Assembly (NCBI GenBank): GCA_020438845.1
Contig: JAGQTV010000072.1
Coordinates: 106,494-170,493 of the forward strand
DNA: 64,000 nt
Reading direction: 5' to 3'
Origin: Mycobacterium sp.
Lineage (GTDB): Bacteria; Actinomycetota; Actinomycetes; Mycobacteriales; Mycobacteriaceae
Position 1 is the stretch's first letter, and each line of letters opens with the position of its first letter. Positions 1-64,000 of this stretch are shown piece after piece. The notes under the pieces are model-generated. The model saw only the letters and a list, made by a program, of their open reading frames with translations, searched no databases and was not told where the DNA came from. A program made the translations under genes and the position numbers.

Positions 1-773
1 GCTATCTGGAGCAGGCCGCACCGGATATCACCAGTCTCGGCTTCCCCCTCTACGATCCGCGCTACGCCGACGTGCGCGTGCGACGGGCGCTGTCCATGGC
101 GATCGACCGCAAGGCGATCGTCGATGCGATATTCCTGGGAACCCGGGTGGCGGCCGACTCGTTCGCTCCGCCCACCGTGGTCGGCTACCGCGCCAACGCA
201 TGCGGCAAGTGGTGCGAGTACCACCCCGACGAGGCCAAGAAGCTGCTCGCCGAAGCCAACTTCGACTCATCCCAGCCCGTCGAGATCTGGTTCAACGCGG
301 GCGCCGGCCATGACGGCTGGATGACCGCGGTGGCCAATATGTTTCGCAAGATCGGACTGAGCTACAAGCTGCGCGGCAACCTGCAGTTCAACGAGTTCCT
401 CTCCAAACGCGACGCCAAGGAGATGACCGGACCGTTCCGGTTGGCCTGGGTCATGGACTACCCGTCGATCGAGAACTTCCTTGCCCCCCAGTACGCCACG
501 GCGGCGTTGGCGCCAGCGGGTTCGAACACCACGTTCTACAGCAACCCCAAGTTCGACGCGGCGTTGGCGGCCGGCAACCGGGCCCATGACATCGACGATG
601 CCAACAAGGCCTACCAGCAGGCCGAGGACATCCTCGTCAACGACCTGCCGGGCACGCCGGTGTTCTACGGCATGGACCAGACGGTCTGGAGCAAGCGGGT
701 GTCTGACGTGCATTACGACATCCGCAACGACGTCGTGCTCGAAGACGTGATCGTCGACGGGAAGGCGGTGTGA
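1..773 (+). CDS. ABC transporter substrate-binding protein, family 5 (peptide/nickel type), 5'-truncated
   Basis: The reading frame is open from the first base of the window and ends at a TGA at 771-773, so only about the last 256 residues are present. Sequence such as DPRYADVRVRRALSMAIDRK, followed by a long alpha/beta C-terminal lobe, is typical of the DppA/OppA (SBP_bac_5) family, which binds oligopeptides or similar ligands outside the membrane and delivers them to a permease. The permease genes follow 15 bp downstream on the same strand, giving the standard binding protein-permease-permease-ATPase order. The signal peptide and N-terminal lobe lie left of the window. The ligand cannot be inferred from what is visible. 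Confidence 0.93.
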   Translation, partial: YLEQAAPDITSLGFPLYDPRYADVRVRRALSMAIDRKAIVDAIFLGTRVAADSFAPPTVVGYRANACGKWCEYHPDEAKKLLAEANFDSSQPVEIWFNAGAGHDGWMTAVANMFRKIGLSYKLRGNLQFNEFLSKRDAKEMTGPFRLAWVMDYPSIENFLAPQYATAALAPAGSNTTFYSNPKFDAALAAGNRAHDIDDANKAYQQAEDILVNDLPGTPVFYGMDQTVWSKRVSDVHYDIRNDVVLEDVIVDGKAV

Positions 774-788
774 TCCGGTGAAGAACTC

Positions 789-1712
789 ATGACCCGCTAC
801 ATCGTCCGCCGCCTGCTGCTGACCATCCCGGTTCTCATCGGCGCCTCGCTGTTGATCTATGCGATGGTCTACCTGTTGCCCGGCGATCCAGTGCGGGCAT
901 TGGCCGGCGACCGTCCGCTCAGCCCGGCGGTGCAGGCGCAGATCCGCGCCGACTACAACCTCGACGACCCGTTCGCGGTCCAGTACGGCAAGTACATCTG
1001 GGGCCTGTTGCATGGTGACTTCGGCGAGGATTTCTCCGGCCGGCCGGTGCTGGAGATCATCAGCCAACGCCTCCCAGTGACCGTCAAGCTGACCATCGTC
1101 GCCGTGATCTTCGAATCCCTGTTCGGCATCACCGCCGGCATCCTGGCCTCGCTGCGCCGAAACTCGTTCTTCGACAACCTGGTTCTGGTCTCCACCACCC
1201 TGCTGGTGTCGATCCCCGTCTTCGTGCTGGGCTTCCTGGCCCAATACCTGTTCGGGTTCAAACTCGGCTGGTTCCCCATCGCCGGCGTCGCCGACGGCTG
1301 GGTCAGCTACCTGTTGCCCGGGTTGGTCCTAGCCTCGCTGTCCATGGCCTACGTGGCACGCCTGACCAGATCGGCCATGCTGGAATCGTTTTCGGCGGAC
1401 TTCATCCGTACCGCGCGGGCCAAGGGTGTCGGCCGTACGCGGATCATCCTGCGTCATGCCTTCCGCAACAGCCTGATTCCCGTCGTCACATTCATCGGCG
1501 CCGACATCGGCTCACTGCTCGGCGGGGCCATCGTCACCGAGTCGGTGTTCAACCTGCCCGGCCTGGGCCGGGCCATCTTCGATGCGGTGCGCTCCCAGCA
1601 GGGCCCCGTAGTCGTCGGGATCGTCACGCTGATGGTGTTCTTCTACATCTTCTTCAACCTGGTCGTGGACGTTCTCTACGCAGTGATCGATCCCAGGATT
1701 CGCTATGACTAA
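789..1712 (+). CDS. Peptide ABC transporter permease, DppB/OppB family
   Basis: The 307-residue protein has an N-terminal membrane helix (about residues 9-30), the periplasmic/extracytoplasmic segment with LLPGDPVRAL that marks DppB-type permeases, and further helices over the C-terminal two thirds. The cytoplasmic coupling loop is visible as RTARAKGVGRTRIILRHAFRN, the EAA-like motif that docks to the ATPase. It forms half of the membrane channel with the next gene. It starts 15 bp after the binding protein gene. The C-terminus VIDPRIRYD is echoed in the short spacer before the next gene (see the duplication entry). Confidence 0.95.
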   Translation: MTRYIVRRLLLTIPVLIGASLLIYAMVYLLPGDPVRALAGDRPLSPAVQAQIRADYNLDDPFAVQYGKYIWGLLHGDFGEDFSGRPVLEIISQRLPVTVKLTIVAVIFESLFGITAGILASLRRNSFFDNLVLVSTTLLVSIPVFVLGFLAQYLFGFKLGWFPIAGVADGWVSYLLPGLVLASLSMAYVARLTRSAMLESFSADFIRTARAKGVGRTRIILRHAFRNSLIPVVTFIGADIGSLLGGAIVTESVFNLPGLGRAIFDAVRSQQGPVVVGIVTLMVFFYIFFNLVVDVLYAVIDPRIRYD

Positions 1713-1774
1713 GCCCAGACGCGACGTGGCCGTGCCAACTACAGCCGTGATCGATCCGAGGATCCTATGACTGA
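1683..1774. repeat. Imperfect direct duplication spanning the dppB-like/dppC-like junction
   Basis: About 28 bp at 1683-1711 (coding VIDPRI and the stop of the first permease) recur at 1747-1774, immediately covering the start of the second permease, with a few mismatches and one 1-2 bp length difference. The spacer also holds a 21-codon frame (1705-1770) starting at an ATG inside the first permease's end and again finishing with VIDPRI before a TGA that overlaps the next ATG. This looks like a small tandem duplication with retained translational coupling. Confidence 0.75.
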
Positions 1775-2654
1775 ACCCGCCAACATCGAGGCTGCTGAAC
1801 TAGTCGGGCAGGCCAGCGTCTGGGGCGACGCCTGGAAGTATCTGCGCACCAACCCGCTGTTCCTGGCCGGGTTGGTCATCATGGTGATCATGGTCGCGAT
1901 GGCGCTGTTCCCGTCGGTGTTCGCACTCGGCGCCGACCCGACCGACTGCGACCTGTCCATGTCGCGCCAGGCACCGAGCGCCGCCCACTGGTTCGGCATG
2001 GACCTCCAGGGCTGCGACTACTACTCCAACGTCATCTACGGCGCGCGAACCTCCGTGGCGATCGGGGTGCTGGCCGTCATCGGCGTCCTCATCATCGGCG
2101 TGCTGATCGGAGCGCTGGCCGGATACTTCGGCGGCTGGGCGGATTCCCTGCTGGCCCGGATCACCGACGTCTTCTTCGGCATTCCGTTGTTCCTGGGTGC
2201 CTTGATCCTCTTGACGGTGACGGCGCAGCGGTCGGTGTGGACGGTCTCGCTGGCCCTGGTTGTCTTCGGCTGGATGACGGCCATGCGCCTGGTCCGCTCG
2301 TCGGTGGTGTCCATCCGCGGGTCGGACTACGTGTTGGCCGCCCAGGCACTCGGGGCTTCGTCGGGCCGGATCCTGGTGCGCCACATCCTGCCCAACGCGC
2401 TGGCGCCCGTTCTCATCTACGCCACGATCGCGGTCGGCACCTTCATCTCGGCGGAGGCGGCACTGACCTATCTCGGTATCGGCCTTCAGGCGCCGGAGAT
2501 CTCCTGGGGTCTGCAGATCAATGTGGCGCAGTCGCTGATCGGCAGTTCGCCGCATCTGTTGTTCTTCCCGGCCCTGTTTCTGTCGCTGACGGTGCTGGGC
2601 TTCATCCTTCTCGGCGACGCACTACGCGACGCCCTGGACCCGAAGCGGCGCTGA
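1767..2654 (+). CDS. Peptide ABC transporter permease, DppC/OppC family
   Basis: The 295-residue second permease subunit has an N-terminal cytoplasmic stretch, a first helix at about residues 29-48, then a hydrophilic segment with HWFGMDLQGCD, which corresponds to the HxxGTDxxGRD-like region of DppC proteins. Five later helices flank the coupling loop YVLAAQALGASSGRILVRH. It pairs with the upstream permease. The ATG at 1767 overlaps the stop of a 21-codon frame in the spacer (ATGA), so its translation is probably coupled to upstream reading. The next gene begins 4 bp after its stop. Confidence 0.94.
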   Translation: MTEPANIEAAELVGQASVWGDAWKYLRTNPLFLAGLVIMVIMVAMALFPSVFALGADPTDCDLSMSRQAPSAAHWFGMDLQGCDYYSNVIYGARTSVAIGVLAVIGVLIIGVLIGALAGYFGGWADSLLARITDVFFGIPLFLGALILLTVTAQRSVWTVSLALVVFGWMTAMRLVRSSVVSIRGSDYVLAAQALGASSGRILVRHILPNALAPVLIYATIAVGTFISAEAALTYLGIGLQAPEISWGLQINVAQSLIGSSPHLLFFPALFLSLTVLGFILLGDALRDALDPKRR

Positions 2655-2658
2655 CATC

Positions 2659-4332
2659 ATGACGGAAGCGAAATACCCACTGCTGCAGATACGCGATCTC
2701 ACCATCGACTTCGCCGTCAACAAAGCCTGGATTCCGGCCGTGCGCGGAATCGACCTCGACCTCGCCCAGGGCGAGGTGCTGGCCTTGGTTGGTGAATCTG
2801 GTTCGGGTAAGTCGACTTTGGCCATGTCCGTGCCCGGGCTACTGGCAGACAACGCCCGACTGAAGGGCAGCATCCGGCTGGCCGGACAGGAGTTGGCGGG
2901 TGCCGACGAAGGGACGCTGAACGCCGTGCGCGGGGGCAAGGTCGGCGTGGTGTTCCAGGAACCGATGACGGCGTTCAACCCCGTTTACACCATCGGCTGG
3001 CAGATCATCGAGGCGATCCGGATGCACCGTGACGTCTCAGAGGCACAGGCCCGCTCCCGGGCAATCGAACTGCTGGAGTTGGTCGACATGCCCGATCCGG
3101 CGGCGCGGATGGACTATTACCCCCATCAGCTCTCCGGCGGGCAGCGTCAACGCGCAATGATCGCCCAGGCACTGGCGTGCGACCCGGTGCTGCTGATCGC
3201 CGACGAACCGACCACCGCTCTGGACGTGACCGTACAAGCCGAGATCCTGGACCTGCTCCGCGACCTGCGCGCCCGCGTCGACGCAGCAATCCTGCTGATC
3301 ACCCACGCCATGGGTGTGGTTGCCGACCTGGCCGACCGGATCATGGTGATGAAGGACGGCGCCGTCGTCGAGTCAGCTTCGGCGACAACGCTGTTCAACG
3401 ACCCGCAGCACCCCTACACCCGTGCGCTGCTGGCCGCAGTCCCGCATCTGGGCGCCGGCCGGCTGCGGGTCTCCGACGTCGAGCCGGCACCGGAACCGGC
3501 CGCCCCCGTCGCGGCGCTGTCGTTCCGCAACGCCACCATCGAGTTCAAGTCCGGGCCCAAGAAGACCTTCCGGGCGGTCGACTCGGTGGATCTTGAGGTC
3601 GCCGCCGGGGAGGTCGTCGGCCTGGTCGGCGAATCCGGTTCGGGCAAGTCGACGCTGGGCAAGGCTGCGGTGGGACTGGTTCGCCTGACCTCCGGGACGG
3701 TGACGCTGGCCGGCACCGACATCACCACACTGTCCCAGCGGGGCCTGCGGGAGCCCCGCAAGAAGGTCGGCGTCATATTCCAGGACCCGGGCTCGTCGCT
3801 GAACCCCCGCTGGCCCATCGGGCAGGCGATCGCCGAGCCGCTGGCCTTGCACACCGGCCTGTCGGCCAGCCAGCGGGCGAGCCGCGTCGACGAGCTTCTC
3901 GAGCAGGTCCAACTCGACCGCTCACTGCGCAACCGCTACCCGCACCAGCTTTCCGGTGGTCAGCGCCAGCGGATCGGTATCGCCCGGGCGCTGGCGCTGA
4001 ACCCGGCGCTGGTCATCGCCGACGAGCCGACATCAGCCCTGGATGTCTCGGTGCAGGCCCGGGTGCTGCGCCTACTGCGGGAAATTCAGGCCGAACACGG
4101 CTTCGCCTGCCTGTTCATCAGCCATGACCTCGCCGTCGTCGAGGAACTCTCCGACCGCATCGCGGTGATGCAATCTGGCGGGCTCGTCGAGTCCGGCCCC
4201 GCCGAGGCCGTCCTGCACAATCCCACCGAGCCGTACACCGCCCGCTTGATCGCCGCCGTGCCGGTGCCAGACCCCGCCGAGCAGGCTCGCCGCCGGGAAG
4301 AGCGCCTCGCCGCAGCACGCGCAACGGGCTGA
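2659..4332 (+). CDS. Fused double ATP-binding protein of the peptide ABC importer (DppD-DppF type)
   Basis: Two complete ABC ATPase domains lie in one 557-residue chain. Domain 1 has Walker A GESGSGKS at residues 45-52, signature LSGGQ from 158 and Walker B ending IADEP near 180-184. Domain 2 has GESGSGKS at 324-331, LSGGQ from 431 and ADEP at 454-457. Each domain ends with the oligopeptide-type C-terminal extension (for example HPYTRALLAAVP). Other organisms encode these as separate DppD and DppF proteins; fusion is common in actinobacteria. It energises import by the preceding permeases and ends the operon, converging on the decarboxylase gene with no gap. Confidence 0.95.
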   Translation: MTEAKYPLLQIRDLTIDFAVNKAWIPAVRGIDLDLAQGEVLALVGESGSGKSTLAMSVPGLLADNARLKGSIRLAGQELAGADEGTLNAVRGGKVGVVFQEPMTAFNPVYTIGWQIIEAIRMHRDVSEAQARSRAIELLELVDMPDPAARMDYYPHQLSGGQRQRAMIAQALACDPVLLIADEPTTALDVTVQAEILDLLRDLRARVDAAILLITHAMGVVADLADRIMVMKDGAVVESASATTLFNDPQHPYTRALLAAVPHLGAGRLRVSDVEPAPEPAAPVAALSFRNATIEFKSGPKKTFRAVDSVDLEVAAGEVVGLVGESGSGKSTLGKAAVGLVRLTSGTVTLAGTDITTLSQRGLREPRKKVGVIFQDPGSSLNPRWPIGQAIAEPLALHTGLSASQRASRVDELLEQVQLDRSLRNRYPHQLSGGQRQRIGIARALALNPALVIADEPTSALDVSVQARVLRLLREIQAEHGFACLFISHDLAVVEELSDRIAVMQSGGLVESGPAEAVLHNPTEPYTARLIAAVPVPDPAEQARRREERLAAARATG

Positions 4333-5772
4333 TTACTGGTCGACGACCAGGATGGTCTCCAGGGTCGGGTCGCTGCAGTAGGCAATGCGGCAGAACCTGC
4401 TTGCCGCTCTGATCGCGTCGAGCGACTCCCGGGTCACCCGTTCGCCCGGCGCCAGCAGCGGCACTCCGGGAGGGTAGGGACAGAACTGTTCGGCGCTCAC
4501 CTCGCCGATCGCATCAGCCGCCGCTACCCGGCGGCGACCACGCAGAAACGCCTCGCGCGGGGTCAGCACCACGTCCGGCTCGATCCGCCACACCGACAGC
4601 CGCGAGGGCGGCCGCCGCTCGCCGCGGTGGGCTTCGATCAGTGCGGCCAGGAGGTCGGCGAACTCCATGATCCATTCCGGCTCGTCCGCCACACTGACCG
4701 TGAAGACGAGGGTGTCGTGATCGGCGGACTCGGCACCATGACCCAGGTGCCAGAGTTCCTGCCCGAGGACGGCACCGTCCGCCCCCGTCCCGGGCAGGAT
4801 GAGCGTCAGCTTCGTCGGATCGACGGGGCACCCGGCGGTCGCGTCGTCCAGAACCACCAGCCCGGGAACCCGCGCCAGCCTTCGTCGGGCGTCCGCGACA
4901 GCCTCGATGATCAGGTTCAGCCGGTTGAGTCCGTCCCGCTCCATCGCTGCCCGCGTGCCGTCGATGGTCGCCAGCAACGTCCCGGAGGGTGACGTGGTGC
5001 TCGTGAGATCGACCCAGCGATCCAGCGTTTCCCGGGGCAAGATCGTCTCGCGCATACTCACCACGGCTGTCTGCGAGTAGCCGAGCAGGCTTTTGTGCAC
5101 GCTGGTGACGGCGAAGTCGGCTCCCTGGCGAATCGCACCACGACCGGGCAGGAAGTCCAAGTGCGCGCCCCATGCCTGGTCGATGCAGAGCGGTTCGCGC
5201 CGGGCATGGGCGGATACCGCAAGTGCGGCGACGTCCGACAGCGTTCCGATGTAGGAGGGCGAGGTGGCGAAAAAGCCGTTGACCGGCTCGGTGATCGCAT
5301 CGAGACTGGCCGCCTCCATGCCGATCGGCAGATGAAACTCCGGGTGCAGCCGAGGGTAGATCCACACCGGCCGGGCGCCGATCAGTACCAGCCCGGCTTG
5401 GGTGCTGCGGTGTGAGGTCCGATCGATTGCGATGGGGACGTCCTGGTCCCCGATGGTTCCGAGGGCGGCAATGTTGCCCTGGGACGATCCGCCGAGCAAG
5501 AACCGGCTGAAGTCCGCGCCGACCGCGCGAGCCCAGAGTTCCTCCGCTTTAGTGAGATAGCCGTGGCTGTAGGCGTTGTCGTCAACCCCGCCTTGCAGCG
5601 GGACGTCGTCACGGACCGTGTCGCCTATCAGGTCGTAGGCCCAACCGGCGGTTCCCGACGTGAACCGCATCTTATGGCCGGGCACCTGCATGGGCCGACG
5701 CGCTGCCGCCCGGGCCTGACGCCACGCATCGACCAGAGGTGTTGAAGGGGAAGAGATCCTATCCGGCTCCAT
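4333..5772 (-). CDS. Orn/Lys/Arg-family PLP-dependent decarboxylase
   Basis: The 479-residue protein starts MEPDRISSPSTPLVDAW at an ATG on the minus strand (5772). It has the motif QVPGHK near residue 30, typical of the prokaryotic fold-I amino acid decarboxylases, a nucleotide-like loop GGSSQGNIAAL, and the PLP-binding lysine in SVHKSLLGYSQ (K227). Length matches the short biosynthetic arginine/lysine/ornithine decarboxylases (about 480 residues) rather than the long inducible enzymes. The reaction would be decarboxylation of a basic amino acid toward polyamines; the substrate is not decidable here. The frame stays open upstream for about 350 codons, but that part lies antisense to the acyltransferase and is not protein-like. 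It could also be called an aminotransferase-class protein. Confidence 0.88.
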   Translation of the reverse strand: MEPDRISSPSTPLVDAWRQARAAARRPMQVPGHKMRFTSGTAGWAYDLIGDTVRDDVPLQGGVDDNAYSHGYLTKAEELWARAVGADFSRFLLGGSSQGNIAALGTIGDQDVPIAIDRTSHRSTQAGLVLIGARPVWIYPRLHPEFHLPIGMEAASLDAITEPVNGFFATSPSYIGTLSDVAALAVSAHARREPLCIDQAWGAHLDFLPGRGAIRQGADFAVTSVHKSLLGYSQTAVVSMRETILPRETLDRWVDLTSTTSPSGTLLATIDGTRAAMERDGLNRLNLIIEAVADARRRLARVPGLVVLDDATAGCPVDPTKLTLILPGTGADGAVLGQELWHLGHGAESADHDTLVFTVSVADEPEWIMEFADLLAALIEAHRGERRPPSRLSVWRIEPDVVLTPREAFLRGRRRVAAADAIGEVSAEQFCPYPPGVPLLAPGERVTRESLDAIRAASRFCRIAYCSDPTLETILVVDQ

Positions 5773-5970
5773 CGTGCCACTCCTGATCACAGCGAGAAGC
5801 GCGCTGGCTGCTCGGCGGCATGCCGAACCCCACTGCTGCACTCGCAGCGCAATACTAAACGCGGAAATGCCTGTCCGGCAGGGCATTCTTGGACTTGCGC
5901 CGCAGCGATGCCCCAGCCCTGGGCCGGCAGATGCATCCGGCGGGGGCATCCGCATTGGCATACTGTCGTC
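5773..5970. promoter_or_regulatory. Divergent promoter region with imperfect palindrome
   Basis: This 198-bp gap separates the divergent decarboxylase and acyltransferase genes and must hold both promoters. At 5866-5887 there is an imperfect inverted repeat, aatgcctg / caggGcatt with one extra G, around a 5-nt centre, a possible operator. A CATACT hexamer (5959-5964) lies 6 nt before the GTG at 5971 and could serve a leaderless transcript. These sites are inferred from pattern only. Confidence 0.35.
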
Positions 5971-6813
5971 GTGACCGACAGTGAGCTTGATCCCAAGGGT
6001 GACCCGGCGGTGCCCGAACCACCATCCGCTGACGAAATCGCTCGGGCGCTGCGACTGGCCGAACCGTTGCGCAAACTGATCAACCCCAAGGTCTACGGCA
6101 TCGAGAACGTCCCGAATCGGCGCGCTCTGCTGGTTGGCAACCATACGGTGATGGGGATGCTCGACTCCCCGCTGATGTGCGCCGAACTGTGGGAGCGCGG
6201 CATCATCGTCCGCTCCCTTGGGGACCACGCCCATTTCAAGATCCCGGTCTGGCGGGATGTCCTGACGGCCTTCGGCGTTGTCGACGGCACCCGGGCGATC
6301 ACCTCGGAGTTGATGCGCCGCGACGAGGTGATCCTGGTCTACCCCGGCGGCGGACGCGAGGTCGCCAAGCGCAAAGGCGAGAAATATCAACTCATTTGGA
6401 AGAACCGGATGGGATTCGCACGCCTGGCCGTCCAGCATGGCTACACCATCGTGCCGTTCGCCGCGGTGGGTGCCGAGGAAGCCGTCGACATCGTGATGGA
6501 TGGTGACAACCCCTTGCTCGCCCCCACCCGAATGTTGGTCGAGAAGGTGTTGGGCAGCACCGAGGCGATGCCGATCACCCGCGGCATCGGACTCACGCCC
6601 TTTCCGCGCCCGGAACGCCAGTACTACTGGTTCGGCGATCCGATTTCGACCGAGAATGTGCAAGGCCGGCAGGACGATGACGCCGTCGTGAGGCACGTAC
6701 GCGAGGACACCAAGAAAGCTATCGAAGACGGGATGGACTTTCTGCTTGCCGAACGAGAGAAGGACCCCAACCGATCTGTCGTCAAGCGCCTTCTCGGCCC
6801 GGAACGTCGGTAG
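5971..6813 (+). CDS. Lysophospholipid/diacylglycerol-type acyltransferase
   Basis: The 280-residue protein is read from a GTG at 5971; an upstream ATG at 5908 gives an unlikely Arg/His-rich extension. The acceptor/catalytic motif is GNHTVMGMLD (H58 and D65), spaced as in the DGAT2/phytyl-ester-synthase-like acyltransferases rather than the HX4D of PlsC. VYPGGGREVAKRKGEKYQL resembles the FPEG-type substrate-binding motif. No obvious long hydrophobic segment is present beyond a short one around the active site. It probably transfers a fatty acyl group to a lipid alcohol at the membrane. It is divergent from the decarboxylase and convergent with the ThrE-like gene (4 bp gap). Confidence 0.85.
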   Translation: MTDSELDPKGDPAVPEPPSADEIARALRLAEPLRKLINPKVYGIENVPNRRALLVGNHTVMGMLDSPLMCAELWERGIIVRSLGDHAHFKIPVWRDVLTAFGVVDGTRAITSELMRRDEVILVYPGGGREVAKRKGEKYQLIWKNRMGFARLAVQHGYTIVPFAAVGAEEAVDIVMDGDNPLLAPTRMLVEKVLGSTEAMPITRGIGLTPFPRPERQYYWFGDPISTENVQGRQDDDAVVRHVREDTKKAIEDGMDFLLAEREKDPNRSVVKRLLGPERR

Positions 6814-6817
6814 CAGA

Positions 6818-8122
6818 TCAGGACTGCGCAAGAACCAAGGCGGCCGCCGATTTCTTCGGTTTGTCGGCGAAGGTGCGCACCAGGGTCCAGCCGACCAAGG
6901 TGCCCAACGCTATCGAGATGATCGCCGCCCCGGCCACACTCAAGGTGGCGGTATCGGCGAAGTCGCCGGACGCCTTGCGGCTCAACGACATGAACGCGAG
7001 CTGGCCTGGAACCAATGACCAGAATGCGGCCAGACTCAACACGGCGGAGGGCGGCGCGCCCTTGATCCGCGAGGCGAGCATCGCGAACGGGATAGCCACC
7101 ATCGCGGCGACGAAGCCGGAGTGGGCGTTGTCGAGGAAAAGCCCCGCGAGGTCCTGTGCCAGTGTGGCCACCGCGGTGGTCAACAGCAGCCAGACCAGCG
7201 AACCCCGGGGCGCGGAAAGATAGAAGTACAGGCCGGCGGCGATCACCACGATCGAGGCGTAGGAGGCCCACGGGCCCATGGGTGTGGACGGTGTGTGCGC
7301 CTGTACCTGACCGGCGATCCGCACCCCGAGGACCACCCCGTAGACCAGCAGACCCATCTGGGCCAGGCCGTAAACAGTCCGGCTGGCTCCGGAGATGATC
7401 CGGCCGTCGGCCAATTCGATGGCTCCCAACGCCAACGCCATACCCGGCAGGGTGGCGATCAGTGCGGGACTGATTATCCGCAGCAGTCCGTCGTTGGCGA
7501 CGTCGGCGACGAACCAGGTAGCCAGCAAGGTCACCACCAGTGCAGACAGGGTGGGCAGTATCGGCCCGAGGTTCGGGAAAGGTCGTGCGATCAGGACGAT
7601 CACGCCCACTACCAACCCCAGGAACAGATGAGCGGGTAGCCCTTTCCAAGACGGATCTATCGACATGCCGAAACCGACTGTGGTCACGGCATAACCAAGA
7701 GTTGTGAGCACCGGGCCGAACCGGGGCGGCTGCTTGCGTGCCGCGCGCACGGCGGCGACGGCATCGCTGGGAGCTATCGCTCCGGCGGCAGCCAGCCCGG
7801 CGATCTCGTCAACCTGCGAGGCCGTGCCCAACAAGCCTGACGGTTGCGCCGAGGCCTCCATCTGGTGGGTCGCGGTGCCGATCTGGATGAACAGCATGGT
7901 GGGCAACACCGCAGCTTGCACCGGTTCGGTGGTGTAGCGGGCGCCGATCTCGACCAGCCGCTGCTCGACAGCCTGGATCGGTTGGGCCGCCTCGACCAGC
8001 GCGATGCCGATCTCGCGCAGCATGGCGGCCACGTCGGTCGGGTCGTACTGGTCGGGGACTACCAGTGGCGGGGGGACCGGCTTGCGGAATGCGTCGGTGA
8101 TCCGGCTGGAGATGGAAGGCAT
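6818..8122 (-). CDS. Threonine/serine exporter family protein (ThrE, YjjP-YjjB fusion)
   Basis: The 434-residue protein starts MPSISSRITDAF at 8122; an in-frame GTG/ATG at 8155 would add 11 residues of no clear quality. An N-terminal soluble ThrE domain (about residues 20-150, with MLREIGIALVEAAQPIQAVE) is followed by about ten hydrophobic segments, the combined DUF1212/DUF3815 arrangement of corynebacterial ThrE, which exports threonine and serine by proton antiport. The N-terminal amphipathic domain and total length fit that family. It stands alone, after an intergenic hairpin that separates it from the amidohydrolase gene upstream. Confidence 0.88.
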   Translation of the reverse strand: MPSISSRITDAFRKPVPPPLVVPDQYDPTDVAAMLREIGIALVEAAQPIQAVEQRLVEIGARYTTEPVQAAVLPTMLFIQIGTATHQMEASAQPSGLLGTASQVDEIAGLAAAGAIAPSDAVAAVRAARKQPPRFGPVLTTLGYAVTTVGFGMSIDPSWKGLPAHLFLGLVVGVIVLIARPFPNLGPILPTLSALVVTLLATWFVADVANDGLLRIISPALIATLPGMALALGAIELADGRIISGASRTVYGLAQMGLLVYGVVLGVRIAGQVQAHTPSTPMGPWASYASIVVIAAGLYFYLSAPRGSLVWLLLTTAVATLAQDLAGLFLDNAHSGFVAAMVAIPFAMLASRIKGAPPSAVLSLAAFWSLVPGQLAFMSLSRKASGDFADTATLSVAGAAIISIALGTLVGWTLVRTFADKPKKSAAALVLAQS

Positions 8123-8174
8123 GCAGCCATGATGACCTGCCGGGGCCGATGCCACGCACCCTCCGGCCCACCAC

Positions 8175-8229
8175 GAGTGTGCGGTTTCGTACGCGACACG
8201 CCGTCAGCGCCGTCGAAATCCGCACACTC
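8175..8229. repeat. Long intergenic inverted repeat
   Basis: Arms gagtgtgcggtttcg (8175-8189) and cgaaatccgcacactc (8214-8229) pair over 15 bp with a single bulged T, around a 24-nt loop. It lies between the end of the amidohydrolase gene and the start of the thrE-like gene, both on the minus strand. It could act as a terminator for the former, but no U-run follows. The perfect outer 10 bp and its isolated position suggest a member of a short intergenic palindromic repeat family. Confidence 0.7.
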
Positions 8230-8252
8230 AGCCCATTCGCCAAGGCCGACGC

Positions 8253-9983
8253 TCAGGCCGAGAACACCTCGACACCGTCGAGATAGGTTGCCACCAAGGG
8301 AATGTCGCGCACCGCGTCCGGATCGGCCTCATGCGCGAGCGGGTCGTCACCGAGCAGCACGAAGTCGGCGGCTTTGCCCGCAGCCAGCGAGCCGACCAGG
8401 CCGTCGGCGTGGCACATCCATGCGGAGTCGATGGTGCTGCCCTTGAGCGCCTGCGCCACCGAGACGCGCTCGGCGGCGTTGAGCACCTCTCCCCCGTCGG
8501 CGATCGTGCGCGCGGCTGCGGTGGCGACGTAGTTCAGCGGTCCGATCGGTGAGACCGAGAAGTCGCAGTGGAAGCTGGCACGCAACCCGGCCTTGACCGC
8601 CGAGCCGTAACGGTCGAGCAGCTGCGCCCGCTGGGCACCGAGGATGTCGTCGCGCATCACCTTGCCCCACAGCCGAACATGGTTCATCAGAAAGCTCGGG
8701 GTGATTCCCAGTGAGGCCATCGCGGCGATGTGCTCGTCGTGCAGCAGCGAGGAGTGCTCGGTGCGGTGCCGTTTGGCGGCATCCCAGGACGGCAGTTCGG
8801 CCGACGCAGCGAACGCCGCCATCACCATGTCCAGGGCCGCGTCGCCGTTGGCATGGCACATGATGGGCCAGCCCGCGTCGATCGTCTTGGCGAAGTTCGC
8901 CGCCAGCTGTTCGGGGGTGAAGTTGGCGACGCCGCGGGTGTCACGGCCCAGGTAGTTCTCCCGCATGTAGCCGGTGTAGCCCTGGTTGGACCCGTCGGAG
9001 ACCCACTTGATGGTCTGCGAGCGCAGCCTGTCGTCCCCGGAGCCCGGCTTGATGCCGGCTGCAATGAAAGCGTCGAGGTTCTCGCCCCACAGCGACATCG
9101 AGCCGCGCACCGGGAATCCGGCCTGGGCGAAGGTCTGGTGCAGCAGGTCGACTTCCTGGATTCCCGCGATGGCTCCGGTGGCCGCCTCGTGGACGTAGGT
9201 CACCCCGGCTTGGGCGGCCATGGCGGCGATTCCGGTGATGGCCTTTGCGAGCACCTCCGGTGTCAGGCTGGGCAGCACCTTCATGAACGGGATCATCGCC
9301 CCGCTCTCGGAGATGATGCCGGTGAGTTTGCCGTTGCGGGCACCGTAGTCGCCGCCCGCCGGATTCGGTGTTTCCGCAGTGACCCCGACGGCCGCGTACG
9401 CCGCGGAGTTGACGTAGAAGAAATGCTGCGAGGCGTTCATCACCACGATGGGAACCTGCGTGGAGATCTGGTCGAGCAGGTCGGCGGTCAGATCCGGCTG
9501 GCCCGGGAGAAGGCTCGGGTCGAACAACTGCCCCACGACGGCCTGGCCGGGCGGGGTTGTGGCGACCGCGGCCTTGAGAGCGGCCAGCACCGCGTCGAGG
9601 GTCTTGTTGGCGTAGGGCGAGCAATCGATCCCGTCGAAGACCAGCGCAGAGGACACCAGGTGCAGGTGGGGCTCGACGAATCCGGGCAGGATGGTGCCCG
9701 CCCGGTGTTCGAGGACCTTGGTGCCGGGACCGACGAAGGGCTCCAGGTCGGCGCGGGTGCCCACGCCAAGGATGCGGCCTCCCGCAACGGCCATCGCCTC
9801 CGCGCGAGGTCGGGCGTCGTCCATGGTGACCAGCGACCCGACGACCAGCAGTTCAGCCTTCTGGGCGTCATTGCGCCGCTGACCCGAAACCGCCCGCCCC
9901 GCCGGCGCCACACCGTCCAGGGAAACCCGTGCGGTGTTCGCGGGATGAGGTTCACAGCAACCTGCGGTGTGGCGATCGGGCAC
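8253..9983 (-). CDS. Amidohydrolase family 3 (YtcJ-like)
   Basis: The 576-residue protein has the metal-dependent hydrolase pattern: a small beta-sandwich start (LLVVGSLVTMDDARPRAEAM), the HLH metal motif in GFVEPHLHLVSSA near residue 105, HEAATG midway, the CHANGD motif (PIMCHANGDAALDMV), and the C-terminal SLAAGKAADFVLLGDDP that closes the sandwich. This matches the YtcJ/Amidohydro_3 group, exoenzymes or cytosolic enzymes acting on formamides or related C-N bonds. Substrate unknown. The N-terminal 35 residues are poorly conserved in style, so a later start is possible. It is divergent from the NmrA-like gene. Confidence 0.9.
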   Translation of the reverse strand: MPDRHTAGCCEPHPANTARVSLDGVAPAGRAVSGQRRNDAQKAELLVVGSLVTMDDARPRAEAMAVAGGRILGVGTRADLEPFVGPGTKVLEHRAGTILPGFVEPHLHLVSSALVFDGIDCSPYANKTLDAVLAALKAAVATTPPGQAVVGQLFDPSLLPGQPDLTADLLDQISTQVPIVVMNASQHFFYVNSAAYAAVGVTAETPNPAGGDYGARNGKLTGIISESGAMIPFMKVLPSLTPEVLAKAITGIAAMAAQAGVTYVHEAATGAIAGIQEVDLLHQTFAQAGFPVRGSMSLWGENLDAFIAAGIKPGSGDDRLRSQTIKWVSDGSNQGYTGYMRENYLGRDTRGVANFTPEQLAANFAKTIDAGWPIMCHANGDAALDMVMAAFAASAELPSWDAAKRHRTEHSSLLHDEHIAAMASLGITPSFLMNHVRLWGKVMRDDILGAQRAQLLDRYGSAVKAGLRASFHCDFSVSPIGPLNYVATAAARTIADGGEVLNAAERVSVAQALKGSTIDSAWMCHADGLVGSLAAGKAADFVLLGDDPLAHEADPDAVRDIPLVATYLDGVEVFSA

Positions 9984-10111
9984 TTCGGTTCTCCTCAGCG
10001 GTCGGCAGCGTGGTCATTGGTCAGGGTACCGACTACCGCCCAAACCAACGTATGGGCGCGAAAGTGCGAGTAGAACGCCCCAATTCGTCGATCTCGGCCA
10101 GAATCACAAGG

Positions 10112-10864
10112 GTGAAGATCGTGATTGCCGGCGGGACGGGCGTGGTGGGCAAGCACGTTCACAGCACAGCGACGGACCGAGGACATGACGTCGTTGCCCT
10201 GTCGCGATCGTCCGGGCAGGACGTGTCGACCGGCGCGGGCCTGGCTGAAGCGATCGCCGGAGCCGACGTCGTCATCGACGTGACCAGCGTGCTGACGACG
10301 AGCAGTTCCAAATCGAGGAGATTTTTCACCACCGCGACGCGCCATCTGATTGCCGCCGAACAAGCCGCCGGGGTTGGTCATCATCTGGCGCTGTCGATCG
10401 TCGGGATCGACGGCCTCGAAACCGGCTACTACGCGGGCAAACTCGCGCAGGAACGCGAAGTCTCAGCAGGATCGGCCCCCTGGTCGATCCTGCGCGCCAC
10501 CCAGTTCCACGAGTTCGCCGCGCAGATGTCGCAGCGAATGACTATTGGGCCCATCGCCCTGATACCCAGGATGCCCACCCGCCCCGTCGCCGCCCGTGAG
10601 GTCGCCGCGCGCTTGGTGGATATCGCCGAAGCCGGACCCGGCGGGCGATTGGCCGATCTCGTCGGCCCAGCCGACGATGAATTGATCGGCATGGTACGAC
10701 GCATGTACACCCACGACGGCCTGAGCCGGCGTCCGATCGGAGTAAGACTGCCGGGAAAATACTGGCGCGCAATAGCTTCCGGGGTTCTACGGGGCAATCC
10801 GGCCGAGTCGGCGGTCGGACGGACGACGTTCGATCAGTGGCTGGACAGCTCCGACCGCTGCTGA
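10112..10864 (+). CDS. NmrA-like/atypical SDR NAD(P)-binding protein
   Basis: The 250-residue protein starts at GTG 10112, giving VKIVIAGGTGVVGKHV, a Rossmann GGTGxxG dinucleotide-binding loop at the very N-terminus; an upstream frame from 9929 only adds a sequence antisense to the amidohydrolase. The middle has GADVVIDVTSVL and SIVGIDG, and APWSILRATQFHEF is the hallmark of NmrA/HSCARG-type atypical short-chain dehydrogenases. The classical YxxxK pair is seen as YYAGKLAQE. Role: NAD(P)H-dependent reductase or redox sensor, substrate unknown. It converges on the ClC gene, which ends directly after it. Confidence 0.85.
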   Translation: MKIVIAGGTGVVGKHVHSTATDRGHDVVALSRSSGQDVSTGAGLAEAIAGADVVIDVTSVLTTSSSKSRRFFTTATRHLIAAEQAAGVGHHLALSIVGIDGLETGYYAGKLAQEREVSAGSAPWSILRATQFHEFAAQMSQRMTIGPIALIPRMPTRPVAAREVAARLVDIAEAGPGGRLADLVGPADDELIGMVRRMYTHDGLSRRPIGVRLPGKYWRAIASGVLRGNPAESAVGRTTFDQWLDSSDRC

Positions 10865-12223
10865 CTAGGTTTTGTCCATGCTGCGCTCGCGCAGACTGTC
10901 GTAGATCGGTGGCGAGCGCACCAGATAGGCGGCCAGCACCGCCGAGGCGGTCCCGGCCAGGATCGGGATGATCGCCGCCGTCGAGGCCGTCATCTCAAGG
11001 ATGAGCACCATGCCCGTCATCGGTGCCCGCACAGTGGCCCCGAAGAACGACGCCATGCCCACCACGGCCATCGGAACCACCAGGAACGCGATATCTCCCG
11101 GCCACACGAGGTTGACCGCGCCGACAAACAGCGCACCCCACAGCGCGCCGACCGCCAGCAGAGGTGCGAAGAGGCCTCCCACCACCGGCCCCGAATAGGA
11201 CAACGGGCCGGCCACGAACCGCAGCCCCAGGTATCCGGCGAGCACCCACAACAGGAACTGATGACCGCTCAGGATCATCTCCGTCAACGGCTCCCCGCCG
11301 CCCACCGCCCGCGGATAGATCAGCATCACCAGCCCGATAATGGCGCCGATCACGGTCGCCTTGAAGACGGTGGGGATCCGGCGCACCGCATGCACGTGAT
11401 CCAGAAGCCACAGAATCATCCAGTTGTAGAGCGCTCCCAGAACCCCGGTCAGCAGACCGAATACGACGAACAGCGGAAGCCACACGAGTTCGGGTTCATC
11501 GATGTCTTCCATCTGGAACTCCGCATGATCGCCCAGGACCAGCCGGGAGCATCCGACCGCCACCGCCGCAGCGAACACGGTCGCCAGCACGGTCTTGACC
11601 CGAAATGACCGGGTCACCTCCTCCAAGGTGAACAGAGTGCCGCCGATCGGCGCGTTGAACGCGACAGCCAGGCCCGCACCGCCGAGTGCCGTCTGCATCA
11701 TCCGGACCTCCGAGTCGGGAAGCCGGGCATTTCTGGCCGCTTGGGCACCGATCGCCGCGCCCATGTGGACCGTCGGACCTTCCCGGCCCAACACCAGACC
11801 CGAGCCGATGGCCAACACGCCGCCTATGAACTTGGCCGGCAGCAGGCGAATTCGCGGCGGCGGCGCCTGGCCGCGGTATACGGCCTCGACGTGCTGGATA
11901 CCGCTTCCGTTGGCGAGCGGCTCCCATCGCACAACCAGCGCCGCCAGCGTAGCGCCGAGTGCCGCAGCGGCAACCGGTATCAACCAGCCCGGGCCGGGAA
12001 GCCGGAGCGCCCACTCGACGAGTTCGACGCGCAGCCGATCCCCCTGCTGCAGCAGCCAGCGGAAGACGCCACCGACGAAACCGATGATCGCGCCTGCCAG
12101 CGCCGCCACCACGCAGATGAGCACCGCGCCGCGCATCGAGTCCTCGGGCCCGGCCGACAACTCGGGCGGTTCGGGGACATCCGCCGGTACGTCCGGTGGG
12201 CGTGCGGGCGGTTCGGCGGACAC
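10865..12223 (-). CDS. ClC-family chloride/proton antiporter
   Basis: The 452-residue polytopic protein carries all chloride-pore signatures: GSGIQ (106-110), GREGP (146-150, gating glutamate E148), the double glutamate at 201-202 after FNAPIGGTLF corresponding to the internal proton glutamate, VVGGLFAP near residue 345, and a C-terminal IYDSL tyrosine (about Y441). Presence of both glutamates favours a 2Cl-/H+ exchanger over a channel. The first 30 residues are a Pro-rich cytoplasmic tail, and no C-terminal CBS domains are present. In bacteria such proteins support acid resistance and anion homeostasis. Confidence 0.95.
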   Translation of the reverse strand: MSAEPPARPPDVPADVPEPPELSAGPEDSMRGAVLICVVAALAGAIIGFVGGVFRWLLQQGDRLRVELVEWALRLPGPGWLIPVAAAALGATLAALVVRWEPLANGSGIQHVEAVYRGQAPPPRIRLLPAKFIGGVLAIGSGLVLGREGPTVHMGAAIGAQAARNARLPDSEVRMMQTALGGAGLAVAFNAPIGGTLFTLEEVTRSFRVKTVLATVFAAAVAVGCSRLVLGDHAEFQMEDIDEPELVWLPLFVVFGLLTGVLGALYNWMILWLLDHVHAVRRIPTVFKATVIGAIIGLVMLIYPRAVGGGEPLTEMILSGHQFLLWVLAGYLGLRFVAGPLSYSGPVVGGLFAPLLAVGALWGALFVGAVNLVWPGDIAFLVVPMAVVGMASFFGATVRAPMTGMVLILEMTASTAAIIPILAGTASAVLAAYLVRSPPIYDSLRERSMDKT

Positions 12224-12270
12224 CCTCGCATGGTAGGTGCTGTTGCGGCGAGATGGGCTGAACCGGTGCG

Positions 12271-13992
12271 ATGATGGCCGACGATGGGATCAGCAACGCC
12301 GGCGGATCGACAGCCGGGATGAACCGCAGGATGCAGATGGCTCTGCGGCGTTTCCGCAATGCCCGACATCCCGACATCACCATCACCCCCGCACCTGCCG
12401 GCGTGGTAGCCGACTGGGATGTAGCGGTGCCGGTGCGTGACGGAACTATTCTGCGGGTCAACGTTTTTCGCCCGCAAACCGATGACCCCGTGCCGGTGAT
12501 CATGAGCGCACACCCGTACGGCAAGGACCGCATCCCGGCTCGCGGGCGCGGGGTCAACGCCCAGTACCGCGTCTTCCCACAGCCACATCCGATCCGATTC
12601 TCCGAATGGACGGGGTGGGAGGCCCCGGACCCCGCGACCTGGACTGCACGCGGCTACGCAGTGATCAACGCCGACCTCCGCGGCGCCGGGACATCCGACG
12701 GAGTCGGTGAGCTGCTCTCCGGCCAGGAACATCAGGACTACCACGACCTCATCGAGTGGGCAGGCACCCAGCCGTGGAGCACCGGTCGGGTCGGCCTCCT
12801 CGGGGTCTCCTACCTGGCGATCAGCCAGTACGGTGCGGCGGCAACCCATCCGCCGCACCTGGCGGCCATCTGCCCGTGGGAGGGGCTCACCGACGTCTAC
12901 CGCGACCTGGCCTACCCCGGTGGAGTCCGCGAAGACGGCTTCACGATCATGTGGAGTGCGATGACCGGCCGTGCGGCGCGGATGACGCAGAAGGTGCGCC
13001 CGCAGTTGGTCGCACGTCCCGAAAACGACCCGTGGTACGACGCGCACACCCCACAGTTGGACCGCATCGAGGTGCCAATGTTGGTCTGTGGCAGTTTTTC
13101 CGACCACAGCCTGCATACCCGCGGATCCTTCGAGGCATTCCGGCGTGTCTCCTCCCCGCACCGCTGGCTCTACACTCACCGCGACGGCAAGTGGGCCCAC
13201 TTCTACTCCCCGGAGGCTGTCGCGGCCCAAGTCGCGTTCTTCGATCACTTCCTCAAGGGCGAGGACAACGGCTGGGAGCGCACCGCACCGGTGCGATTGG
13301 CCATCCACGAGCGGGGCCCCAATCCTGTTGCGGTCCTCGGCGAGCCGAGCTGGCCGCCGCCCGATCTGACCTGGGAGACCCTGTACCTGGACCTGGCCGG
13401 AAGTCGCCTGACGGACACCCCTTCCGAGACTGCCGAGACGGCAGGTATCGACTTGCGCGACGGGATGCTGTCGCTGACCTGGCGCGCACAGTGCGCTGTG
13501 GACGTCATCGGTCATGCGGCGCTGCGCCTGTGGGTCAGCCTCGACGGAACCGCCGACGCGCACCTGTTCGTCGGGGTGCGAAAGTTCAGGCAGGAACGCG
13601 AATGCCTGTTCGAGGGTTCTTACGGCTTCGGGTTCGACATGGTCACCCGTGGCTGGCAGCGGGTGACCCACCGTGAATTGGACCAGACCTTGAGCACCGA
13701 GTGGCAGCCGGTGCACACCCACCGCAACGCTCAGCCGGTGGCGGCGGGCGAGGTAGTCCCCGTCGACATCGCGCTACTTCCGCACGCCACCCGCCTTCGG
13801 GCCGGCGACACATTGCGAGTGGACATCCGGGGAAGCTGGCACTTCCCTCGCAACCCACTGACCGGACAGTTTCCAGCCGGCTATCAACGCAGCCCAGCCG
13901 GCCGGTGCATCATTCACGCCGGCGAGCCGCACGCCTCAAGGTTGCTACTCGGCATGCGTGCACCGCGTGACGAGCCGGTTTGGACACCTTAG
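12271..13992 (+). CDS. CocE/NonD family hydrolase (X-Pro dipeptidyl-peptidase S15-like)
   Basis: The 573-residue protein has an alpha/beta-hydrolase domain with nucleophile S180 in LGVSYLA (GxSYxG type), acid D278 in GSFSDHS and histidine H310 in GKWAHFYSPE, followed by the C-terminal jelly-roll domain (about 390-573) ending with a SRLLL strand. This is the cocaine esterase/glutaryl-acylase architecture, cleaving esters or amides. The start at 12271 has a second Met next to it and another at residue 17; no strong ribosome site distinguishes them. Its stop overlaps the stop of the convergent small gene by 4 bp. Confidence 0.9.
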   Translation: MMADDGISNAGGSTAGMNRRMQMALRRFRNARHPDITITPAPAGVVADWDVAVPVRDGTILRVNVFRPQTDDPVPVIMSAHPYGKDRIPARGRGVNAQYRVFPQPHPIRFSEWTGWEAPDPATWTARGYAVINADLRGAGTSDGVGELLSGQEHQDYHDLIEWAGTQPWSTGRVGLLGVSYLAISQYGAAATHPPHLAAICPWEGLTDVYRDLAYPGGVREDGFTIMWSAMTGRAARMTQKVRPQLVARPENDPWYDAHTPQLDRIEVPMLVCGSFSDHSLHTRGSFEAFRRVSSPHRWLYTHRDGKWAHFYSPEAVAAQVAFFDHFLKGEDNGWERTAPVRLAIHERGPNPVAVLGEPSWPPPDLTWETLYLDLAGSRLTDTPSETAETAGIDLRDGMLSLTWRAQCAVDVIGHAALRLWVSLDGTADAHLFVGVRKFRQERECLFEGSYGFGFDMVTRGWQRVTHRELDQTLSTEWQPVHTHRNAQPVAAGEVVPVDIALLPHATRLRAGDTLRVDIRGSWHFPRNPLTGQFPAGYQRSPAGRCIIHAGEPHASRLLLGMRAPRDEPVWTP

Positions 13993-14342
13993 GGCGTGCG
14001 CAGCCACTCCCACGCCTGGTCTGCCTCCGGGAAATAGCGGACCTCGCGGGCGTAGAACGGTGCGGCGATCTTGGCCATCCACTTCTCCCAGTGATGTTCA
14101 CCGACGATGGCCATCTTGGAGATCTTGGTGTGAAACTCCTTACCGAAACGCAGGTCGTCCAGCCAGGCGCTGGGCCGCTCCGAGGTGAATCCGCTGAGGT
14201 CACAGAGAATCTGGGCCTCACCGTGCTCCTGGACCAGCTTCTCCATCTCCGGGACCAGGACCGCGTAGTCCTCCTTGCCGATCGCGCCGGTGAACCGGTA
14301 GCCGACGACGGACCCTGAACTTTCGTTGAGTTTGGTGATCAC
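13989..14342 (-). CDS. SpoIIAA-like (STAS/CRAL-TRIO fold) protein
   Basis: The 117-residue protein MITKLNESSGSVVGYRFTG... fits the DUF3478/SpoIIAA-like family: a beta strand then LVPEMEKLVQEHG helix, ILCDLSGFTS strand-turn, KMAIVGEHHWEKWMAKIAAPF helix and VRYFPEADQAWEWL at the end, the usual ending of the family. These proteins share the STAS fold; function is mostly unknown, with membrane-lipid binding proposed for some. It lies between convergent CocE and the mgtE gene upstream on the same strand, 57 bp away. Confidence 0.85.
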   Translation of the reverse strand: MITKLNESSGSVVGYRFTGAIGKEDYAVLVPEMEKLVQEHGEAQILCDLSGFTSERPSAWLDDLRFGKEFHTKISKMAIVGEHHWEKWMAKIAAPFYAREVRYFPEADQAWEWLRTP

Positions 14343-14399
14343 CCTTCAAGGCAACCCCATCTGGGCCGCATGCGCTAGTGCCGTTCTTCCTCAGCCGCC

Positions 14400-15761
14400 T
14401 CAGATGTGCAGAATCGCCTTGGCGATGAGGAAGTAGATCACCAGACCGGTCGCATCGACGAATGTAGTGATGAAGGGGTTGGAGAACACCGCCGGGTCGG
14501 CGTGAACGGCTTTGGCCAGCAACGGCATTGCCCCGCCGACGGTTGCCGCCATGGTGCAGACGCTGAGCAGGGTCAGACCGATGACCGAACCGATCGAACG
14601 ATCGAAGATCACGCTGGTAAGGACGAAGCCGACCGATCCCAGAATCAGACCGAGGCTCAAACCGACCCGGAACTCACGACCCAGGACCTTGGCGATGTCG
14701 CGGGGCGTGACATCCTGCAGGGCCAGCGCCCGGGTGACGGTGGTGGCGGCCTGGTTGCCGGTGTTGCCGCCGGTCCCGATCAAGAGCGGAACGAACAATG
14801 CGAGTGTGACGACCTCGGCCAGCGTGTGCTCGAAGGCGTCGAGCACCTGGACGGTCAACGCCGCTCCGATTGCCAGCACCAGCAGCCACACCACCCGCGA
14901 GCGAACCAGGGTCCCGATACTGGTCGTGAGGTAGGGCTGGCGCAGGTTTTCCGACCCGCTGATGCGGGCTTGGTCCTCGCTGTCGGCCTCCTCGAGGATG
15001 CCCAGCGCGTCGTCGACTGTGAGGATGCCCACCAGCCGCCGCTCGTTGTCGACCACCGGCAGCGCCAACCGCCTACTGTCGGCGCATCGCCGTGCGGCAT
15101 CTTCAGCGGACTCGTTGGCCAGGGCGAAGTCCGGGGGCTGCATGAGATCCCCGACGGTCTGTTCGGGCAGCGCCTCCATCAGGTCACGCAGGCTCGCGAC
15201 ACCGAGCAAAACGCGGTCCCTGTCGGTGACCGGCAGCGTGTAGACGGTCTCGACGAATTCCAGCATTCGATCGACATCGGTGAGCGCCTCGGCCACCGTC
15301 ACCCCCGGGCGTAAACCCACAACCTCCGGGCTCATCCGCCGGCCGATGGATCCCTTCGGATAGCCGAGTATGTCGGCGGTCAGTTCCCGCTCGTGCGAAG
15401 AGAGGCCTTGCATCAGCCTGCTCGCCACCGATGCCGGCACCTCGTCGAGCAAGGCCACCCGGTCGTCGGGGTCCAGGTCGGCGAAAGCCGCCGCGACCTC
15501 CTCGTCGCGAAGTGAGCTGATCAGCTCCTTCTGCAGGACCGGAGGGAGCTCCTCGAAGACATCCGAGGCCCGCTTCTTTGGCAGCAGCCGGTAGAACACA
15601 GCGCGCTGCTGAGCAGGGAGTCGCTCAAGTACGTCGATGGTGCGTGACGGTGTCAGTCCCATTGCTGCGGCCTCGGCGGTCACCAGGTCACCGGTCGACA
15701 GGGCGTGCCTGATCGTCTTCACCAGGTCGGCGACCGTAATCGTCTCTTCAGCCTGCGCCAT
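14400..15761 (-). CDS. mgtE: Magnesium transporter MgtE
   Basis: The 453-residue protein has the complete MgtE layout: an alpha-helical N domain (about 1-130, with repeated helices such as LPAQQRAVFYRLLP), two CBS domains (about 137-255, ending ILTVDDALGIL) that sense cytosolic Mg2+, and a five-helix membrane domain from about 275. The pore signature PLLIGTGGNTGNQAATT and the selectivity-site region DPAVFSNPFITTFVDATGLV are intact. It is a Mg2+-gated Mg2+ channel of the inner membrane. I looked for a Mg2+ riboswitch upstream on the minus strand but could not identify one. Confidence 0.95.
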   Translation of the reverse strand: MAQAEETITVADLVKTIRHALSTGDLVTAEAAAMGLTPSRTIDVLERLPAQQRAVFYRLLPKKRASDVFEELPPVLQKELISSLRDEEVAAAFADLDPDDRVALLDEVPASVASRLMQGLSSHERELTADILGYPKGSIGRRMSPEVVGLRPGVTVAEALTDVDRMLEFVETVYTLPVTDRDRVLLGVASLRDLMEALPEQTVGDLMQPPDFALANESAEDAARRCADSRRLALPVVDNERRLVGILTVDDALGILEEADSEDQARISGSENLRQPYLTTSIGTLVRSRVVWLLVLAIGAALTVQVLDAFEHTLAEVVTLALFVPLLIGTGGNTGNQAATTVTRALALQDVTPRDIAKVLGREFRVGLSLGLILGSVGFVLTSVIFDRSIGSVIGLTLLSVCTMAATVGGAMPLLAKAVHADPAVFSNPFITTFVDATGLVIYFLIAKAILHI

Positions 15762-16087
15762 CGCGTCCGAATCCCCTCATCCCGGGTTATGTCGAATTCG
15801 ATTATCACGGGGACGCTGCGAGCCGGCACCGCGTCGCTGAAACCCTTCCAGACTCCACAGTCAGCGCGAACGAATCCGAGTCCGGCCCAGGTGCTGCAAT
15901 GCTCGGCCGCAGACGACATTGTCACTTGTCATGTCAGCCCGGGTGGCGCAATGACCGGGTGGCACAGTTTGGCGAAATCACATGAAAGTACATTCCGGGG
16001 AATACCCTGGCTCTTCGCCACTGAGCTGATTGTGTTGTAGCGCTGCGCCGGCCAGCAACGACTGGCGAGAAGGTAAGGAGCATAACG
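15762..16087. other. Divergent intergenic region between mgtE and a small secreted-protein gene
   Basis: This 326-bp stretch holds the promoters of both flanking genes but no reading frame with protein-like composition on either strand. A good ribosome site, aaggag, lies 7 nt before the ATG at 16088. No hairpin strong enough to name was seen. Confidence 0.5.
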
Positions 16088-16372
16088 ATGTTGAAGATGC
16101 GCAGGGTTGTCTCTCGCAGCCTGTCGAACGCCACGGTGGTAGGTGCCTGTGTCGTCCTACCCGCCACTGCTGTGGCCGGCCCAGCGAGCGCTGACCCCAT
16201 CAACCCGTACAACCCCGAGGACTGTATGGCAAACGTGGATGTGATTTGCGACCTCGGCCCCTACGGACCCGACAGCGCGATCAATCCGCTGAATCCGGAC
16301 AGCCCGATGAGCCCAATGAATCCGGACAACCCGGCCAGTCCGATGAGCCCGACGAGCCCGATGAATCCGTGA
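16088..16372 (+). CDS. Small secreted protein with (N/S)-P-x triplet repeats
   Basis: The 94-residue protein starts at an ATG with an excellent aaggag site. Residues 1-35 are a signal peptide (basic MLKMRRVVSRS, hydrophobic core, cleavage probably ASA-DP). The mature part has two cysteines (CMANVDVIC), then from about residue 65 to the end every third residue is proline in Asn-Pro-x or Ser-Pro-x triplets (NPLNPDSPMSPMNP...). Such tails should form an extended polyproline-like rod. No function is known; similar short secreted proteins are characteristic of mycobacteria, and a cell-wall location is an inference. Confidence 0.75.
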   Translation: MLKMRRVVSRSLSNATVVGACVVLPATAVAGPASADPINPYNPEDCMANVDVICDLGPYGPDSAINPLNPDSPMSPMNPDNPASPMSPTSPMNP

Positions 16373-16449
16373 AATCCCAACCATTTCTGAACCGGTCCAG
16401 CCCGGGGCGGGGATCAAGCGTCTTGCACACCCGAGCCGGCGGTGATCGC

Positions 16450-16720
16450 GCGTCTTGGTAGCCGAATCGATCGGAGCGCCCCGGGGCATCCCGGACGAAC
16501 CCCTTTGTTTTTGTGCTGTAGACGATCACCGACCAGAAATCGGTTGCCGGGGTGTCGGCGGAGACCGTGAGAGCTTGTAGGTGTCCTTGCCGGCCATAAG
16601 CGCACCGTCGCCGTCGCGAATTCCCATGAGGTAGAACGAACCCGCACCGAGAACCTTAAGCAGATACGTGACGTAGAAGTACCGTTGGCCACGCTCGTCG
16701 ACCATAACGCGGTCGGCCTC
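16450..16720 (-). pseudogene. Remnant of a DUF1254/DUF1214 protein gene, frameshifted
   Basis: On the minus strand, 16720 down to about 16570 encodes YFYVTYLLKVLGAGSFYLMG then IRDGDGALMAGKDTYKL. After a frame change near 16569 the neighbouring frame continues with TVSADTPATDFWSVIVYSTK and then GFVRDAPGRSDRFGY. Together these match the conserved core of DUF1214 domains (YLxxxRDxDGxxLDGxxTYxLxVPxxAPVxxFWSVxxYD). There is a stop immediately before the first part, no start codon of quality, and the conserved C-terminus is absent, so both ends are lost. The flanks are short secreted-protein genes. Confidence 0.7.
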
Positions 16721-16785
16721 TCACGCTGCCGGGCCGCCCAGCCCGATGGGGCCCCGGTTGCCCGGGGCCCCAGGGAATCGGAGCC

Positions 16786-17079
16786 TTAGTCCAACGCGAT
16801 CAACGGCGGTAGCTGGCCTCGCCCGTATCCGGGCAGCCACGCCGACCCGAACACCGATCCCACCGGATTCGGCACCACCGGGCTGGTACGAAGCGAGGTG
16901 TGCCCCGGCCTCTGGCAGATCTGGGCCGCTCCACTGTCTCGACACGTGGCCGAGTCGGAAGAGGCATGTGCCGTCGGAACCGCCGCCATCGCGAGGGCGC
17001 CGGCGACGAGTAACGGCGCCATCCAGAGCTTCCTGGCGGCCGCCTTCCGGTTGATCCTTCCGGGCTTCTGCGACTTCAT
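16786..17079 (-). CDS. Small secreted protein with two cysteines
   Basis: The 97-residue protein starts MKSQKPGRINRKAAARKLWM at 17079, chosen over an upstream in-frame start because gaaggag sits directly upstream. A long basic n-region, hydrophobic core LLVAGALAMAAVP and AHA-SS cleavage site form a signal peptide. The mature domain is about 58 residues with one cysteine pair (ATCRDSGAAQICQRPG) likely disulfide-bonded, ending in LPGYGRGQLPPLIALD. It resembles short mycobacterial exported proteins of unknown function. It lies downstream of trcS on the same strand, but 127 bp apart. Confidence 0.75.
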   Translation of the reverse strand: MKSQKPGRINRKAAARKLWMAPLLVAGALAMAAVPTAHASSDSATCRDSGAAQICQRPGHTSLRTSPVVPNPVGSVFGSAWLPGYGRGQLPPLIALD

Positions 17080-17206
17080 ATTCCACTCCTTCCTCACTAT
17101 CGGGTTGGCTCTGAACGCCTTGCCGTTTAACACTTTCGAAGCTAATGAACCGCACGGGCGAAGTCACGAAGTTGATATCTGACTGATAGATTCGCTGGTC
17201 AGCCGG

Positions 17207-18688
17207 CTACCGGGTTCGCCCTTGAGACCCGGGAAGCCGAACCGTAAAGGCGGTCCGTCCCGGCCGCGATTCGGCGCGCACTGTCCCACGGTGCGCCTCC
17301 ACGATGGACGCCACAATGGCCAGCCCAAGTCCGGTAGAACCCATTTCGCGAGAGCGAGCCTTGTCCGCCCTGACGAAACGATCGAACAGCCTCGGCATGA
17401 TCGCCTCGGGTATCCCTGGCCCGTTGTCGCTGACCACCAGTTCGACGACCGGTCTGCCCTTCTCTGATGCAGCCGAGAGCGAGGTGGTCACCGTGACCCC
17501 TTCCGGGGTGTGGACGCGGGCATTGGCAAGAAGGTTCGCGACCAGCTGCTGAAGCCGAGCCCGGTCACCCCATACCAGCAGGGCCTGGTGCGGCAGTTCG
17601 GCGACGAAGCGGTGGTCCGGCGCGGTCACCGCAATGTCGTTGAGCGCGTCGGCAACCAGATCGCGGAGGTCGATCTCTTCGAGTTGAAGATCCTGTCCTT
17701 CGTCGAGCCGTGACAGCAGCAGCAGGTCTGACACCAAGTTTGACATCCGCTGCGACTCAGCCTCGATGCGTGTCAGCGCATATTCCGTCATCGGCGGCAA
17801 CTGGTCGCTTTCCTGTCTGGTCAATTCGGCGTAGCCGAGGATCGAGGCCAGCGGGGTGCGCAGCTCATGGCTGGCGTCGGTGAGGAACTGGCGCATGTGG
17901 CGATCCGACTCCGCCATCCTTGTCAGTGCATTGTCGACGTTGACAAGGAGCCGGTTCAGCGTCTGACCGACAACGCCGACTTCACTCTCGGGATGGGTGT
18001 CAGGTTCGGCGACCCTGTCGGTGATGCGGTGATCCGGGTCGTCCAACGGCATCGTGGCCACCCGCGCCGCGACCCCGGCAACGCGCCGCAGTGGTTCGAG
18101 TGTTCTACGGACCACGAGCACCGTTGCAGACCCCGCGGCCACCAGTGCGATCACCATGAGAACAGCGACGACCAGAGAACTGCGCGCCACCGTCTTGTTG
18201 GCCGCCGCCAACGGCACCGCCGACACCAGACGCCTGTCGCCAATCAGGGCGCTGCCTACCCGATGTTGGCCCAGGCTTCCAAGGCTGACCGTCTGCCGGT
18301 CGCCGGCCCGCCAGTTGACCGACTCCAGATCCTGCGCGACATCGGAGGACGCCGGAGCCAGTTCGCCGTCGGTAGACACCAGAACGAAAGCCGGAATACC
18401 GTTGTCCAGCATAGCTATTACTGAGCCGGACGACTGACCGCGAAACGCCCCGGTCCAGCCGCCAGGCGGGATGCCTTCCGGGCCTACCGCCGATGTCCGG
18501 TAGGAATGGCTGAATGCGGTGAGCGAATTGGCGACCTGGCCGTCGGCGAGACTGACCATTTCGTCACGCAGGCTGACCATACCGACGGCGCCGACACCCA
18601 ACACCGCCAGGCTGACGATCACCGAAACCCAGATGACCAACTGGCCTCGCAGCGACCGCGGACGCCACCAGCGTTTCGCTCCGGTCAT
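17207..18688 (-). CDS. trcS: Sensor histidine kinase, TrcS-like
   Basis: The 493-residue protein is read from ATG 18688 (MTGAKRWW); a GTG at 18733 would overlap the regulator gene. Two membrane helices (about 18-40 and 168-195) flank an extracytoplasmic sensor of about 125 residues, then HAMP, the phosphoacceptor H274 in TDASHELRTPLASILGY, N box NLLANARVHTP, G1 box DNGPGIP, F box LFDRFVRAD and G2 GSTGLGLAIV. It lies 13 bp downstream of its response regulator, so the two form an operon. The pair resembles mycobacterial TrcR/TrcS in length and order; the name is tentative. Confidence 0.85.
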   Translation of the reverse strand: MTGAKRWWRPRSLRGQLVIWVSVIVSLAVLGVGAVGMVSLRDEMVSLADGQVANSLTAFSHSYRTSAVGPEGIPPGGWTGAFRGQSSGSVIAMLDNGIPAFVLVSTDGELAPASSDVAQDLESVNWRAGDRQTVSLGSLGQHRVGSALIGDRRLVSAVPLAAANKTVARSSLVVAVLMVIALVAAGSATVLVVRRTLEPLRRVAGVAARVATMPLDDPDHRITDRVAEPDTHPESEVGVVGQTLNRLLVNVDNALTRMAESDRHMRQFLTDASHELRTPLASILGYAELTRQESDQLPPMTEYALTRIEAESQRMSNLVSDLLLLSRLDEGQDLQLEEIDLRDLVADALNDIAVTAPDHRFVAELPHQALLVWGDRARLQQLVANLLANARVHTPEGVTVTTSLSAASEKGRPVVELVVSDNGPGIPEAIMPRLFDRFVRADKARSREMGSTGLGLAIVASIVEAHRGTVRAESRPGRTAFTVRLPGSQGRTR

Positions 18689-18701
18689 CGGGAAACCCGG
18701 C

Positions 18702-19472
18702 TCATTCGGCCGGACGCAGCATGTAGCCGACACCGCGAACGGTGTGGATCATCGGCTCGCGCCCCGAGTCGATCTTGCGCCGCAGATACGAGATGTAGAG
18801 GTCCACGACACTGGTCCGTGCGCTGGAGTCGTAATTCCATACCCGTTCCAGGATTTCGCTGCGCTCGATGGCCCGTCGCGGGTTGTGCATGAGATAGCGC
18901 AGCAGTTCAAACTCGGTTGTGGTGAGCGAAATCTGCTCACCTCCGCGAGTCACCTCTCGACTTGCACCGTCGAGAACCAGATCGCCGATCTTCAGTACCT
19001 CGTCTTGCGGCGTGGCCATGGCACTCGAGCGGCGGAGCAAGCCTCGAAGACGGGCAACCAATTCCTCGAGACTGAACGGCTTGGTCAGGTAGTCGTCGGC
19101 ACCCGCAGTGAGTCCGGTGACACGGTCCATGACCGAGTCGCGAGCGGTGAGGAACAACGTCGGGGTGTATCCCCCGGATTCGCGGATGTTCTTAAGGATC
19201 TGAAATCCGTCGATGTCCGGCAGCATGATGTCCAGCACCAGCAGGTCGGGGCCGACCTCAGCGAATTTCGTCATCGCTTCCTGGCCGTTGCGGGCAACCT
19301 CAATCTCCCATCCCTCGTAGGGCAGAGCCATCTTCAAGAGGTTGGTCAGCGCGGGTTCGTCATCGACCACCAGCACCCGGATCGGTGACCCATCAGCCCG
19401 GGTGATGCGTGGGAGTTTGCCCAGAATGGCCTGACGCTGACGAGGTGAACGGGGTTCGACCGACGCAACCAT
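18702..19472 (-). CDS. trcR: OmpR-family response regulator, TrcR-like
   Basis: The 256-residue protein has a 30-residue N-terminal extension (KLPRITRADGSPIRVLVVDDEP) and a receiver domain with acidic pocket DDE at 37-39, phosphoacceptor D81 in LVLDIMLPD, T and K in LTARDS and TKPFS, then a winged-helix DNA-binding domain with TTTEFELLRYLMHNPRRAI and RTSVVDLYISYLRRKID. This matches the OmpR/PhoB class and, by the N-terminal extension and linker sequence as I remember them, mycobacterial TrcR. It probably autoregulates the operon from the 204-bp region upstream, shared with the SulP gene. Confidence 0.88.
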   Translation of the reverse strand: MVASVEPRSPRQRQAILGKLPRITRADGSPIRVLVVDDEPALTNLLKMALPYEGWEIEVARNGQEAMTKFAEVGPDLLVLDIMLPDIDGFQILKNIRESGGYTPTLFLTARDSVMDRVTGLTAGADDYLTKPFSLEELVARLRGLLRRSSAMATPQDEVLKIGDLVLDGASREVTRGGEQISLTTTEFELLRYLMHNPRRAIERSEILERVWNYDSSARTSVVDLYISYLRRKIDSGREPMIHTVRGVGYMLRPAE

Positions 19473-19685
19473 GCCTCAATTGTCCACGCTTCAACGCCTC
19501 GAGCCCGCACCGCCAAATATGGGTTTTCTATGTATCGGGCCTCTCGACTTGGCGACCTCTGCGGCGATGCCTAACGTCGGTGACATGAACTGACACGTTG
19601 CGAGCACGCCACGCACACCCCGGTTCGAGGCCCCACCGTTGCAGCCTCACTGCCGTCAACCCACGACATCGACAGGATGCTGACC

Positions 19686-21332
19686 ATGCAAAGAACGTCT
19701 GAACCGCCGACCGGCCCCACACTGCCCAACAGGCGGCTCGACAGCCTTCGGACCACGGTCCTGCGCTACGACCTGCCGGCCTCCCTGGTGGTGTTCCTGG
19801 TGGCGCTACCGCTGTCGCTGGGCATCGCCGTCGCCTCGGACGCCCCTCCCCTCGCCGGTCTGATCGCGGCCATCATCGGCGGCATCGTCGCGGGGGCCTT
19901 GGGCGGCTCCCCGCTCCAGGTCAGTGGACCGGCCGCCGGTTTGACAGTCATCGTCGCCACCCTCGTGGCCGAGTTCGGCTGGGCCGTCACCTGTGCGATC
20001 ACCGTTGGGGCCGGGCTCTTGCAGATCCTGTTCGGACTGAGCAAAGTCGCGCGGGCCGCGCTGGCGATCTCGCCGATGGTGGTCCACGCGATGCTCGCCG
20101 GCATCGGCGTCACCATCGCGCTGCAGCAGGTCCACATCCTGCTCGGCGGCGAAGCCCACAGTTCCGCCTTGCACAACATCGCCCGACTTCCGGTCCATCT
20201 GGCCGGCGTCGACGGAGCGGGGCTGTTCGTCGGTCTCCTGGTTATCACCCTTCTCGTCGCCTGGCGCTGGGTGCCGGCGTCGCTGCGCCGAATTCCCGGG
20301 CCGCTGGTCGCGATCGTCGTCGCAACCCTCGTCTCGGTGGCCTTCGCGATGGAGGTGCCCCGCATCAAACTCGACGGCACGCTTGTGGATGCCCTGCAGC
20401 TTCCGTCGCTGCCGGAGGGCAATTGGGCCGGATTCTTCGCCGGTGTGCTGACGGTCGCCCTGATCGCCAGCATCGAGAGCCTCCTGACGGCGGTCGCGGT
20501 GGACCGGATGCACACCGGCACCCGGAGCAACCTCGACCGGGAGCTGGTGGGTCAGGGAGTGGCCAACATGATGTCCGGAGCGGTCGGCGGCCTGCCGATC
20601 ACCGGCGTCATCGTCCGCAGTTCGGCAAACGTCGCCGCCGGCGCGCGGACCCGCGCCTCTGCCATGATGCACGGCTTGTGGGTTCTGGCGTTCGCGGTTC
20701 CCTTCGTTGGGTTGATCGAGAAGATTCCCACCGCTGCATTGGCCGGCCTGCTGATCGTGATCGGAATCCAGCTGGTCAAGCTCACCCACATTCGCACGGC
20801 TCACCGCACCGGTGACACCGCCGTCTACGCCGTCACCATCCTCGGCGTGGTGTTCCTGAACCTGCTCCAAGGCGTCCTGCTGGGCTTGGCGGTCGCGATC
20901 ATGCTCATGGCCTGGCGAGTGGCCAGGGCTCAGATAACGGCTGAGCAGGTCGACGACGGCGAGTGGTCAGTCACCATCGAAGGGTTCTGCACCTTCCTCG
21001 CACTGCCGCGACTGCACCACGTGCTGGAATCCATCCCCGCCGGGGCACGGGTCCGGATGCTGATCTCGACGCATTACATGGACCACGCCGCCGAGGAGAC
21101 GATTGCCGCGTGGAAGCGGCAATACCAGGCCTCTGGCGAGATCGTCGCGGTTCGCACCGACTCGGGCGAGGCCCCGCAACCCTCTGGCGACATCGTCGCG
21201 GTTCGCACCGACTCGGGCGAGGCCCCGCAACCCTCAGCCCCTGCTGCGACCCCCGACGATGACCCCGCGGCCGACGCCGCAAGCCCGCAACAAGCGGCGG
21301 TCGGCCGACTGCCCGCACAGGGGCGGGTCTAG
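19686..21332 (+). CDS. SulP-family anion transporter (sulfate or bicarbonate)
   Basis: The 548-residue protein starts at ATG 19686, which has AGGA 8 nt upstream; an ATG at 19677 is too close to it. About ten to twelve hydrophobic segments with SulP landmarks (VALPLSLGIAVASD, GSPLQVSGPAAGLTVIV, GLPITGVIVRSSANVAAGAR) are followed by a short STAS-like domain (about 420-480, SVTIEGFCTFLALPRL). The sequence is closest in style to actinobacterial SulP proteins often linked with carbonic anhydrase, so bicarbonate is a reasonable guess. The tail contains a perfect in-frame duplication of a 17-residue unit (listed separately) and a Pro/Ala-rich end. Confidence 0.88.
   Translation: MQRTSEPPTGPTLPNRRLDSLRTTVLRYDLPASLVVFLVALPLSLGIAVASDAPPLAGLIAAIIGGIVAGALGGSPLQVSGPAAGLTVIVATLVAEFGWAVTCAITVGAGLLQILFGLSKVARAALAISPMVVHAMLAGIGVTIALQQVHILLGGEAHSSALHNIARLPVHLAGVDGAGLFVGLLVITLLVAWRWVPASLRRIPGPLVAIVVATLVSVAFAMEVPRIKLDGTLVDALQLPSLPEGNWAGFFAGVLTVALIASIESLLTAVAVDRMHTGTRSNLDRELVGQGVANMMSGAVGGLPITGVIVRSSANVAAGARTRASAMMHGLWVLAFAVPFVGLIEKIPTAALAGLLIVIGIQLVKLTHIRTAHRTGDTAVYAVTILGVVFLNLLQGVLLGLAVAIMLMAWRVARAQITAEQVDDGEWSVTIEGFCTFLALPRLHHVLESIPAGARVRMLISTHYMDHAAEETIAAWKRQYQASGEIVAVRTDSGEAPQPSGDIVAVRTDSGEAPQPSAPAATPDDDPAADAASPQQAAVGRLPAQGRV
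21131..21232. repeat. 51-bp tandem duplication in the SulP C-terminal tail
   Basis: Units 21131-21181 and 21182-21232 are identical apart from one G/C substitution. They encode SGEIVAVRTDSGEAPQP and SGDIVAVRTDSGEAPQP. The near identity shows the duplication is recent; the unit length keeps the frame. Confidence 0.95.
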
Positions 21333-21606
21333 TGCAACGGCGGGACCGCGAACCAGCATCAGTTCGCCCGGGGTTTCCGGGCTAGCAGCCCGGTTCATCG
21401 TTCCCGCCGTTGTGGAGATGGCCCGGGGCGTCCGGAACAACGCCATTCCCCAGTCCCTCGTTCCCGCTGAGCCACGATCGGCGCCATCTTGATCGGCGCA
21501 ACGCCTTCGATCGCGCCGCAGGGCGGCTTGTCGATGCGCGAGGGCCTTCGACGACCAGACGCTTGATGGGGCCACGGATCACCTCCGAGTAGGTGACGGT
21601 CGAGTC

Positions 21607-21744
21607 TTAAGGCGCGGCAAGCACTCGCCCCGAATCCAGACTGGTGGAGTAGTTGGTGTAGGTAAGCCCAAGGGCCGCAACAAAAGAACCAAACGCGAAT
21701 AGAGCGGCTCCTCAAGCCGCCTTGTAGCGGGTTAACATAACCAT
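21607..21744 (-). pseudogene. Broken small membrane-protein reading frame, apparently leaderless
   Basis: On the minus strand an ATG at 21744 lies 6-7 nt after a TAGATT hexamer, the usual leaderless mycobacterial arrangement. It reads MVMLTRYKAA, a TGA (21712-21714), then in the same frame GAALFAFGSFVAALGL and TYTNYSTSLDSGRVLAAP before TAA at 21607-21609; the frame continues after the stop with STVTYSEVIRGPIKRLVVEG. The composition is protein-like (basic start, one hydrophobic helix, polar tail), unlike the other frames. I infer a decayed gene with at least one in-frame stop. The rest of the 710-bp gap 21333-22042 has no frame I can support. Confidence 0.4.
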
Positions 21745-21950
21745 AACGGAAATCTACGCTCCCGGAGGGGGCCGCGACAGGACTTTTCGCCACGAATTTC
21801 CGAGGCTCGAAACGGTCTGCCGTCGGCCGCCCCGCTTCGTCACATGTGGCCGGGAATCCCAGCGCCCACCGGAAGTGCGGGCGCTCGGCCCATTGGTCCC
21901 ATCGAGCGCCTTGAGCGTAGGGGCTGCCCTGGCACGTCGAGTACCACAGC

Positions 21951-21969
21951 ATCCCAACACAGTTGGGAT
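21951..21969. promoter_or_regulatory. Perfect 8-bp inverted repeat
   Basis: atcccaac and gttgggat flank a 3-nt centre. The site lies 74 bp beyond the end of the MOSC gene in a gene-poor stretch. It could be a hairpin or an operator; no neighbouring start makes its role clear. Confidence 0.4.
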
Positions 21970-22042
21970 CAAGCGGGCCGGTGGGAACGTTCGAGTCGGG
22001 GCCCTCCAGAGAAGGCGACAAACTGAACAGCCCGAGGACCGA

Positions 22043-23059
22043 TCACCGTCGGCTGCTCGGCAGTACCAACGACGCGGCTTGCATCACCGCGCGCTTCATC
22101 CGCCCGGCAGTCGCAGACGCCACGGACGCCACCGCCGACCGGTTCGGCGGATCAAGCTCAAGAAGTTCACCTTCGGAAATGCGCCCCGGCTTGGCCACGG
22201 TCGCGTAGACCCCCAGGCATCTGCGCGAGTGCGCAGCGACGGTCCGCGTGACAACCGGATCACCGGCTAAACCTGCCTGCTCCAGGGACGGCATCACGCA
22301 GCGGATGGTGGGGATCAGCGGCGAGAAGGTAGCGTGCGGAGTGTCCAATTCGCCACCGCACCAGTCCAGCTCGGGATGAGGAGAGGAGCCGGGGCAATCG
22401 ACCAACATGGTCGGCCGGAACCTACGCACGTCGAAGTCGGATCCCGGCGCGAGCGCTCCCATCGCCTGCAATGCCTGCTCGGACAGAATGTGCACCGGGT
22501 AGGCATCCACGAAACTGCCCACCGGCGTGGCATACCGGCTCAGCTCCGCGAGCTTGCGCACCGGGAACATCGACAAATCGGGCAGGGGCTCGTCAGGTCC
22601 GAGCCCGAACATCGAACGCAGGTCGGCCTTGGTGGCCATGGTTCCGCGATACAGGTCCCGGTCGGAAAGTGCCGGCAGCGCCTGAAGTTCGACGTCCCTG
22701 CCAACGAAATCCGAGAGGATCCGGTGAACGGCCGGATCGGCACTGGACACCTCGGTGCCGTCCGGGAAACCGATGACCACATCCGGGGCATTACCTGGCC
22801 CGGCCTCGGCTGTTGGCTCATGGGCGTAGCGAGCTGTGCACAGGAGCAGACCCGGCAGACGTTTGGCGCCGGTGGTGGTGTTCAGTTCGACGTCGCGCAC
22901 CGCCCACGTGCGGTCGGCATGCACACCGCGTTCGTCAACCTGCGCCGCGGTAATGCGCTCGCCCGCCATCGACTTGACCGGATATCGCCAAATCGCGGCG
23001 ATGCGGCCAGCCGGAATCATGTTGTCGAATCCAATTCGAACCCTTTTCTCCCAGGCCAT
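22043..23059 (-). CDS. MOSC domain protein (YcbX/mARC-like molybdenum protein)
   Basis: The 338-residue protein begins with the MOSC N-terminal beta-barrel domain (IAAIWRYPVKSMAGERITAA), followed by the MOSC domain with FPVRKLAELSRY, FRPTMLVDCPG and a conserved cysteine in TIRCVMPSLE (C254), which aligns with the Mo-coordinating cysteine of the mARC/YcbX enzymes. These bind molybdenum cofactor and reduce N-hydroxylated compounds with electrons from a partner; no ferredoxin domain is present here, so a separate partner would be needed. A start at 23020 (MIPAGRIAAIW) is also plausible. It is divergent from the MBL-fold gene. Confidence 0.85.
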   Translation of the reverse strand: MAWEKRVRIGFDNMIPAGRIAAIWRYPVKSMAGERITAAQVDERGVHADRTWAVRDVELNTTTGAKRLPGLLLCTARYAHEPTAEAGPGNAPDVVIGFPDGTEVSSADPAVHRILSDFVGRDVELQALPALSDRDLYRGTMATKADLRSMFGLGPDEPLPDLSMFPVRKLAELSRYATPVGSFVDAYPVHILSEQALQAMGALAPGSDFDVRRFRPTMLVDCPGSSPHPELDWCGGELDTPHATFSPLIPTIRCVMPSLEQAGLAGDPVVTRTVAAHSRRCLGVYATVAKPGRISEGELLELDPPNRSAVASVASATAGRMKRAVMQAASLVLPSSRR

Positions 23060-23123
23060 CCGGCCTCGCTAGTGTCATCCTTCACGAAAGCATGACGGCA
23101 CGGGACAGGAGCCTCGGAATCTC

Positions 23124-23909
23124 ATGGCGGATGTCACGGTGACCCATATCGGCGGACCTACCGCGCTCATCGCAGTCGACGGCTGGCGGTTACTGACCGA
23201 TCCCACCTTCGATCCCGCCGGCGAACGGTGGAACTTCGGCTGGGGTGCGATGTCTCAGAAGCTCACCGGGCCGGCTGTGAGCGCAAAGGACCTGCCCCCC
23301 ATCGATGCGGTGCTGCTCAGTCACGACCAGCATGGTGACAATCTCGATCACGCCGGCCGAGCCCTACTAGCTCGGGCGGGTACCGTGATCACCACGACTC
23401 CAGGGGCAAAAAGACTGTGCGATAACGCCATTGGGCTCAGCCCCTGGCAGACGACCACGCTATCGGCTCCCGGCCGTCCGGCTATCGAGATCACTGCCAC
23501 TCCCGCGCGACATGGGCCACCGGGTAGCCGACCGATAGTCGGTAGTGTGGTCGGATTTGCGCTCGCCTGGAGCGGGCAAACCGACGGCGCACTGTGGATC
23601 TCTGGCGACACCGTCCTCTTCGACGGCATCCGGCAGGTCGCCGAACGACTCGATGTCAGCGCTGCGCTGATCCATCTCGGTGGAGTGCGGTTCCCGATGA
23701 GCGGCCCACTGCGCTACACGATGAACGCCCAGGAGGCCGTCGACGCCTGCCGACTGCTCAACCCGCGGACGGTGATCCCACTGCATTACGAGGGCTGGAA
23801 GCACTTCCGCCAATCCCCCGCAGAAGCCCGGCAGGTGTTTGCATCGTCACCGTTCTCCGGGTCGACCAGGTGGCTGGAACCCGGGGTGCCCACAACGATC
23901 TCGGTGTGA
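23124..23909 (+). CDS. MBL-fold metallo-hydrolase
   Basis: The 261-residue protein has the UlaG/ComA-like metallo-beta-lactamase fold: VTHIGGPTALIAVDGWRLLTDP, then the metal motif written SHDQHGDNLD, WISGDTVLFDG, and IPLHYEGWKHF near the C-terminus supplying later metal ligands. The second histidine of the textbook HxHxDH is replaced by Gln-His spacing (HDQHGD), which may shift the ligand by one residue; related mycobacterial proteins appear to share this. The substrate is unknown. It starts 64 bp from the divergent MOSC gene and is followed 30 bp later by an SDR gene. Confidence 0.85.
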   Translation: MADVTVTHIGGPTALIAVDGWRLLTDPTFDPAGERWNFGWGAMSQKLTGPAVSAKDLPPIDAVLLSHDQHGDNLDHAGRALLARAGTVITTTPGAKRLCDNAIGLSPWQTTTLSAPGRPAIEITATPARHGPPGSRPIVGSVVGFALAWSGQTDGALWISGDTVLFDGIRQVAERLDVSAALIHLGGVRFPMSGPLRYTMNAQEAVDACRLLNPRTVIPLHYEGWKHFRQSPAEARQVFASSPFSGSTRWLEPGVPTTISV

Positions 23910-23926
23910 CTGGGCCCGAGGCGCGA

Positions 23927-23932
23927 TAATGT
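23927..23932 (+). promoter_or_regulatory. Predicted -10 hexamer TAATGT for a leaderless SDR transcript
   Basis: TAATGT is followed by 7 nt and then the ATG at 23940, so transcription would start at or next to the start codon. It overlaps the out-of-frame GTG region that might otherwise be read as a start (23931). Confidence 0.5.
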
Positions 23933-23939
23933 GTGCCCG

Positions 23940-24779
23940 ATGACCTCTGTTCTCATCACGGGTTGCTCCAGCGGCATTGGCGCGGCGACCGCATCCGATC
24001 TCGTCGCGCATGGTTACACCGTCTACGCCACCGCGCGTCGCCCCGAAACATTGCAGGATCTCGCCGATCGAGGGTGCAAGATCCTCGCCCTCGATGTGAC
24101 GGACGAGGACTCGATGGCCGCCGCAGTCGCAGAAGTCGAAGAGGAGCAGGGCTCCGTTGGCGTTCTGGTCAACAACGCCGGTTACTCACAGTCGGGCGCC
24201 GTCGAGTCGATACCGCTCGACGTCATTCGCCGACAGTTCGAGACAAACGTCTTCGGGCTGATCCGGATGAGCCAACTCGTCCTGCCGGGTATGCGCCGGG
24301 TCGGGCACGGCCGGATCATCAATCTCGGCTCCATGGGCGGACGGCTTACCTTCCCCGGCGGGGGCATCTACCACGCGACGAAATATGCGGTCGAGGCCAT
24401 TTCCGACGCGATGCGATTCGAAGTCCAGGGGTTCGGCGTTCAGGTTGTGCTCATCGAGCCCGGACTGATCACGACCGAATTCGCCCATGCTGCAGTCGGA
24501 TCCACCGGCGGCTTGAACGACGGCCCCTATGCGGACTTCAACTCGAAGGTGGCCGACATCACGGCGGGGATCTACGAGAGCCCGCTGGCCGGCCTGATAG
24601 GCGGCGGGCCCGACGCCGTCGCCGAGGTGATCCGGAAGGCGATCAAGAGCAAGCGGCCAAAGGCTCGCTATACGGTGACCCCGTCAGCGACTCTGGCCAT
24701 TGTGCAACGTCAACTGACTTCCGACCGGGTGTGGGATCTGATCATGCGCGCCCAGTTCCCAGTGCCGAAGAACGACTAG
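23940..24779 (+). CDS. Short-chain dehydrogenase/reductase
   Basis: The 279-residue classical SDR has cofactor loop TGCSSGIG at residues 8-15 (Gly pattern with TGxxxGIG), NNAG, the catalytic serine in NLGSMGG and YHATK (Tyr-x-x-x-Lys). An arginine pair after the second strand (TARRPE) suggests NADP(H). The sequence ILALDVTDEDSMAAAV and the C-terminal YTVTPSATLAIVQRQLTSD fit the 17-beta-HSD-like/retinol-type group. The start at ATG 23940 is preferred over GTG 23931 because of the leaderless promoter spacing. Substrate unknown. Confidence 0.9.
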   Translation: MTSVLITGCSSGIGAATASDLVAHGYTVYATARRPETLQDLADRGCKILALDVTDEDSMAAAVAEVEEEQGSVGVLVNNAGYSQSGAVESIPLDVIRRQFETNVFGLIRMSQLVLPGMRRVGHGRIINLGSMGGRLTFPGGGIYHATKYAVEAISDAMRFEVQGFGVQVVLIEPGLITTEFAHAAVGSTGGLNDGPYADFNSKVADITAGIYESPLAGLIGGGPDAVAEVIRKAIKSKRPKARYTVTPSATLAIVQRQLTSDRVWDLIMRAQFPVPKND

Positions 24780-24828
24780 CACCCGTTTCACGAAGTACCT
24801 GTCACTGACAGTGACCTTAGGGGGGCAG

Positions 24829-27800
24829 ATGGCCAATCGGCAGGCGGTCCGGGCCGCGGCGGCGGTGTTTGTTCTCGGTTTGTCCCTGGCCGGGCCACCG
24901 GGCATCTTGTGCCTGGCCGGGCCGGCGGGCATCGCGTTCGCCGACAGCGGCCCGATCGACAGGGGCCCGAACGACACCGGCCCGAACGACAGGGGCCCGA
25001 ACGACACCGGCCAGAGCCACGGCGCAGCGATCTCACCGCAGCGGGAGGTACGCCCGGCCAAGGCTTCAGGAGGATCCCACCCGGTGCGGTTACCGGTCTC
25101 GTCACAGCGAACCGCCCCCAGCGGCGGTTCGCGCTCCGGCCCCGGCCGCCGGGGCACGCCCGGCCCCAAGCCCGCGGCGCTGCCGGCGCCGAAACCAGCC
25201 GCACCGCAAGCATCGGCATCCCGGACTTCGTGGAGGTCCCAACCGGCGGTCGCCCGGGCTGCCGATCCGGCGACCACTTCGATCCTTGCCGCCGCGGTCC
25301 AGGAACCGTCGCCAGCAGTTACCGTCGCCGGGGCCGGGGCCGGGGCCGGGGCCGGGGCCGGCGATATCGCACCGGCTTCCTCACCTGCCGCAGCCCCACG
25401 GGCGGGGGTGGACCCCGTCCGAGGGTTCCTCAACACGGTCGGTCAATGGCTTTCGGACCTCCCGGCCACCCCGGTCACCGATCTCCTGTCCGGAGGTCTC
25501 TGGCTTATCCGTCGTACACTGACCTCCGCCGACTCCCTGGTCGGTTCGTGGGCACCGAAGCACTGTTCCTGCTCAGGTGCCGATCCCACCGCACAAGCGC
25601 TGACGGTCACCAGCGCCGTGGACGGTGCCCCCGGGTCATTGCGCGATGTCCTGCGCACCGCGTCGTCAGGCGACGTAATCCGCTTCGCACCGAAACTGCG
25701 CCACGCGAATCTGGTTCTCACCGAGGGAGAGTTGGACATCAACGTCTCGGTCCGCATCCAAGGCACCGGCCAGACGCTCGACGCCAACGGCATGTCCCGG
25801 ATCATGGTCCTGGACCAACCGGGCACTTCGATCTCACTGTCCGGACTGAGCTTCGTCGATGGATTCGCGCCAGGTGATCCTACGCAGGCGACGACGGGTG
25901 GTGCCATTCTGGCCGAAGGCGTCACGCTGAACATCTGCGGGTCCAATTTCATTGGCAATGAGGCTATTTCGGCGGGCGCAGCCGAATCCGGCTCGTCGTT
26001 CGCTCAGTACGGCCTCGGTGGGGCAATCGCGGCATACGCGAGCACGGTGTCGGTGAGCGACTCCACATTCCGCTACAACCGGGCATCCGGGGGCAACAAT
26101 GACATCCACCAGCAGGCCAGCGGCGCACTGGGCGGAGCGATCTTCGCACAGAACTCAGAAGTCACGCTGTTGCGTTCGCAATTCACCGACAACTCGGTTA
26201 GCGGCGGAGCCGGAGTTACCCCGATTGAAGATTTCCCGTCGAGCGACGGCGGGTGGGCCGCCGGAGGGGCCGTGTACACCGCAGGCGCCGCACTGTCGGT
26301 CACGAAAGTGACATTCACGCGGAACTCCGCGACCGGGGGTGACGGTCTCGACGGGTCGGAGTCGAACCCCTTCGGCAATGACGTCGGTGCCGGTGGAAAC
26401 GCGACGGGCGGAGCCCTTTGGGTCCAGGGCGTGGGTCAGAGCCAGACCTACGCTGTCCCCCTGGTCCTTCAGCAGGTGGTCTTCAGGGCCAACACAGCCA
26501 CCGGTGGCACCTCAGGCAACCAGGGTTCGGCCTTTCTGTCCGGTCAACAGGGTGGCCGCGGCAACGGCGGCGCTCTTGGAGCCGTGCAATGGCTCGAAAT
26601 CACCATGGAGGACGTGACTTTCGAGGGCAACCTTGCCGAAGGCGGCGCAGCCGGGCCGAATGCATCCGGCGCGGGCTCCAACACCGAGACGGGCGGAGTC
26701 GCCCAAGGTGGTGCCGTCTTCCTGGACTCGCCTGCGTTCCTGGTAGCGACGCGGGTGTCCATGCGGCACAACACCGCCCGAGGCGGAACCGGGGGTAACT
26801 CCACTGCCGATTCGGGCACCGACGCCGGCGAGGGTGGCTATTCCTACGGGGGTGCCGTGCTCCTGACCAACTCCACGGGAGGGCTGCAGGAACCCGTCGT
26901 CATCGCGGTGAGCATCAGGGATTCCGAGCTCGTTGGAAACCGCGCTGTCGGGGGCCAGCCGGGCACGGGGCCGGTTCCGGCTGACGGTCTGGGGGCCGGG
27001 GGTCTCGCCCAGGGGGGCGGCCTGAATATGAGTTCGCTGTTCAAGACTCACCTCATCGGGGTCCGGTTCGTCGGTAATTCCGCTCAGGCGAGTCAAGGTA
27101 AGTTCGCCGCCGGCGGCGCGCTGATCAACCCGTTCGGAGAGCCCCCACCGGACGTCGACGCAGACCTGACGATTCAGAACAGCTTCTTCCGCGGCAACCG
27201 GGCCGTCGGGGGCGACGACGGCGCCAACGCCACTTACCGGGAAAGCCAGGGGGGCGCATTCTTCAACAATGGCGCTGCAGTGATCTCCGGCAGCCGCTTC
27301 CAGGGAAATTCGGTCATCGGCGGCAACGACACGGGCAGCGGACACGTGGGGTCGGGCTCGGGTGGTGCGATTTACAACCTGGGCGAGAATCCCGTTCTGA
27401 CAATCTCCGACAGCGCCTTCGCGAGCAATTCCGCGCTCGGCGGGCGGCGTCTGACCTCCGGGGAACCGATCGATGAACCCGCATCGGGACAGGGCAGTGG
27501 CGGGGCGATCGCGTCCCAGAACGGAACGGTGACGATCAACGGCGGCGGTTTCTCCGGCAATGCGGCGATCGTGCGGACTGCCGGCAATCGGGTGGCCTCC
27601 GGTGGAGCGATCGCCGTCCCGGAGCCTGTCGAAGGCTATGTCAGCTACCTGGTCACCACGGCGGTGCGGTTCACCTCGAACCTCGCCGCGTCGGCCGCCG
27701 GACCCGCCACCGGGGGCGCTATCGCGTTCAGCGGTACCGCCTTTGCCGACACCGGATCCATCTTCCGCGGCAACCAAGCAAAGTCGGGGCGCCGCAACGG

Positions 27801-28050
27801 CTCGGCCTACGGCGGTGCGCTTTTCCTGCAGGCACAAAGCGAACTCGTTGGATCGCTGGTCACCCACAACCGGGCGCACGCCGCCGATGGCTATGGCGGT
27901 GGCGTCGCACTCCCCCTCGGACCGGACCTGCTGACCGAGGTGCAGAGCACCATCCGCCGCAACTGCGCGACGACCGCCGGCGACAACCGGTGGTGGCCCA
28001 CAACGGCCGAGTCCTCTCGACTGCCTGATGCTGCGGGGGTGGACGTGTGA
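24829..28050 (+). CDS. Large exported right-handed beta-helix protein (Pmp-like GGA-I/FxxN repeats)
   Basis: The 1073-residue protein starts at ATG 24829 behind a strong aggggggc site. Residues 1-38 are a signal peptide (cleavage probably AFA-DS). Residues 39-250 are low complexity: GPNDTGPNDRGP repeats, Pro/Ala-rich linker and an Ala-Gly run. From about 260 (TVTSAVDGAPGSLRDVL, the start typical of parallel beta-helix right-handed adhesins) the chain has many coils with alternating GGAI/GGAV and FxxNxA motifs (for example DSTFRYNRASGG, GGAIFAQNSEVTLLRSQF), as in chlamydial polymorphic membrane proteins. No C-terminal autotransporter barrel or membrane anchor is seen. Likely a surface or secreted adhesin/structural protein. 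The next gene overlaps its stop (GTGA). Confidence 0.8.
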   Translation: MANRQAVRAAAAVFVLGLSLAGPPGILCLAGPAGIAFADSGPIDRGPNDTGPNDRGPNDTGQSHGAAISPQREVRPAKASGGSHPVRLPVSSQRTAPSGGSRSGPGRRGTPGPKPAALPAPKPAAPQASASRTSWRSQPAVARAADPATTSILAAAVQEPSPAVTVAGAGAGAGAGAGDIAPASSPAAAPRAGVDPVRGFLNTVGQWLSDLPATPVTDLLSGGLWLIRRTLTSADSLVGSWAPKHCSCSGADPTAQALTVTSAVDGAPGSLRDVLRTASSGDVIRFAPKLRHANLVLTEGELDINVSVRIQGTGQTLDANGMSRIMVLDQPGTSISLSGLSFVDGFAPGDPTQATTGGAILAEGVTLNICGSNFIGNEAISAGAAESGSSFAQYGLGGAIAAYASTVSVSDSTFRYNRASGGNNDIHQQASGALGGAIFAQNSEVTLLRSQFTDNSVSGGAGVTPIEDFPSSDGGWAAGGAVYTAGAALSVTKVTFTRNSATGGDGLDGSESNPFGNDVGAGGNATGGALWVQGVGQSQTYAVPLVLQQVVFRANTATGGTSGNQGSAFLSGQQGGRGNGGALGAVQWLEITMEDVTFEGNLAEGGAAGPNASGAGSNTETGGVAQGGAVFLDSPAFLVATRVSMRHNTARGGTGGNSTADSGTDAGEGGYSYGGAVLLTNSTGGLQEPVVIAVSIRDSELVGNRAVGGQPGTGPVPADGLGAGGLAQGGGLNMSSLFKTHLIGVRFVGNSAQASQGKFAAGGALINPFGEPPPDVDADLTIQNSFFRGNRAVGGDDGANATYRESQGGAFFNNGAAVISGSRFQGNSVIGGNDTGSGHVGSGSGGAIYNLGENPVLTISDSAFASNSALGGRRLTSGEPIDEPASGQGSGGAIASQNGTVTINGGGFSGNAAIVRTAGNRVASGGAIAVPEPVEGYVSYLVTTAVRFTSNLAASAAGPATGGAIAFSGTAFADTGSIFRGNQAKSGRRNGSAYGGALFLQAQSELVGSLVTHNRAHAADGYGGGVALPLGPDLLTEVQSTIRRNCATTAGDNRWWPTTAESSRLPDAAGVDV
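24958..25017. repeat. 30-bp tandem repeat in the N-terminal linker of the beta-helix protein
   Basis: Two near-identical 30-bp units (24958-24987, 24988-25017) beginning gacaggggcccgaacgac encode GPNDTGPND-type decapeptides. An eroded partial unit precedes them at about 24943. Confidence 0.85.
25327..25361. repeat. 6-bp microsatellite (gccggg)n
   Basis: Five to six copies of gccggg encode an Ala-Gly run in the linker of the beta-helix protein. Changes in copy number would keep the reading frame and alter linker length by two residues each. Confidence 0.85.
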
Positions 28051-28787
28051 GCCCGCGCCAGCGGCCGGCCGGGGCACTCGGGTCCGATCAGATGGTCTTC
28101 ATGGTGATGACGTCGGGGGGAAGAATACCCTCGGTCGTCTCGGCCATGCAGTCACCGTCATTGGTCGTCTACTCCGACGGCCGGATCCTGACTGTGGCCA
28201 AAACCCCTGCACCACATTTTGTTCCGGCACGCTATGACGTCGCCGAAATCGGCACCGAACTGGTGCGGAACTTTGTCTCGACGGTCCGATCCGAAGGCCT
28301 CGTCAGAGCTTGCACGGACTTCGGCAGACCACGGATCGCCGATGCGGGCACGACGACGGTCATGGTGCGCGGCGATGGCGGAACCGATGAGGTGCAGGTG
28401 TACGCCCTCGACGAGACTTCCGAACAGCGCCTCAGCCCGCCCCAGCGTGAGGCCCGCGCCCGGTTGCGGATGCTGATCGCGCGGGCCCATGCGCTGGCCG
28501 CCGGGACTCCGCACACTTCCTATGTGCCAGACCGCGTGCTGGTCGCCGAACCGATCCCTGGCCGCAACCAGCAACCCGCGACCGCCCTCTGGCCTGGGCC
28601 AGAGCTGTCTACTTTCTTGGAGCCGACAAAGACCGGCCGGATGATCGCCCGCGGAGAACTCAACGGGATCGACGCCCATACCGTTTACCGGGCCGCGCTG
28701 GACAACCCGGGCGCGCGCTGGCTTGTCGACGGCGCAACGCGCGAACTGGCTGTCAATCCCCTTCCGCTGCCGGTCATTTGCCCTTGA
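28047..28787 (+). CDS. Conserved hypothetical protein coupled to the beta-helix gene
   Basis: The 246-residue protein starts at a GTG overlapping the preceding TGA (GTGA), so translation is probably coupled. No signal peptide or membrane segment is visible. Recognisable pieces are VVYSDGRILTVAKTP, a helical middle with SPPQREARARLRMLIARAHALAAG, and GARWLVDGATRELAVNPLPLP near the end. I do not recognise the family. Coupling to a huge exported protein suggests a helper role or an incidental operon mate; nothing distinguishes these. Its last 14 bp overlap the end of the convergent metallopeptidase gene. Confidence 0.75.
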   Translation: MSPRQRPAGALGSDQMVFMVMTSGGRIPSVVSAMQSPSLVVYSDGRILTVAKTPAPHFVPARYDVAEIGTELVRNFVSTVRSEGLVRACTDFGRPRIADAGTTTVMVRGDGGTDEVQVYALDETSEQRLSPPQREARARLRMLIARAHALAAGTPHTSYVPDRVLVAEPIPGRNQQPATALWPGPELSTFLEPTKTGRMIARGELNGIDAHTVYRAALDNPGARWLVDGATRELAVNPLPLPVICP

Positions 28788-30993
28788 GATCGTTCGGCTT
28801 GCGGCGACGGAAGAACACCAATCCGACGAACAGCAGCGCGCTGGCTGCCGGCGATGACTTGACCGTATAGCCGATGTCCTTAAGGATGCCCAGTTCGACG
28901 GTACTGAGCGTCCGTGCACTCAGCCCGGTATCGGCGATCGCGTTCATCAATTTGGCGTTCACACCGGTGAAGGTGCTGTCATCCAGATGCGAAACCGAAC
29001 TGCCCGGCTCCCACGGACGCGGCGTGTAAAGCGGCACCAACCCTCCATATGCCGCAACGGCATTCTGGCCGCCGAAGAACAATCCACCGGCCCCACCGGT
29101 GAGGTTGGTGTTGTAGGCGGTGTTGAACCGATATGTGCTCGGGTTGATCACCTTCGTTCCGACGTTCGTCACGATGAAGCTGTCGAACTTCGTCCAGTTC
29201 GTCCCGGTGTTCCAGCCGGCTTCGTCGACATAGGCCAGGAATCCGTATGCGTGCAGCATTTCGTGCATCATGGTCGACTTGAAGTCGTATTGGCTGCTGC
29301 TCACGGAATCGCCGTAGGCCCAGGGATTTCCGAAATTAACCTCGATGCTGCCGTCGGCCGCCGAGCCATTCGAGTCGATACCGGTCAGAAGCTTGTTCTG
29401 TACCACGGTATTGAGGAAACCCGCACCGGTGGCGATGAGGTCGCTACCGGTCGAAGCGAGGGTTGACGACAACGGGGACCGGACAGCGGTGACGTCGAAC
29501 ACCAGGGTGACGGGCGCGGAGACAACGAAGTAGGCCGCGAGCGCATCCGCCGAAGCCTGCAGCGCGGTTTTGGCGTCAGTCGACCAGAATCTCGCGCCGG
29601 AGCCATAGTTGAAGACGAAGGAGATCTTCGCCGCCGGCGAGGGGACTGGTGCCGGCGGAGGGGCTGGCGCCGGTGGGGACGTGACCGCCGCCACCGGCAC
29701 CGAGACCGACACCGGCACCGACCCCCCGTAGCCGTCGATCACGGTGACGGTGAAGGTATCCGTTCCCGTCGCGGTGCCGGCGGGAGTGTAGGTGAAGGCC
29801 CCGGTGCCCACATTGACGCTGACACTGCCCTTGCTCGTGGTACCCGGCCCACTGTAGGAGAGGGCGTCCCGGTCGGCGTCCGTCGCGGTCACCGTCCCGG
29901 TCACAACCCCGGTCGTCGCGTCCGGGGTTCCGACGGTCGGGGTGCCGGCCACCGGGACGGCGTTCTTCGGCAGAATGGTGACCGTCACCGCCTTGCTGGT
30001 CGAGGCTCCCTTGGCGTCGGTCACCACCACCGTCACCGTGTCCGTCGTCGCTGATGTGGCAGCGCCGACCTTGGCTGAATCATGTCGTGCGGTGGCCGTC
30101 GGGGTGTAGGTGAACACCCCTGCCGCAGTGATCGATACCGCCCCTTTGGCCGACGTCGTCGCCGAGTAACTCAGCGCATCACCGTTGGGGTCACTGGCTG
30201 TCACCGTGCCCGTCAACGAGCCGGTGGAGCCGTTGGGGGTACCAACGGTGACCCCCGCGATCACGGGCGCCTTGTTGGTCACTCCCGGCCGTTTGAACAA
30301 TCCCGCAAGCCAGGACAAGATACGCAGGCGCGGCAGAGCCAGGCGATTGGACACCGCGGCCGCGGTCGGCACTGCCGGGCCGGCGGACTGACGGCGCGCG
30401 GCGGCCAGCACCATCCAGGACACCGGGGAATCCATGAGCACGTCGGCGCCCGTTTCCAACGACGGGGACCCGACAACCGACTCCACCGACGCTGCGGCCT
30501 GCCCCCGAGGGACAGTCATCACCGGAGGTTCGGCCGACACCGAGACACTGGGCGCATTGAAGAGCGCGGATGCCGACGCCGAGGTTGCGCTCACCGGTGA
30601 CCCATCAGCGCCGGTTCGCGTTGTAATGCCGACTGCAGCAGGCAATTTGGAAACCATCGGCGTTGACGCCCTGGCCACCCGGCGGACCGGAAACCGCCCT
30701 GAACTCCTTCGGTCGGGCACCGCCGCGAAACCGGATGGGCCGCCGGCCCTCCGCCGTGCAGGCTGTTCAACGATTGAGGCCGCCGAAACGGATTGCGAGT
30801 GCCGCGCGACGCGGGAGCGTCCGCGAGAAGCGTTGGGATGTTGGGAGGAGTCGGTGCGGGCGTCGGCCGAGATTCGCGACGAATCCTCCGGGCCTGCCTG
30901 TGCGCAACCCGCGCCTGTGTACGCCGCCGCAACGCCAAGACCCAGCGCCACTGCGAGACCGCCCACGCGGCCTACCAAGATTGAACCCTGCAT
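28774..30993 (-). CDS. Exported zinc metallopeptidase-like protein with cadherin/VCBS-type repeats and C-terminal anchor
   Basis: The 739-residue protein has a signal peptide (VGGLAVALGLGVAAAYTGA, probable cleavage AQA-GP), then about 200 low-complexity residues. Two Ig-like/VCBS repeats of about 95 residues follow (KAPVIAGVTVGTPNGSTG...SDPNGDALSYS and the second ending DGYGGSVPVSVSV), then a Pro linker. The C-terminal catalytic domain begins ISFVFNYGSGARFWS and has the zincin motif MMHEMLHAYGFL (H577, E578, H581). The end is a hydrophobic helix followed by FFRRRKPNDLKGK, a sorting-signal-like tail without LPXTG. Likely wall- or membrane-anchored hydrolase, substrate unknown. Confidence 0.8.
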   Translation of the reverse strand: MQGSILVGRVGGLAVALGLGVAAAYTGAGCAQAGPEDSSRISADARTDSSQHPNASRGRSRVARHSQSVSAASIVEQPARRRAGGPSGFAAVPDRRSSGRFPVRRVARASTPMVSKLPAAVGITTRTGADGSPVSATSASASALFNAPSVSVSAEPPVMTVPRGQAAASVESVVGSPSLETGADVLMDSPVSWMVLAAARRQSAGPAVPTAAAVSNRLALPRLRILSWLAGLFKRPGVTNKAPVIAGVTVGTPNGSTGSLTGTVTASDPNGDALSYSATTSAKGAVSITAAGVFTYTPTATARHDSAKVGAATSATTDTVTVVVTDAKGASTSKAVTVTILPKNAVPVAGTPTVGTPDATTGVVTGTVTATDADRDALSYSGPGTTSKGSVSVNVGTGAFTYTPAGTATGTDTFTVTVIDGYGGSVPVSVSVPVAAVTSPPAPAPPPAPVPSPAAKISFVFNYGSGARFWSTDAKTALQASADALAAYFVVSAPVTLVFDVTAVRSPLSSTLASTGSDLIATGAGFLNTVVQNKLLTGIDSNGSAADGSIEVNFGNPWAYGDSVSSSQYDFKSTMMHEMLHAYGFLAYVDEAGWNTGTNWTKFDSFIVTNVGTKVINPSTYRFNTAYNTNLTGGAGGLFFGGQNAVAAYGGLVPLYTPRPWEPGSSVSHLDDSTFTGVNAKLMNAIADTGLSARTLSTVELGILKDIGYTVKSSPAASALLFVGLVFFRRRKPNDLKGK

Positions 30994-31215
30994 TCGCCGC
31001 CTCTTCCGGATTCACCCGGCCTCCGGTGATTATTTCACCGGATGGCCGCCCGCGTACGGGAATAGCGAGAGCCGTTTGTTCACCGATTCGGGGCCCGCAA
31101 GTGGGCGGACCGCCACCGCCCTCATTGAGAAACCCACGGCACAGGAGCGACCTGGCTAAACTGCGCACAAACCGACGTTGAAGGTCGTTTTCAGGCGCCC
31201 CAGGAGGGAGACGCG

Positions 31216-33495
31216 GTGCCCGAGGTTAAGCACGTGACGGTCGGTGCCGTCACGGTGTTTCTCGGATACGCCGCGTGGCTCCTGGGGGGTTGGTCTCACG
31301 GAGACCTCCGCGAGGTCGTCAACGACGCCTTTTTCATACTCCTGCCAACACTGGCCGCCGTTGCCGCCGGGCTTGCGGCGCGGTCACAGTTGGGCAGGCA
31401 GCGCCGGGCGTGGACTGCGCTGGCCGTCGGGTTGGCCGGGTGGGCGGTCGGGAGCGCTTTCTGGGCCTTATACGAACTGGTGTTGGACCGCTACCCGATT
31501 CCCTCGCCTGCCGATGCGGGGTACTTGATCTTTCCTCTCGGCGCCGGTGTTGCCCTGCTGTTGTTTCCTGCTGGCGGTTATGCGAAGGGCCGAGCCTTCC
31601 TCGACGGCGTGATCGTGGCTGCATCGGCATTTTTCATCAGCTGGGTGACCGTTCTGGATGAGGTCTTCCGGACCAGTCAGCAGAGCCGGTTCGCGATGGT
31701 CGTCGGGTTGGCCTATCCCCTATTGGACGTCCTACTCCTGACCTTGGCTGCGACGGTGCTGGCTAACGATCAGGTGCATCAACGGCGTGCGGTGACTCTG
31801 CTGGCCACCGGGGTTGCGTGCCTTGCGGTGGCGGACAGCGTCTTCTGCTACCAAAACGCCCAAGGCACCTATGCCACCGGCAGCCCGGTCGACCTCGGTT
31901 GGGCCGCAGGCTTCCTGGTCATCACGGTGGCCGCCGCGGTTGCCCGCGCCGGAACGGACGCGCCAGACACGTCGACGACGCCGCCCGGTTGGGTCTCGGT
32001 GTTGCTGCCATATTCGCCACTGCTACTGGCTGTCATGGTGGCGATCGCCGCACCACGCACTGTCCTGAATTCGGGCCCGGTGCCGGCCATTGGGGCTGTC
32101 CTTGTGTCAGCGGTTGCCGCGCGCCGGGCCGTGACGGTGATCGAGCATCGACGGCTGGTGGCTAGTTTGGAGCAGGCGCGACGGGATCCGCTCACTGGCT
32201 TGGCCAATCGCGTGACGTTGTACGAACGTCTGCACGGGGCTCTCCAGCCGAGTGATCGCGGCTGCGTGGGTGTGCTGTCGCTGGATCTCAACGATTTCAA
32301 GCTCGTCAACGACTCGCTGGGTAACGATGCCGGTGATGGGATGCTGATCGGCGTAGCCAGAAAGTTGGCAGCTGCAGTCGGCGCCGACGACACGGTCGCC
32401 CGGCTGACCGGTGACAACTACGTCGTATTGGTCGAGGGCGGTGTCGATCGTCTCAATGAAGTCGCCAACCGCGTCTTGGCCGTGTTCGACGAACCGTTCG
32501 TGGTCAGCGACTCCGAGGTGGTGATGTTTCCCAGCGTCGGACTCGCCGTGGCGAATGCAGAGGATTCGGACGTCTCGGCCGAGGAACTGCTCAGGCGCGC
32601 CGACATCGCGATGCATGCCGCGAAGAGATCGCGAACCGGCGCGGTACAGACCTTCACCCCGCGGATGAACAGTGCTGCGGCGCGATGGGACCCGTTCGCA
32701 TCCCCCGATCACACTGGGGCAGTCCAGCTTGCGCTGCTCGGCGAATTCCGCCAGGCCATAAGCAGATCGGAGTTAACGCTGTTCTACCAGCCGCAACTCG
32801 ACCTGATAAGCCGGCAAGTCGTGAGTGTGGAAGCCTTGGTCCGCTGGGACCACCCCAAACGCGGTCTCTTGGGCCCCGGCCAATTCCTGCCACTGGTCCG
32901 CCGATACGGACTGATGGGTTCGGTGAACGATTTCGTCGTCAAGCGCGCCCTCGACGATGCCCTGACATGGCGTGCGGCATCAGTCGACATCTCGGTTGCC
33001 GTCAATCTGTTCGCTCCGAGCTTTGCCAACCCCACGCTGTCTGGGATGATCGCCGGGGCCTTGGCGGATCGGGGTCTTGCCCCATCGACATTGACCATCG
33101 AGATCACCGAGGACTTGCCATTGGACGACATGGAACGCGCCCGGGCGGTGATCGAACAACTGCACCGAGACGGCGTCCGCGTCGCCCTCGACGACTTCGG
33201 CAGCGGCTACTCGACGTTGTCCCAGTTACGTGACCTCTCGATCGACGAGGTGAAACTGGACCGGGGTTTCATCGCACCCATTACCTCCGACGAGGCCGCC
33301 GCGGCCGTCGTCCGCGCCATGATCGGGTTCATCCATGCCCTGGGCCTGACCGCCGTCGCCGAAGGTGTCGAGGACGCCTCCACCGAGGCGCGACTGCGGG
33401 AAGCCGGGTGCGATCTGGCCCAGGGTTACCTGTACAGCAAACCGTTGACCAGCCAGGAGTTGATCGATCTGGTGAGGAGCCGGCAAGAGTTCTAA
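31216..33495 (+). CDS. Membrane c-di-GMP phosphodiesterase: degenerate GGDEF plus intact EAL
   Basis: The 759-residue protein starts at GTG 31216 behind aggaggga. About nine hydrophobic segments fill residues 8-300. A GGDEF domain (about 325-480) has its active motif changed to TGDNY (398-402), so cyclase activity should be lost, although substrate or GTP sensing is possible. The EAL domain (about 505-755) keeps the catalytic set: EAL at E539, N in VAVNLFAPSF, E in IEITED, DDFGSGYSTL, K in DEVKLDRGF and AEGVED. It should hydrolyse c-di-GMP in response to a membrane signal. It converges on a SpoIIE phosphatase gene. Confidence 0.9.
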   Translation: MPEVKHVTVGAVTVFLGYAAWLLGGWSHGDLREVVNDAFFILLPTLAAVAAGLAARSQLGRQRRAWTALAVGLAGWAVGSAFWALYELVLDRYPIPSPADAGYLIFPLGAGVALLLFPAGGYAKGRAFLDGVIVAASAFFISWVTVLDEVFRTSQQSRFAMVVGLAYPLLDVLLLTLAATVLANDQVHQRRAVTLLATGVACLAVADSVFCYQNAQGTYATGSPVDLGWAAGFLVITVAAAVARAGTDAPDTSTTPPGWVSVLLPYSPLLLAVMVAIAAPRTVLNSGPVPAIGAVLVSAVAARRAVTVIEHRRLVASLEQARRDPLTGLANRVTLYERLHGALQPSDRGCVGVLSLDLNDFKLVNDSLGNDAGDGMLIGVARKLAAAVGADDTVARLTGDNYVVLVEGGVDRLNEVANRVLAVFDEPFVVSDSEVVMFPSVGLAVANAEDSDVSAEELLRRADIAMHAAKRSRTGAVQTFTPRMNSAAARWDPFASPDHTGAVQLALLGEFRQAISRSELTLFYQPQLDLISRQVVSVEALVRWDHPKRGLLGPGQFLPLVRRYGLMGSVNDFVVKRALDDALTWRAASVDISVAVNLFAPSFANPTLSGMIAGALADRGLAPSTLTIEITEDLPLDDMERARAVIEQLHRDGVRVALDDFGSGYSTLSQLRDLSIDEVKLDRGFIAPITSDEAAAAVVRAMIGFIHALGLTAVAEGVEDASTEARLREAGCDLAQGYLYSKPLTSQELIDLVRSRQEF

Positions 33496-33532
33496 GGACC
33501 GCGACGGAAGTCAGGTCAGGCTGCGCAACACG

Positions 33533-35746
33533 TCAGGCCGTGAGACAGAATTCCGAATCGGATGCAAGCGCTGGGTTCTCCGAATCACTGCACGAAGGCC
33601 CGAATCGCGCGATCAGCAGGCAGACGTCGTCCAACCGCGGCGACGGCGCAGCCTCGGCGGCGATCGCCTCGCAGTCAAGCAGATCGGCCGACGGCCAGGA
33701 GGCGATCATCTGCTGGAGGCGAACGATTCCCGCTTCGAGGCTGCAGTAGTCGTGCTCCACCAGGCCGTCGGTGTACATCACCAGCACGTCGCCCGGGCCT
33801 ACGTGCACTGCCGACTCGGCGTAGACGGCATCGTCCACCGGCCCCAGAACGGGGCCGAGCGCACCCGAGAGTCTGACCACCTCTCCGGTGTTGGCACGGC
33901 GAAGCAGCGCGGGCGGGTGTCCGGCCGAACTCAGGGTTATCAGGCTGGTGGCCGGGTCGAAGACCGCAATCAAGTTGGTGGCGAATCCACCCCGCATCTG
34001 GCTCGCCGCAAACGAATTGAGCTCGCTGAGCACCCGTGCGGGCCGAAGACCCTGATGGGCGTAGGCGTTTCCGGTGCTGCGCAGCTGCGCCATGTCTTCC
34101 ACCGCCATCAGCCCGTGGCCCATGACGTCACCGACGGACAGAAATGTCCGACCGCTCGGCAATGGAAAGACGCTGTACCAATCGCCGCCCAGGCCGTCGG
34201 CGGTATCCGAGGGACGGTAGTAGGCGCGGTATTCCATTCCGGCAGAGCAGACTTGGGCCGTCGGATGCGCGGCCGCGTGCAGCACCAACGCGCGGGCGTG
34301 CTCGTCGGCGTAGGACTTCGCCCGCACCAGGGCCGGGCCGGTCATCGACGCCACGGTCGAGAGATACGCGAGCTGCTCGGCATCGAACGGTTGCCGCCTG
34401 GCCCAGGCCAACACGATGACGCCGACCGGCTTTTCGCCCGAGAACAGCGGCCAGGCCCCGAGCGACTCAGCCTCATCGATGCGGATCCCCTCGCATCCGG
34501 ACCCGTAGCGATGCTCGCCGTCCTCCGTCGAGGGGAGGATGATCATGTGTCCCGACCGTGTCGCGTCGGTGGCGATGCAGCGATCGGTGAGGAGAGGTCC
34601 GTCGACCGGTTCCGAGGACGACCCGAGTGCGCCGACCGCCGCGATCCACTCGAGCCTGCTGCCGTCGTGGTTGACCAGCCCCAGCTTGAACGTGGTGGCG
34701 TCGACGTCGGCGAGTAACTGTTGCTCGATGGCGCTTCCGACGTCGCGCGGGGTGAGTTCGGCCGAGAGCCGTAGAGCCAATCGCGACAGCGATTCCAGCC
34801 GCAACCGTTCCCCCCGCTCGGCATCGCGTTCCTCAAACGCCCTTTTCCTTCCGGAGACTTCCTGGGCGATGACCATGGCGATGAGCACGAGAAGCGCGAT
34901 GAAGATCTGTGCCACCGCCACCCTGACCGAGTCTGAGAGCTTCATATTTCCCAGCTGGCCCAGGTGCGAACCGGTCATGAAATTGCCCACCGCTGCGATG
35001 ACGACGCCGGTCAGAGCGGTGGCGAGCATGCCGATCCGGAAGGCGGCCCACGCCAGTACCGGCACCAATGCCAGGGCCGGGGGAAGGGGCGAACCGAAAC
35101 CCACCGTTGCCAGACCCAGCGCGGCCAGCAGAAGGACGAGAGTCTCGGCGGGCCGCGCCTTAAGTGTGTAGGACTGCTTACGCCACAACAGGATCGAGGA
35201 CCCGATCACCAGCACGCTGATCACGTCGCCGGCGAACCACTGCAGAGCCGTGGTGAGCCAAGGCGTGCCCTCCGCGAGGTGGCTGGTCGTGCCCCCGACG
35301 GCCCCGCCGACCAGCGGCCCGGCCAGACATGCCCCACCGAGGTAGACCCAGAAATCCCCAGTACGGCGCAAATCAGGCGCCTGGTGGCACCAGAGGCGGA
35401 CTATCGAAGCGCCGACAAGAGGCTCGATGACGTCGGCCAGTGCGTAACCGGCCGCCATCGGCAGCGCCGACCCGCCTTCCAGGTCGACCAGCACCTCACC
35501 GAGGACAATGGCAGCCACGATCGCAGGCCAGACCGATCGACGGGTCAGCAGCATCGCCGCCACCGTCAGTCCCGCCGGTGGAAAGAACGCAGAAGCCGCG
35601 ATAACACCGAAGACCTGCGCCGAGATTTCGGCACCCACGATGTAGCCCACACAGACCAGAGCGAAAACGCGGACCGCGAACCGCATGGGTTCCGAACCGC
35701 CGAACACCCCGGTCGTCGACTCCGAATCTCGACGATCGACGTGCAC
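33533..35746 (-). CDS. MASE1-GAF-SpoIIE serine phosphatase
   Basis: The 737-residue protein has a MASE1-type integral membrane sensor with about eight helices (roughly 25-315), a short coiled coil (SGRKRAFEERDAERGERLRLE), a GAF domain (about 335-480) and a PP2C/SpoIIE phosphatase domain (about 505-715) with the metal aspartates in GGDWYSVFPL, VGDVMGHG and MYTDGLVE. Such proteins dephosphorylate anti-sigma-factor antagonists in partner-switching pathways, tying a membrane signal to sigma-factor use. The GTG at 35746 is preferred: TAGTCT at 35753-35758 lies exactly 6 nt upstream, a leaderless promoter; ATG 35686 is the alternative. Confidence 0.9.
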   Translation of the reverse strand: MHVDRRDSESTTGVFGGSEPMRFAVRVFALVCVGYIVGAEISAQVFGVIAASAFFPPAGLTVAAMLLTRRSVWPAIVAAIVLGEVLVDLEGGSALPMAAGYALADVIEPLVGASIVRLWCHQAPDLRRTGDFWVYLGGACLAGPLVGGAVGGTTSHLAEGTPWLTTALQWFAGDVISVLVIGSSILLWRKQSYTLKARPAETLVLLLAALGLATVGFGSPLPPALALVPVLAWAAFRIGMLATALTGVVIAAVGNFMTGSHLGQLGNMKLSDSVRVAVAQIFIALLVLIAMVIAQEVSGRKRAFEERDAERGERLRLESLSRLALRLSAELTPRDVGSAIEQQLLADVDATTFKLGLVNHDGSRLEWIAAVGALGSSSEPVDGPLLTDRCIATDATRSGHMIILPSTEDGEHRYGSGCEGIRIDEAESLGAWPLFSGEKPVGVIVLAWARRQPFDAEQLAYLSTVASMTGPALVRAKSYADEHARALVLHAAAHPTAQVCSAGMEYRAYYRPSDTADGLGGDWYSVFPLPSGRTFLSVGDVMGHGLMAVEDMAQLRSTGNAYAHQGLRPARVLSELNSFAASQMRGGFATNLIAVFDPATSLITLSSAGHPPALLRRANTGEVVRLSGALGPVLGPVDDAVYAESAVHVGPGDVLVMYTDGLVEHDYCSLEAGIVRLQQMIASWPSADLLDCEAIAAEAAPSPRLDDVCLLIARFGPSCSDSENPALASDSEFCLTA

Positions 35747-35752
35747 AGAAAC

Positions 35753-35758
35753 AGACTA
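35753..35758 (-). promoter_or_regulatory. Predicted -10 hexamer TAGTCT, leaderless start of the SpoIIE gene
   Basis: TAGTCT on the minus strand is followed by 6 nt and then the GTG at 35746. This spacing fits leaderless mycobacterial transcripts and decides the start of the phosphatase gene. Confidence 0.5.
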
Positions 35759-35783
35759 CTCGTCAATTCCGCGGAAACGCTCT

Positions 35784-36650
35784 CTACACGGACTCGGTGG
35801 CCTCGCTGCGAGCCAACGCCACGATCGCGATCACCATCCCGACGACGGCGACACCGAGACTGACCCAGCCCGATCGCCCGGGGCGCAACGTTTCGTTGAG
35901 CACCACCATTGCGAGGACCGAACCGACCACAGGCTCGCTCACCGAGACGGCGGGAAGCGAGGCGGCCATGGATCCCGCCCGAAACGCCGACTGCTGCACT
36001 GCAGTGGCGGCAATCGCCACCGCAATCCAGGGGTAGAGCTCCGGGGTCTTCAACAGTTCGAGGATCCCGCGGTCCAACCGGTCAACCACGCCTTTCGTGA
36101 GTACGGCGAACAGCCCCCACAACGACCCCGACGCCAATCCGAGCAACACCGCCGCCACCGGCCTGCCCGACAACACCCGGGCGCCTACCAGACACACCGC
36201 CAGAACCGGGCCGAGTACGGCAATCACCGGAGCCCACACCCCGATCCCGGCGCGCGCCTGCCCCATCGTCGGGTTGCCCACCGTGACGACCACGGCCACA
36301 CCGGTCGCCAGCACGACAGCCCACAGCAACTGCCAACGGGTAATCCGCCGACCCGCGAAGCGCGCGCTCAGCGGCAGAGTGAACAGCAGCGAGGTCGACA
36401 GCAACGCCTGCACCAACACAACCGAACCGAGTCCCAGGGCGGCAGCCTGGAGTCCGAAACCCCCGGTCGCCAACAGACTTCCCAGCCACCACTGCCTGTC
36501 CCGGAGCAGATGCATCATCAGCGCGACGCTGCCGACGTCCTCGTCGGTGACCTCGTGGGCCGACCGCTGCTGGTAAACGTCGCCCACCGCGATGAACAGG
36601 GCGGCGCCGAGAGCCAGCACCGCGGCGATGTCGGAGTTGTGCATGGTCAT
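35784..36650 (-). CDS. DMT-superfamily (EamA-like) transporter
   Basis: The 288-residue protein has about ten hydrophobic segments and internal two-fold symmetry. Features include DVYQQRSAHEVTDEDV after the first helix, RWQLLWAVVLATGVAVVVTVG and, in the second half, SVSEPVVGSVLAMVVLNE, which is the glutamate-containing region conserved in drug/metabolite transporters. Substrate not inferable. A second Met two codons in (MHNSD) is an equally good start. Confidence 0.85.
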   Translation of the reverse strand: MTMHNSDIAAVLALGAALFIAVGDVYQQRSAHEVTDEDVGSVALMMHLLRDRQWWLGSLLATGGFGLQAAALGLGSVVLVQALLSTSLLFTLPLSARFAGRRITRWQLLWAVVLATGVAVVVTVGNPTMGQARAGIGVWAPVIAVLGPVLAVCLVGARVLSGRPVAAVLLGLASGSLWGLFAVLTKGVVDRLDRGILELLKTPELYPWIAVAIAATAVQQSAFRAGSMAASLPAVSVSEPVVGSVLAMVVLNETLRPGRSGWVSLGVAVVGMVIAIVALARSEATESV

Positions 36651-36660
36651 ATCTTGACCT

Positions 36661-36780
36661 TCAGTTCACCAACTCGTACGTCACCTTCAGCAGTTCATAG
36701 GTCCGGACCGCGCGATGGTCGCGGGTCAACAGGGCCGCCCCGGCGGAGCCGGCCCGGTTGAGGGCACGCGCCGCCGCAGT
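36661..36780 (-). pseudogene. Remnant of a VapC-type PIN-domain toxin (C-terminal part)
   Basis: The minus-strand frame ends ALNRAGSAGAALLTRDHRAV then RTYELLKVTYELVN and TGA at 36661-36663. GAxLLTRDxRAxxTYxLLxVxYELV is the usual last strand-helix-strand of PIN toxins. The same frame upstream of 36780 does not read as a PIN N-terminus, and no antitoxin is present, so the gene is broken. Confidence 0.55.
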
Positions 36781-36786
36781 CCGGCG

Positions 36787-36867
36787 GTGATCGTTCCGGA
36801 CATGAATGTCCTTGTCGCCGGTTCCACAACGTGGCACGAAGGCCACCCGTTGCAACGCAATGTTTAA
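36787..36867 (+). pseudogene. Fragment resembling the N-terminus of a PIN-domain toxin
   Basis: Twenty-six codons read VIVPDMNVLVAGSTTWHEGH and then PLQRNV before TAA. VxVPDxNVLVAG...HxG is the first strand of PIN toxins with the first catalytic aspartate (in PDMN). The orientation is opposite to the adjacent C-terminal fragment, so either an inversion split one gene or two genes decayed side by side. Confidence 0.4.
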
Positions 36868-36944
36868 TGCGCCGAATCGGCCACATGGCCCCCGCCGAAC
36901 TGGCCGGCCTCGATAACGCGCTCAGACTCCACCCGGCGCTCTAG
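36867..36944 (+). pseudogene. Fragment resembling the C-terminus of a MazF/PemK toxin
   Basis: Twenty-five codons read MRRIGHMAPAELAGLDNALR followed by LHPAL and TAG. The pattern RIGxMxPAELAxLDxALRLHLxL is the last helix of MazF-type ribonucleases. Only this helix remains. It directly abuts the PIN-like fragment upstream. Confidence 0.5.
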
Positions 36945-36967
36945 CCCCTGGCGCCCGAGCAGTGCCG

Positions 36968-37864
36968 TCACGCCGTGGTCATGTCAACGCCGATCTCCGG
37001 ATCACCGACAGCGGGGTTGCAGCTGACAAAGTCCGAGATCAGGTCGGCCACGTCTACAGGACGTTCGGCGTGCGGGAAGTGGCCGACGCCGGGGAGGACC
37101 TCCAACCGGACGTCGGGGCGGGCTTGCTGGGCCGCGTAGGCATGCTTGACCGGGATGATGGCGTCCCGCTCGCCCCAAATCACCAGGGCGGGGAAATCGG
37201 TCCTGGTGTTGAGCCGGTTGAGTGCGCTGACGGCCTGACCGCGGTGATCGACCACCGCGCGAAGGGTGCGCAGGAACGCTTGCCGGGTTGGGCCGTCCGA
37301 CAGCGAACTGAAAGATCGCCACATCTCTCCACCGCGAGGCGATTCGATCCCAGCCTTCTGCAGCCATAACCAAAAGCGATCCCCGGTGGCGATCGCCCGC
37401 CGGGGCGCGATCACCGGCAGGACAAGTTCTGCTCCGGGGAGGGACGCCAGACGCAGCAGGAGGCCCACATCCGGGCCCAGCCCCCCGCTGCCGATCAGGA
37501 CCAGACGGCGGCCGTAGTCGGGGTGCTGATAGATGAATTGCATGGCGATGCCGCCGCCGAGTGAGTGCCCCACAATCGTCGCTCTGGCGATCCCGAGTTC
37601 GTCAAGTAGATCGCGCACCAACACCGCGAAGGCACCCAATGAATAGTCGCTTCGCGGTTTGGTGGAGCTGCCGTGACCGAGTAGGTCGGGAGCAATCACC
37701 CTGAAGTTGCGTGCCAGTGATCGCATCAATGGCCGCCAGGTCTGTGAGCTGCCGGCCATCCCGTGCAGCAGCAGGATCACCTCGCGTTCACCATCGCCGA
37801 TCGCGCCCTCGTCGAGATACGCGACCCGTTCGCCGTGCAGGTCGAGGTATTGCATCTCAGTCAT
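36968..37864 (-). CDS. Alpha/beta-hydrolase
   Basis: The 298-residue protein starts MTEMQYLDLHGERVAYLDEG at 37864, supported by ggag 6 nt upstream; a longer frame to 37933 adds a Cys/Arg-rich stretch of no quality. The oxyanion motif LLHGMAGSSQTW, nucleophile S101 in GHSLGGG, acid in IWGERDAIIP and histidine in GVGHFPHAERP are all present. It resembles epoxide-hydrolase/haloperoxidase-type or lipolytic hydrolases common in mycobacteria. Substrate unknown. Confidence 0.88.
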   Translation of the reverse strand: MTEMQYLDLHGERVAYLDEGAIGDGEREVILLLHGMAGSSQTWRPLMRSLARNFRVIAPDLLGHGSSTKPRSDYSLGAFAVLVRDLLDELGIARATIVGHSLGGGIAMQFIYQHPDYGRRLVLIGSGGLGPDVGLLLRLASLPGAELVLPVIAPRRAIATGDRFWLWLQKAGIESPRGGEMWRSFSSLSDGPTRQAFLRTLRAVVDHRGQAVSALNRLNTRTDFPALVIWGERDAIIPVKHAYAAQQARPDVRLEVLPGVGHFPHAERPVDVADLISDFVSCNPAVGDPEIGVDMTTA

Positions 37865-37920
37865 GACTTGCTCCTTCGAGCCTCCGGGCTTTCGGTGCCG
37901 ACACCAAGCCTTTTCCAGTG

Positions 37921-37937
37921 AACATGTGTACACGTTT
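37921..37937. promoter_or_regulatory. Palindromic element in the hydrolase promoter
   Basis: aacatgtgtacacgttt contains the perfect core gtgtacac with imperfect flanking symmetry. It lies about 57 bp upstream of the alpha/beta-hydrolase start in the 235-bp gap to the divergent PE-PPE gene. The form is like a TetR-family operator; the regulator is not identified. The rest of the gap shows nothing else I can name. Confidence 0.4.
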
Positions 37938-38099
37938 ATGCCTTCGGAACCCTCTAGTCAAGGCTGTTTGAGGTGCTGTGGCACGGTTCACAAAAGTGAA
38001 TGGTCGTACACTGAGTTTCGAATCATGGCGCTGGGACCATGGGGATGGTTGGGCCACTGCAGGTAAATTCGGCAGAAAGGAACTCGTTGGGGGATATCG

Positions 38100-39371
38100 A
38101 TGGGGAGCCGTCTTCGCGTGGCCGTTGGTCGACGGCCCGTATCCGCAGCAATCGTCATGGCCGTCGCAGTGGCCACCGCTTCATCAGTTCTGACGACCTC
38201 GACCGTCGTCCAGGACACCGCGCTGCCGACCACCTGGCCGGTTCAACTCTCGGCGGTCGTCACCCCGGGAAGCGCGACCAACTGGAGCGCCGAGGGCATC
38301 GACAAGTTCTACGGGCTCGACTGGAACACGATGTACGGGACGAATCCAGACGTGTACGGTCCGACCGTCGTCGTCAATTTTCATCTGCTTCGGGACTGGA
38401 TCCAGATCGCGGACATCGACGCGGTGCTCAAGGCCAATGCCGACGAGCGGAACGTGGTCCTGACGTCGGGCCGAGGTGCCGGCAACGCCAGTGCACTCAT
38501 CGGCAAGTACGTCCGCAACGGCGACCCGACCCTGTACGAGACCGACTGGATTCTGGACAACAACATCGATCGGCCCAACGGCGGCTACGCCTCTCGGTTG
38601 CCGTTCTTCGCACTCGTCGTGGTGAACCCGATTCCTACGCCGACCGACACCGGTGCACCCATCATTGACGTCGGCTACGAGTACGCCTGGAACTCGGATG
38701 TCCCGCTGTACGTGACCAACCCGCTCGCATTGCTGAATTCGATCACCGAGTACGTCTACCGCTACCGCAAGCAGGACGCCACCCCGCTGCCCGCTGAACT
38801 GCTCAATCCGGACGGCTCGGTGAATTACAGCCCCGCACAGGGCCCGGGACATTACATCGTCCATGCCGACGGTAGCGTCTCGTTCGAGCCGCTGTCCCCG
38901 GACAACACAACGGTTTACGTGACCTACGAGGACTCAGGCCTGGCACTACTGCGCCCGATCCGAGACTTCGGCGGCAAGCCCGGCGAGATCGTCGCCGACC
39001 TCATCGAGCCGACTCTGAAATTGATCGTCGACGCCGGCTATCCGGACAACAATCCGTTGAGCCCGCCCGACGTCTACACCCCAATGCGACTCCTCCCCCC
39101 GCCCAAGGTGGTACTGACCGCAGCCAAGGGATTGCCGGCGGCGATCGCCCGGGGCATTCAGGCGGCCAAGGCTGATTGCGCGACAACCGGCCTTGCGGTC
39201 CCATCAACCTCGGCGCGCGCGGTGACGGTTGACCGACCCCGACCCGGCAAGGCGGTAGCGTCGACGGTGGTCCAGGCAACGGCGGATCAGGCACAGGAGG
39301 CGCGAATGGTGGACAACAAGCCCGCGCGGCCGGTCAGGACGCCACGGCAAAGACAAGCTGTGACGCGGTGA
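38100..39371 (+). CDS. Secreted PE-PPE domain protein
   Basis: The 423-residue protein has a signal-anchor sequence (VSAAIVMAVAVATASSVL) with a preceding ggggga ribosome site. The body contains the PE-PPE (DUF/PF08237) landmarks NNIDRPNGGYASRLPFF, PIIDVGYEYAWNSDVPLY and NPLALLNSITEYVYRY, so this is the alpha/beta-hydrolase-like domain without a PE or PPE module. Where family members usually carry GYSQSA, the sequence is SGRGAGNASALIG, so the serine nucleophile appears lost. The C-terminal 90 residues are Pro/Arg-rich. Its stop overlaps the next start (GTGA), implying coupling to the NYN protein. Confidence 0.82.
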   Translation: MGSRLRVAVGRRPVSAAIVMAVAVATASSVLTTSTVVQDTALPTTWPVQLSAVVTPGSATNWSAEGIDKFYGLDWNTMYGTNPDVYGPTVVVNFHLLRDWIQIADIDAVLKANADERNVVLTSGRGAGNASALIGKYVRNGDPTLYETDWILDNNIDRPNGGYASRLPFFALVVVNPIPTPTDTGAPIIDVGYEYAWNSDVPLYVTNPLALLNSITEYVYRYRKQDATPLPAELLNPDGSVNYSPAQGPGHYIVHADGSVSFEPLSPDNTTVYVTYEDSGLALLRPIRDFGGKPGEIVADLIEPTLKLIVDAGYPDNNPLSPPDVYTPMRLLPPPKVVLTAAKGLPAAIARGIQAAKADCATTGLAVPSTSARAVTVDRPRPGKAVASTVVQATADQAQEARMVDNKPARPVRTPRQRQAVTR

Positions 39372-40216
39372 CCGAACCCGGCGCCGCCCGCGTCGCGGTG
39401 TACCTCGACTTCGACAACATCGTGATCTCGCGGTACGACCAGGTCAACGGCCGCAACTCCTTTCAGCGCGATAAAGCCAAGGGCCTGGAAGCATCGCGCC
39501 TGGGCCGGGCACGGGTTGACGTCGGCGTGATCCTGGACTTCGCATCGTCGTTCGGAACGGTAGTGCTGACTCGCGCTTATGCCGATTGGTCAGCCGACGT
39601 CAACTCCGAGTACCGCGAACAGTTGGTGGGCCGGGCGGTGGACCTGGTGCAGCTGTTCCCGGCAGCGGCCTACGGCAAGAACGCAGCCGACATCCGGTTG
39701 GCGGTCGATGCGGTGGAGGATATGTTCCGGCTACCGGATCTCACCCATGTGGTGATCGTCGCCGGGGACTCCGATTACATCCCACTGGCGCAGCGGTGCA
39801 AACGCCTCGGCCGGTACGTGGTTGGCATCGGTGTGGCCGGATCCTCGAGCAGGGCGCTGGCGGCAGCCTGCGATGACTTCGTCATCTACGACTCGCTGCC
39901 CGGGGTTCCGCCATTCGAGCCTTCCTCGTCGGAAACCGAGCGCCCCAGCCGAACTCGGAAGTCCTCCGAGCCGCCGCCGCCGGATCCGCAAACCGCGGCC
40001 ACGGAACTGCTGAGACGTGCCCTGCAGATCAGCGCGGACAAGGACGACGACGAGTGGTTGCACAACTCGGCGGTCAAGGCCCAGATGAAACGGATGGACC
40101 CGTCATTCTCCGAGAAATCCCTGGGGTTCAAGTCGTTCAGCGACTTCCTGAGGTCACGCGCCGAAGTGGTGGAGCTCGATGAGAGCTCGACCACCCGCAT
40201 GGTAAAGCTGCGCTAA
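39368..40216 (+). CDS. NYN-domain ribonuclease-like protein with C-terminal LOTUS/OST-HTH domain
   Basis: The 282-residue protein starts at a GTG overlapping the PE-PPE gene stop. The NYN (LabA/DUF88, PIN-like) domain covers about 8-180 with acidic residues in VYLDFDN (D14, D16), KNAADIRLAVDAVEDM and VIVAGDSDYIPLAQR, and GVAGSSSRALAAACDDFV. After a Pro/Ser linker, residues 210-282 form an OST-HTH/LOTUS domain (WLHNSAVKAQMKRMDPSFS...GFKSFSDFLRS), which binds RNA. It is therefore a probable RNA-processing enzyme. The coupling to an exported protein is unexplained. Confidence 0.85.
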   Translation: MTEPGAARVAVYLDFDNIVISRYDQVNGRNSFQRDKAKGLEASRLGRARVDVGVILDFASSFGTVVLTRAYADWSADVNSEYREQLVGRAVDLVQLFPAAAYGKNAADIRLAVDAVEDMFRLPDLTHVVIVAGDSDYIPLAQRCKRLGRYVVGIGVAGSSSRALAAACDDFVIYDSLPGVPPFEPSSSETERPSRTRKSSEPPPPDPQTAATELLRRALQISADKDDDEWLHNSAVKAQMKRMDPSFSEKSLGFKSFSDFLRSRAEVVELDESSTTRMVKLR

Positions 40217-40470
40217 CATCATTTCGCTCTGACGGGCTGCCCGCGCTTCGCTCGTCCTGGCGTTGTTGGCCCAAGGCCGAGGTGTGGCAAAAGCACAGGT
40301 GCGCAACACCTATCGAGTCTGGACCACCGGAAGCGCCGACTGCTGGGGCGCCCTTCGGCCTGAATCGGCGGGTGGACTGGAGCCTTCGTCGTTAAGCTTG
40401 ATCGAGTGAGGAGGCCAATTACCCCAGCGCAGCGGCAGCGAGTGGCCGGCCTCAGGGCTCGGGCACGCCG

Positions 40471-40836
40471 ATGAGCGTTCCGCCCGGCCCACCGCCCTGG
40501 CCTCCGCAGCCACCCTGGCAACCACCACCGCCTTGGCCGCCCCGCCAGCCGAAGCCGATCAACGTCGGCTTGGTGTTCCTGGGCCTCATCCTCGGAACCG
40601 TGCTGTGGACCGCGACTCTGCTGTTCATGTTGGCCGTCAACAACTCGGCGGCTGAGTTCTACCACCTACCCGTCAACGTCCTCTACATCGGTGAGAGTCT
40701 GCTGGTGGCAGGTTTGGCCATCGCCGCGATCGCCCACCCGAAAACCCGTCAACTCGGCGCGGGCCTCTTGTTGGGGATCGCCATCGGCACCGTCGTATGG
40801 TCCGGGTTGTGCGCCATCATCGGAACCGGATTATGA
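40471..40836 (+). CDS. Proline-rich small membrane protein
   Basis: The 121-residue protein begins with about 28 residues of Pro/Trp-rich cytoplasmic tail (PPGPPPWPPQPPWQPPPPWP), then three hydrophobic helices (about 31-54, 64-85 and 94-118). It is the first gene of a four-gene operon: the Lgt-like gene starts 4 bp after its stop. No known family is recognised. Position suggests a membrane partner of the Lgt-like or radical SAM protein. The 254 bp before it contain no supported gene. Confidence 0.75.
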   Translation: MSVPPGPPPWPPQPPWQPPPPWPPRQPKPINVGLVFLGLILGTVLWTATLLFMLAVNNSAAEFYHLPVNVLYIGESLLVAGLAIAAIAHPKTRQLGAGLLLGIAIGTVVWSGLCAIIGTGL

Positions 40837-40840
40837 ATCC

Positions 40841-41620
40841 ATGCCACCGGGATTAGGCCCCACTGCAATCCACGCGTTCTTCGTCGCTGCGGGCGTGGCC
40901 GTCGCGGCGGCGGTATTCGCCGTCGAGGCCCGCCGACGCGGAACCACCGATGAACGGGTGCTCTACGTGGTCACCGGCGCTCTGGTCGGCGGCGCTTTGT
41001 TCATGCGCCTGGGCACCTGGGCCCGGCATGTCGACCCCGCCGATAACGCCTCGCTCGTGGAGCAGTGGTTGTACGGCAACCGGTCGATTCTGGGTGGGCT
41101 CGTCGGGGCCTGGCTGGGCGTGCACGTAGCAAAACGCCTGGTGGGCTATCGGATGCGTACCGGAGACTTGTTCGCACCGGCGGTCGCGGCCGGTATGGCA
41201 GTCGGCCGGGTGGGCTGCCTGCTGACCGAAAAGCCCGGCACCCCGACCGCGGGCGGCTGGGGCCTGCACTTGAGCCCACAACGGGCCGCGGAATTCGGCA
41301 TGCCCGCCGGCGTCGGATTGCATCCGTCGTTCGCCTACGAAATCGCCTTCCATGCAGTCGCATTCGCACTGTTGTGGGGATGGGCCCGGCATCAGTCGCT
41401 GCCGCCCGGGGAGACTTTCGTGTGGTACGTAGCCGGTTACGGGGTGTTCCGCTTCGCCGTGGAATTCGTCCGCGGAAACGAGGTGGTGTGGCAGGGACTC
41501 ACCCGTCCCCAATTGTTCCTCCTAGCAACGGTGCCGATCGTGTTTGCCCGTATCGCCTGGCAGTGGCGCCGGGGTGGCTATGCCGCACTGCGACCGGCTG
41601 TCCGGCAGGTACCGGCATGA
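40841..41620 (+). CDS. Lgt-family (prolipoprotein diacylglyceryl transferase-like) membrane protein
   Basis: The 259-residue protein starts at ATG 40841; an upstream frame from 40691 is antisense-like Arg/Ser-rich sequence. About seven helices carry Lgt landmarks: GNRSILGGLVGAWLG at the signature position, LFAPAVAAGMAVGRVGCLL for ApxxAiGqaiGRiGNF, TPTAGGWGL, and RFAVEFVRGNEVVWQG near the C-terminus. The signature histidine (HGG in Lgt) is replaced (ILGG) and the GRxGN asparagine is cysteine. It may therefore move a different lipid group or bind phosphatidylglycerol without lipoprotein transfer. ATGA overlap with the radical SAM gene. Confidence 0.82.
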   Translation: MPPGLGPTAIHAFFVAAGVAVAAAVFAVEARRRGTTDERVLYVVTGALVGGALFMRLGTWARHVDPADNASLVEQWLYGNRSILGGLVGAWLGVHVAKRLVGYRMRTGDLFAPAVAAGMAVGRVGCLLTEKPGTPTAGGWGLHLSPQRAAEFGMPAGVGLHPSFAYEIAFHAVAFALLWGWARHQSLPPGETFVWYVAGYGVFRFAVEFVRGNEVVWQGLTRPQLFLLATVPIVFARIAWQWRRGGYAALRPAVRQVPA

Positions 41621-43182
41621 CGGTGCGTGGCGGTGGAATGCCGTTGCGCGGAGATCGTATTCATCGCTACGTCAACGCGTTCTGCCCGATCTGCCATGAG
41701 GAGTACCCGCAGCGGCCGCTTGCTGAGGTGGCGCGTTTGAGCGGCTGGCTGGTCGAGCGCGATGGGCGAATGTGGCTGGAGCGCGGTTGCGCCCGGCACG
41801 GTCTGGTGCGCACGCTCTACGACGAGTTCCCGGAGATCCTGCGCTATCTGGAACAGTGGTCGGCGCCGACCAAGGTTCATGAGCCCGACTCGCGCGGCAA
41901 CTTCTCCCCCGTGCCGGCCGCCTACGCTGACGGCCTTCCGGAGATGCAGACCCAGCACACCTGCATCCTCCTGGAGGATCTGCTGGATCACTGCAACCTG
42001 AAGTGCCCGACCTGTTTTGCCGAGTCCGAGCCCGCGCTGTCCTCGGTGGCGCCGCTGGAGCAGGTACTGGCCAACGTCGATACCCGGCTTCAGCGTGAGC
42101 AGGGGAAGCTGGACGTGGTGATGCTTTCGGGCGGCGAACCGACGCTATATCCGTGGCTGGAGGAACTGCTGGCCGCCCTGGTGGCCCGACCGATCGTCCG
42201 AATACTGCTCAACACCAATGGGCTACGAGTGGCCCAGGACGACAACCTGGTCGCACTACTGCGGCGGCACCGCGAACGTGTCGAGGTCTACCTTCAGTAC
42301 GACGGCGAATCGGCGGAGGCGTCACGATTCCACCGCGGAGCCGATCTGAGCCGTTTCAAAGAGGCTGCTGTGAAACGTCTTTCCGGTGCGGAGGTCTTCA
42401 CGACACTGACCATGACGGCCACCCGGGGTGTCAATGACGACCAGATCGGCGTGGTCCTCAAGCGTGCCCTCGACACCCCCTTCGTCGGCGGAGTCACCAT
42501 CCAGCCGACCTTCGCCAGTGGTCGCAGCTCCGGTGTGGACCCCATGGACCGGCTCACCCACACCGGCGTGCTCGCCCGCTTGGAGGAGCAGACCGGCGGC
42601 GCAGTGCGGTGGAGCGACCTCACCGCCCTTCCGTGCTCGCACCCGCATTGCTGCTCTGTGGGCTACCTGTTGCGCGACGACACCGGTTCGTGGCGTTCAC
42701 TGACCGCACTCGTCGGCCACGATCGCCTCAAAGCGTGGCTCGATCTGGAGCCCGGCCTACTGGCCAACCGCATCGCCGACGATGCGATCCCTGACACGCT
42801 GCAGGCCGCGGTCAAGGAATCGCTGCTGGGTCTGCTTTCCGAACAGTCCTCGTTGTCGCACCCACGGATCGGCGAGATCTGGCGCGATATCTGTACGAGC
42901 TGTGACCTGGGCATCGGGACCCTGAGCACCCTGGCCGCATCCCGACTCCCGGGCCGCAATCAGCGGCTGCGAAAGTTACTGGGTGAGAGAGTTTTACGGG
43001 TGACGGTCAAACCCTTCATGGACGTCAACACCATGATCGAGGAGCGGCTGACCCAGTGTTGCGTCCACGTAGGCACGATGGGGCCAACCGGGGCCCACCA
43101 GTGCGCGCCGTTCTGCGCCGTGCAGGCCTGGCCGGCACTGGCTGCGGGACGGCTACCCGCCGCCACGAAGAACCGGATATGA
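41617..43182 (+). CDS. Radical SAM protein of the tetraether/membrane-spanning-lipid synthase (Tes-like) type
   Basis: The 521-residue protein starts at ATG 41617 overlapping the Lgt-like stop. The N-terminal zinc-type module has C23-P-I-C26 and C58-x-x-H61. The radical SAM cluster site is C126-NLK-C130-PT-C133, followed by MLSGGEPTLYPWL, the SAM-binding GGE motif. Extra cysteines at 340, 345, 346, 426, 429, 481, 482, 496 and 500 suggest one or two auxiliary Fe-S clusters. N-terminal CxxC, CNLxCPxCF and a Cys-rich C-terminus are the pattern of the Tes/MJ0619 family, which couples lipid tails by C-C bond formation. The lipid substrate here is unknown; a peptide-modifying role cannot be excluded. 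Confidence 0.8.
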   Translation: MTVRGGGMPLRGDRIHRYVNAFCPICHEEYPQRPLAEVARLSGWLVERDGRMWLERGCARHGLVRTLYDEFPEILRYLEQWSAPTKVHEPDSRGNFSPVPAAYADGLPEMQTQHTCILLEDLLDHCNLKCPTCFAESEPALSSVAPLEQVLANVDTRLQREQGKLDVVMLSGGEPTLYPWLEELLAALVARPIVRILLNTNGLRVAQDDNLVALLRRHRERVEVYLQYDGESAEASRFHRGADLSRFKEAAVKRLSGAEVFTTLTMTATRGVNDDQIGVVLKRALDTPFVGGVTIQPTFASGRSSGVDPMDRLTHTGVLARLEEQTGGAVRWSDLTALPCSHPHCCSVGYLLRDDTGSWRSLTALVGHDRLKAWLDLEPGLLANRIADDAIPDTLQAAVKESLLGLLSEQSSLSHPRIGEIWRDICTSCDLGIGTLSTLAASRLPGRNQRLRKLLGERVLRVTVKPFMDVNTMIEERLTQCCVHVGTMGPTGAHQCAPFCAVQAWPALAAGRLPAATKNRI

Positions 43183-43538
43183 GCGGCGAGCACGATCCCC
43201 GCCTGGTTTCCCCGCTGCGGGCTGATTCCGTGCGGGCTGATTCAGTGCGAGCCGATTCGGTGCGAGCCGATTCCGCACAGCCGACTGCGTTCGACCCGCT
43301 GCGGCTGTGCATCTTCGCGACCGTGGCGCTGCTCGGCTGGCTGCTGGGCCCAATTGCGCTGATTTTCTTTGCCGGTCTAGGGTTTTCGGGCTATCTGCGG
43401 GCCCGCCGAGCCGGATTGGCCCGGTCACGGTGCCTGCTGCGTGACACCCGGCTGGTGCTGGCCTACCTGGGCGTGCTGATCGTGGCCGGGGCGGCTGGGC
43501 TCGTGCTGGCCGTTAAGGGCTACTGGTTGGGGTGGTGA
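43179..43538 (+). CDS. Small membrane protein with RADSV repeats
   Basis: The 119-residue protein starts at an ATG overlapping the radical SAM stop (ATGA), so it is the fourth operon gene. The N-terminal 40 residues contain four copies of RADS(V/A), coded by 15-bp tandem repeats. Residues 48-119 have two to three hydrophobic helices separated by YLRARRAGLARSRCLLRDTR, a positively charged loop. It overlaps the end of the convergent Lnt-like gene by 19 bp. No family recognised. Confidence 0.75.
   Translation: MSGEHDPRLVSPLRADSVRADSVRADSVRADSAQPTAFDPLRLCIFATVALLGWLLGPIALIFFAGLGFSGYLRARRAGLARSRCLLRDTRLVLAYLGVLIVAGAAGLVLAVKGYWLGW
43216..43275. repeat. Four 15-bp tandem repeats
   Basis: Units tgcgggctgattccg, tgcgggctgattcag, tgcgagccgattcgg and tgcgagccgattccg run head to tail and encode (V/L)RADS units of the small membrane protein. 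The first two and the last two resemble each other, as if a pair was duplicated. Confidence 0.9.
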
Positions 43539-45055
43539 GGCGTCCGCCGCTTGGACACCACCATCGCACCGATCATTAACAGGGTCGCAGCGTAGGTCAG
43601 CCACTGAAACGGCACACCGCCGACCGTGGTGAACGGCGCTCCGCGCGGGCCCAGCGGGACATCAGCCACCAGCAGTGCCTTCTCGCCGCGCTCGGTATGC
43701 GCCGCAGTACTGTCGATCACCCGGCCGTTGGGTGCAACGATCACCGAATCCCAGGCGACATCGGCCTTCACCATCGCCACGCGATTCTCGATGGCGCGGA
43801 AGGCCGTCGACGTCGCGCGCACATCGGCGATCGACTTGAAGTCGATGCTCGGAGCCAGGATCACCTGGGCACCGTCATTCGCCACCTTGCGTGCCGGGCC
43901 GTCGGGGAAATCAATGTCGAAGCAGATGATCATGCCCAGCACACCCTGGGGCGTCTGGAGGGTCGGGTACACCGTCCCAGGGGTGAACTTCTCCCCCTCG
44001 ACGAGCACCCGTTTGGTCTTGAGATAGAGAAACTTCACTTCGCCGTCCGGGCCCCACAACAGGCCGGTGTTCGGGGCGGCGCCATCCTGCGGATCGGGGG
44101 TGAACCCCATCGCCAGGTACACACCGGTCCGGCGGACCAGTTCCGGAATCCAATCGGTGTGGTTGACTCGCGGGTCGTAGGAAAGTGCCTCCTCTGGCCA
44201 GACAACCACTTTGGCGCCCTGCGCGGCGGCATCGCGGGTCATCGCCTCGAGTTGGGCTATCTGCTCAGTGATGCGCTGTTCCTCGGACCGTCCGGGATTG
44301 ATATCCCCCGCCGAGATCAGGGTGCCCGGAGTTGCGTTGTCCAGACCCGGCTGCACAGCAGCAACCCTCACGTCGGGACCCATCCGGTTCGTCACGTCGC
44401 GGAAGATCAGAATACTTACCGCCGTCCAGATCACCACTGCTGCAACGGGAATCCCCACCGACCAGGTCAACACCCGGCGGGGCACCGCGACGCCGGCCAG
44501 GCCGGGCCGGATCCGGTCGATCAGGGCAATGACCGCAAGGCCAACCGCCGCGTTGACGACGTGGATCAACAGGCTCAGAGCGGGAGTTCCGGTGATGCTG
44601 ATCGGCTGCACGATTTCGGGCACCGGGGCCAACCGGTAGGCGATCCAGGTGTAGGTGCCGATGATTTCGTTGTTCTGGAGCAGCAGGTCCAAGGTCACCC
44701 AGATCAACGGAAGCTGCAGGACGAACCAGCGATAGTTCGTTCGTTCGGCGAAGGGCCGCAGGAAGATTCCGATGACCCCGCCGACGATCCCGGCGGCGAC
44801 ACCGATACCGACGATCGGGCCAATATCGAGGACGGAAGTGGCGTGCAGAAACAGCGCGAAGTAATAGGCAGCGAACGCGATGGCCACCGCGAGCGCGCTC
44901 CACTTCCGCGGCAGGACTCGGTATTGCGCCACGTACATCGGGACGAACGCGACGCACGTCAGCCACCACAGGTTCCCGAATGTCGGCCAGATCAGGATTA
45001 GCAGTGCCGCTGTGAGCAAGGCGAGGAGCACGCCCCCGACCAGTCGCCGGATCAT
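43520..45055 (-). CDS. Apolipoprotein N-acyltransferase-like protein (Lnt family)
   Basis: The 511-residue protein has about seven helices in the first 215 residues, a nitrilase-type (C-N hydrolase) domain at about 230-480 and a last helix. The catalytic triad is visible: E288 in VVWPEEAL, K346 in YLKTKRVL and C378 in MIICFDIDFP, with the glutamate-bearing loop VEGEKFTPG in place of the usual FGEYVP. It should transfer an acyl chain to lipoprotein N-termini or a related amine outside the membrane. Mycobacterial Lnt is often fused to or next to a mannosyltransferase; none is here, so this may be a paralogue. TAGCTT lies 6 nt before the ATG (leaderless). Confidence 0.87.
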   Translation of the reverse strand: MIRRLVGGVLLALLTAALLILIWPTFGNLWWLTCVAFVPMYVAQYRVLPRKWSALAVAIAFAAYYFALFLHATSVLDIGPIVGIGVAAGIVGGVIGIFLRPFAERTNYRWFVLQLPLIWVTLDLLLQNNEIIGTYTWIAYRLAPVPEIVQPISITGTPALSLLIHVVNAAVGLAVIALIDRIRPGLAGVAVPRRVLTWSVGIPVAAVVIWTAVSILIFRDVTNRMGPDVRVAAVQPGLDNATPGTLISAGDINPGRSEEQRITEQIAQLEAMTRDAAAQGAKVVVWPEEALSYDPRVNHTDWIPELVRRTGVYLAMGFTPDPQDGAAPNTGLLWGPDGEVKFLYLKTKRVLVEGEKFTPGTVYPTLQTPQGVLGMIICFDIDFPDGPARKVANDGAQVILAPSIDFKSIADVRATSTAFRAIENRVAMVKADVAWDSVIVAPNGRVIDSTAAHTERGEKALLVADVPLGPRGAPFTTVGGVPFQWLTYAATLLMIGAMVVSKRRTPHHPNQ

Positions 45056-45061
45056 GAGCGA

Positions 45062-45067
45062 AAGCTA
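45062..45067 (-). promoter_or_regulatory. Predicted -10 hexamer TAGCTT, leaderless Lnt-like transcript
   Basis: The minus-strand hexamer is followed by 6 nt and the ATG at 45055, placing the transcript start at the start codon. Confidence 0.5.
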
Positions 45068-45102
45068 CACCACCGCTTCGCTGCGGCGAGGGGTTCTGCG
45101 CC

Positions 45103-45915
45103 TCACCCCTCCCCGCGGGCCAGTTGGATCTGGTTCTTGATTTCCCGGTAGGCCTGGACCCGCGCCATCACCGCGTCCGCCGCCGAGTCCATTGCGGTTG
45201 CGGGGGGAGCCGCCTCGATCCCGTAGAGCATGGAACTCAACTTGGCATGCAATTCTGCCCGTTGCTCCGCGGTCCGCGCATCCTCGCGCTCAGTGCGCAG
45301 CGACTCGTCAATGAGTCTTGCCTCGGTAGCGCATTTCCCGATCAGGTCGACGCGCTCGACCGCGGCGCGCTCCAGATCGGCCGCGGTGGTCTTTGCCTCC
45401 GCGAGGATCTTTCGATCATCGGCGGTGGGCTTGTCCAACGCGGACAACTGGTCTGCGACTTTCCGCAGGGCATGCGCCTTCTGAAAGCTGTCGATGATTC
45501 CCTTGAGATCCGCGGTGAAGTCAACGTCACCGAGCCACCCCGTGCGTGCAGCTTCGGAAGCGACTACCTGTTTCACCGCAGCTTGCGCAGACCGGACTCG
45601 GGCGGCATTCGCCGACCCCAGAGCCTCGATCCGTTGTTGCTTCAGCCTGCGGGCCTTCTCTTCACGCTCGCGCTGGGCGGCAGCCGCCTCGTTTGCCTGC
45701 TGCACACGCGCCCGCTCCTCGTCCGCCAGACGGCTTTGTTCCCAGGCGGTCAAACCCTTGTAGAAGACCCAGGAAAGAAGCCCCAACGCCGCAACAACGC
45801 CGAGCACAATCCAGATGGGTTTCGGGATCATCGCGACCAGCACCACCAAGACAAAGACGGCACCACCAACGCCCTTCGAGCAGCCACCGTTGGAGTCCTT
45901 GCCCTCCTGCGCCAT
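45103..45915 (-). CDS. Membrane-anchored coiled-coil protein
   Basis: The 270-residue protein starts at an ATG with ggggag 7 nt upstream. Residues 16-52 hold two hydrophobic helices, followed by a charged Ala/Glu/Arg coiled coil (residues 58-100, QSRLADEERARVQQANEAAA) and further helical segments to the end. It belongs to no family I know. The long cytoplasmic coiled coil suggests a scaffold or cell-envelope organising role, an inference from form only. Confidence 0.7.
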   Translation of the reverse strand: MAQEGKDSNGGCSKGVGGAVFVLVVLVAMIPKPIWIVLGVVAALGLLSWVFYKGLTAWEQSRLADEERARVQQANEAAAAQREREEKARRLKQQRIEALGSANAARVRSAQAAVKQVVASEAARTGWLGDVDFTADLKGIIDSFQKAHALRKVADQLSALDKPTADDRKILAEAKTTAADLERAAVERVDLIGKCATEARLIDESLRTEREDARTAEQRAELHAKLSSMLYGIEAAPPATAMDSAADAVMARVQAYREIKNQIQLARGEG

Positions 45916-46055
45916 CGCGACTCCCCTGCTCGCTGCGTCGGCCGGCCGCTTAGCTCCGCGCCGTGAGCCGACTGTCCTAAATGCTAGCCGTGTTCACCGA
46001 CAACCCGGCTCGGCCAGGGAAAACCGCCGGACCCGATTCGGTCAATATCATCGGA

Positions 46056-46069
46056 GTCAAGCGCTTGAC
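46056..46069. promoter_or_regulatory. Perfect 14-bp palindrome upstream of the diguanylate cyclase gene
   Basis: gtcaagcgcttgac is a perfect palindrome about 98 bp before the ATG at 46167, in the 251-bp divergent gap with the coiled-coil protein gene. A half-site-like ggtcaa lies 16 bp upstream. It is a likely operator; the regulator is unknown. Confidence 0.5.
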
Positions 46070-46166
46070 CGATACCCTGCCAACGTGCTGTATCGGTCCG
46101 TTGCTCGGCTAGCGCAGCGGATCGTCTTGCCCAATCAGGTCGACGTCGTCCGGATGGGCCGACAGC

Positions 46167-47525
46167 ATGCCTAGATCGGGAGTCGGCGCCTCTCATGCCG
46201 CCCTATTCACTTTGAACGAGCCTCGCAGTCTCAGCGATAAACAGAAATTGATGTGGGCGGCCGGAGCTATCGCTTACCTGTTCGTCACGGTTCTGGCCTA
46301 TTTGCGCTCCACGGTCAATCTCACTCCTCATCCGTGGTTCCCCATTACCCAGGCATGGGTGCTGTCGGCCATTTCGGGAGTGATCTCCTTCCTCCTGTAC
46401 TGGCAGGCCCACGCATCCCGTTCTCGCGGCTTTCTCTGTCTGGCCGCCACTTTCATGTATCTGTCGGTAATCCTGTTTGCCTTCCCGCTGTACTTCCCGG
46501 GCGCTATCGCGAGGGAAGGTATCCTGCTGGGAGACGCCCAAAGCCCGATTACCGTCTTCTACTTATGGCACTTCGCAGTTGTCTTGGGCTGTCTGGCGTC
46601 GGCGCTCCTACTGCGCAGCGGCAATAAGAAAACTGAGGGCTTGACATCCCACGGGCTTGCGATCGGGATAGCCGCGGCCGGTCTGCTGGCGGTGGCGAGT
46701 CTGCTCTGGGTGTCGCTCGGCGAGCCGTACCTTTTTCGGCTGATCACCGACGACGGGATCACTTCCTTGGCCGTCATCGTCGATTACGCGCTCCTGGCGG
46801 CGAGCGCAATAGCGTTGACTGTGGTTTCACCATTTGTTCTGTCGGGGTCCTTCATTCAGCGCTGGATCGTGGTGGTCCTTGTTTTGGCCGTCGGCGAAGC
46901 CGTGGTCAACGTGACCGTCGATCGATGGTCATTCGGCTGGTACTTCAATCGGGGTTTCGGGATGATGGCACTGGGCGGCCTTCTCGTGGTTCTCGCCTGG
47001 CGGATCGCCATCCTCAATCAGGCTACGAACCAGGCAGCGGCCTATGACCCCCTAACCGGAGCCCTGAGTCGGCTGGGAGTGACGGCCGCCTTGGCCGGTC
47101 TCGTGCGGCGGGGGTCAGCCGCCTCACCATTTGCTCTGCTGTGGATTGATTTGGACAAGTTCAAACACGTGAACGACCAGCATGGTCACAAAGCCGGCGA
47201 TCACGTTCTTCGCGTCGTGGCGGCCCGATTGCTTGAGTGCATTCCTGGCGATGACCTGGTCGGTCGAATGGGCGGAGATGAGTTCGTTGTGCTGCTCCGA
47301 GGCGAGACGGAGCCCGACGCCATTGCAGGTCGCATAATGGCCTCGGTGAATCGTCCCATTCGCCTCTCCGCCGAGGCTCAGGTCAATGTTTCCTGTTCCA
47401 TTGGAATCGTGCGTTGGCCAGGGCAGGATGCGACTGTGGAAGAGCTGCTGCATGCCGCGGACTTGGCGATGTACGAAGCAAAAAACGCTGGGGGCAACAT
47501 CTCTCGAACCAAAGCGAGCGCCTAG
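46167..47525 (+). CDS. Membrane diguanylate cyclase (MASE4-like sensor plus GGDEF)
   Basis: The 452-residue protein has eight to nine hydrophobic segments at about 28-285 in a MASE-type sensor with conserved aromatic spacing, then a GGDEF domain (about 292-448) beginning AAYDPLTGALSR. The active motif GGDEF (369-373) in GRMGGDEFVVLL and the preceding WIDLDKFKHVNDQHGH are intact, so c-di-GMP synthesis is expected. The inhibitory I-site arginine is absent (PGDD in place of RxxD), so product inhibition at that site is unlikely. Its counterpart, the EAL protein, lies 13 kb upstream in the window. Confidence 0.9.
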   Translation: MPRSGVGASHAALFTLNEPRSLSDKQKLMWAAGAIAYLFVTVLAYLRSTVNLTPHPWFPITQAWVLSAISGVISFLLYWQAHASRSRGFLCLAATFMYLSVILFAFPLYFPGAIAREGILLGDAQSPITVFYLWHFAVVLGCLASALLLRSGNKKTEGLTSHGLAIGIAAAGLLAVASLLWVSLGEPYLFRLITDDGITSLAVIVDYALLAASAIALTVVSPFVLSGSFIQRWIVVVLVLAVGEAVVNVTVDRWSFGWYFNRGFGMMALGGLLVVLAWRIAILNQATNQAAAYDPLTGALSRLGVTAALAGLVRRGSAASPFALLWIDLDKFKHVNDQHGHKAGDHVLRVVAARLLECIPGDDLVGRMGGDEFVVLLRGETEPDAIAGRIMASVNRPIRLSAEAQVNVSCSIGIVRWPGQDATVEELLHAADLAMYEAKNAGGNISRTKASA

Positions 47526-47674
47526 CCGGCGCCGAGCTCGGCGAATTGGGCAATCCATTCCTCGCACCTGGGTGAGATCGGGGCGCAAACTGCGCTTCGA
47601 TCCGACTCTCGCAGGTCCGTTGAGTCGCTAATATCAGTCCCGCGAGAGCTCACCTGGGATGGACGGAGACGACG

Positions 47675-48181
47675 ACGAACAGAAAGATTCCGCGGTTGAT
47701 TCTCGCGGGTGCACTGGGCGGGATGTTGCTCGCTCCGGGAACGGACCTGGCAAACGCCGATCCTGAACCGTCCCCGGTCGGACCGGCACCGGCCTACGAA
47801 GACCCTCCACAACCGCCAATACCGCCAGAACTCGCGGGTCAGGGCTTGACCCAGGCCGGATGGGACTCGTTCTTCCCGAAATGTTGGCCGGCGTGGGAAC
47901 CGCCGGGAACACCATCACCGCCAGCGGGTCCTGCGAGTTTCAACCAATGGACGCAAGTCCAGTATTCGCCATGTCCGGCTCCGCCGCCCCCGCCGGCGGG
48001 GCAGCCGTATCCGGAGCTACCGCCGCCGCCGCTTGCCAATCCGTGGTGCGGGCCGAGCACGATCAGGAACACCCTTTGCTTCCCCGGCGAGGCCTATTAC
48101 AGCCGAGAGCTACCGCCCGGGTATTACGGGCCACCCAGCTGGTACCAAACCATCGGGGTTCCGCTGTTCATGCCGCCCTAA
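47675..48181 (+). CDS. Secreted proline-rich protein, start codon uncertain
   Basis: The mature protein is about 140 residues, Pro-rich (PPPPPAGQPYPELPPPP), with four cysteines and an aromatic tail (PGYYGPPSWYQTIGVPLF). A signal peptide reads NRKIPRLILAGALGGMLLAP then GTDLANA-DP. No ATG or GTG lies in frame before its basic part. A TTG at 47696 drops the charged residues. ACG at 47675 has ggag 6 nt upstream and yields a textbook signal peptide, so I take it as the likely but non-standard start. The alternative is that an ATG was recently mutated. Similar short secreted Pro-rich proteins are common in mycobacteria; function unknown. Confidence 0.65.
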   Translation, partial: TNRKIPRLILAGALGGMLLAPGTDLANADPEPSPVGPAPAYEDPPQPPIPPELAGQGLTQAGWDSFFPKCWPAWEPPGTPSPPAGPASFNQWTQVQYSPCPAPPPPPAGQPYPELPPPPLANPWCGPSTIRNTLCFPGEAYYSRELPPGYYGPPSWYQTIGVPLFMPP

Positions 48182-48230
48182 GCCTCCGCGATTTTTTCGG
48201 AGAGGCTGATCTATCCATCTGCTGTCGGTG

Positions 48231-48605
48231 TTAACGGCGAAACCGGTGCGAGATCAACCGGCGCGAGGTCTCCGAAACGTACGGGATGACGTACGGGATG
48301 ACAGACGTTGCGGACCTGGCATCGGCCACGACGGTGAGCGCGCGGGCCACAACCCCCTCGGTTGCGAGGCCAAACCAGGCCCGCAGTTGGCGATTAACGG
48401 CGTACATCCTCGAGGCTCCAACGGCGTTTAGCCCGCGACGCCGTCCCGCCAGAGCGACGCCGACCATGAAACCGCAGACAACACCCACCAGGAAGGGACC
48501 GCGGACCCGTCGCTTCTTCTGTCGTGCTATCGCTGAGACCAGAAGGCCGCCCGCAGCCGAAGCGACGGCGATCACGATCAACGCCGCCGTCAGATTCCAG
48601 CCCAT
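48231..48605 (-). CDS. Small single-pass or double-pass membrane protein
   Basis: The 124-residue protein starts at an ATG with ggagg upstream. Two hydrophobic helices (about 5-26 and 36-54) are separated by a basic loop ARQKKRRVRG, followed by a soluble amphipathic tail. The sequence VIPYVIPYV is coded by a 12-bp tandem repeat (48279-48302). No family recognised. Confidence 0.65.
   Translation of the reverse strand: MGWNLTAALIVIAVASAAGGLLVSAIARQKKRRVRGPFLVGVVCGFMVGVALAGRRRGLNAVGASRMYAVNRQLRAWFGLATEGVVARALTVVADARSATSVIPYVIPYVSETSRRLISHRFRR
48279..48302. repeat. 12-bp tandem repeat, two exact units
   Basis: gtacgggatgac occurs twice head to tail, adding VIPY to the C-terminal tail of the small membrane protein. 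Confidence 0.9.
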
Positions 48606-48766
48606 GTCGCACCTCCGGGCCGTCGTCTAGATGGGCCGCTTGCCCGATCCAAACACCGATCTGGCCCGACCGGCAGTCCAGCCCGAGGTTCGTGACCAAA
48701 GCGACCACCGGGCGTTAGCGGGCCGCGACCAGACGCCGGCACCTGATCGAAACTCGGCACCGGCGC

Positions 48767-49531
48767 CTAGGACGATGGTGGGCCGGCCTCTCGGCCCCCA
48801 TTGAGCCGTCTCACTTCGGCACTCAGCGAGTCGATCCGCTGCTGCATATCGGCGCGCAGGTCGTCTATGTGGGCTGTTGTCACGGCACGGTTTGCGGTGT
48901 CTTCCTCCGCAACCCTCTGAATGATCCACGAAGCCAGCGTCGCGGTCACCAAGCCAACGAGGCTGATCCCACCGATCATGAGGAAGACCGCAATCACCCT
49001 GCCAGTTGTGGTCACCGGCGACAGATCGCCGTACCCGACGGTGGTGACGGTGGAAATCGACCACCACACAGCGTCACCGAAGTTGTTGATCATTGACCCC
49101 GGTCTGCCACGCTCCTGTTCCAGGATCGCCAGGGATGCCACATACACCAGTAGGACCACACTGAACGCGGTGTAGACGATGACCCGGCCTCGGATCGCAT
49201 CGCCCGCCGCCTTTTGCAGCGCGCCGAGGAGAACCAGCAGCCTGAGCAGTCTCAGCGGACGCAGGAATGGCAAGACCACAATCGCCAGGTCGATCATGTG
49301 CCCGAAGAACCATCGAACCCGGTTGAAAGCGAGCATAAGCCGAACGAGGTAATCGATGACGAACAGTACGTAGACGATGGCCAGTCCGGCATCCAGGGCT
49401 TCGTTGAGACGACGTGGCGGTTGCACGAGGACCTGCACCGAGTACACGGCCAGGAAAACGCCGGCGACGACCGCCAGCGGCCACTCGGTTCGTTTCTCCC
49501 AACGCCTTAACCGGGGTCCGTGGTCGATCAC
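48767..49531 (-). CDS. Voltage-gated-type potassium channel
   Basis: The 254-residue protein starts at GTG 49531 with aggag 8 nt upstream; an open frame continues upstream but overlaps the glycosyltransferase gene antisense-like. Six helices are readable: S1 from WPLAVVAGVFL, S4-like FLRPLRLLRLLVLLGAL, pore helix and selectivity filter STVTTVGYGDLSP (T164 to D169), S6 GGISLVGLVTATLAS. A C-terminal coiled coil (RADMQQRIDSLSAEVRRLNG) probably tetramerises the channel. S4 has few arginines, so voltage sensitivity is doubtful. It is near the Kup transporter, on the other strand. Confidence 0.88.
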   Translation of the reverse strand: MIDHGPRLRRWEKRTEWPLAVVAGVFLAVYSVQVLVQPPRRLNEALDAGLAIVYVLFVIDYLVRLMLAFNRVRWFFGHMIDLAIVVLPFLRPLRLLRLLVLLGALQKAAGDAIRGRVIVYTAFSVVLLVYVASLAILEQERGRPGSMINNFGDAVWWSISTVTTVGYGDLSPVTTTGRVIAVFLMIGGISLVGLVTATLASWIIQRVAEEDTANRAVTTAHIDDLRADMQQRIDSLSAEVRRLNGGREAGPPSS

Positions 49532-49613
49532 GGCCGCGCTCCTGAACTTCCCGGTAGGGCATCGCGGGGCTTCACCCTGACGCAGCGGTCCACCAGGAGT
49601 GCCACTGCGCGAC

Positions 49614-50861
49614 CTACCAGGACTGCCACTCCGCCTGCCGATTGATCGCCTCGACGTACATCTCCTCGATTCTGGCCACGACCGCGCTGACGGTGAATTC
49701 GCGGGCCCGGTCACGGCCGGCAACACCGAAAGCTTCTGCCTGGGATTGATTTTGAAGGATCGTGGCGATCGCCTCGGCAAGGGCGACCGGGTCACCCGGT
49801 TCCACCAGCAGCCCGGTGAGGCCGTTGACGACCATGTCGACGATTCCCCCCGAAGCGGCGGCGGCCACCGGTCGGCCGGCAGCCATCGCCTCGAGAACCA
49901 CCGTCGGGCAGGGGTCGGACCACACCGAGGGCACCACGACAGCACGTGCCGAGCGGAACAGCTTGATCACCTCGGCGTGCGGTTGTTCGCCAAGCCACTG
50001 CACACCGGGCGGGAAGTCCCAGGACTCTCCGGTCCCGGTGCGCCCGACCATCACCAGTGGCGGTGGGGAGTCGAGTAGCCGGTAGGCCTCCAGAAGAACG
50101 CCGACCCCCTTGTCGTAGCTGAGATCACCGGCAAACAGCAGGGGCGCGTCCGCGGCGGTGGGTTCGATGTCCTCGACGACTATCTCGTCGGGGATGAAGT
50201 TCGGGATCACCCTGGCGTGCAGCGCAGCACCGTGCAGCCAGTGCCCGGTCGGGACGTCGACGGCCTCGGCGACGGCACTGCTGACCGCCGCGGCCTCGGT
50301 GAGGCACTGGGCGCGGCGCCGCGCCGACCAGGCGTTGGCGGCCAGTGTCACCGCTCCGTTGGCGGTACCGTAATGCGCCCGCGCACAGGGGAGACACCGC
50401 TTCGGGGCAGGTCCCGGGCATCGGGAACGTTCGAACAACATGAGGCGCTTAGTGGCGCAGATATGGCTGTAATCGTGCAACGTCATGACCAATGGAACCC
50501 GGGCCCGGGCCGTCGGACCCAGCGCGCTATTGACGATCCAGTTGTGGGCGTGCACGATATCGTAACCGCCGGTTGATAATTCGCGCCGGATCTCCCGGCT
50601 GACCACCGGGTCGGGTAGCGGAAGTGCGTGTGGCCGGGACTGGTCGCTGTAGAGCATCGGCAGTCGCGAGGTTGCGGTCCGCACCCGAACCACCCGAACC
50701 CCCTCTGACACCGCGACGCCCGGTTCAGCGCCGGCGGCGAACCCGAGCAGGGTCACCTGATGTCCGCGGGTGACCAACCGGCGCGCCAAATTCCAGACAT
50801 GCCGTTCCTCCCCGCCGTTCAACGGCGGTATGAACTGCGCGAGTAACAGGATCTTCACCAC
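49614..50861 (-). CDS. Glycosyltransferase family 4
   Basis: The 415-residue GT-B fold protein has N-terminal AQFIPPLNGGEERHVWNLAR, the acceptor-binding loop of GT4 enzymes, HAHNWIVNSALG, a Cys-rich insertion (SRCPGPAPKRCLPCARAHYG), and the donor-binding C-terminal part VPSVWSDPCPTVVLEAMAAG and GIVDMVVNGLTGLLVEPGDP with the EX7E-like glutamates. It transfers a sugar from a nucleotide donor to a glycan or lipid; the acceptor is unknown. Start GTG 50861 with aggaag upstream. It is divergent from kup. Confidence 0.88.
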   Translation of the reverse strand: MVKILLLAQFIPPLNGGEERHVWNLARRLVTRGHQVTLLGFAAGAEPGVAVSEGVRVVRVRTATSRLPMLYSDQSRPHALPLPDPVVSREIRRELSTGGYDIVHAHNWIVNSALGPTARARVPLVMTLHDYSHICATKRLMLFERSRCPGPAPKRCLPCARAHYGTANGAVTLAANAWSARRRAQCLTEAAAVSSAVAEAVDVPTGHWLHGAALHARVIPNFIPDEIVVEDIEPTAADAPLLFAGDLSYDKGVGVLLEAYRLLDSPPPLVMVGRTGTGESWDFPPGVQWLGEQPHAEVIKLFRSARAVVVPSVWSDPCPTVVLEAMAAGRPVAAAASGGIVDMVVNGLTGLLVEPGDPVALAEAIATILQNQSQAEAFGVAGRDRAREFTVSAVVARIEEMYVEAINRQAEWQSW

Positions 50862-50958
50862 ACCACTTCCTGTTCGAGGGCGGGACGCCCTGCTTATTGA
50901 GTCAACTCAGGATGTCACCCGGCGAGCACGATCGGTTAGCACCCCAGACTTCGCGAGT

Positions 50959-50964
50959 TACGAT
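50959..50964 (+). promoter_or_regulatory. Predicted -10 hexamer TACGAT, leaderless kup transcript
   Basis: TACGAT is followed by 6 nt and the ATG at 50971. This supports that start over the longer frame beginning at 50770, which overlaps the glycosyltransferase gene. Confidence 0.55.
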
Positions 50965-50970
50965 CCGGCG

Positions 50971-52878
50971 ATGCCGAGCAACGCAAGCACCCCGCAGTTG
51001 CGTGCGGGAATGGTGGTCGGCGCCCTGGGCGTTGTGTTCGGCGATATCGGCACCAGTCCGATCTACACCGTGCAGACATTGTTCAACCCGGGGAACCCGC
51101 ACCCGGTTCCGATGAACCAGGCGAACATCTACGGGGTGGTGTCGCTGATCTTCTGGTCGGTGATGATCATCGTCACGCTTACCTACGTCGCCCTGGTGAT
51201 GCGCGCCGACAACGACGGGGAGGGCGGCGTGATGGCGTTGATCACGCTGGTCGGCAGACTGGGCGGCAAATCCAACGCACGCCTCGTCACCGCCCTCTGC
51301 ACGCTCGGCGTCCTGGGCTCGGCGTTGTTCTTCGGCGACTCGATGATCACCCCGGCGATCTCCGTGCTCTCCGCCGTAGAAGGCCTGAAGATCCTCGACC
51401 CGGGATCGGCGAGTTTCGTGGTACCGATCACCGCGATCATCATCACCGGCTTGTTCGCCCTGCAGCGACGCGGGACGGCAGCGGTGGGCCGATTCTTCGG
51501 TCCGGTGATGATCGTGTGGTTCGTCGTGATCGGTCTGTGCGGGATTCGCGGCATCGCCGTGCATCCGCAAATTCTGCTGGCGCTGTCACCGACGTATGCA
51601 TGGGAGTTCCTTACCGGGCACTTCCACATCGCGTTCTTCGCCCTGGCCGCCGTCGTGTTGGCGGTCACCGGCGCCGCCGCGCTCTACGCCGATCTGGGAC
51701 ACTTCGGCCGCAGGGCGATCACCTGGGCCTGGCTCGGGCTAGTACTGCCCGCCGTGGTACTCAGCTATTTCGGGCAGGCCGCTCTGCTGCTCGACAACCA
51801 GAGCAAGGTGGGAGCACCGTTCTTCCTGCTCGCACCAGCCTGGGCGCATGTCCCTCTGATTGTCCTGACCACGACGGCAACAGTGATCGCCTCACAGGCG
51901 GTGATCAGCGGCACCTACTCGGTGGCAAATCAGGCGATGCAGCTCGGCTACCTACCCAGAATGCGGGTTGCACACACCTCGGAAACCTCCGCCGGACAGA
52001 TCTACGTGCCCTTGATCAATGCCATGCTGATGGTAGCGGTACTCGTCCTGGTTTTCACGTTCCAGAGTTCGGCGGCTCTGGGGTACGCGTACGGGATGGC
52101 AGTGACGGGCACCATCACCATCACCACGCTGCTGTTCTTGTACGTCGCGCGGATGCGCTGGCACACCCCGTTGTGGCTGCTCGCCCTCGGTGGCGGCGCG
52201 CTGCTGACCGTTGATCTGCTGTTCCTGGCCGCCAACCTGACCAAGCTCCGGCACGGCGCGTGGCTGCCGCTGCTGATCGGGCTGCTGGTGTTCACCGTCT
52301 TCACCACCTGGCATCGCGGCCACGGGGTCGCTGTGGCCGCCGGTGACACGATGTCCGGCTCACTCCCGGAGTTCGTGCGCGGCTTCACCGGGAGCACCCC
52401 TGCACTGACCCGTCCGCCGGGCACGGCGGTATTCCTCGACCGTGGCGTGGCGATCGCCCCGTTGTCGATGTGGGCCAACGTCGACCGTATCCATGCCCTT
52501 GCCCAGCACGCGATCGTCGTCTCGGTTAACACCGCCTCAGTGCCGCGCGTGCCTGACGCCGACCGCGTCACGGTCAATGATCTTGGCGGCCATGCCGACG
52601 GAATCTACGTCGTGGCAACCCACTTCGGCTTCATGGAACACCCCGACCTACCCACCGCATTGCGCCGCGTCGACCCCGCGTTGACCGGGGGGCCGATCGA
52701 CGTCGACCACGCCGCGTATTTCCTGTCCGAGATCGACGTCAGTGCCGGGCCCGAACCGGTGATGGCGCCCTGGCGCAAGCGGTTGTTCATCACCATCTCG
52801 CACATCGCTTCCGAGGCTTGCCATCTCGGACTTCCACTGAACCGCACCACCATCATCGGGACGCGGATAGAAATCTGA
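50971..52878 (+). CDS. kup: Potassium uptake protein Kup (KUP/HAK/KT family)
   Basis: The 635-residue protein starts MPSNASTPQLRAG and continues with GALGVVFGDIGTSPIYTVQT, the family signature. Twelve helices fill residues 10-425 with LVMRADNDGEGGVMAL, ALFFGDSMITPAISVLSAVEG and GQIYVPLINAML. The last 200 residues form the cytoplasmic C-terminal domain. It is a proton-coupled low-affinity K+ importer active at low pH. Start is supported by the leaderless promoter. It lies close to a K+ channel gene (2.1 kb away) and converges on the AIM24 gene. Confidence 0.95.
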   Translation: MPSNASTPQLRAGMVVGALGVVFGDIGTSPIYTVQTLFNPGNPHPVPMNQANIYGVVSLIFWSVMIIVTLTYVALVMRADNDGEGGVMALITLVGRLGGKSNARLVTALCTLGVLGSALFFGDSMITPAISVLSAVEGLKILDPGSASFVVPITAIIITGLFALQRRGTAAVGRFFGPVMIVWFVVIGLCGIRGIAVHPQILLALSPTYAWEFLTGHFHIAFFALAAVVLAVTGAAALYADLGHFGRRAITWAWLGLVLPAVVLSYFGQAALLLDNQSKVGAPFFLLAPAWAHVPLIVLTTTATVIASQAVISGTYSVANQAMQLGYLPRMRVAHTSETSAGQIYVPLINAMLMVAVLVLVFTFQSSAALGYAYGMAVTGTITITTLLFLYVARMRWHTPLWLLALGGGALLTVDLLFLAANLTKLRHGAWLPLLIGLLVFTVFTTWHRGHGVAVAAGDTMSGSLPEFVRGFTGSTPALTRPPGTAVFLDRGVAIAPLSMWANVDRIHALAQHAIVVSVNTASVPRVPDADRVTVNDLGGHADGIYVVATHFGFMEHPDLPTALRRVDPALTGGPIDVDHAAYFLSEIDVSAGPEPVMAPWRKRLFITISHIASEACHLGLPLNRTTIIGTRIEI

Positions 52879-52883
52879 GTGCC

Positions 52884-53807
52884 TTACTGCAGCGGAACGC
52901 TGATGCCCTCGGAGGGCTGCACGATAACGAAGCCGTTGCCGTAGAACGACACCTGAATCGCCTCGCCCGAGCCGCGGCCGATCAACGCGCCGGCGGTGAA
53001 GCTCGTCTTGAGTTGCGTCTGCAGGTTCGACGACCAGGCGACCACCGCGTTGGTATCGGCAAAGGTCGGCGCTTCGGCAGCGTTGAGCACGACCGGCGGG
53101 CCGTCGGTGGTCAACGCCACCCATCCAGTACCCCGCAAAGTGGTGTTGAACAGACCGCCGGTAGCGATACTGCCACCTCGTACCCGCTCGATGTTCCACT
53201 CCAGGCTCGAGGAGAAGGCCAGCACGTTCTTTCCGCTGATGGATAGACCGGCTCCTTTGAGTTGGAGCAGGTGGACGTCGAAGGCCCGCTCCGCGAGGAA
53301 CACATCGCCCTGGCCCTGGCAGCGCATCAGGGGCAAACCCTCGCCGGTCAGCGCCTTCTTGATGAACCGCGAGGCCCCGCCGCCCTCGAACGAGAACTCC
53401 ACGTTGCCCTGATAGGCGACCATCGCACCCTGCCGAGCCATGAAGGGTTCTCCCAGACGGACGCGCAGCATCTTCGAATTCTGATTCGCAATCGGCTGGG
53501 CTTCTTTTTCGCTGAACCGACCGTCGACGAGATCGCCGGAGATACCGGCGAAGCCGTCTCCGGACACCTGGGCGTGGCCTGGCGTGGCCACCTGGGCCTG
53601 GAACTGTGGTTGGGACTGCGACTGGGGCTGAGACTCACGCGGCCCGCTGGCCACCGACGGCCCAGGCGAGTTGCCAGCCGGCGGCGCCCCACCCAGCGGC
53701 GCCTGGCCGGCCTGCCCCTGGTGGAAAATCTGATCCGTCCAGCGTTGCCCGTCCCACCACCGATACTCGTACCTGCCTTCGGGGTCGGGCTGCCATTGAC
53801 CGGACAC
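52884..53807 (-). CDS. AIM24 family protein with N-terminal DUF2510
   Basis: The 307-residue protein starts at GTG 53807 (aggag 8 nt upstream). Residues 4-30 are the DUF2510 motif (WQPDPEGRYEYRWWDGQRWT), then a Gln/Pro/Ser linker to about residue 95. The remainder is an AIM24/TRAP-like beta-helix or double-stranded beta domain (MLRVRLGEPFMARQGAMVAY, GEGLPLMRCQGQGDVFLAE, VLAFSSSLEWNIERVRGG). Bacterial AIM24 proteins are poorly understood. DUF2510 usually marks membrane-associated actinobacterial proteins. Confidence 0.85.
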   Translation of the reverse strand: MSGQWQPDPEGRYEYRWWDGQRWTDQIFHQGQAGQAPLGGAPPAGNSPGPSVASGPRESQPQSQSQPQFQAQVATPGHAQVSGDGFAGISGDLVDGRFSEKEAQPIANQNSKMLRVRLGEPFMARQGAMVAYQGNVEFSFEGGGASRFIKKALTGEGLPLMRCQGQGDVFLAERAFDVHLLQLKGAGLSISGKNVLAFSSSLEWNIERVRGGSIATGGLFNTTLRGTGWVALTTDGPPVVLNAAEAPTFADTNAVVAWSSNLQTQLKTSFTAGALIGRGSGEAIQVSFYGNGFVIVQPSEGISVPLQ

Positions 53808-53990
53808 CGGCTCACTCCTGACGATCGTCGGGGCTCTTTCCCGACCAGCCTAAAGTGTCGGCCGATCGCCCGGTCGCCGACCTTGGGGATCTGGTTGCTT
53901 TGCTGCAGTAACCGGCCGCAGTTCGTCAGAAAACGTGAGGTCGTGCTATACCCGACAGCAGTTGTTTGCTGAGCGAGGGGCGGGAGCGTT

Positions 53991-56603
53991 ATGCAGAGTG
54001 GACAGACGGGGCACAGTCGCCGGTCGATCGAGGACGGTAACGCCATGGGGCGGATCGGGGTATTGGCCGTTGCCCTGGGCATCGGCGGGGCGATCCTCGC
54101 TGCGCCCGCGGTCGCGGTGGCCGACACCGAGGGCAACACCGTCGCGTCGTCGACGGATTCGGCATCCGAGCCGGCGACCCGCCCGTCCCGTAGCGCCCGT
54201 CGGGAGGCTGCCAACCGGGCGTCGAAGGCCTCGCCGACAACGCCTGCCACCGGAATCCGGGATAGGCGCGGTTCCGCGAAACCGGCTAGCCCCGCGACTG
54301 CCACCGCGGCGGCGAAGCCCAACCAGGACCCGCAGCCGGCGGCGACGAGTTCAGCACCCCCGATCAGCGTCCCGAACGCGACCCCTTCCCGCGTAACTCT
54401 CACCCCTACTTCACTTTTCGAGGTTGACACGGTCGCCGACCAGGCCAACGGCGCCCTCCCCCAGCCTGCCGCAGTTCAGGCCGCTGCGCCCGCGATCGTT
54501 CCGTCCTCGCCGGTGACGCCGGTTATGACTGCTGCCACGTCGCGCGCAACGTTGTCGGCCGCGGGCGGCTCGCTGCTGTCCTGGCTGGGTGGGGCCAACG
54601 ATCCCTCCGGTCCCGTGGCCGCGCCGATCGGGTGGGCCGCCCTGGCCGTCAGCCGCCGTGAAGTCTCTGGCACCCCTGGCGCTGCCGCCACGGCGGCATC
54701 GGTGACCACCGGACAGTCGGCCGACGCCACGGCGACCGGGCCGCTGAGTCAGCCCGGTGTCGTCACGGCACTTCTCGGCGCGGCCAAACAGGTCATCCTG
54801 GCCGTGGCGGGCGGGTCTAACCTGGGCCCGGCGCTGCAAGGTGCGATGGCGTCACTGGACGCCGAGCCTGCCCTGGCGAACATCTCGTTGGAGTCGGTGC
54901 TGACCGACCCCGGCCTTCCACAGTCCTTGGGGACGACGACGGCCGCTCTGGTCACCGGTTTGGCCGCCGACCCCGCGGTGCGCCAGGCGGTCGGCGACAT
55001 GCTCAGCGAGTCTGTCGCCGCGGCGCTGGGGCACACCGCCGTCGCCGAAACGATCGGGACCACGGTCGGCGATGCGCTGGTGGGTCTGCTGGCAGATCCC
55101 GCCGCCGCCAATGCCCTTGGAGCGGTAGCCGATTCGTTCGTCAGCGTGGCCCTGGCCCAACCCGGCGTCGCCGCTGCAGCCACTGATATCGCCCGCCAGC
55201 TGTACGCCGGGCTCAGCGGCGCCGATCCCTCCGGCGCGTTGGACGCCGCCTGGTCAGCCTTGGAGGCTGATCCGGCTTTCCGGTCCGCACTGGGAGTCGC
55301 CGTCAGCACCGCGGTGAACGTCGGGCTCACCGACGCGGATCTACTGGCGGCGTTGGGCAACGGCGTCACCGACATGATCTCCACCGCTGCGGGTGACCCG
55401 GCGCTGCAGACCTTCGTCGGCCAGCAGCTCAGCGGCTATGTCGATTCGCTGCTGCCCGGTAACCCGGAACTCACCACCGCCGTCGGCGACGTGGTGGTCG
55501 CTCTAATGTCCAACTCTGTTGTCGTCGATGGGGTTGCCACAGTTGCAGGTTCGGCGTTGACCGGCTTCCTGAACCAGTCCGGCGTTGCAGCCGCGTTGTC
55601 GACGGCCGCCGGGCAGCTCGCCACAGCTGTCGTGGCGGGAGCCGATCCGACAGCAGCCCTGGAATGGGCGTGGTTCGCGGTGCAGGGCAATTCGGCAGTC
55701 ACCTCGGCGTTGGCCGGCACCCTCGGCGACGCGGTGACCGCGATATTGAGCGACTCCGGTGTGATCTCGGAATTGGCTTCGACCGCTTCGTCGTTGGCGG
55801 GGCTGGTGGCGGGCGTACCGGATATCGGAACGGCAATCGAGGGGCTGCTCGGGCCCACCTACAGCGCGGTGATTCTCGACATGCTGGCCGATCCGACGGC
55901 CACCGAGCAGCTGGCCACTCTGGCCGGCTCCCTGGTCACCACTTTCCTCGCCCAGCCCGGGGTGGTCGAGTCGCTGGCGGCGGCCGCCAGTCAGATGGTG
56001 ACGACAGCGCTGGCCGGGAGCGACGTGGCCGTCAGACTGTTCACCACTCTTGGGTCACTGGAGGCCGATTCCGCCGTCCTGGCAGCCTTCGATGCCACGG
56101 TCTCTTCGGCGCTCGGTTCGCTTCTCAGTGATGCCGGGATACAGGACACCGTAAGCGAACTCGCACGCAAAGCCGTCGAAGAGTTCGTCGCTGGGGCCCT
56201 CAACGATTCACCTCTGACCGGGGTCGCCGTTAACGTCGCGTCCGCCGCGGTGGACTCACTACTGGCCAACTCGGCTGTCCAGGATTTGATCAGCACGCTG
56301 GGCGGCGACATTGTCGGCGGCACGCCGATTGGTGAGCTGACGCAGAGCGTGATCGCCTCTGTCGTCACTGACCGTGCGCTTCAGGCTGCGGTGGGCATGG
56401 CGGTGGGTGCAGGAATCGGTGCGCTCTTCGGAGACAACCTGGTCGGCACGATCGTGAGTAAGGTGGTGGGGTCGACCGCGACCGCCCTGATCGGTGTCGT
56501 GTCCGGGATCGCGAAGCTGCTCAACGGATTCACAGGAGTCCTGCCGGGCGCGGCGGCCGCCACAGATTCGGGTTCGCGATCCTCTTATCTTCTCATCGTC
56601 TGA
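53991..56603 (+). CDS. Large exported Ala/Val-rich helical repeat protein
   Basis: The 870-residue protein starts at an ATG with cgggag upstream. A signal peptide (MGRIGVLAVALGIGGAILAA...VAVA-DT) is followed by about 170 low-complexity Ser/Pro/Ala residues. From about 255 to 835 runs a series of about 25-residue units of the form DPxLxxALGxxVxxxVxxLL (for example GNPELTTAVGDVVVALMSNS, ADPTATEQLATLAGSLVTTF), probably paired amphipathic helices. The C-terminus is a hydrophobic stretch and a short SSYLLIV tail. No known domain is recognised. Likely envelope-attached or secreted. Confidence 0.75.
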   Translation: MQSGQTGHSRRSIEDGNAMGRIGVLAVALGIGGAILAAPAVAVADTEGNTVASSTDSASEPATRPSRSARREAANRASKASPTTPATGIRDRRGSAKPASPATATAAAKPNQDPQPAATSSAPPISVPNATPSRVTLTPTSLFEVDTVADQANGALPQPAAVQAAAPAIVPSSPVTPVMTAATSRATLSAAGGSLLSWLGGANDPSGPVAAPIGWAALAVSRREVSGTPGAAATAASVTTGQSADATATGPLSQPGVVTALLGAAKQVILAVAGGSNLGPALQGAMASLDAEPALANISLESVLTDPGLPQSLGTTTAALVTGLAADPAVRQAVGDMLSESVAAALGHTAVAETIGTTVGDALVGLLADPAAANALGAVADSFVSVALAQPGVAAAATDIARQLYAGLSGADPSGALDAAWSALEADPAFRSALGVAVSTAVNVGLTDADLLAALGNGVTDMISTAAGDPALQTFVGQQLSGYVDSLLPGNPELTTAVGDVVVALMSNSVVVDGVATVAGSALTGFLNQSGVAAALSTAAGQLATAVVAGADPTAALEWAWFAVQGNSAVTSALAGTLGDAVTAILSDSGVISELASTASSLAGLVAGVPDIGTAIEGLLGPTYSAVILDMLADPTATEQLATLAGSLVTTFLAQPGVVESLAAAASQMVTTALAGSDVAVRLFTTLGSLEADSAVLAAFDATVSSALGSLLSDAGIQDTVSELARKAVEEFVAGALNDSPLTGVAVNVASAAVDSLLANSAVQDLISTLGGDIVGGTPIGELTQSVIASVVTDRALQAAVGMAVGAGIGALFGDNLVGTIVSKVVGSTATALIGVVSGIAKLLNGFTGVLPGAAAATDSGSRSSYLLIV

Positions 56604-56630
56604 CAGCGGCCTGTAGGGATCGGTCGCGTC

Positions 56631-57848
56631 TCATCCGATGGTCTTGTCAAGCCAGTCGTACATGACTGCGTTGGATAGCGTGAGGTTTCCGAGTTGGCAG
56701 TGTGTGTCTGCGCCGTCCTGCGGGCTGAATACCCGGCCCTCGGCGGAACCGCCGACTCGTCGGCGGAACTCGTCGTACTGGCGGAGCGGTTCCTGGCCTT
56801 CACCGGTCCCGACGAGTCCGAGTGAAGGACAGTGGATCCTGCCGGGATCGACAGTGAATTGCCTCAGGTGGGCGAACGTTTCGAGGAACGTCGTTTGGCC
56901 GAACCGCCGGATCAGCGACCGCGACATCTCCTTGATGGTCGGGGGCATCTCCCGGTCGGGAATGCCGTCGATGTCGGCGAGGCCGAAATCGTCCTCGGGA
57001 CGCAACACCTCTTCCGGGTCGCCACTCACTCCGGCGACGAAGGACACCATATAGGCGTGCAGGTCGAAAACCGGTGAATTAGCCACCAGCGCAGCGATTC
57101 TGGATTCATGCGCGGCTGCGCGAGACGCGAAGTAGCCACCGAAGCTGATGCCCAGCAGAGCCAGTCGGCGCGGGTCGACGCCGGGCCGGGTCACCGCGAC
57201 GTCGATCCAGGGCGTTATCCAGCTTTCGGTGTCGGGAACGAAATGGGTGTCGGGTTCGGTTCGTGCGGTATCCATTTGGCCCGGTCCGCAGATCAGCATC
57301 AGGTTCCAGCCGCGCTGCAATCCTTCGACGCCCACCTGGAAATAGCTTTCTTCCAGCGTTCCGTCGAAACCGCTGGTCGCCAACAAGGTCGGGGCATCGC
57401 TCCGCGCGGCCGACAACCAGTAGCCGGGCAGTCGCTGACCCCGCCACGGCAGCCACAGTTCTTCGAGGTGCACCGGGTCTTGTTGCATCGCCGAACCGAA
57501 AGCCGCCCGGCTGGCCAATCCCAGCTCGACATGACGTTGGGTACCGTAGGGCGCGAAGTATTCCGCGGCACGGAAGCTGTTGGCGGCGTGCAGGTACCGT
57601 TGGCGTGCGCTGATGCGGTGTCCAGATTCGGCGTGGCGATCGGCATCGGCGACCTGGCGTTCGGCCAGTTCGGCGAACGCCTCGGTCCAGCCCTTCCCGC
57701 CACGAATCTGCTCGGCCACCGCAAGGGTCTCGCCGACTGAGGCCCCGCCGTAGGCCACGGAACCCAACTGGCGGAGCAACTGGAAGTCAAGCTCGGCATC
57801 CTCGAACCCGGCAACTCTGGTGGTGCTACGTCGGGTGTCACCGCTCAC
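56631..57848 (-). CDS. Alpha/beta-hydrolase (FrsA/dienelactone-hydrolase-like)
   Basis: The protein is about 405 residues from a GTG at 57848 (SGDTRRSTTRVAGFEDAELD); the frame stays open to 57938 and the exact start is unsure. After an N-terminal helical domain (LAERQVADADRHAESGHRI), the hydrolase core has PTLLATSGFDGTLEESYF, LICGPGQ and nucleophile LLGISFGGYFASRAAA, with late acid and histidine in SPQDGADTHCQLGN. This is the FrsA/esterase type with an N-terminal cap, common in actinobacteria; substrate unknown. Confidence 0.8.
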   Translation of the reverse strand: MSGDTRRSTTRVAGFEDAELDFQLLRQLGSVAYGGASVGETLAVAEQIRGGKGWTEAFAELAERQVADADRHAESGHRISARQRYLHAANSFRAAEYFAPYGTQRHVELGLASRAAFGSAMQQDPVHLEELWLPWRGQRLPGYWLSAARSDAPTLLATSGFDGTLEESYFQVGVEGLQRGWNLMLICGPGQMDTARTEPDTHFVPDTESWITPWIDVAVTRPGVDPRRLALLGISFGGYFASRAAAHESRIAALVANSPVFDLHAYMVSFVAGVSGDPEEVLRPEDDFGLADIDGIPDREMPPTIKEMSRSLIRRFGQTTFLETFAHLRQFTVDPGRIHCPSLGLVGTGEGQEPLRQYDEFRRRVGGSAEGRVFSPQDGADTHCQLGNLTLSNAVMYDWLDKTIG

Positions 57849-58022
57849 ACTTACGACCGTAACCGCGGCGCCGCCCCACGTCGATCGCGCCGCCAACACA
57901 TCCGCTGCAGCCTTGGCCTCAAGTCGACGCCCACCCACAATCGCAGTAAGCGCACCAGCCAGTAGCTCGCGGCCCGGCAGGCCATGATCACAGATTCAGC
58001 AGGCCGTAGCCCCTGGCGCAGT

Positions 58023-58028
58023 TAGCAT
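58023..58028 (+). promoter_or_regulatory. Predicted -10 hexamer TAGCAT, leaderless start
   Basis: TAGCAT is followed by 7 nt and the ATG at 58036 of the linear-amide hydrolase gene, matching leaderless spacing. Because the cysteine at position 2 is catalytic, an exact start is essential for this enzyme. Confidence 0.55.
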
Positions 58029-58035
58029 CGGTGCC

Positions 58036-59004
58036 ATGTGCACCCGTGTCCTGTGGAACTCCAATGACCTGGCCGTAGTGACCGGCCGCAGCATGGACTG
58101 GCCGGAGTCCACCGAACCCCTGATCGTGGCGTTCCCACGCGGCCTGGAGCGCGACGGGCTCAATCCGCCCGGGATCGCCAAGGACCCCAACCCCTTGCGA
58201 TGGACCAGTCGCTACGCCAGCCTGGTCACCACCATCTACGGCGTCGGAACGGTGGACGGGCTCAATGAAGCCGGCCTCGCCGCGCATGGCCTCTACCTGC
58301 AAGCCGCCGATTTCGGTGTCCGCGATCCGGCGAAACCCGCTGTCACAGCTACCCAGTGGGCGCAGTATCTGCTTGACCGGTCTGCAACCGTTGCCGAGGC
58401 GCTCGACCTTCTCGAGGGCATCGACATCCTTATGGTCAACGCGCACGGCCACGACTCCAACCTCCATCTGGCGATCGAGGACGCCAGCGGCGATTCCGCG
58501 ATCATCGAGTACGTCCAAGGGCGCAGGTTGATCCATCACGGCCGCCAGTTCACTCTGATGACCAACGACCCGACCTACGACGAGCAGTTGGCCCTGTTGT
58601 CCAAGCAGGACTTCTCCCACCCCAGAAGCGACATGCCCCTGCCCGGCAACGTCAATGCAGTCGACCGGTTCCAGCGCGCCGCCTACTACCAGGCATTGCT
58701 GCCCAAACCGAAATCGGAGCGTGAGGCGGTGGCCAGCGTCTTAGCGGTCATGCGCAACGTGTCGGTTCCCTTCGGAGCGCCCTATCACGACTTCGGTATC
58801 TACAACACCGAGTACCGGACCGTGACCGACCTGACCAACCGTCGATACTTCTTCGAGCTGACAACTAGCCCCAACGTGATCTGGGTCGACATGGACCGGC
58901 TGAACCTTGCGGCGGGAGCGCCGACGGTGGCGGTTGACCCGTACGACTACTCGCTGGTGGGTGACGTCACCGACCGGTTCACGGCCCGGGAGCTCCCGTT
59001 CTGA
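58036..59004 (+). CDS. Ntn-type linear amide C-N hydrolase (choloylglycine hydrolase family)
   Basis: The 322-residue protein has the nucleophile C2 exposed after Met removal (MCTRVLWN), R18 and D21 in GRSMDW, an N177 in MTNDPTYDEQL and a later NAVDRFQRAAYY with the conserved arginine. These match bile-salt hydrolase/penicillin V acylase residues by number. The substrate could be bile salts, penicillin V or acyl-homoserine lactones; in a mycobacterium a fatty-acyl amide is plausible. It is divergent from the alpha/beta-hydrolase and no signal peptide is present. Confidence 0.88.
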   Translation: MCTRVLWNSNDLAVVTGRSMDWPESTEPLIVAFPRGLERDGLNPPGIAKDPNPLRWTSRYASLVTTIYGVGTVDGLNEAGLAAHGLYLQAADFGVRDPAKPAVTATQWAQYLLDRSATVAEALDLLEGIDILMVNAHGHDSNLHLAIEDASGDSAIIEYVQGRRLIHHGRQFTLMTNDPTYDEQLALLSKQDFSHPRSDMPLPGNVNAVDRFQRAAYYQALLPKPKSEREAVASVLAVMRNVSVPFGAPYHDFGIYNTEYRTVTDLTNRRYFFELTTSPNVIWVDMDRLNLAAGAPTVAVDPYDYSLVGDVTDRFTARELPF

Positions 59005-59105
59005 TCTGAGTCTCGTGGCCGGCGGAAGCCACCCGGCGGCGTTATCGGCAAATGTGACACTTTGCTCTGTTTCGAGGGTGTCGAAGCGAGGCATTCTGGA
59101 TGTAT

Positions 59106-59119
59106 ACCCAGCGTCGGGT
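59106..59119. promoter_or_regulatory. accc-N6-gggt inverted repeat, possible copper-repressor operator
   Basis: accc and gggt flank 6 nt, overlapping a TATACC sequence, about 29 bp before the ATG of a small Cys peptide and 165 bp before the cupredoxin. CsoR/RicR operators are G/C-run palindromes of this general form, but the match is short, so this is weak evidence. Confidence 0.3.
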
Positions 59120-59147
59120 CCTCAAGAATTTCAAGAGGAGGTTGACG

Positions 59148-59255
59148 ATGTGCATCACCTGCGGCATATCCCGCGGCTACGCCCCGATGACACCCGCGCC
59201 GAATGCCGCGTCCGCCGTCGAACAGTCGCGTCGGATCATCCTCGACGCGCCATAG
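59148..59255 (+). CDS. 35-residue CxxC peptide upstream of a cupredoxin
   Basis: A strong aagaggagg ribosome site lies just before the ATG. The peptide is MCITCGISRGYAPMTPAPNA then ASAVEQSRRIILDAP. The CxxC at positions 2-5 may bind a metal or thiol ligand, or the peptide may be a leader whose translation senses cysteine. The downstream gene begins 28 bp after the stop. It is too short for ordinary gene callers but the ribosome site is the best in this region. Confidence 0.6.
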   Translation: MCITCGISRGYAPMTPAPNAASAVEQSRRIILDAP

Positions 59256-59283
59256 CGCTGCGAGAAAGGCATTGATTTCCAGC

Positions 59284-59938
59284 ATGATTCGCAATCACCG
59301 CACAAAACTTCAGATCGGCGTCGCCTCGCTGATCCTCGGCGTCGGCACCACCGCCGCCTTGGCCTATGCCAGACCTGTGGGCCCCTGGCCCGCCGCACCC
59401 GAGCCCTGCAGTCCACCGGCCCTGGCGGGATCGGTCGTCGCTGTCGGCGTCTCCGACATGGGCGCCATGACACATTCCGGCGCCAACGGCGGCATGATGG
59501 GACCGGGCATGATGGGGCCGAATATGAACGGCGGGCCCATGATGGGCTCGCCAGGGCCCTGGGCCAACGGCCCCGGTATAGGGCATGGGTATGGGACCCG
59601 GCATGATGCGGCTGACGGTCAACCCGACCTCAGTACCCACCGGCCAAGTGTCCCTGCTGGTCACCAACAACGGCATGTTCACCCACGAAGTCGTTGTCAT
59701 GCCGCTAAGCGCTGGCCAGAGCCCCGGCCAGCGGCCGGTCGGCGCAAACGGGGAGGTCGACGAATCCGGCAGCCTCGGGGAAGCGGCCGAAACCTGCGGG
59801 GCCGGTGAAGGAGACGGCATCGCGCCCGGAACCATGGGATGGACCACCCTCACCCTGGCACCCGGACGCTACGAACTGCTCTGCAACATCGCCGGTCACT
59901 ACAGCTCCGGGATGTACGGCGAACTCGACGTTGGATGA
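59284..59938 (+). pseudogene. Met-rich exported cupredoxin, apparent single-base frameshift
   Basis: The first frame (from ATG 59284) encodes a signal peptide (LQIGVASLILGVGTTAALAY) and a Met-rich region with MMGPGMMGPNMNGGPMMG. Near 59575-59590 a G-run causes a frame change: the original frame turns Arg/His-rich, while the next one continues MGMGPGMMRLTVNPTSV and a cupredoxin domain. That domain has a type 1 copper site: H in FTHEVVVMP and C-N-I-A-G-H-x4-M at the end (CNIAGHYSSGMYGELDV). Removing one G joins the halves into a roughly 217-residue protein. Either a recent mutation or a sequencing error. Confidence 0.65.
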
Positions 59939-59960
59939 GCCGATCCGGGCTAGGACGGCC

Positions 59961-60215
59961 GTGACCGCAGATACCGTCTCATGGATTACTGCGCATCGCT
60001 TTGGAGCGGCCGCGATCTTGCTGGTGGATCCGGATGACCGCGGGAGCATCGCCGCGACAGCTACCAGGCTCATCGCCGCAATCAGCCGAACCATGGTGGT
60101 TGACGGCCGCCCCGTGCGCATCGGCGCGAGCATCGGGGTGGCCGCCTATCCCGATGACGGATCCGACGAGGACGAACTGACCTTCAAAGCCGATTCTGCT
60201 CTCTCTACCAATTAA
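59961..60215 (+). pseudogene. Remnant of a GGDEF domain lacking the active-site motif
   Basis: The frame from GTG 59961 reads VTADTVSWITAHRFGAAAIL then LVDPDDRGSIAATATRLIAA and VDGRPVRIGASIGVAAYPDD, which is the second half of a GGDEF domain. Where RFGGDEFAILL is expected the sequence is RFGAAAILL, so the motif is deleted or replaced. It starts just after the cupredoxin stop and ends convergent with, and overlapping by 11 bp, the small gene on the minus strand. Short and without catalytic residues, it is probably non-functional. Confidence 0.6.
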
Positions 60216-60621
60216 AGGCGATAGGCCGACACAACCGGTTTCGAGCCGTCGACGCTGCACCACCGGAGGTTTCGTGACGACGAGCCATCTGCAACGGTGA
60301 TTGCCCGCTCGGCTCGAAGTACTGGCATCCCAGGCACGCCGCGTGGCTGATGCTGGGCACAGCGTCAAGTACGACACCTGGATGCCGGGACGGCCAGGCC
60401 TCCGGATCGGGCCCGAAGACGCTTTCGTACACGCGTCGCAGGTACACGCGCTGCGCCCAGAATCGACGGGCGACGTTGACTCCGGTCGTACCGCGTTTGA
60501 AGTCGATCCACGCGGTGACTCTGGCCGGAGGGAACTGGGCGTCCCAGTAAGGACCCCAGGTCGAGGACGCCCCTGTAGACCACTCGGTGGACGGTTGTCT
60601 GGGGCCTTGGTTGAAGTTCAT
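60205..60621 (-). CDS. Hypothetical protein coupled to the ADP-ribosylglycohydrolase-like gene
   Basis: The 138-residue protein starts MNFNQGPRQPSTEWSTGASS at 60621; its ATG overlaps the upstream gene's TGA (ATGA), with aaggaaacg as ribosome site. It has VTAWIDFKRGTTGVNVARRF, a basic segment RVYLRRVYESVFGPD, and cysteines in ACLGCQYFEPSGQSP. No family recognised. Coupling suggests it acts with the fusion protein. Confidence 0.7.
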   Translation of the reverse strand: MNFNQGPRQPSTEWSTGASSTWGPYWDAQFPPARVTAWIDFKRGTTGVNVARRFWAQRVYLRRVYESVFGPDPEAWPSRHPGVVLDAVPSISHAACLGCQYFEPSGQSPLQMARRHETSGGAASTARNRLCRPIAFNW

Positions 60622-62036
60622 TCGTTTCCTTTCGAGGGATGCAGACGGCCCAGCGCCGTACGGAAAGTCGGGCTCAGATCTGTCTCGGGCAGAAGGACGC
60701 ACACGTCGGAAAGGGACCGATAGACATCGATCCCGGTGCGTCGCGCTCCGTAGAGTGCGGCGACGGCGGGTGTCCGACTGTGTCCGCACAGGCCGTGAAC
60801 GAACACCGTAGCCCCTTGATTCCGCAAGTGTTCGATGATCCGGACGGTGTCGAGCAGGACGAAATCGAGAATGGTGTCGCTCAGCCCCTCGATCAGGCGC
60901 ACGTCGAGATGTCGCACCCCCGGCGGGATATCGCCATCGGCGACCTGACACAGCGAGATCACGGTGTCGACCCCGCCCGGCAGTGCCTTCAGTGCAGGTG
61001 CCGACCCGATCCACACTCCGCTGTCGTGTGGATGCCGGCGCGATTGTGGGTGTTTACGATGCGACAAGTAGGTGTAGTCGAAGCGTTGTGGTTCACCCTC
61101 GTTGATTATCTTGTCCACCAGTGCAACCAGGAGGCGCGTATTCAGCCCCGGCCAGCCCTTCAGCCCCAGCCGCCATTGGGCCGGAACGGCCGACGCTCCG
61201 TAGGCCGCACCCAGTAACGCTCCGGCAATCGCACCGACTGCGGCGGTGTCCCCGCCTGCTCGCACGGCGGCTTGCACCGCCAGCCGGAAATGATCAGCGG
61301 CGAACACGCCTGAGGCGGGATCGGTTTCGGGCACCGGGGTTGTGGCAATGGCCGACCAGGCACCCTGCAGTGCCGCGACCGCCCCTGAATTGACCCCCGC
61401 GAAGGCCGCCGGCCGGGAGTTTTCCGCCTCGGCGATCCGGGCCTCCCAGAGCGCTCGGCACTCAGAGGGCAAGCGGTCCAACCCGATTCGCACATCCAAC
61501 TGGCCCGTCCACACCGCGTGTCGGATGGCCAGGCACCAGAGCACGCAGGCATCAACGGCATCGGGCTCCGTGTGGGTCAGCGCGCTGACCTTGCGGGCCA
61601 CCAGAGCGGTGGTCCACTCGTCCTGCAGATTGGCCAACGCCACCGGAGCGGTGCGCGCCAACGAGGCGTTCGTTGCTGGTTGCCCGGATTCGGACCACGC
61701 CGTCGCGGCCGCGCGGGCAGCGTCGGCACTGATCTCATTTTGCGCAGCAGCGTTGAGAACCTTCCTGGTCTGCGGATCGACGTCTGTTGCCGTGCGCGCC
61801 CACCACGACCACCGTTCGACGATCTCATCGTGTCTCTTCTCCCCTTGCAGATCCGAGGAGGTCGTGGCCAGTTCGGCGATCGCGATCGCCATCGCGGTGT
61901 TACCGGTCCACAGCCCCGGCGGGCCGCTATCCCCCGCGGCGCCAAGGGCATCGCCCACGGCAGTTCCCAGAAGCACGCCGATAGCGCGGTCGCGCTCAGC
62001 GTCAGTCGGCGGCTCTCGAAATGGTGGCATTGACAA
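60618..62036 (-). CDS. ADP-ribosylglycohydrolase-like protein fused to a dual-specificity-phosphatase-like domain, both with eroded motifs
   Basis: In the 472-residue protein the N-terminal 300 residues follow DraG/ARH proteins: GVLLGTAVGDALGAAGD, TGNTAMAIAIAE where TDDT is expected, and GGDTAAVGAIAGALLGA (D263) where GGDTDTVG is usual. Residues 325-460 resemble a dual-specificity phosphatase, with VFVHGLCGHSRTP (H414-T422): Gly replaces the catalytic Cys of HCxxGxxRT and a Cys appears two residues later. Metal and phosphate sites may therefore be altered or non-catalytic, suggesting binding of ADP-ribose or phosphorylated ligand rather than hydrolysis. Coupled to a small downstream gene and divergent from the SEC-C gene. 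Confidence 0.75.
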   Translation of the reverse strand: MSMPPFREPPTDAERDRAIGVLLGTAVGDALGAAGDSGPPGLWTGNTAMAIAIAELATTSSDLQGEKRHDEIVERWSWWARTATDVDPQTRKVLNAAAQNEISADAARAAATAWSESGQPATNASLARTAPVALANLQDEWTTALVARKVSALTHTEPDAVDACVLWCLAIRHAVWTGQLDVRIGLDRLPSECRALWEARIAEAENSRPAAFAGVNSGAVAALQGAWSAIATTPVPETDPASGVFAADHFRLAVQAAVRAGGDTAAVGAIAGALLGAAYGASAVPAQWRLGLKGWPGLNTRLLVALVDKIINEGEPQRFDYTYLSHRKHPQSRRHPHDSGVWIGSAPALKALPGGVDTVISLCQVADGDIPPGVRHLDVRLIEGLSDTILDFVLLDTVRIIEHLRNQGATVFVHGLCGHSRTPAVAALYGARRTGIDVYRSLSDVCVLLPETDLSPTFRTALGRLHPSKGNE

Positions 62037-62302
62037 CTCCCGGACATCCGGGCCCCAAGCGGGGCGCTCTTACCCGCACCTGCTGGCGCGGGCCGCTTCG
62101 TCATCCGAGCCACCCACGAGCGTGGGGTTGGCGCACCGCCCAGTCGGAGCTTGGCGACGGTGTCTCGTGAAGCAAGATCAGTATAGGTGGGGTCACCGAC
62201 AGAGCGGCGACGCAGAACTACGGCCCGCCGTCCCGGCCCAGCGCCTTCGTCCCGGAGCACCTGCTGGGCGATCGGCCCGACCTCGGCACTACCGTCATCT
62301 CC
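62037..62302. promoter_or_regulatory. Divergent promoter region of the ARH-like and SEC-C genes
   Basis: This 266-bp gap contains agtataggt at about 62179-62187, a plausible -10 for the rightward SEC-C gene, giving a leader near 100 nt. No reading frame or clear hairpin was supported. Confidence 0.35.
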
Positions 62303-64000
62303 ATGCCCGGAGCCGCATCCGAAGACCCTGCCGACGCCCTGGTTGCCGCCGCCCAGGAGATTCTGCTGCAGCGCGGCCCGATGGACGAGGACGACCTGCT
62401 CGACGCCCTTGAGGCGGCCGGGGCCGACCTGGATCCCGCGTTCGAACGTCCGCTCAGTGACGTTCTCGACGACCACCGCGAACCGGTCCACGTGCTGGCC
62501 GACGGCCGCCTGGCCTGGATTCCCTCGGTGCTCGCCGGGCGGATTTTCACCCACCGGCTCACCGCCGCTGAGGCCGACCACGACGTCATCCCGTGGAGTG
62601 CGGATCTGGCAGCGCTGTCCCTGCTGATCGACGGCGAGGGCTTTGACCAACTCGCCGACGGCTCGCCGATCTCGGAGGCCTTCGCCGAACTGGGAGAGGA
62701 CCTGCGGGGCGCGCCCGAGTCCGTTGATCCCGGTGGCGGTGTGTTGTTGCTGCCACCCGGGAAGTTCGCCGAACTGGGTGTCGGCGCTGGTGATCTGGTG
62801 GGCCTTCGCCTGACCCCGCAGGGTTTCAAAATCGAGAAGGTCGCCGACGTCACGCCCACCGGCGCCGGCGCAGCCCTGACCGCGGCGCTTGAGGACATCC
62901 CGGATCGGCCCGAGTCGCTCGACACGGTGGTCTGGAGCATCTGCGCTGACGACGACGGATTGTTCCGGCAGCCGTGCGCCCCGTTGAGCGAGATCCTGGC
63001 CGCCAACGAACTGCCTTTCAGCAATGGGTTCGTCGCGGCTAGCGGCTTCGACTTCCCCGCCTACCGCGCTACCAATCGAATCCGGTTCATCAAAGAACAG
63101 TACGAATTGAGCGACGACGAAGCGCTGGCCGTGCTGGCGGCAGTCCACCTGTACGACCGCATTCTGAAGATGCTGGACGCGGCGAACACCGGCGATGCCG
63201 ACCACCTGGTCGAGGTGATCACGCAGTCTGTCACGCCGAGCCGGGGTCAGCCGGGAGCAACGACGCCGGCGTCCGACCGGACGACGATGGGGATGGCGTT
63301 GACACTGTTGGCCGAGCCGATCGTGACGGCCGCCGTTCTGGACCAGATCGGGAATGAGAACGAACGCGAGGCGACCGCGTTGCGCTTCTTCGCCGAGTCG
63401 CTGGAGCCGATGGTCCCGCGCCAGGCGCGCCCTGCGCTGCGGTGGTTGCGGGCCCAGGCTTTTGAGCTGTTAGGAGATCTTGAGGCGGCCGAGGCGACAC
63501 TGGAGGCGGCCGAATCACTGGATGAGTCATGGCCGTTGACGCTGATGTCACTGGCCCGCTACGCCGGTGATCGGGGTAACGCCGAGCGTGGGTTGTCGCT
63601 GCTGCGCCGGGCCGGGGTGCCCGAGGATCACGAATCTGTGGTGCTGCTGAAGCATTTCTTGCCGACACCCCGCACCGGTCTGGGCCGTAACGAGCGGTGT
63701 TGGTGCGGTTCGGGCCGCAAGTACAAGGTCTGCCATCTCAATCGCGAAGAGTTGCCGCTGGAGGATCGGGCGGCGTGGCTGTATCAGAAGTCGTCTTCCG
63801 ATCTCGCCGACGGCCCGTTCTTTTCGCTGCTCCTGGAGGCCGCCACCGAAAGAGCGCGGCACTGGGACTTCCCTGATGCGGTCGAGCATGCGATCGATGA
63901 GGGATTGGTCTGCGATGCGGTGCTTTTCGAGGGCGGCGCGTTCGAGGACTTCCTCGCCAGGCGGGGATTCCTGCTGCCCGAGGACGAGCGGTCGCTGGCC
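62303..64000 (+). CDS. SEC-C motif protein, 3'-truncated
   Basis: The frame is open to the window end (566 codons). ATG 62303 is the only standard start after an in-frame stop at about 62169-62171, although it lacks a clear ribosome site. The first about 150 residues hold a helical part (DEDDLLDALEAAGADL) and a beta segment; the middle is helical with TPR-like units (ALRWLRAQAFELLGDLEAAE). A SEC-C zinc motif is at C466-W-C468 ... C477-H478 in GRNERCWCGSGRKYKVCH. SEC-C domains bind zinc and often interact with SecB, ribosome or nucleic acid partners. Function not known. Confidence 0.82.
   Translation, partial: MPGAASEDPADALVAAAQEILLQRGPMDEDDLLDALEAAGADLDPAFERPLSDVLDDHREPVHVLADGRLAWIPSVLAGRIFTHRLTAAEADHDVIPWSADLAALSLLIDGEGFDQLADGSPISEAFAELGEDLRGAPESVDPGGGVLLLPPGKFAELGVGAGDLVGLRLTPQGFKIEKVADVTPTGAGAALTAALEDIPDRPESLDTVVWSICADDDGLFRQPCAPLSEILAANELPFSNGFVAASGFDFPAYRATNRIRFIKEQYELSDDEALAVLAAVHLYDRILKMLDAANTGDADHLVEVITQSVTPSRGQPGATTPASDRTTMGMALTLLAEPIVTAAVLDQIGNENEREATALRFFAESLEPMVPRQARPALRWLRAQAFELLGDLEAAEATLEAAESLDESWPLTLMSLARYAGDRGNAERGLSLLRRAGVPEDHESVVLLKHFLPTPRTGLGRNERCWCGSGRKYKVCHLNREELPLEDRAAWLYQKSSSDLADGPFFSLLLEAATERARHWDFPDAVEHAIDEGLVCDAVLFEGGAFEDFLARRGFLLPEDERSLA

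Follow-up and report, generated by a model that had tools for sequence, protein, structure and literature searches.

An Lgt paralogue, a Tes-like radical SAM protein and a GxC-tailed membrane protein as a candidate lipid-modification module in Mycobacterium sp.

What does a mycobacterium do with an operon in which a paralogue of Lgt is encoded beside a radical SAM protein resembling tetraether lipid synthase (Tes), the archaeal enzyme that joins saturated lipid tails? The question is raised by contig JAGQTV010000072.1 of Mycobacterium sp., from which a stretch of 64,000 nucleotides (the window) was analysed. Four genes follow each other on its forward strand: P1 (40471-40836, 121 aa), the Lgt paralogue after a 4-bp gap (40841-41620, 259 aa), the radical SAM protein, hereafter rSAM (41617-43182, 521 aa), and a small membrane protein, P4 (43179-43538, 119 aa), the last two each starting in an ATGA overlap with the preceding gene. 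An Lnt-like gene on the reverse strand (43520-45055, 511 aa) converges on P4 with a 19 bp overlap. The coordinates confirm the arrangement described in the original prediction, namely four closely spaced genes met by a convergent Lnt-like gene. GC3 is 0.77-0.80 in all four ORFs, and a promoter and terminator scan returned no signal exceeding shuffles.

The pairing of the Lgt paralogue with rSAM extends well beyond this contig, to many actinobacteria. Of 119 genomes, the 25 with an rSAM orthologue are also the 25 with the Lgt paralogue; the two genes lie less than 0.85 kb apart at all 24 loci from other related genomes and, in another collection (genome_contigs), at 79 of 80, the 80th ending at a contig border, so that the co-occurrence which the original prediction had put forward for checking is conserved. 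Since the genome searches scored first-look candidates alone (no more than 22 Lgt candidates per genome among those listed), absences hold at first-look sensitivity. Isolates of Microbacterium, Nocardioides, Knoellia and Arthrobacter carry the module, and the pair is present at ~30% identity on a marine Bacteroidota plasmid. Genes flanking the module vary from genome to genome. In an ORF clustering of neighbours, which undercounts P4 and Lgt (their counts come from separate linkage searches), rSAM, Lgt, P1 and a 12-locus cluster exemplified by P4 are followed by a commonest further cluster in only 11/80 loci, and other neighbours were rejected as module parts. The Lnt-like gene was likewise rejected as an operon member, with 0/24 loci of relatives and 0/80 loci of genome_contigs. 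A P4 match was found by tblastn in 78/80 genome_contigs loci versus 2/24 loci of relatives, and its two cysteines beside hydrophobic stretches, C44 and C85, are kept in 84/84 matches. One locus, L062, is the same DNA as L032; it was omitted from the GxC-tail scan described below (111 loci) and is counted in the linkage, P1 HMM, P1 Cys/Gly, neighbour-cluster, topology and P4 figures. The Lgt paralogue and rSAM are inherited together, at nearly all loci along with a small membrane protein bearing a C-terminal GxC cysteine, and P4 is a frequent fourth member. Among the matches listed from open-licence PubMed Central, we recognised no paper treating the Lgt and Tes-like pair.

P1 belongs to this module, and a GxC motif close to its C-terminal end is its defining feature. 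The protein has a Pro-rich N-terminal tail and three predicted TM helices, matches no Pfam family, and bears the motif as G112-L113-C114 (40804..40812, forward strand; Cys codon 40810-40812), the cysteine standing 7 residues from the C-terminus; it is the sole ORF with such a tail in the window. With an iterated HMM, family members with at least two TM segments were recovered in 102/113 loci. Of the 25 module genomes 24 have a strong match (2.4e-14 or better, at E < 1e-10), as against none of the 94 others, the matches found elsewhere being weak (E 7e-5 or worse). No strong match lies away from the module in the genomes searched, and weak profile matches in 3 of 6 genomes or records gave no lead. 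The cysteine is present in 115 of 124 copies, 111 of these 115 having Gly at -2; in 61 representatives with <50% identity the Cys column reaches 95% and the Gly(-2) column 92%. Equally conserved are a first-helix Gly (100%) and a Gly at the start of the last helix (95%), and among 26 aligned P1s only G77, G91 and C93 are invariant (fragment numbering; C93 is C114 of P1). The original prediction had missed this cysteine and its conservation.

A GxC tail also recurs beside the pair on proteins outside the P1 profile. In a generic scan it adjoins 93 of 111 modules, the Bacteroidota module included, a figure that is not an independent test because P1 was already known from many of these loci when the thresholds were fixed; the empty background of the same scan, with no such tail in the remaining flanking DNA (933 kb), is independent. 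The tail is borne in Persicobacter by a 59-aa protein whose start overlaps the rSAM stop, in locus L166 by a DUF2510 protein with a hydrophobic C-terminal half, and in L130 by a Pro-rich protein, none of which matches the P1 profile. As to exceptions, nine extra P1 copies are without the cysteine, a few Cys-bearing copies are without the Gly (L054, L113 and one copy in L036), and no GxC protein was found near the modules of family f59 (L164, L165 and the cut L167 and L168) or of L098.

Charge distribution in 102 three-TM copies of P1 (K+R/D+E of 183/66 in the N-flank, 40/117 in loop 1-2, 239/17 in loop 2-3 and 16/25 in the C-tail) is consistent with an N-in/C-out topology, which would place GxC at the predicted outer face of the membrane. 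The motif is not a lipobox, given the residue before the Cys (mostly P, A, V, F, I or L), and P1, judged by eye, differs from lipoproteins in having a Pro-rich start rather than an N-terminal signal peptide with lipobox.

The Lgt paralogue resembles canonical Lgt in matching Pfam LGT over nearly its whole length (1.2e-26, 93.9 bits, over the gathering score of 24.9), but it scores 61.7 bits against the TIGR00544 equivalog, under the cut-off of 118.9, and the tree separates Tes-linked from canonical Lgt with support of 100/97. R143 and R239, which position the PG phosphate (PMC13251419), are kept in 20/20 Tes-linked rows together with Y235 and G154 (E. coli numbering), and E243 and R246 are also kept in the paralogue. 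By contrast, of Y26, H103 and N146, described as essential in E. coli Lgt (PMC13251419), the last two are altered and Y26 probably so, and the protein may for this reason be no transferase at all. N146 is replaced by C in 20/20 rows (C126 of the paralogue), in agreement with the pairwise alignment; H103 is L in the window and L, I or M across the clade; the Y26 column holds H in 20/20 rows by MAFFT, the pairwise alignment placing F at Y26 and His at H24, with Tyr in neither. A second Lgt homologue of M. smegmatis, MSMEG_5408, is reported with Y26H and N146C (PMC13251419) and, as this is the signature of the clade, is probably a member of it. The passage concerned presents MSMEG_5408 as an Lgt of presumed low activity and mentions no radical SAM or GxC partner (PMC13251419).

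All the rSAM motifs claimed by the original prediction are present: C23xxC26, C58xxH61, C126NLKCPTC133 and numerous C-terminal cysteines (340, 345, 346, 426, 429, 481, 482, 496 and 500). The radical SAM motif CxxxCxxC (C126, C130, C133; 41992..42015, forward strand) is invariant in 23/23 rows of the alignment, from which L033 (genome G100; in-frame TAG) and L055 (cut) were omitted, and Pfam returns Radical_SAM (3e-16) and Zn_ribbon_HMPTM (8.8e-10), matches which, like that to LGT, exceed chance. The predicted fold is Tes-like over the whole enzyme, in a model of mean pLDDT 65. Tes (GDGT-macrocyclic archaeol synthase, MJ0619; PDB 7TOL, 7TOM) has in common with rSAM the rubredoxin site CX2C...CX2H and CX3CX2C; C23, C26, C58, H61, C126, C130 and C133 all align to MJ0619. 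Nevertheless, identity as a true Tes was rejected: rSAM scores 144.4 bits against NF045702, below the curated cut-off of 450, and ligands are altered. The [4Fe-4S]N cysteines of Tes (C73, C77, C80) are absent from the window rSAM and 14 other actinobacterial Lgt-linked rows (present in Persicobacter), and the labile [4Fe-4S]C Met439 is K465, the candidate cysteine ligands C345, C481/C482 and C500 being kept; Persicobacter is without equivalents of C345 and C500. Because of these losses Tes chemistry cannot be assumed. A further difference from Tes is the extra, near-invariant C346, C426, C429 and C496, together with a gene adjoining Lgt and P1. In the rSAM tree the Lgt-linked rows fall on one side of a branch supported at 72/85 only, with Persicobacter on a long branch, and a single-clade origin including Persicobacter is not supported.

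Among the NCBIfam matches listed the best is the TrsS radical SAM (seleno)protein (NF045646), at 1.3e-54 over most of rSAM, with 185.4 bits below a curated cut-off of 490. Six TrsS-like paralogue loci of relatives (L056-L061) were rejected as members, having 28-30% identity and no Lgt match in 10.8-18 kb. For distant Tes-like loci in a phylum sample, an Lgt match was found in 0/9 stretches examined (the tenth, G317, left out). The original prediction had set the peptide-modifying SPASM families against a lipid role; the nearest relatives of rSAM are Tes and TrsS, and SPASM-named models match weakly, the best at 28.0 bits against a cut-off of 650 (best 25 of 38 families listed).

Our tentative reading, somewhat short of an even chance, is that the operon serves lipid modification as a dedicated module and is no housekeeping locus for lipoproteins. 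The last helix of P1, with its basic start, hydrophobic core and outer-face GxC, would resemble a lipoprotein signal peptide and lipobox moved to the C-terminus. The Lgt paralogue, with its PG-holding residues kept, would then transfer a diacylglyceryl group to the P1 C-terminal cysteine, a step that, taken alone, comes close to an even call. With less assurance, the Tes-like enzyme, presumably cytosolic, might apply 5'-deoxyadenosyl radical chemistry to a hydrocarbon chain, either that of the donor lipid or that of the lipid once attached, by coupling, desaturation or other C-H functionalisation, and P4 could hold it at the membrane or supply it with electrons. In Tes itself, the active site binds lipids (PMC9433317). 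Tail joining by rSAM is possible. Read most boldly, the module would be a second, dedicated lipidation pathway of bacteria; that within it rSAM joins the chain attached by the Lgt paralogue to another lipid, yielding a covalent membrane-spanning protein anchor, is a long shot.

A rival version, following the unusual lipid of the original prediction, is a free lipid product, either membrane-spanning or otherwise unusual: rSAM would act on free phospholipids, altering or coupling their acyl chains, and the Lgt paralogue would shift glycerol-lipid units between lipids, with P1 and P4 as scaffolds. The interpretation given in the original prediction is partly supported, and the Tes-like fold speaks for this version. 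Tes homologues have been put forward as candidates for brGDGT in bacteria (PMC8941075, PMC11868695), but their role in bacteria is described as not experimentally confirmed (PMC11868695), two Tes ligand sets are altered in rSAM, and the GxC tail beside the pair, even on proteins outside the P1 profile, is left unexplained. We consider this version unlikely.

Quite improbable is a scheme in which peptide chemistry comes first, rSAM modifying P1 in RiPP-like fashion close to its GxC end before the Lgt paralogue lipidates or recognises the modified tail. The partner gene is small and sometimes duplicated (for example, two P1 copies each in L036, L178 and L182), and RiPP-lipoprotein hybrids made via the lipoprotein pathway exist (PMC12636315), but the Tes/TrsS relationship and the low SPASM scores among the matches listed speak against it, as does a GxC cysteine predicted to lie on the opposite side of the membrane from rSAM. 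The altered Lgt residues, and the high conservation of paralogue C126, the P1 cysteine and both P4 cysteines, would also suit a non-transferase, lipid-binding Lgt subunit in a membrane redox or metal relay for rSAM; this is very improbable, given the PG-binding arginines with Y235 and G154 kept in 20/20 rows and P4 missing from 22/24 loci of relatives. An equally slight chance goes to a small molecule or cofactor made by rSAM, as TrsS-like cousins may do, which the TrsS match favours but which the methyltransferase, not Lgt, found as the next gene in the four annotated TrsS-like plasmid loci inspected (L180, L181, L207, L208) and the six paralogue loci of relatives with no Lgt match disfavour.

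Taken together as a set, the Lgt paralogue, Tes-like rSAM and GxC protein suggest that lipids on a membrane protein are attached or remodelled by a route not yet described. With its GxC-tail signature, the predicted product lends itself to direct testing by mass spectrometry. If the dedicated-module reading is true, the module would offer a concrete place to test the function of bacterial Tes homologues, a matter that bears on research into membrane-spanning lipids; bacterial lipoprotein biology would gain an acceptor site of a second kind, at the C-terminal end of a multi-pass protein, and Lgt a second function that would explain extra copies such as MSMEG_5408.

The four genes that the original prediction had read as a same-strand operon are present, the first two separated by 4 bp and the remaining junctions being ATGA overlaps: P1 (40471-40836, 121 aa), the Lgt paralogue (40841-41620, 259 aa), the Tes-like radical SAM protein (rSAM, 41617-43182, 521 aa) and P4 (43179-43538, 119 aa), all on the forward strand and hereafter called the module. 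The Lnt-like gene said to converge on them does so, overlapping P4 by 19 bp, but no similar gene was found near the other modules examined. Immediately 5′ of the operon lies a NYN domain fused with an OST-HTH/LOTUS domain (39368-40216), and its surroundings encode GGDEF-EAL (31216-33495), MASE1-GAF-SpoIIE (33533-35746) and MASE4-GGDEF (46167-47525) proteins.

Across 119 genomes (the window's own and 118 relatives), rSAM has matches in 27 and an orthologue in 25, and the set of genomes carrying a Tes-linked Lgt, i.e. a paralogue encoded beside such an rSAM (350-502 bits), is identical (25/119), with the qualification that these genomes share ancestry; no remaining Lgt match exceeds 103 bits. 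G064 and G116 were rejected as carriers of the rSAM orthologue, having a distant paralogue only. Among the best 80 of 379 confirmed relatives from a second genome collection (genome_contigs), Lgt lies within 0.85 kb of rSAM at 79 loci, the sole exception having its Lgt side at a contig end; one locus (L062) duplicates that of a genome in the first set (G032). P4, found at 78 of the same best 80 loci and with C44 and C85 kept in 84/84 matches, is a common part of the module, not an essential one, since it occurs in just 2 of 24 loci of relatives.

Gene order is variable, Lgt being 5′ of rSAM in Nocardioides and Knoellia and 3′ in Microbacterium, and module neighbours differ from genome to genome within the window genome's genus. 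Matches occur in 15 of 296 genomes drawn evenly from the phylum, and orthologous modules beyond the class in four genomes (G366, G218, G239 and G276). Two modules are plasmid-borne: in M. branderi, IS200/IS605 transposase and TnpB genes lie directly 3′ (L182, 7740-9385), and in M. avium an IS110 transposase lies nearby (L178, 10882-12120), a setting compatible with mobility. The window Lgt clusters with those of L032, Knoellia, Nocardioides, Microbacterium, Arthrobacter and others (99/95) and other same-genus copies cluster elsewhere (99/98), a grouping which suggests lateral transfer; the rSAM tree left this question without resolution. At L033 (G100), which has Lgt, P1 and P4 matches, an in-frame TAG within the rSAM frame reflects either decay or sequencing error, and the rSAM of L166 (G276) has ~70 inserted residues, without a break in the frame, near query position 355. 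Neighbours recurring in 8-11 of the 80 genome_contigs loci (L075 and about ten of Nocardioides type) are, judged by eye, presumably pyrH, tsf, frr, cdsA and rlmN, and the proximity of a phospholipid gene may be coincidence. Some relatives (L056-L061) carry a second Tes/TrsS-like rSAM, with N-terminal cluster cysteines in the aligned rows. In an M. vanbaalenii plasmid and three haloarchaeal plasmids (L180, 5959-8327; L181, 4887-7165; L207; L208) a related rSAM is followed directly by a methyltransferase, DVU_1556-like, slightly below cut-off, in both scanned.

The module Lgt is the genome's second copy, the canonical gene being located elsewhere in it (G000:C113), and one branch of the Lgt tree (100/97) splits 25 Tes-linked from 21 canonical sequences. 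In all 20 aligned Tes-linked rows (E. coli numbering) N146 is replaced by C and H103 by L, I or M, while R143, R239, Y235, G154 and E243 are retained. The Y26 column holds H in 20/20 rows with MAFFT; a pairwise alignment alternatively puts that His at H24 and F at Y26. N146C by itself is not diagnostic of the clade, since a Fusobacteria plasmid Lgt counted as canonical (L205, 648-1484) has F26 and C146 with H103 retained; it is, by sequence, another diverged Lgt, and the 2.1 kb examined contain no rSAM gene. According to an excerpt of PMC13251419, M. smegmatis MSMEG_5408 has Y26H and N146C and a presumed low Lgt activity; on these reported substitutions it is probably a member of the Tes-linked clade.

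P1 is the third recurrent component. Of the 25 genomes with the Lgt paralogue in the 119-genome set, 24 have a match to the P1 profile and the last (G074) a divergent P1 found by HMM. At 23 of 24 loci of relatives a P1-type frame separates Lgt from rSAM; in the window and L032, the 24th, it is 5′ of Lgt. By iterated HMM, 102/113 loci encode P1-like proteins having at least two TM segments, and each of these loci has at least one copy with a near-terminal cysteine. This cysteine stands 5-14 residues before the stop in 115/124 copies, 111 of these 115 having Gly at -2 (the GxC tail), and is lacking in nine additional copies. Among 61 representatives below 50% identity, conservation is 95% in the Cys column and 92% in its Gly column, equalled by a first-helix Gly (100%) and the Gly starting the last helix (95%); in 26 aligned P1s with 17-40% identity to that of the window, invariance is limited to the latter and to the Gly and Cys of GxC. 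The charge distribution predicts an inward-facing N-flank and loop 2-3 and an outward-facing C-tail.

A sequence-independent scan (hydrophobic stretch, GxC, 3-20 residues, stop) found a same-strand tail within 1.5 kb of 93/111 modules, none on the opposite strand within that distance. A further 933 kb of flanking DNA gave no match, and P1 is the only one in the 64-kb window. Of the 18 misses, 11 have an HMM-found P1 below the hydropathy or GxC threshold (V or A replacing the Gly in L054 and L113), one (L206) yielded a GxC protein to a relaxed scan, three (L092, L107, L120) are at or near contig edges, and L098, L164 and L165 have no GxC-tail protein near the module by scan or P1 HMM. Proteins that neither the P1 profile nor the P1 HMM matches end in a GxC tail as well: in L166 a DUF2510 protein, in L130 a Pro-rich protein, and a 59-aa protein whose start (ATG) overlaps the stop of rSAM, encoded on a plasmid of Persicobacter psychrovividus (Bacteroidota). 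At that single locus an Lgt-like gene overlaps a Tes-like rSAM gene, the products being 32% and 31% identical to the window proteins. In a comparison among plasmid records, E-values of its Lgt are 9e-19 or lower with the Tes-linked Lgts of M. branderi, M. avium and Nonomuraea, and no lower than 3e-7 with the other Lgts listed. The rSAM of this plasmid carries the N-terminal cluster cysteines, and Met in the Met439 column (MJ0619 numbering), but lacks equivalents of C345 and C500.

Lgt recognizes lipoprotein signal peptides, a helix with a basic start inside and a cysteine at its outer end. As the P1 tail resembles such a substrate and both proteins co-occur in 25 genomes, the simplest reading is that the Lgt paralogue would act on P1; C-terminal lipidation has, in our judgement, close to an even chance. 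The rSAM might join tails, desaturate or perform another C-H reaction. That it acts on lipid chains is a tentative proposal, and the joining of lipid tails in particular is unlikely. In excerpts of PMC8941075 and PMC11868695, a brGDGT role is proposed for bacterial Tes homologues, without experimental confirmation. The module enzymes fall in known superfamilies, and a three-part module with a GxC protein was not found among the papers listed by searches of open-licence PubMed Central; if the GxC acceptor were proven, the module would be categorically new.
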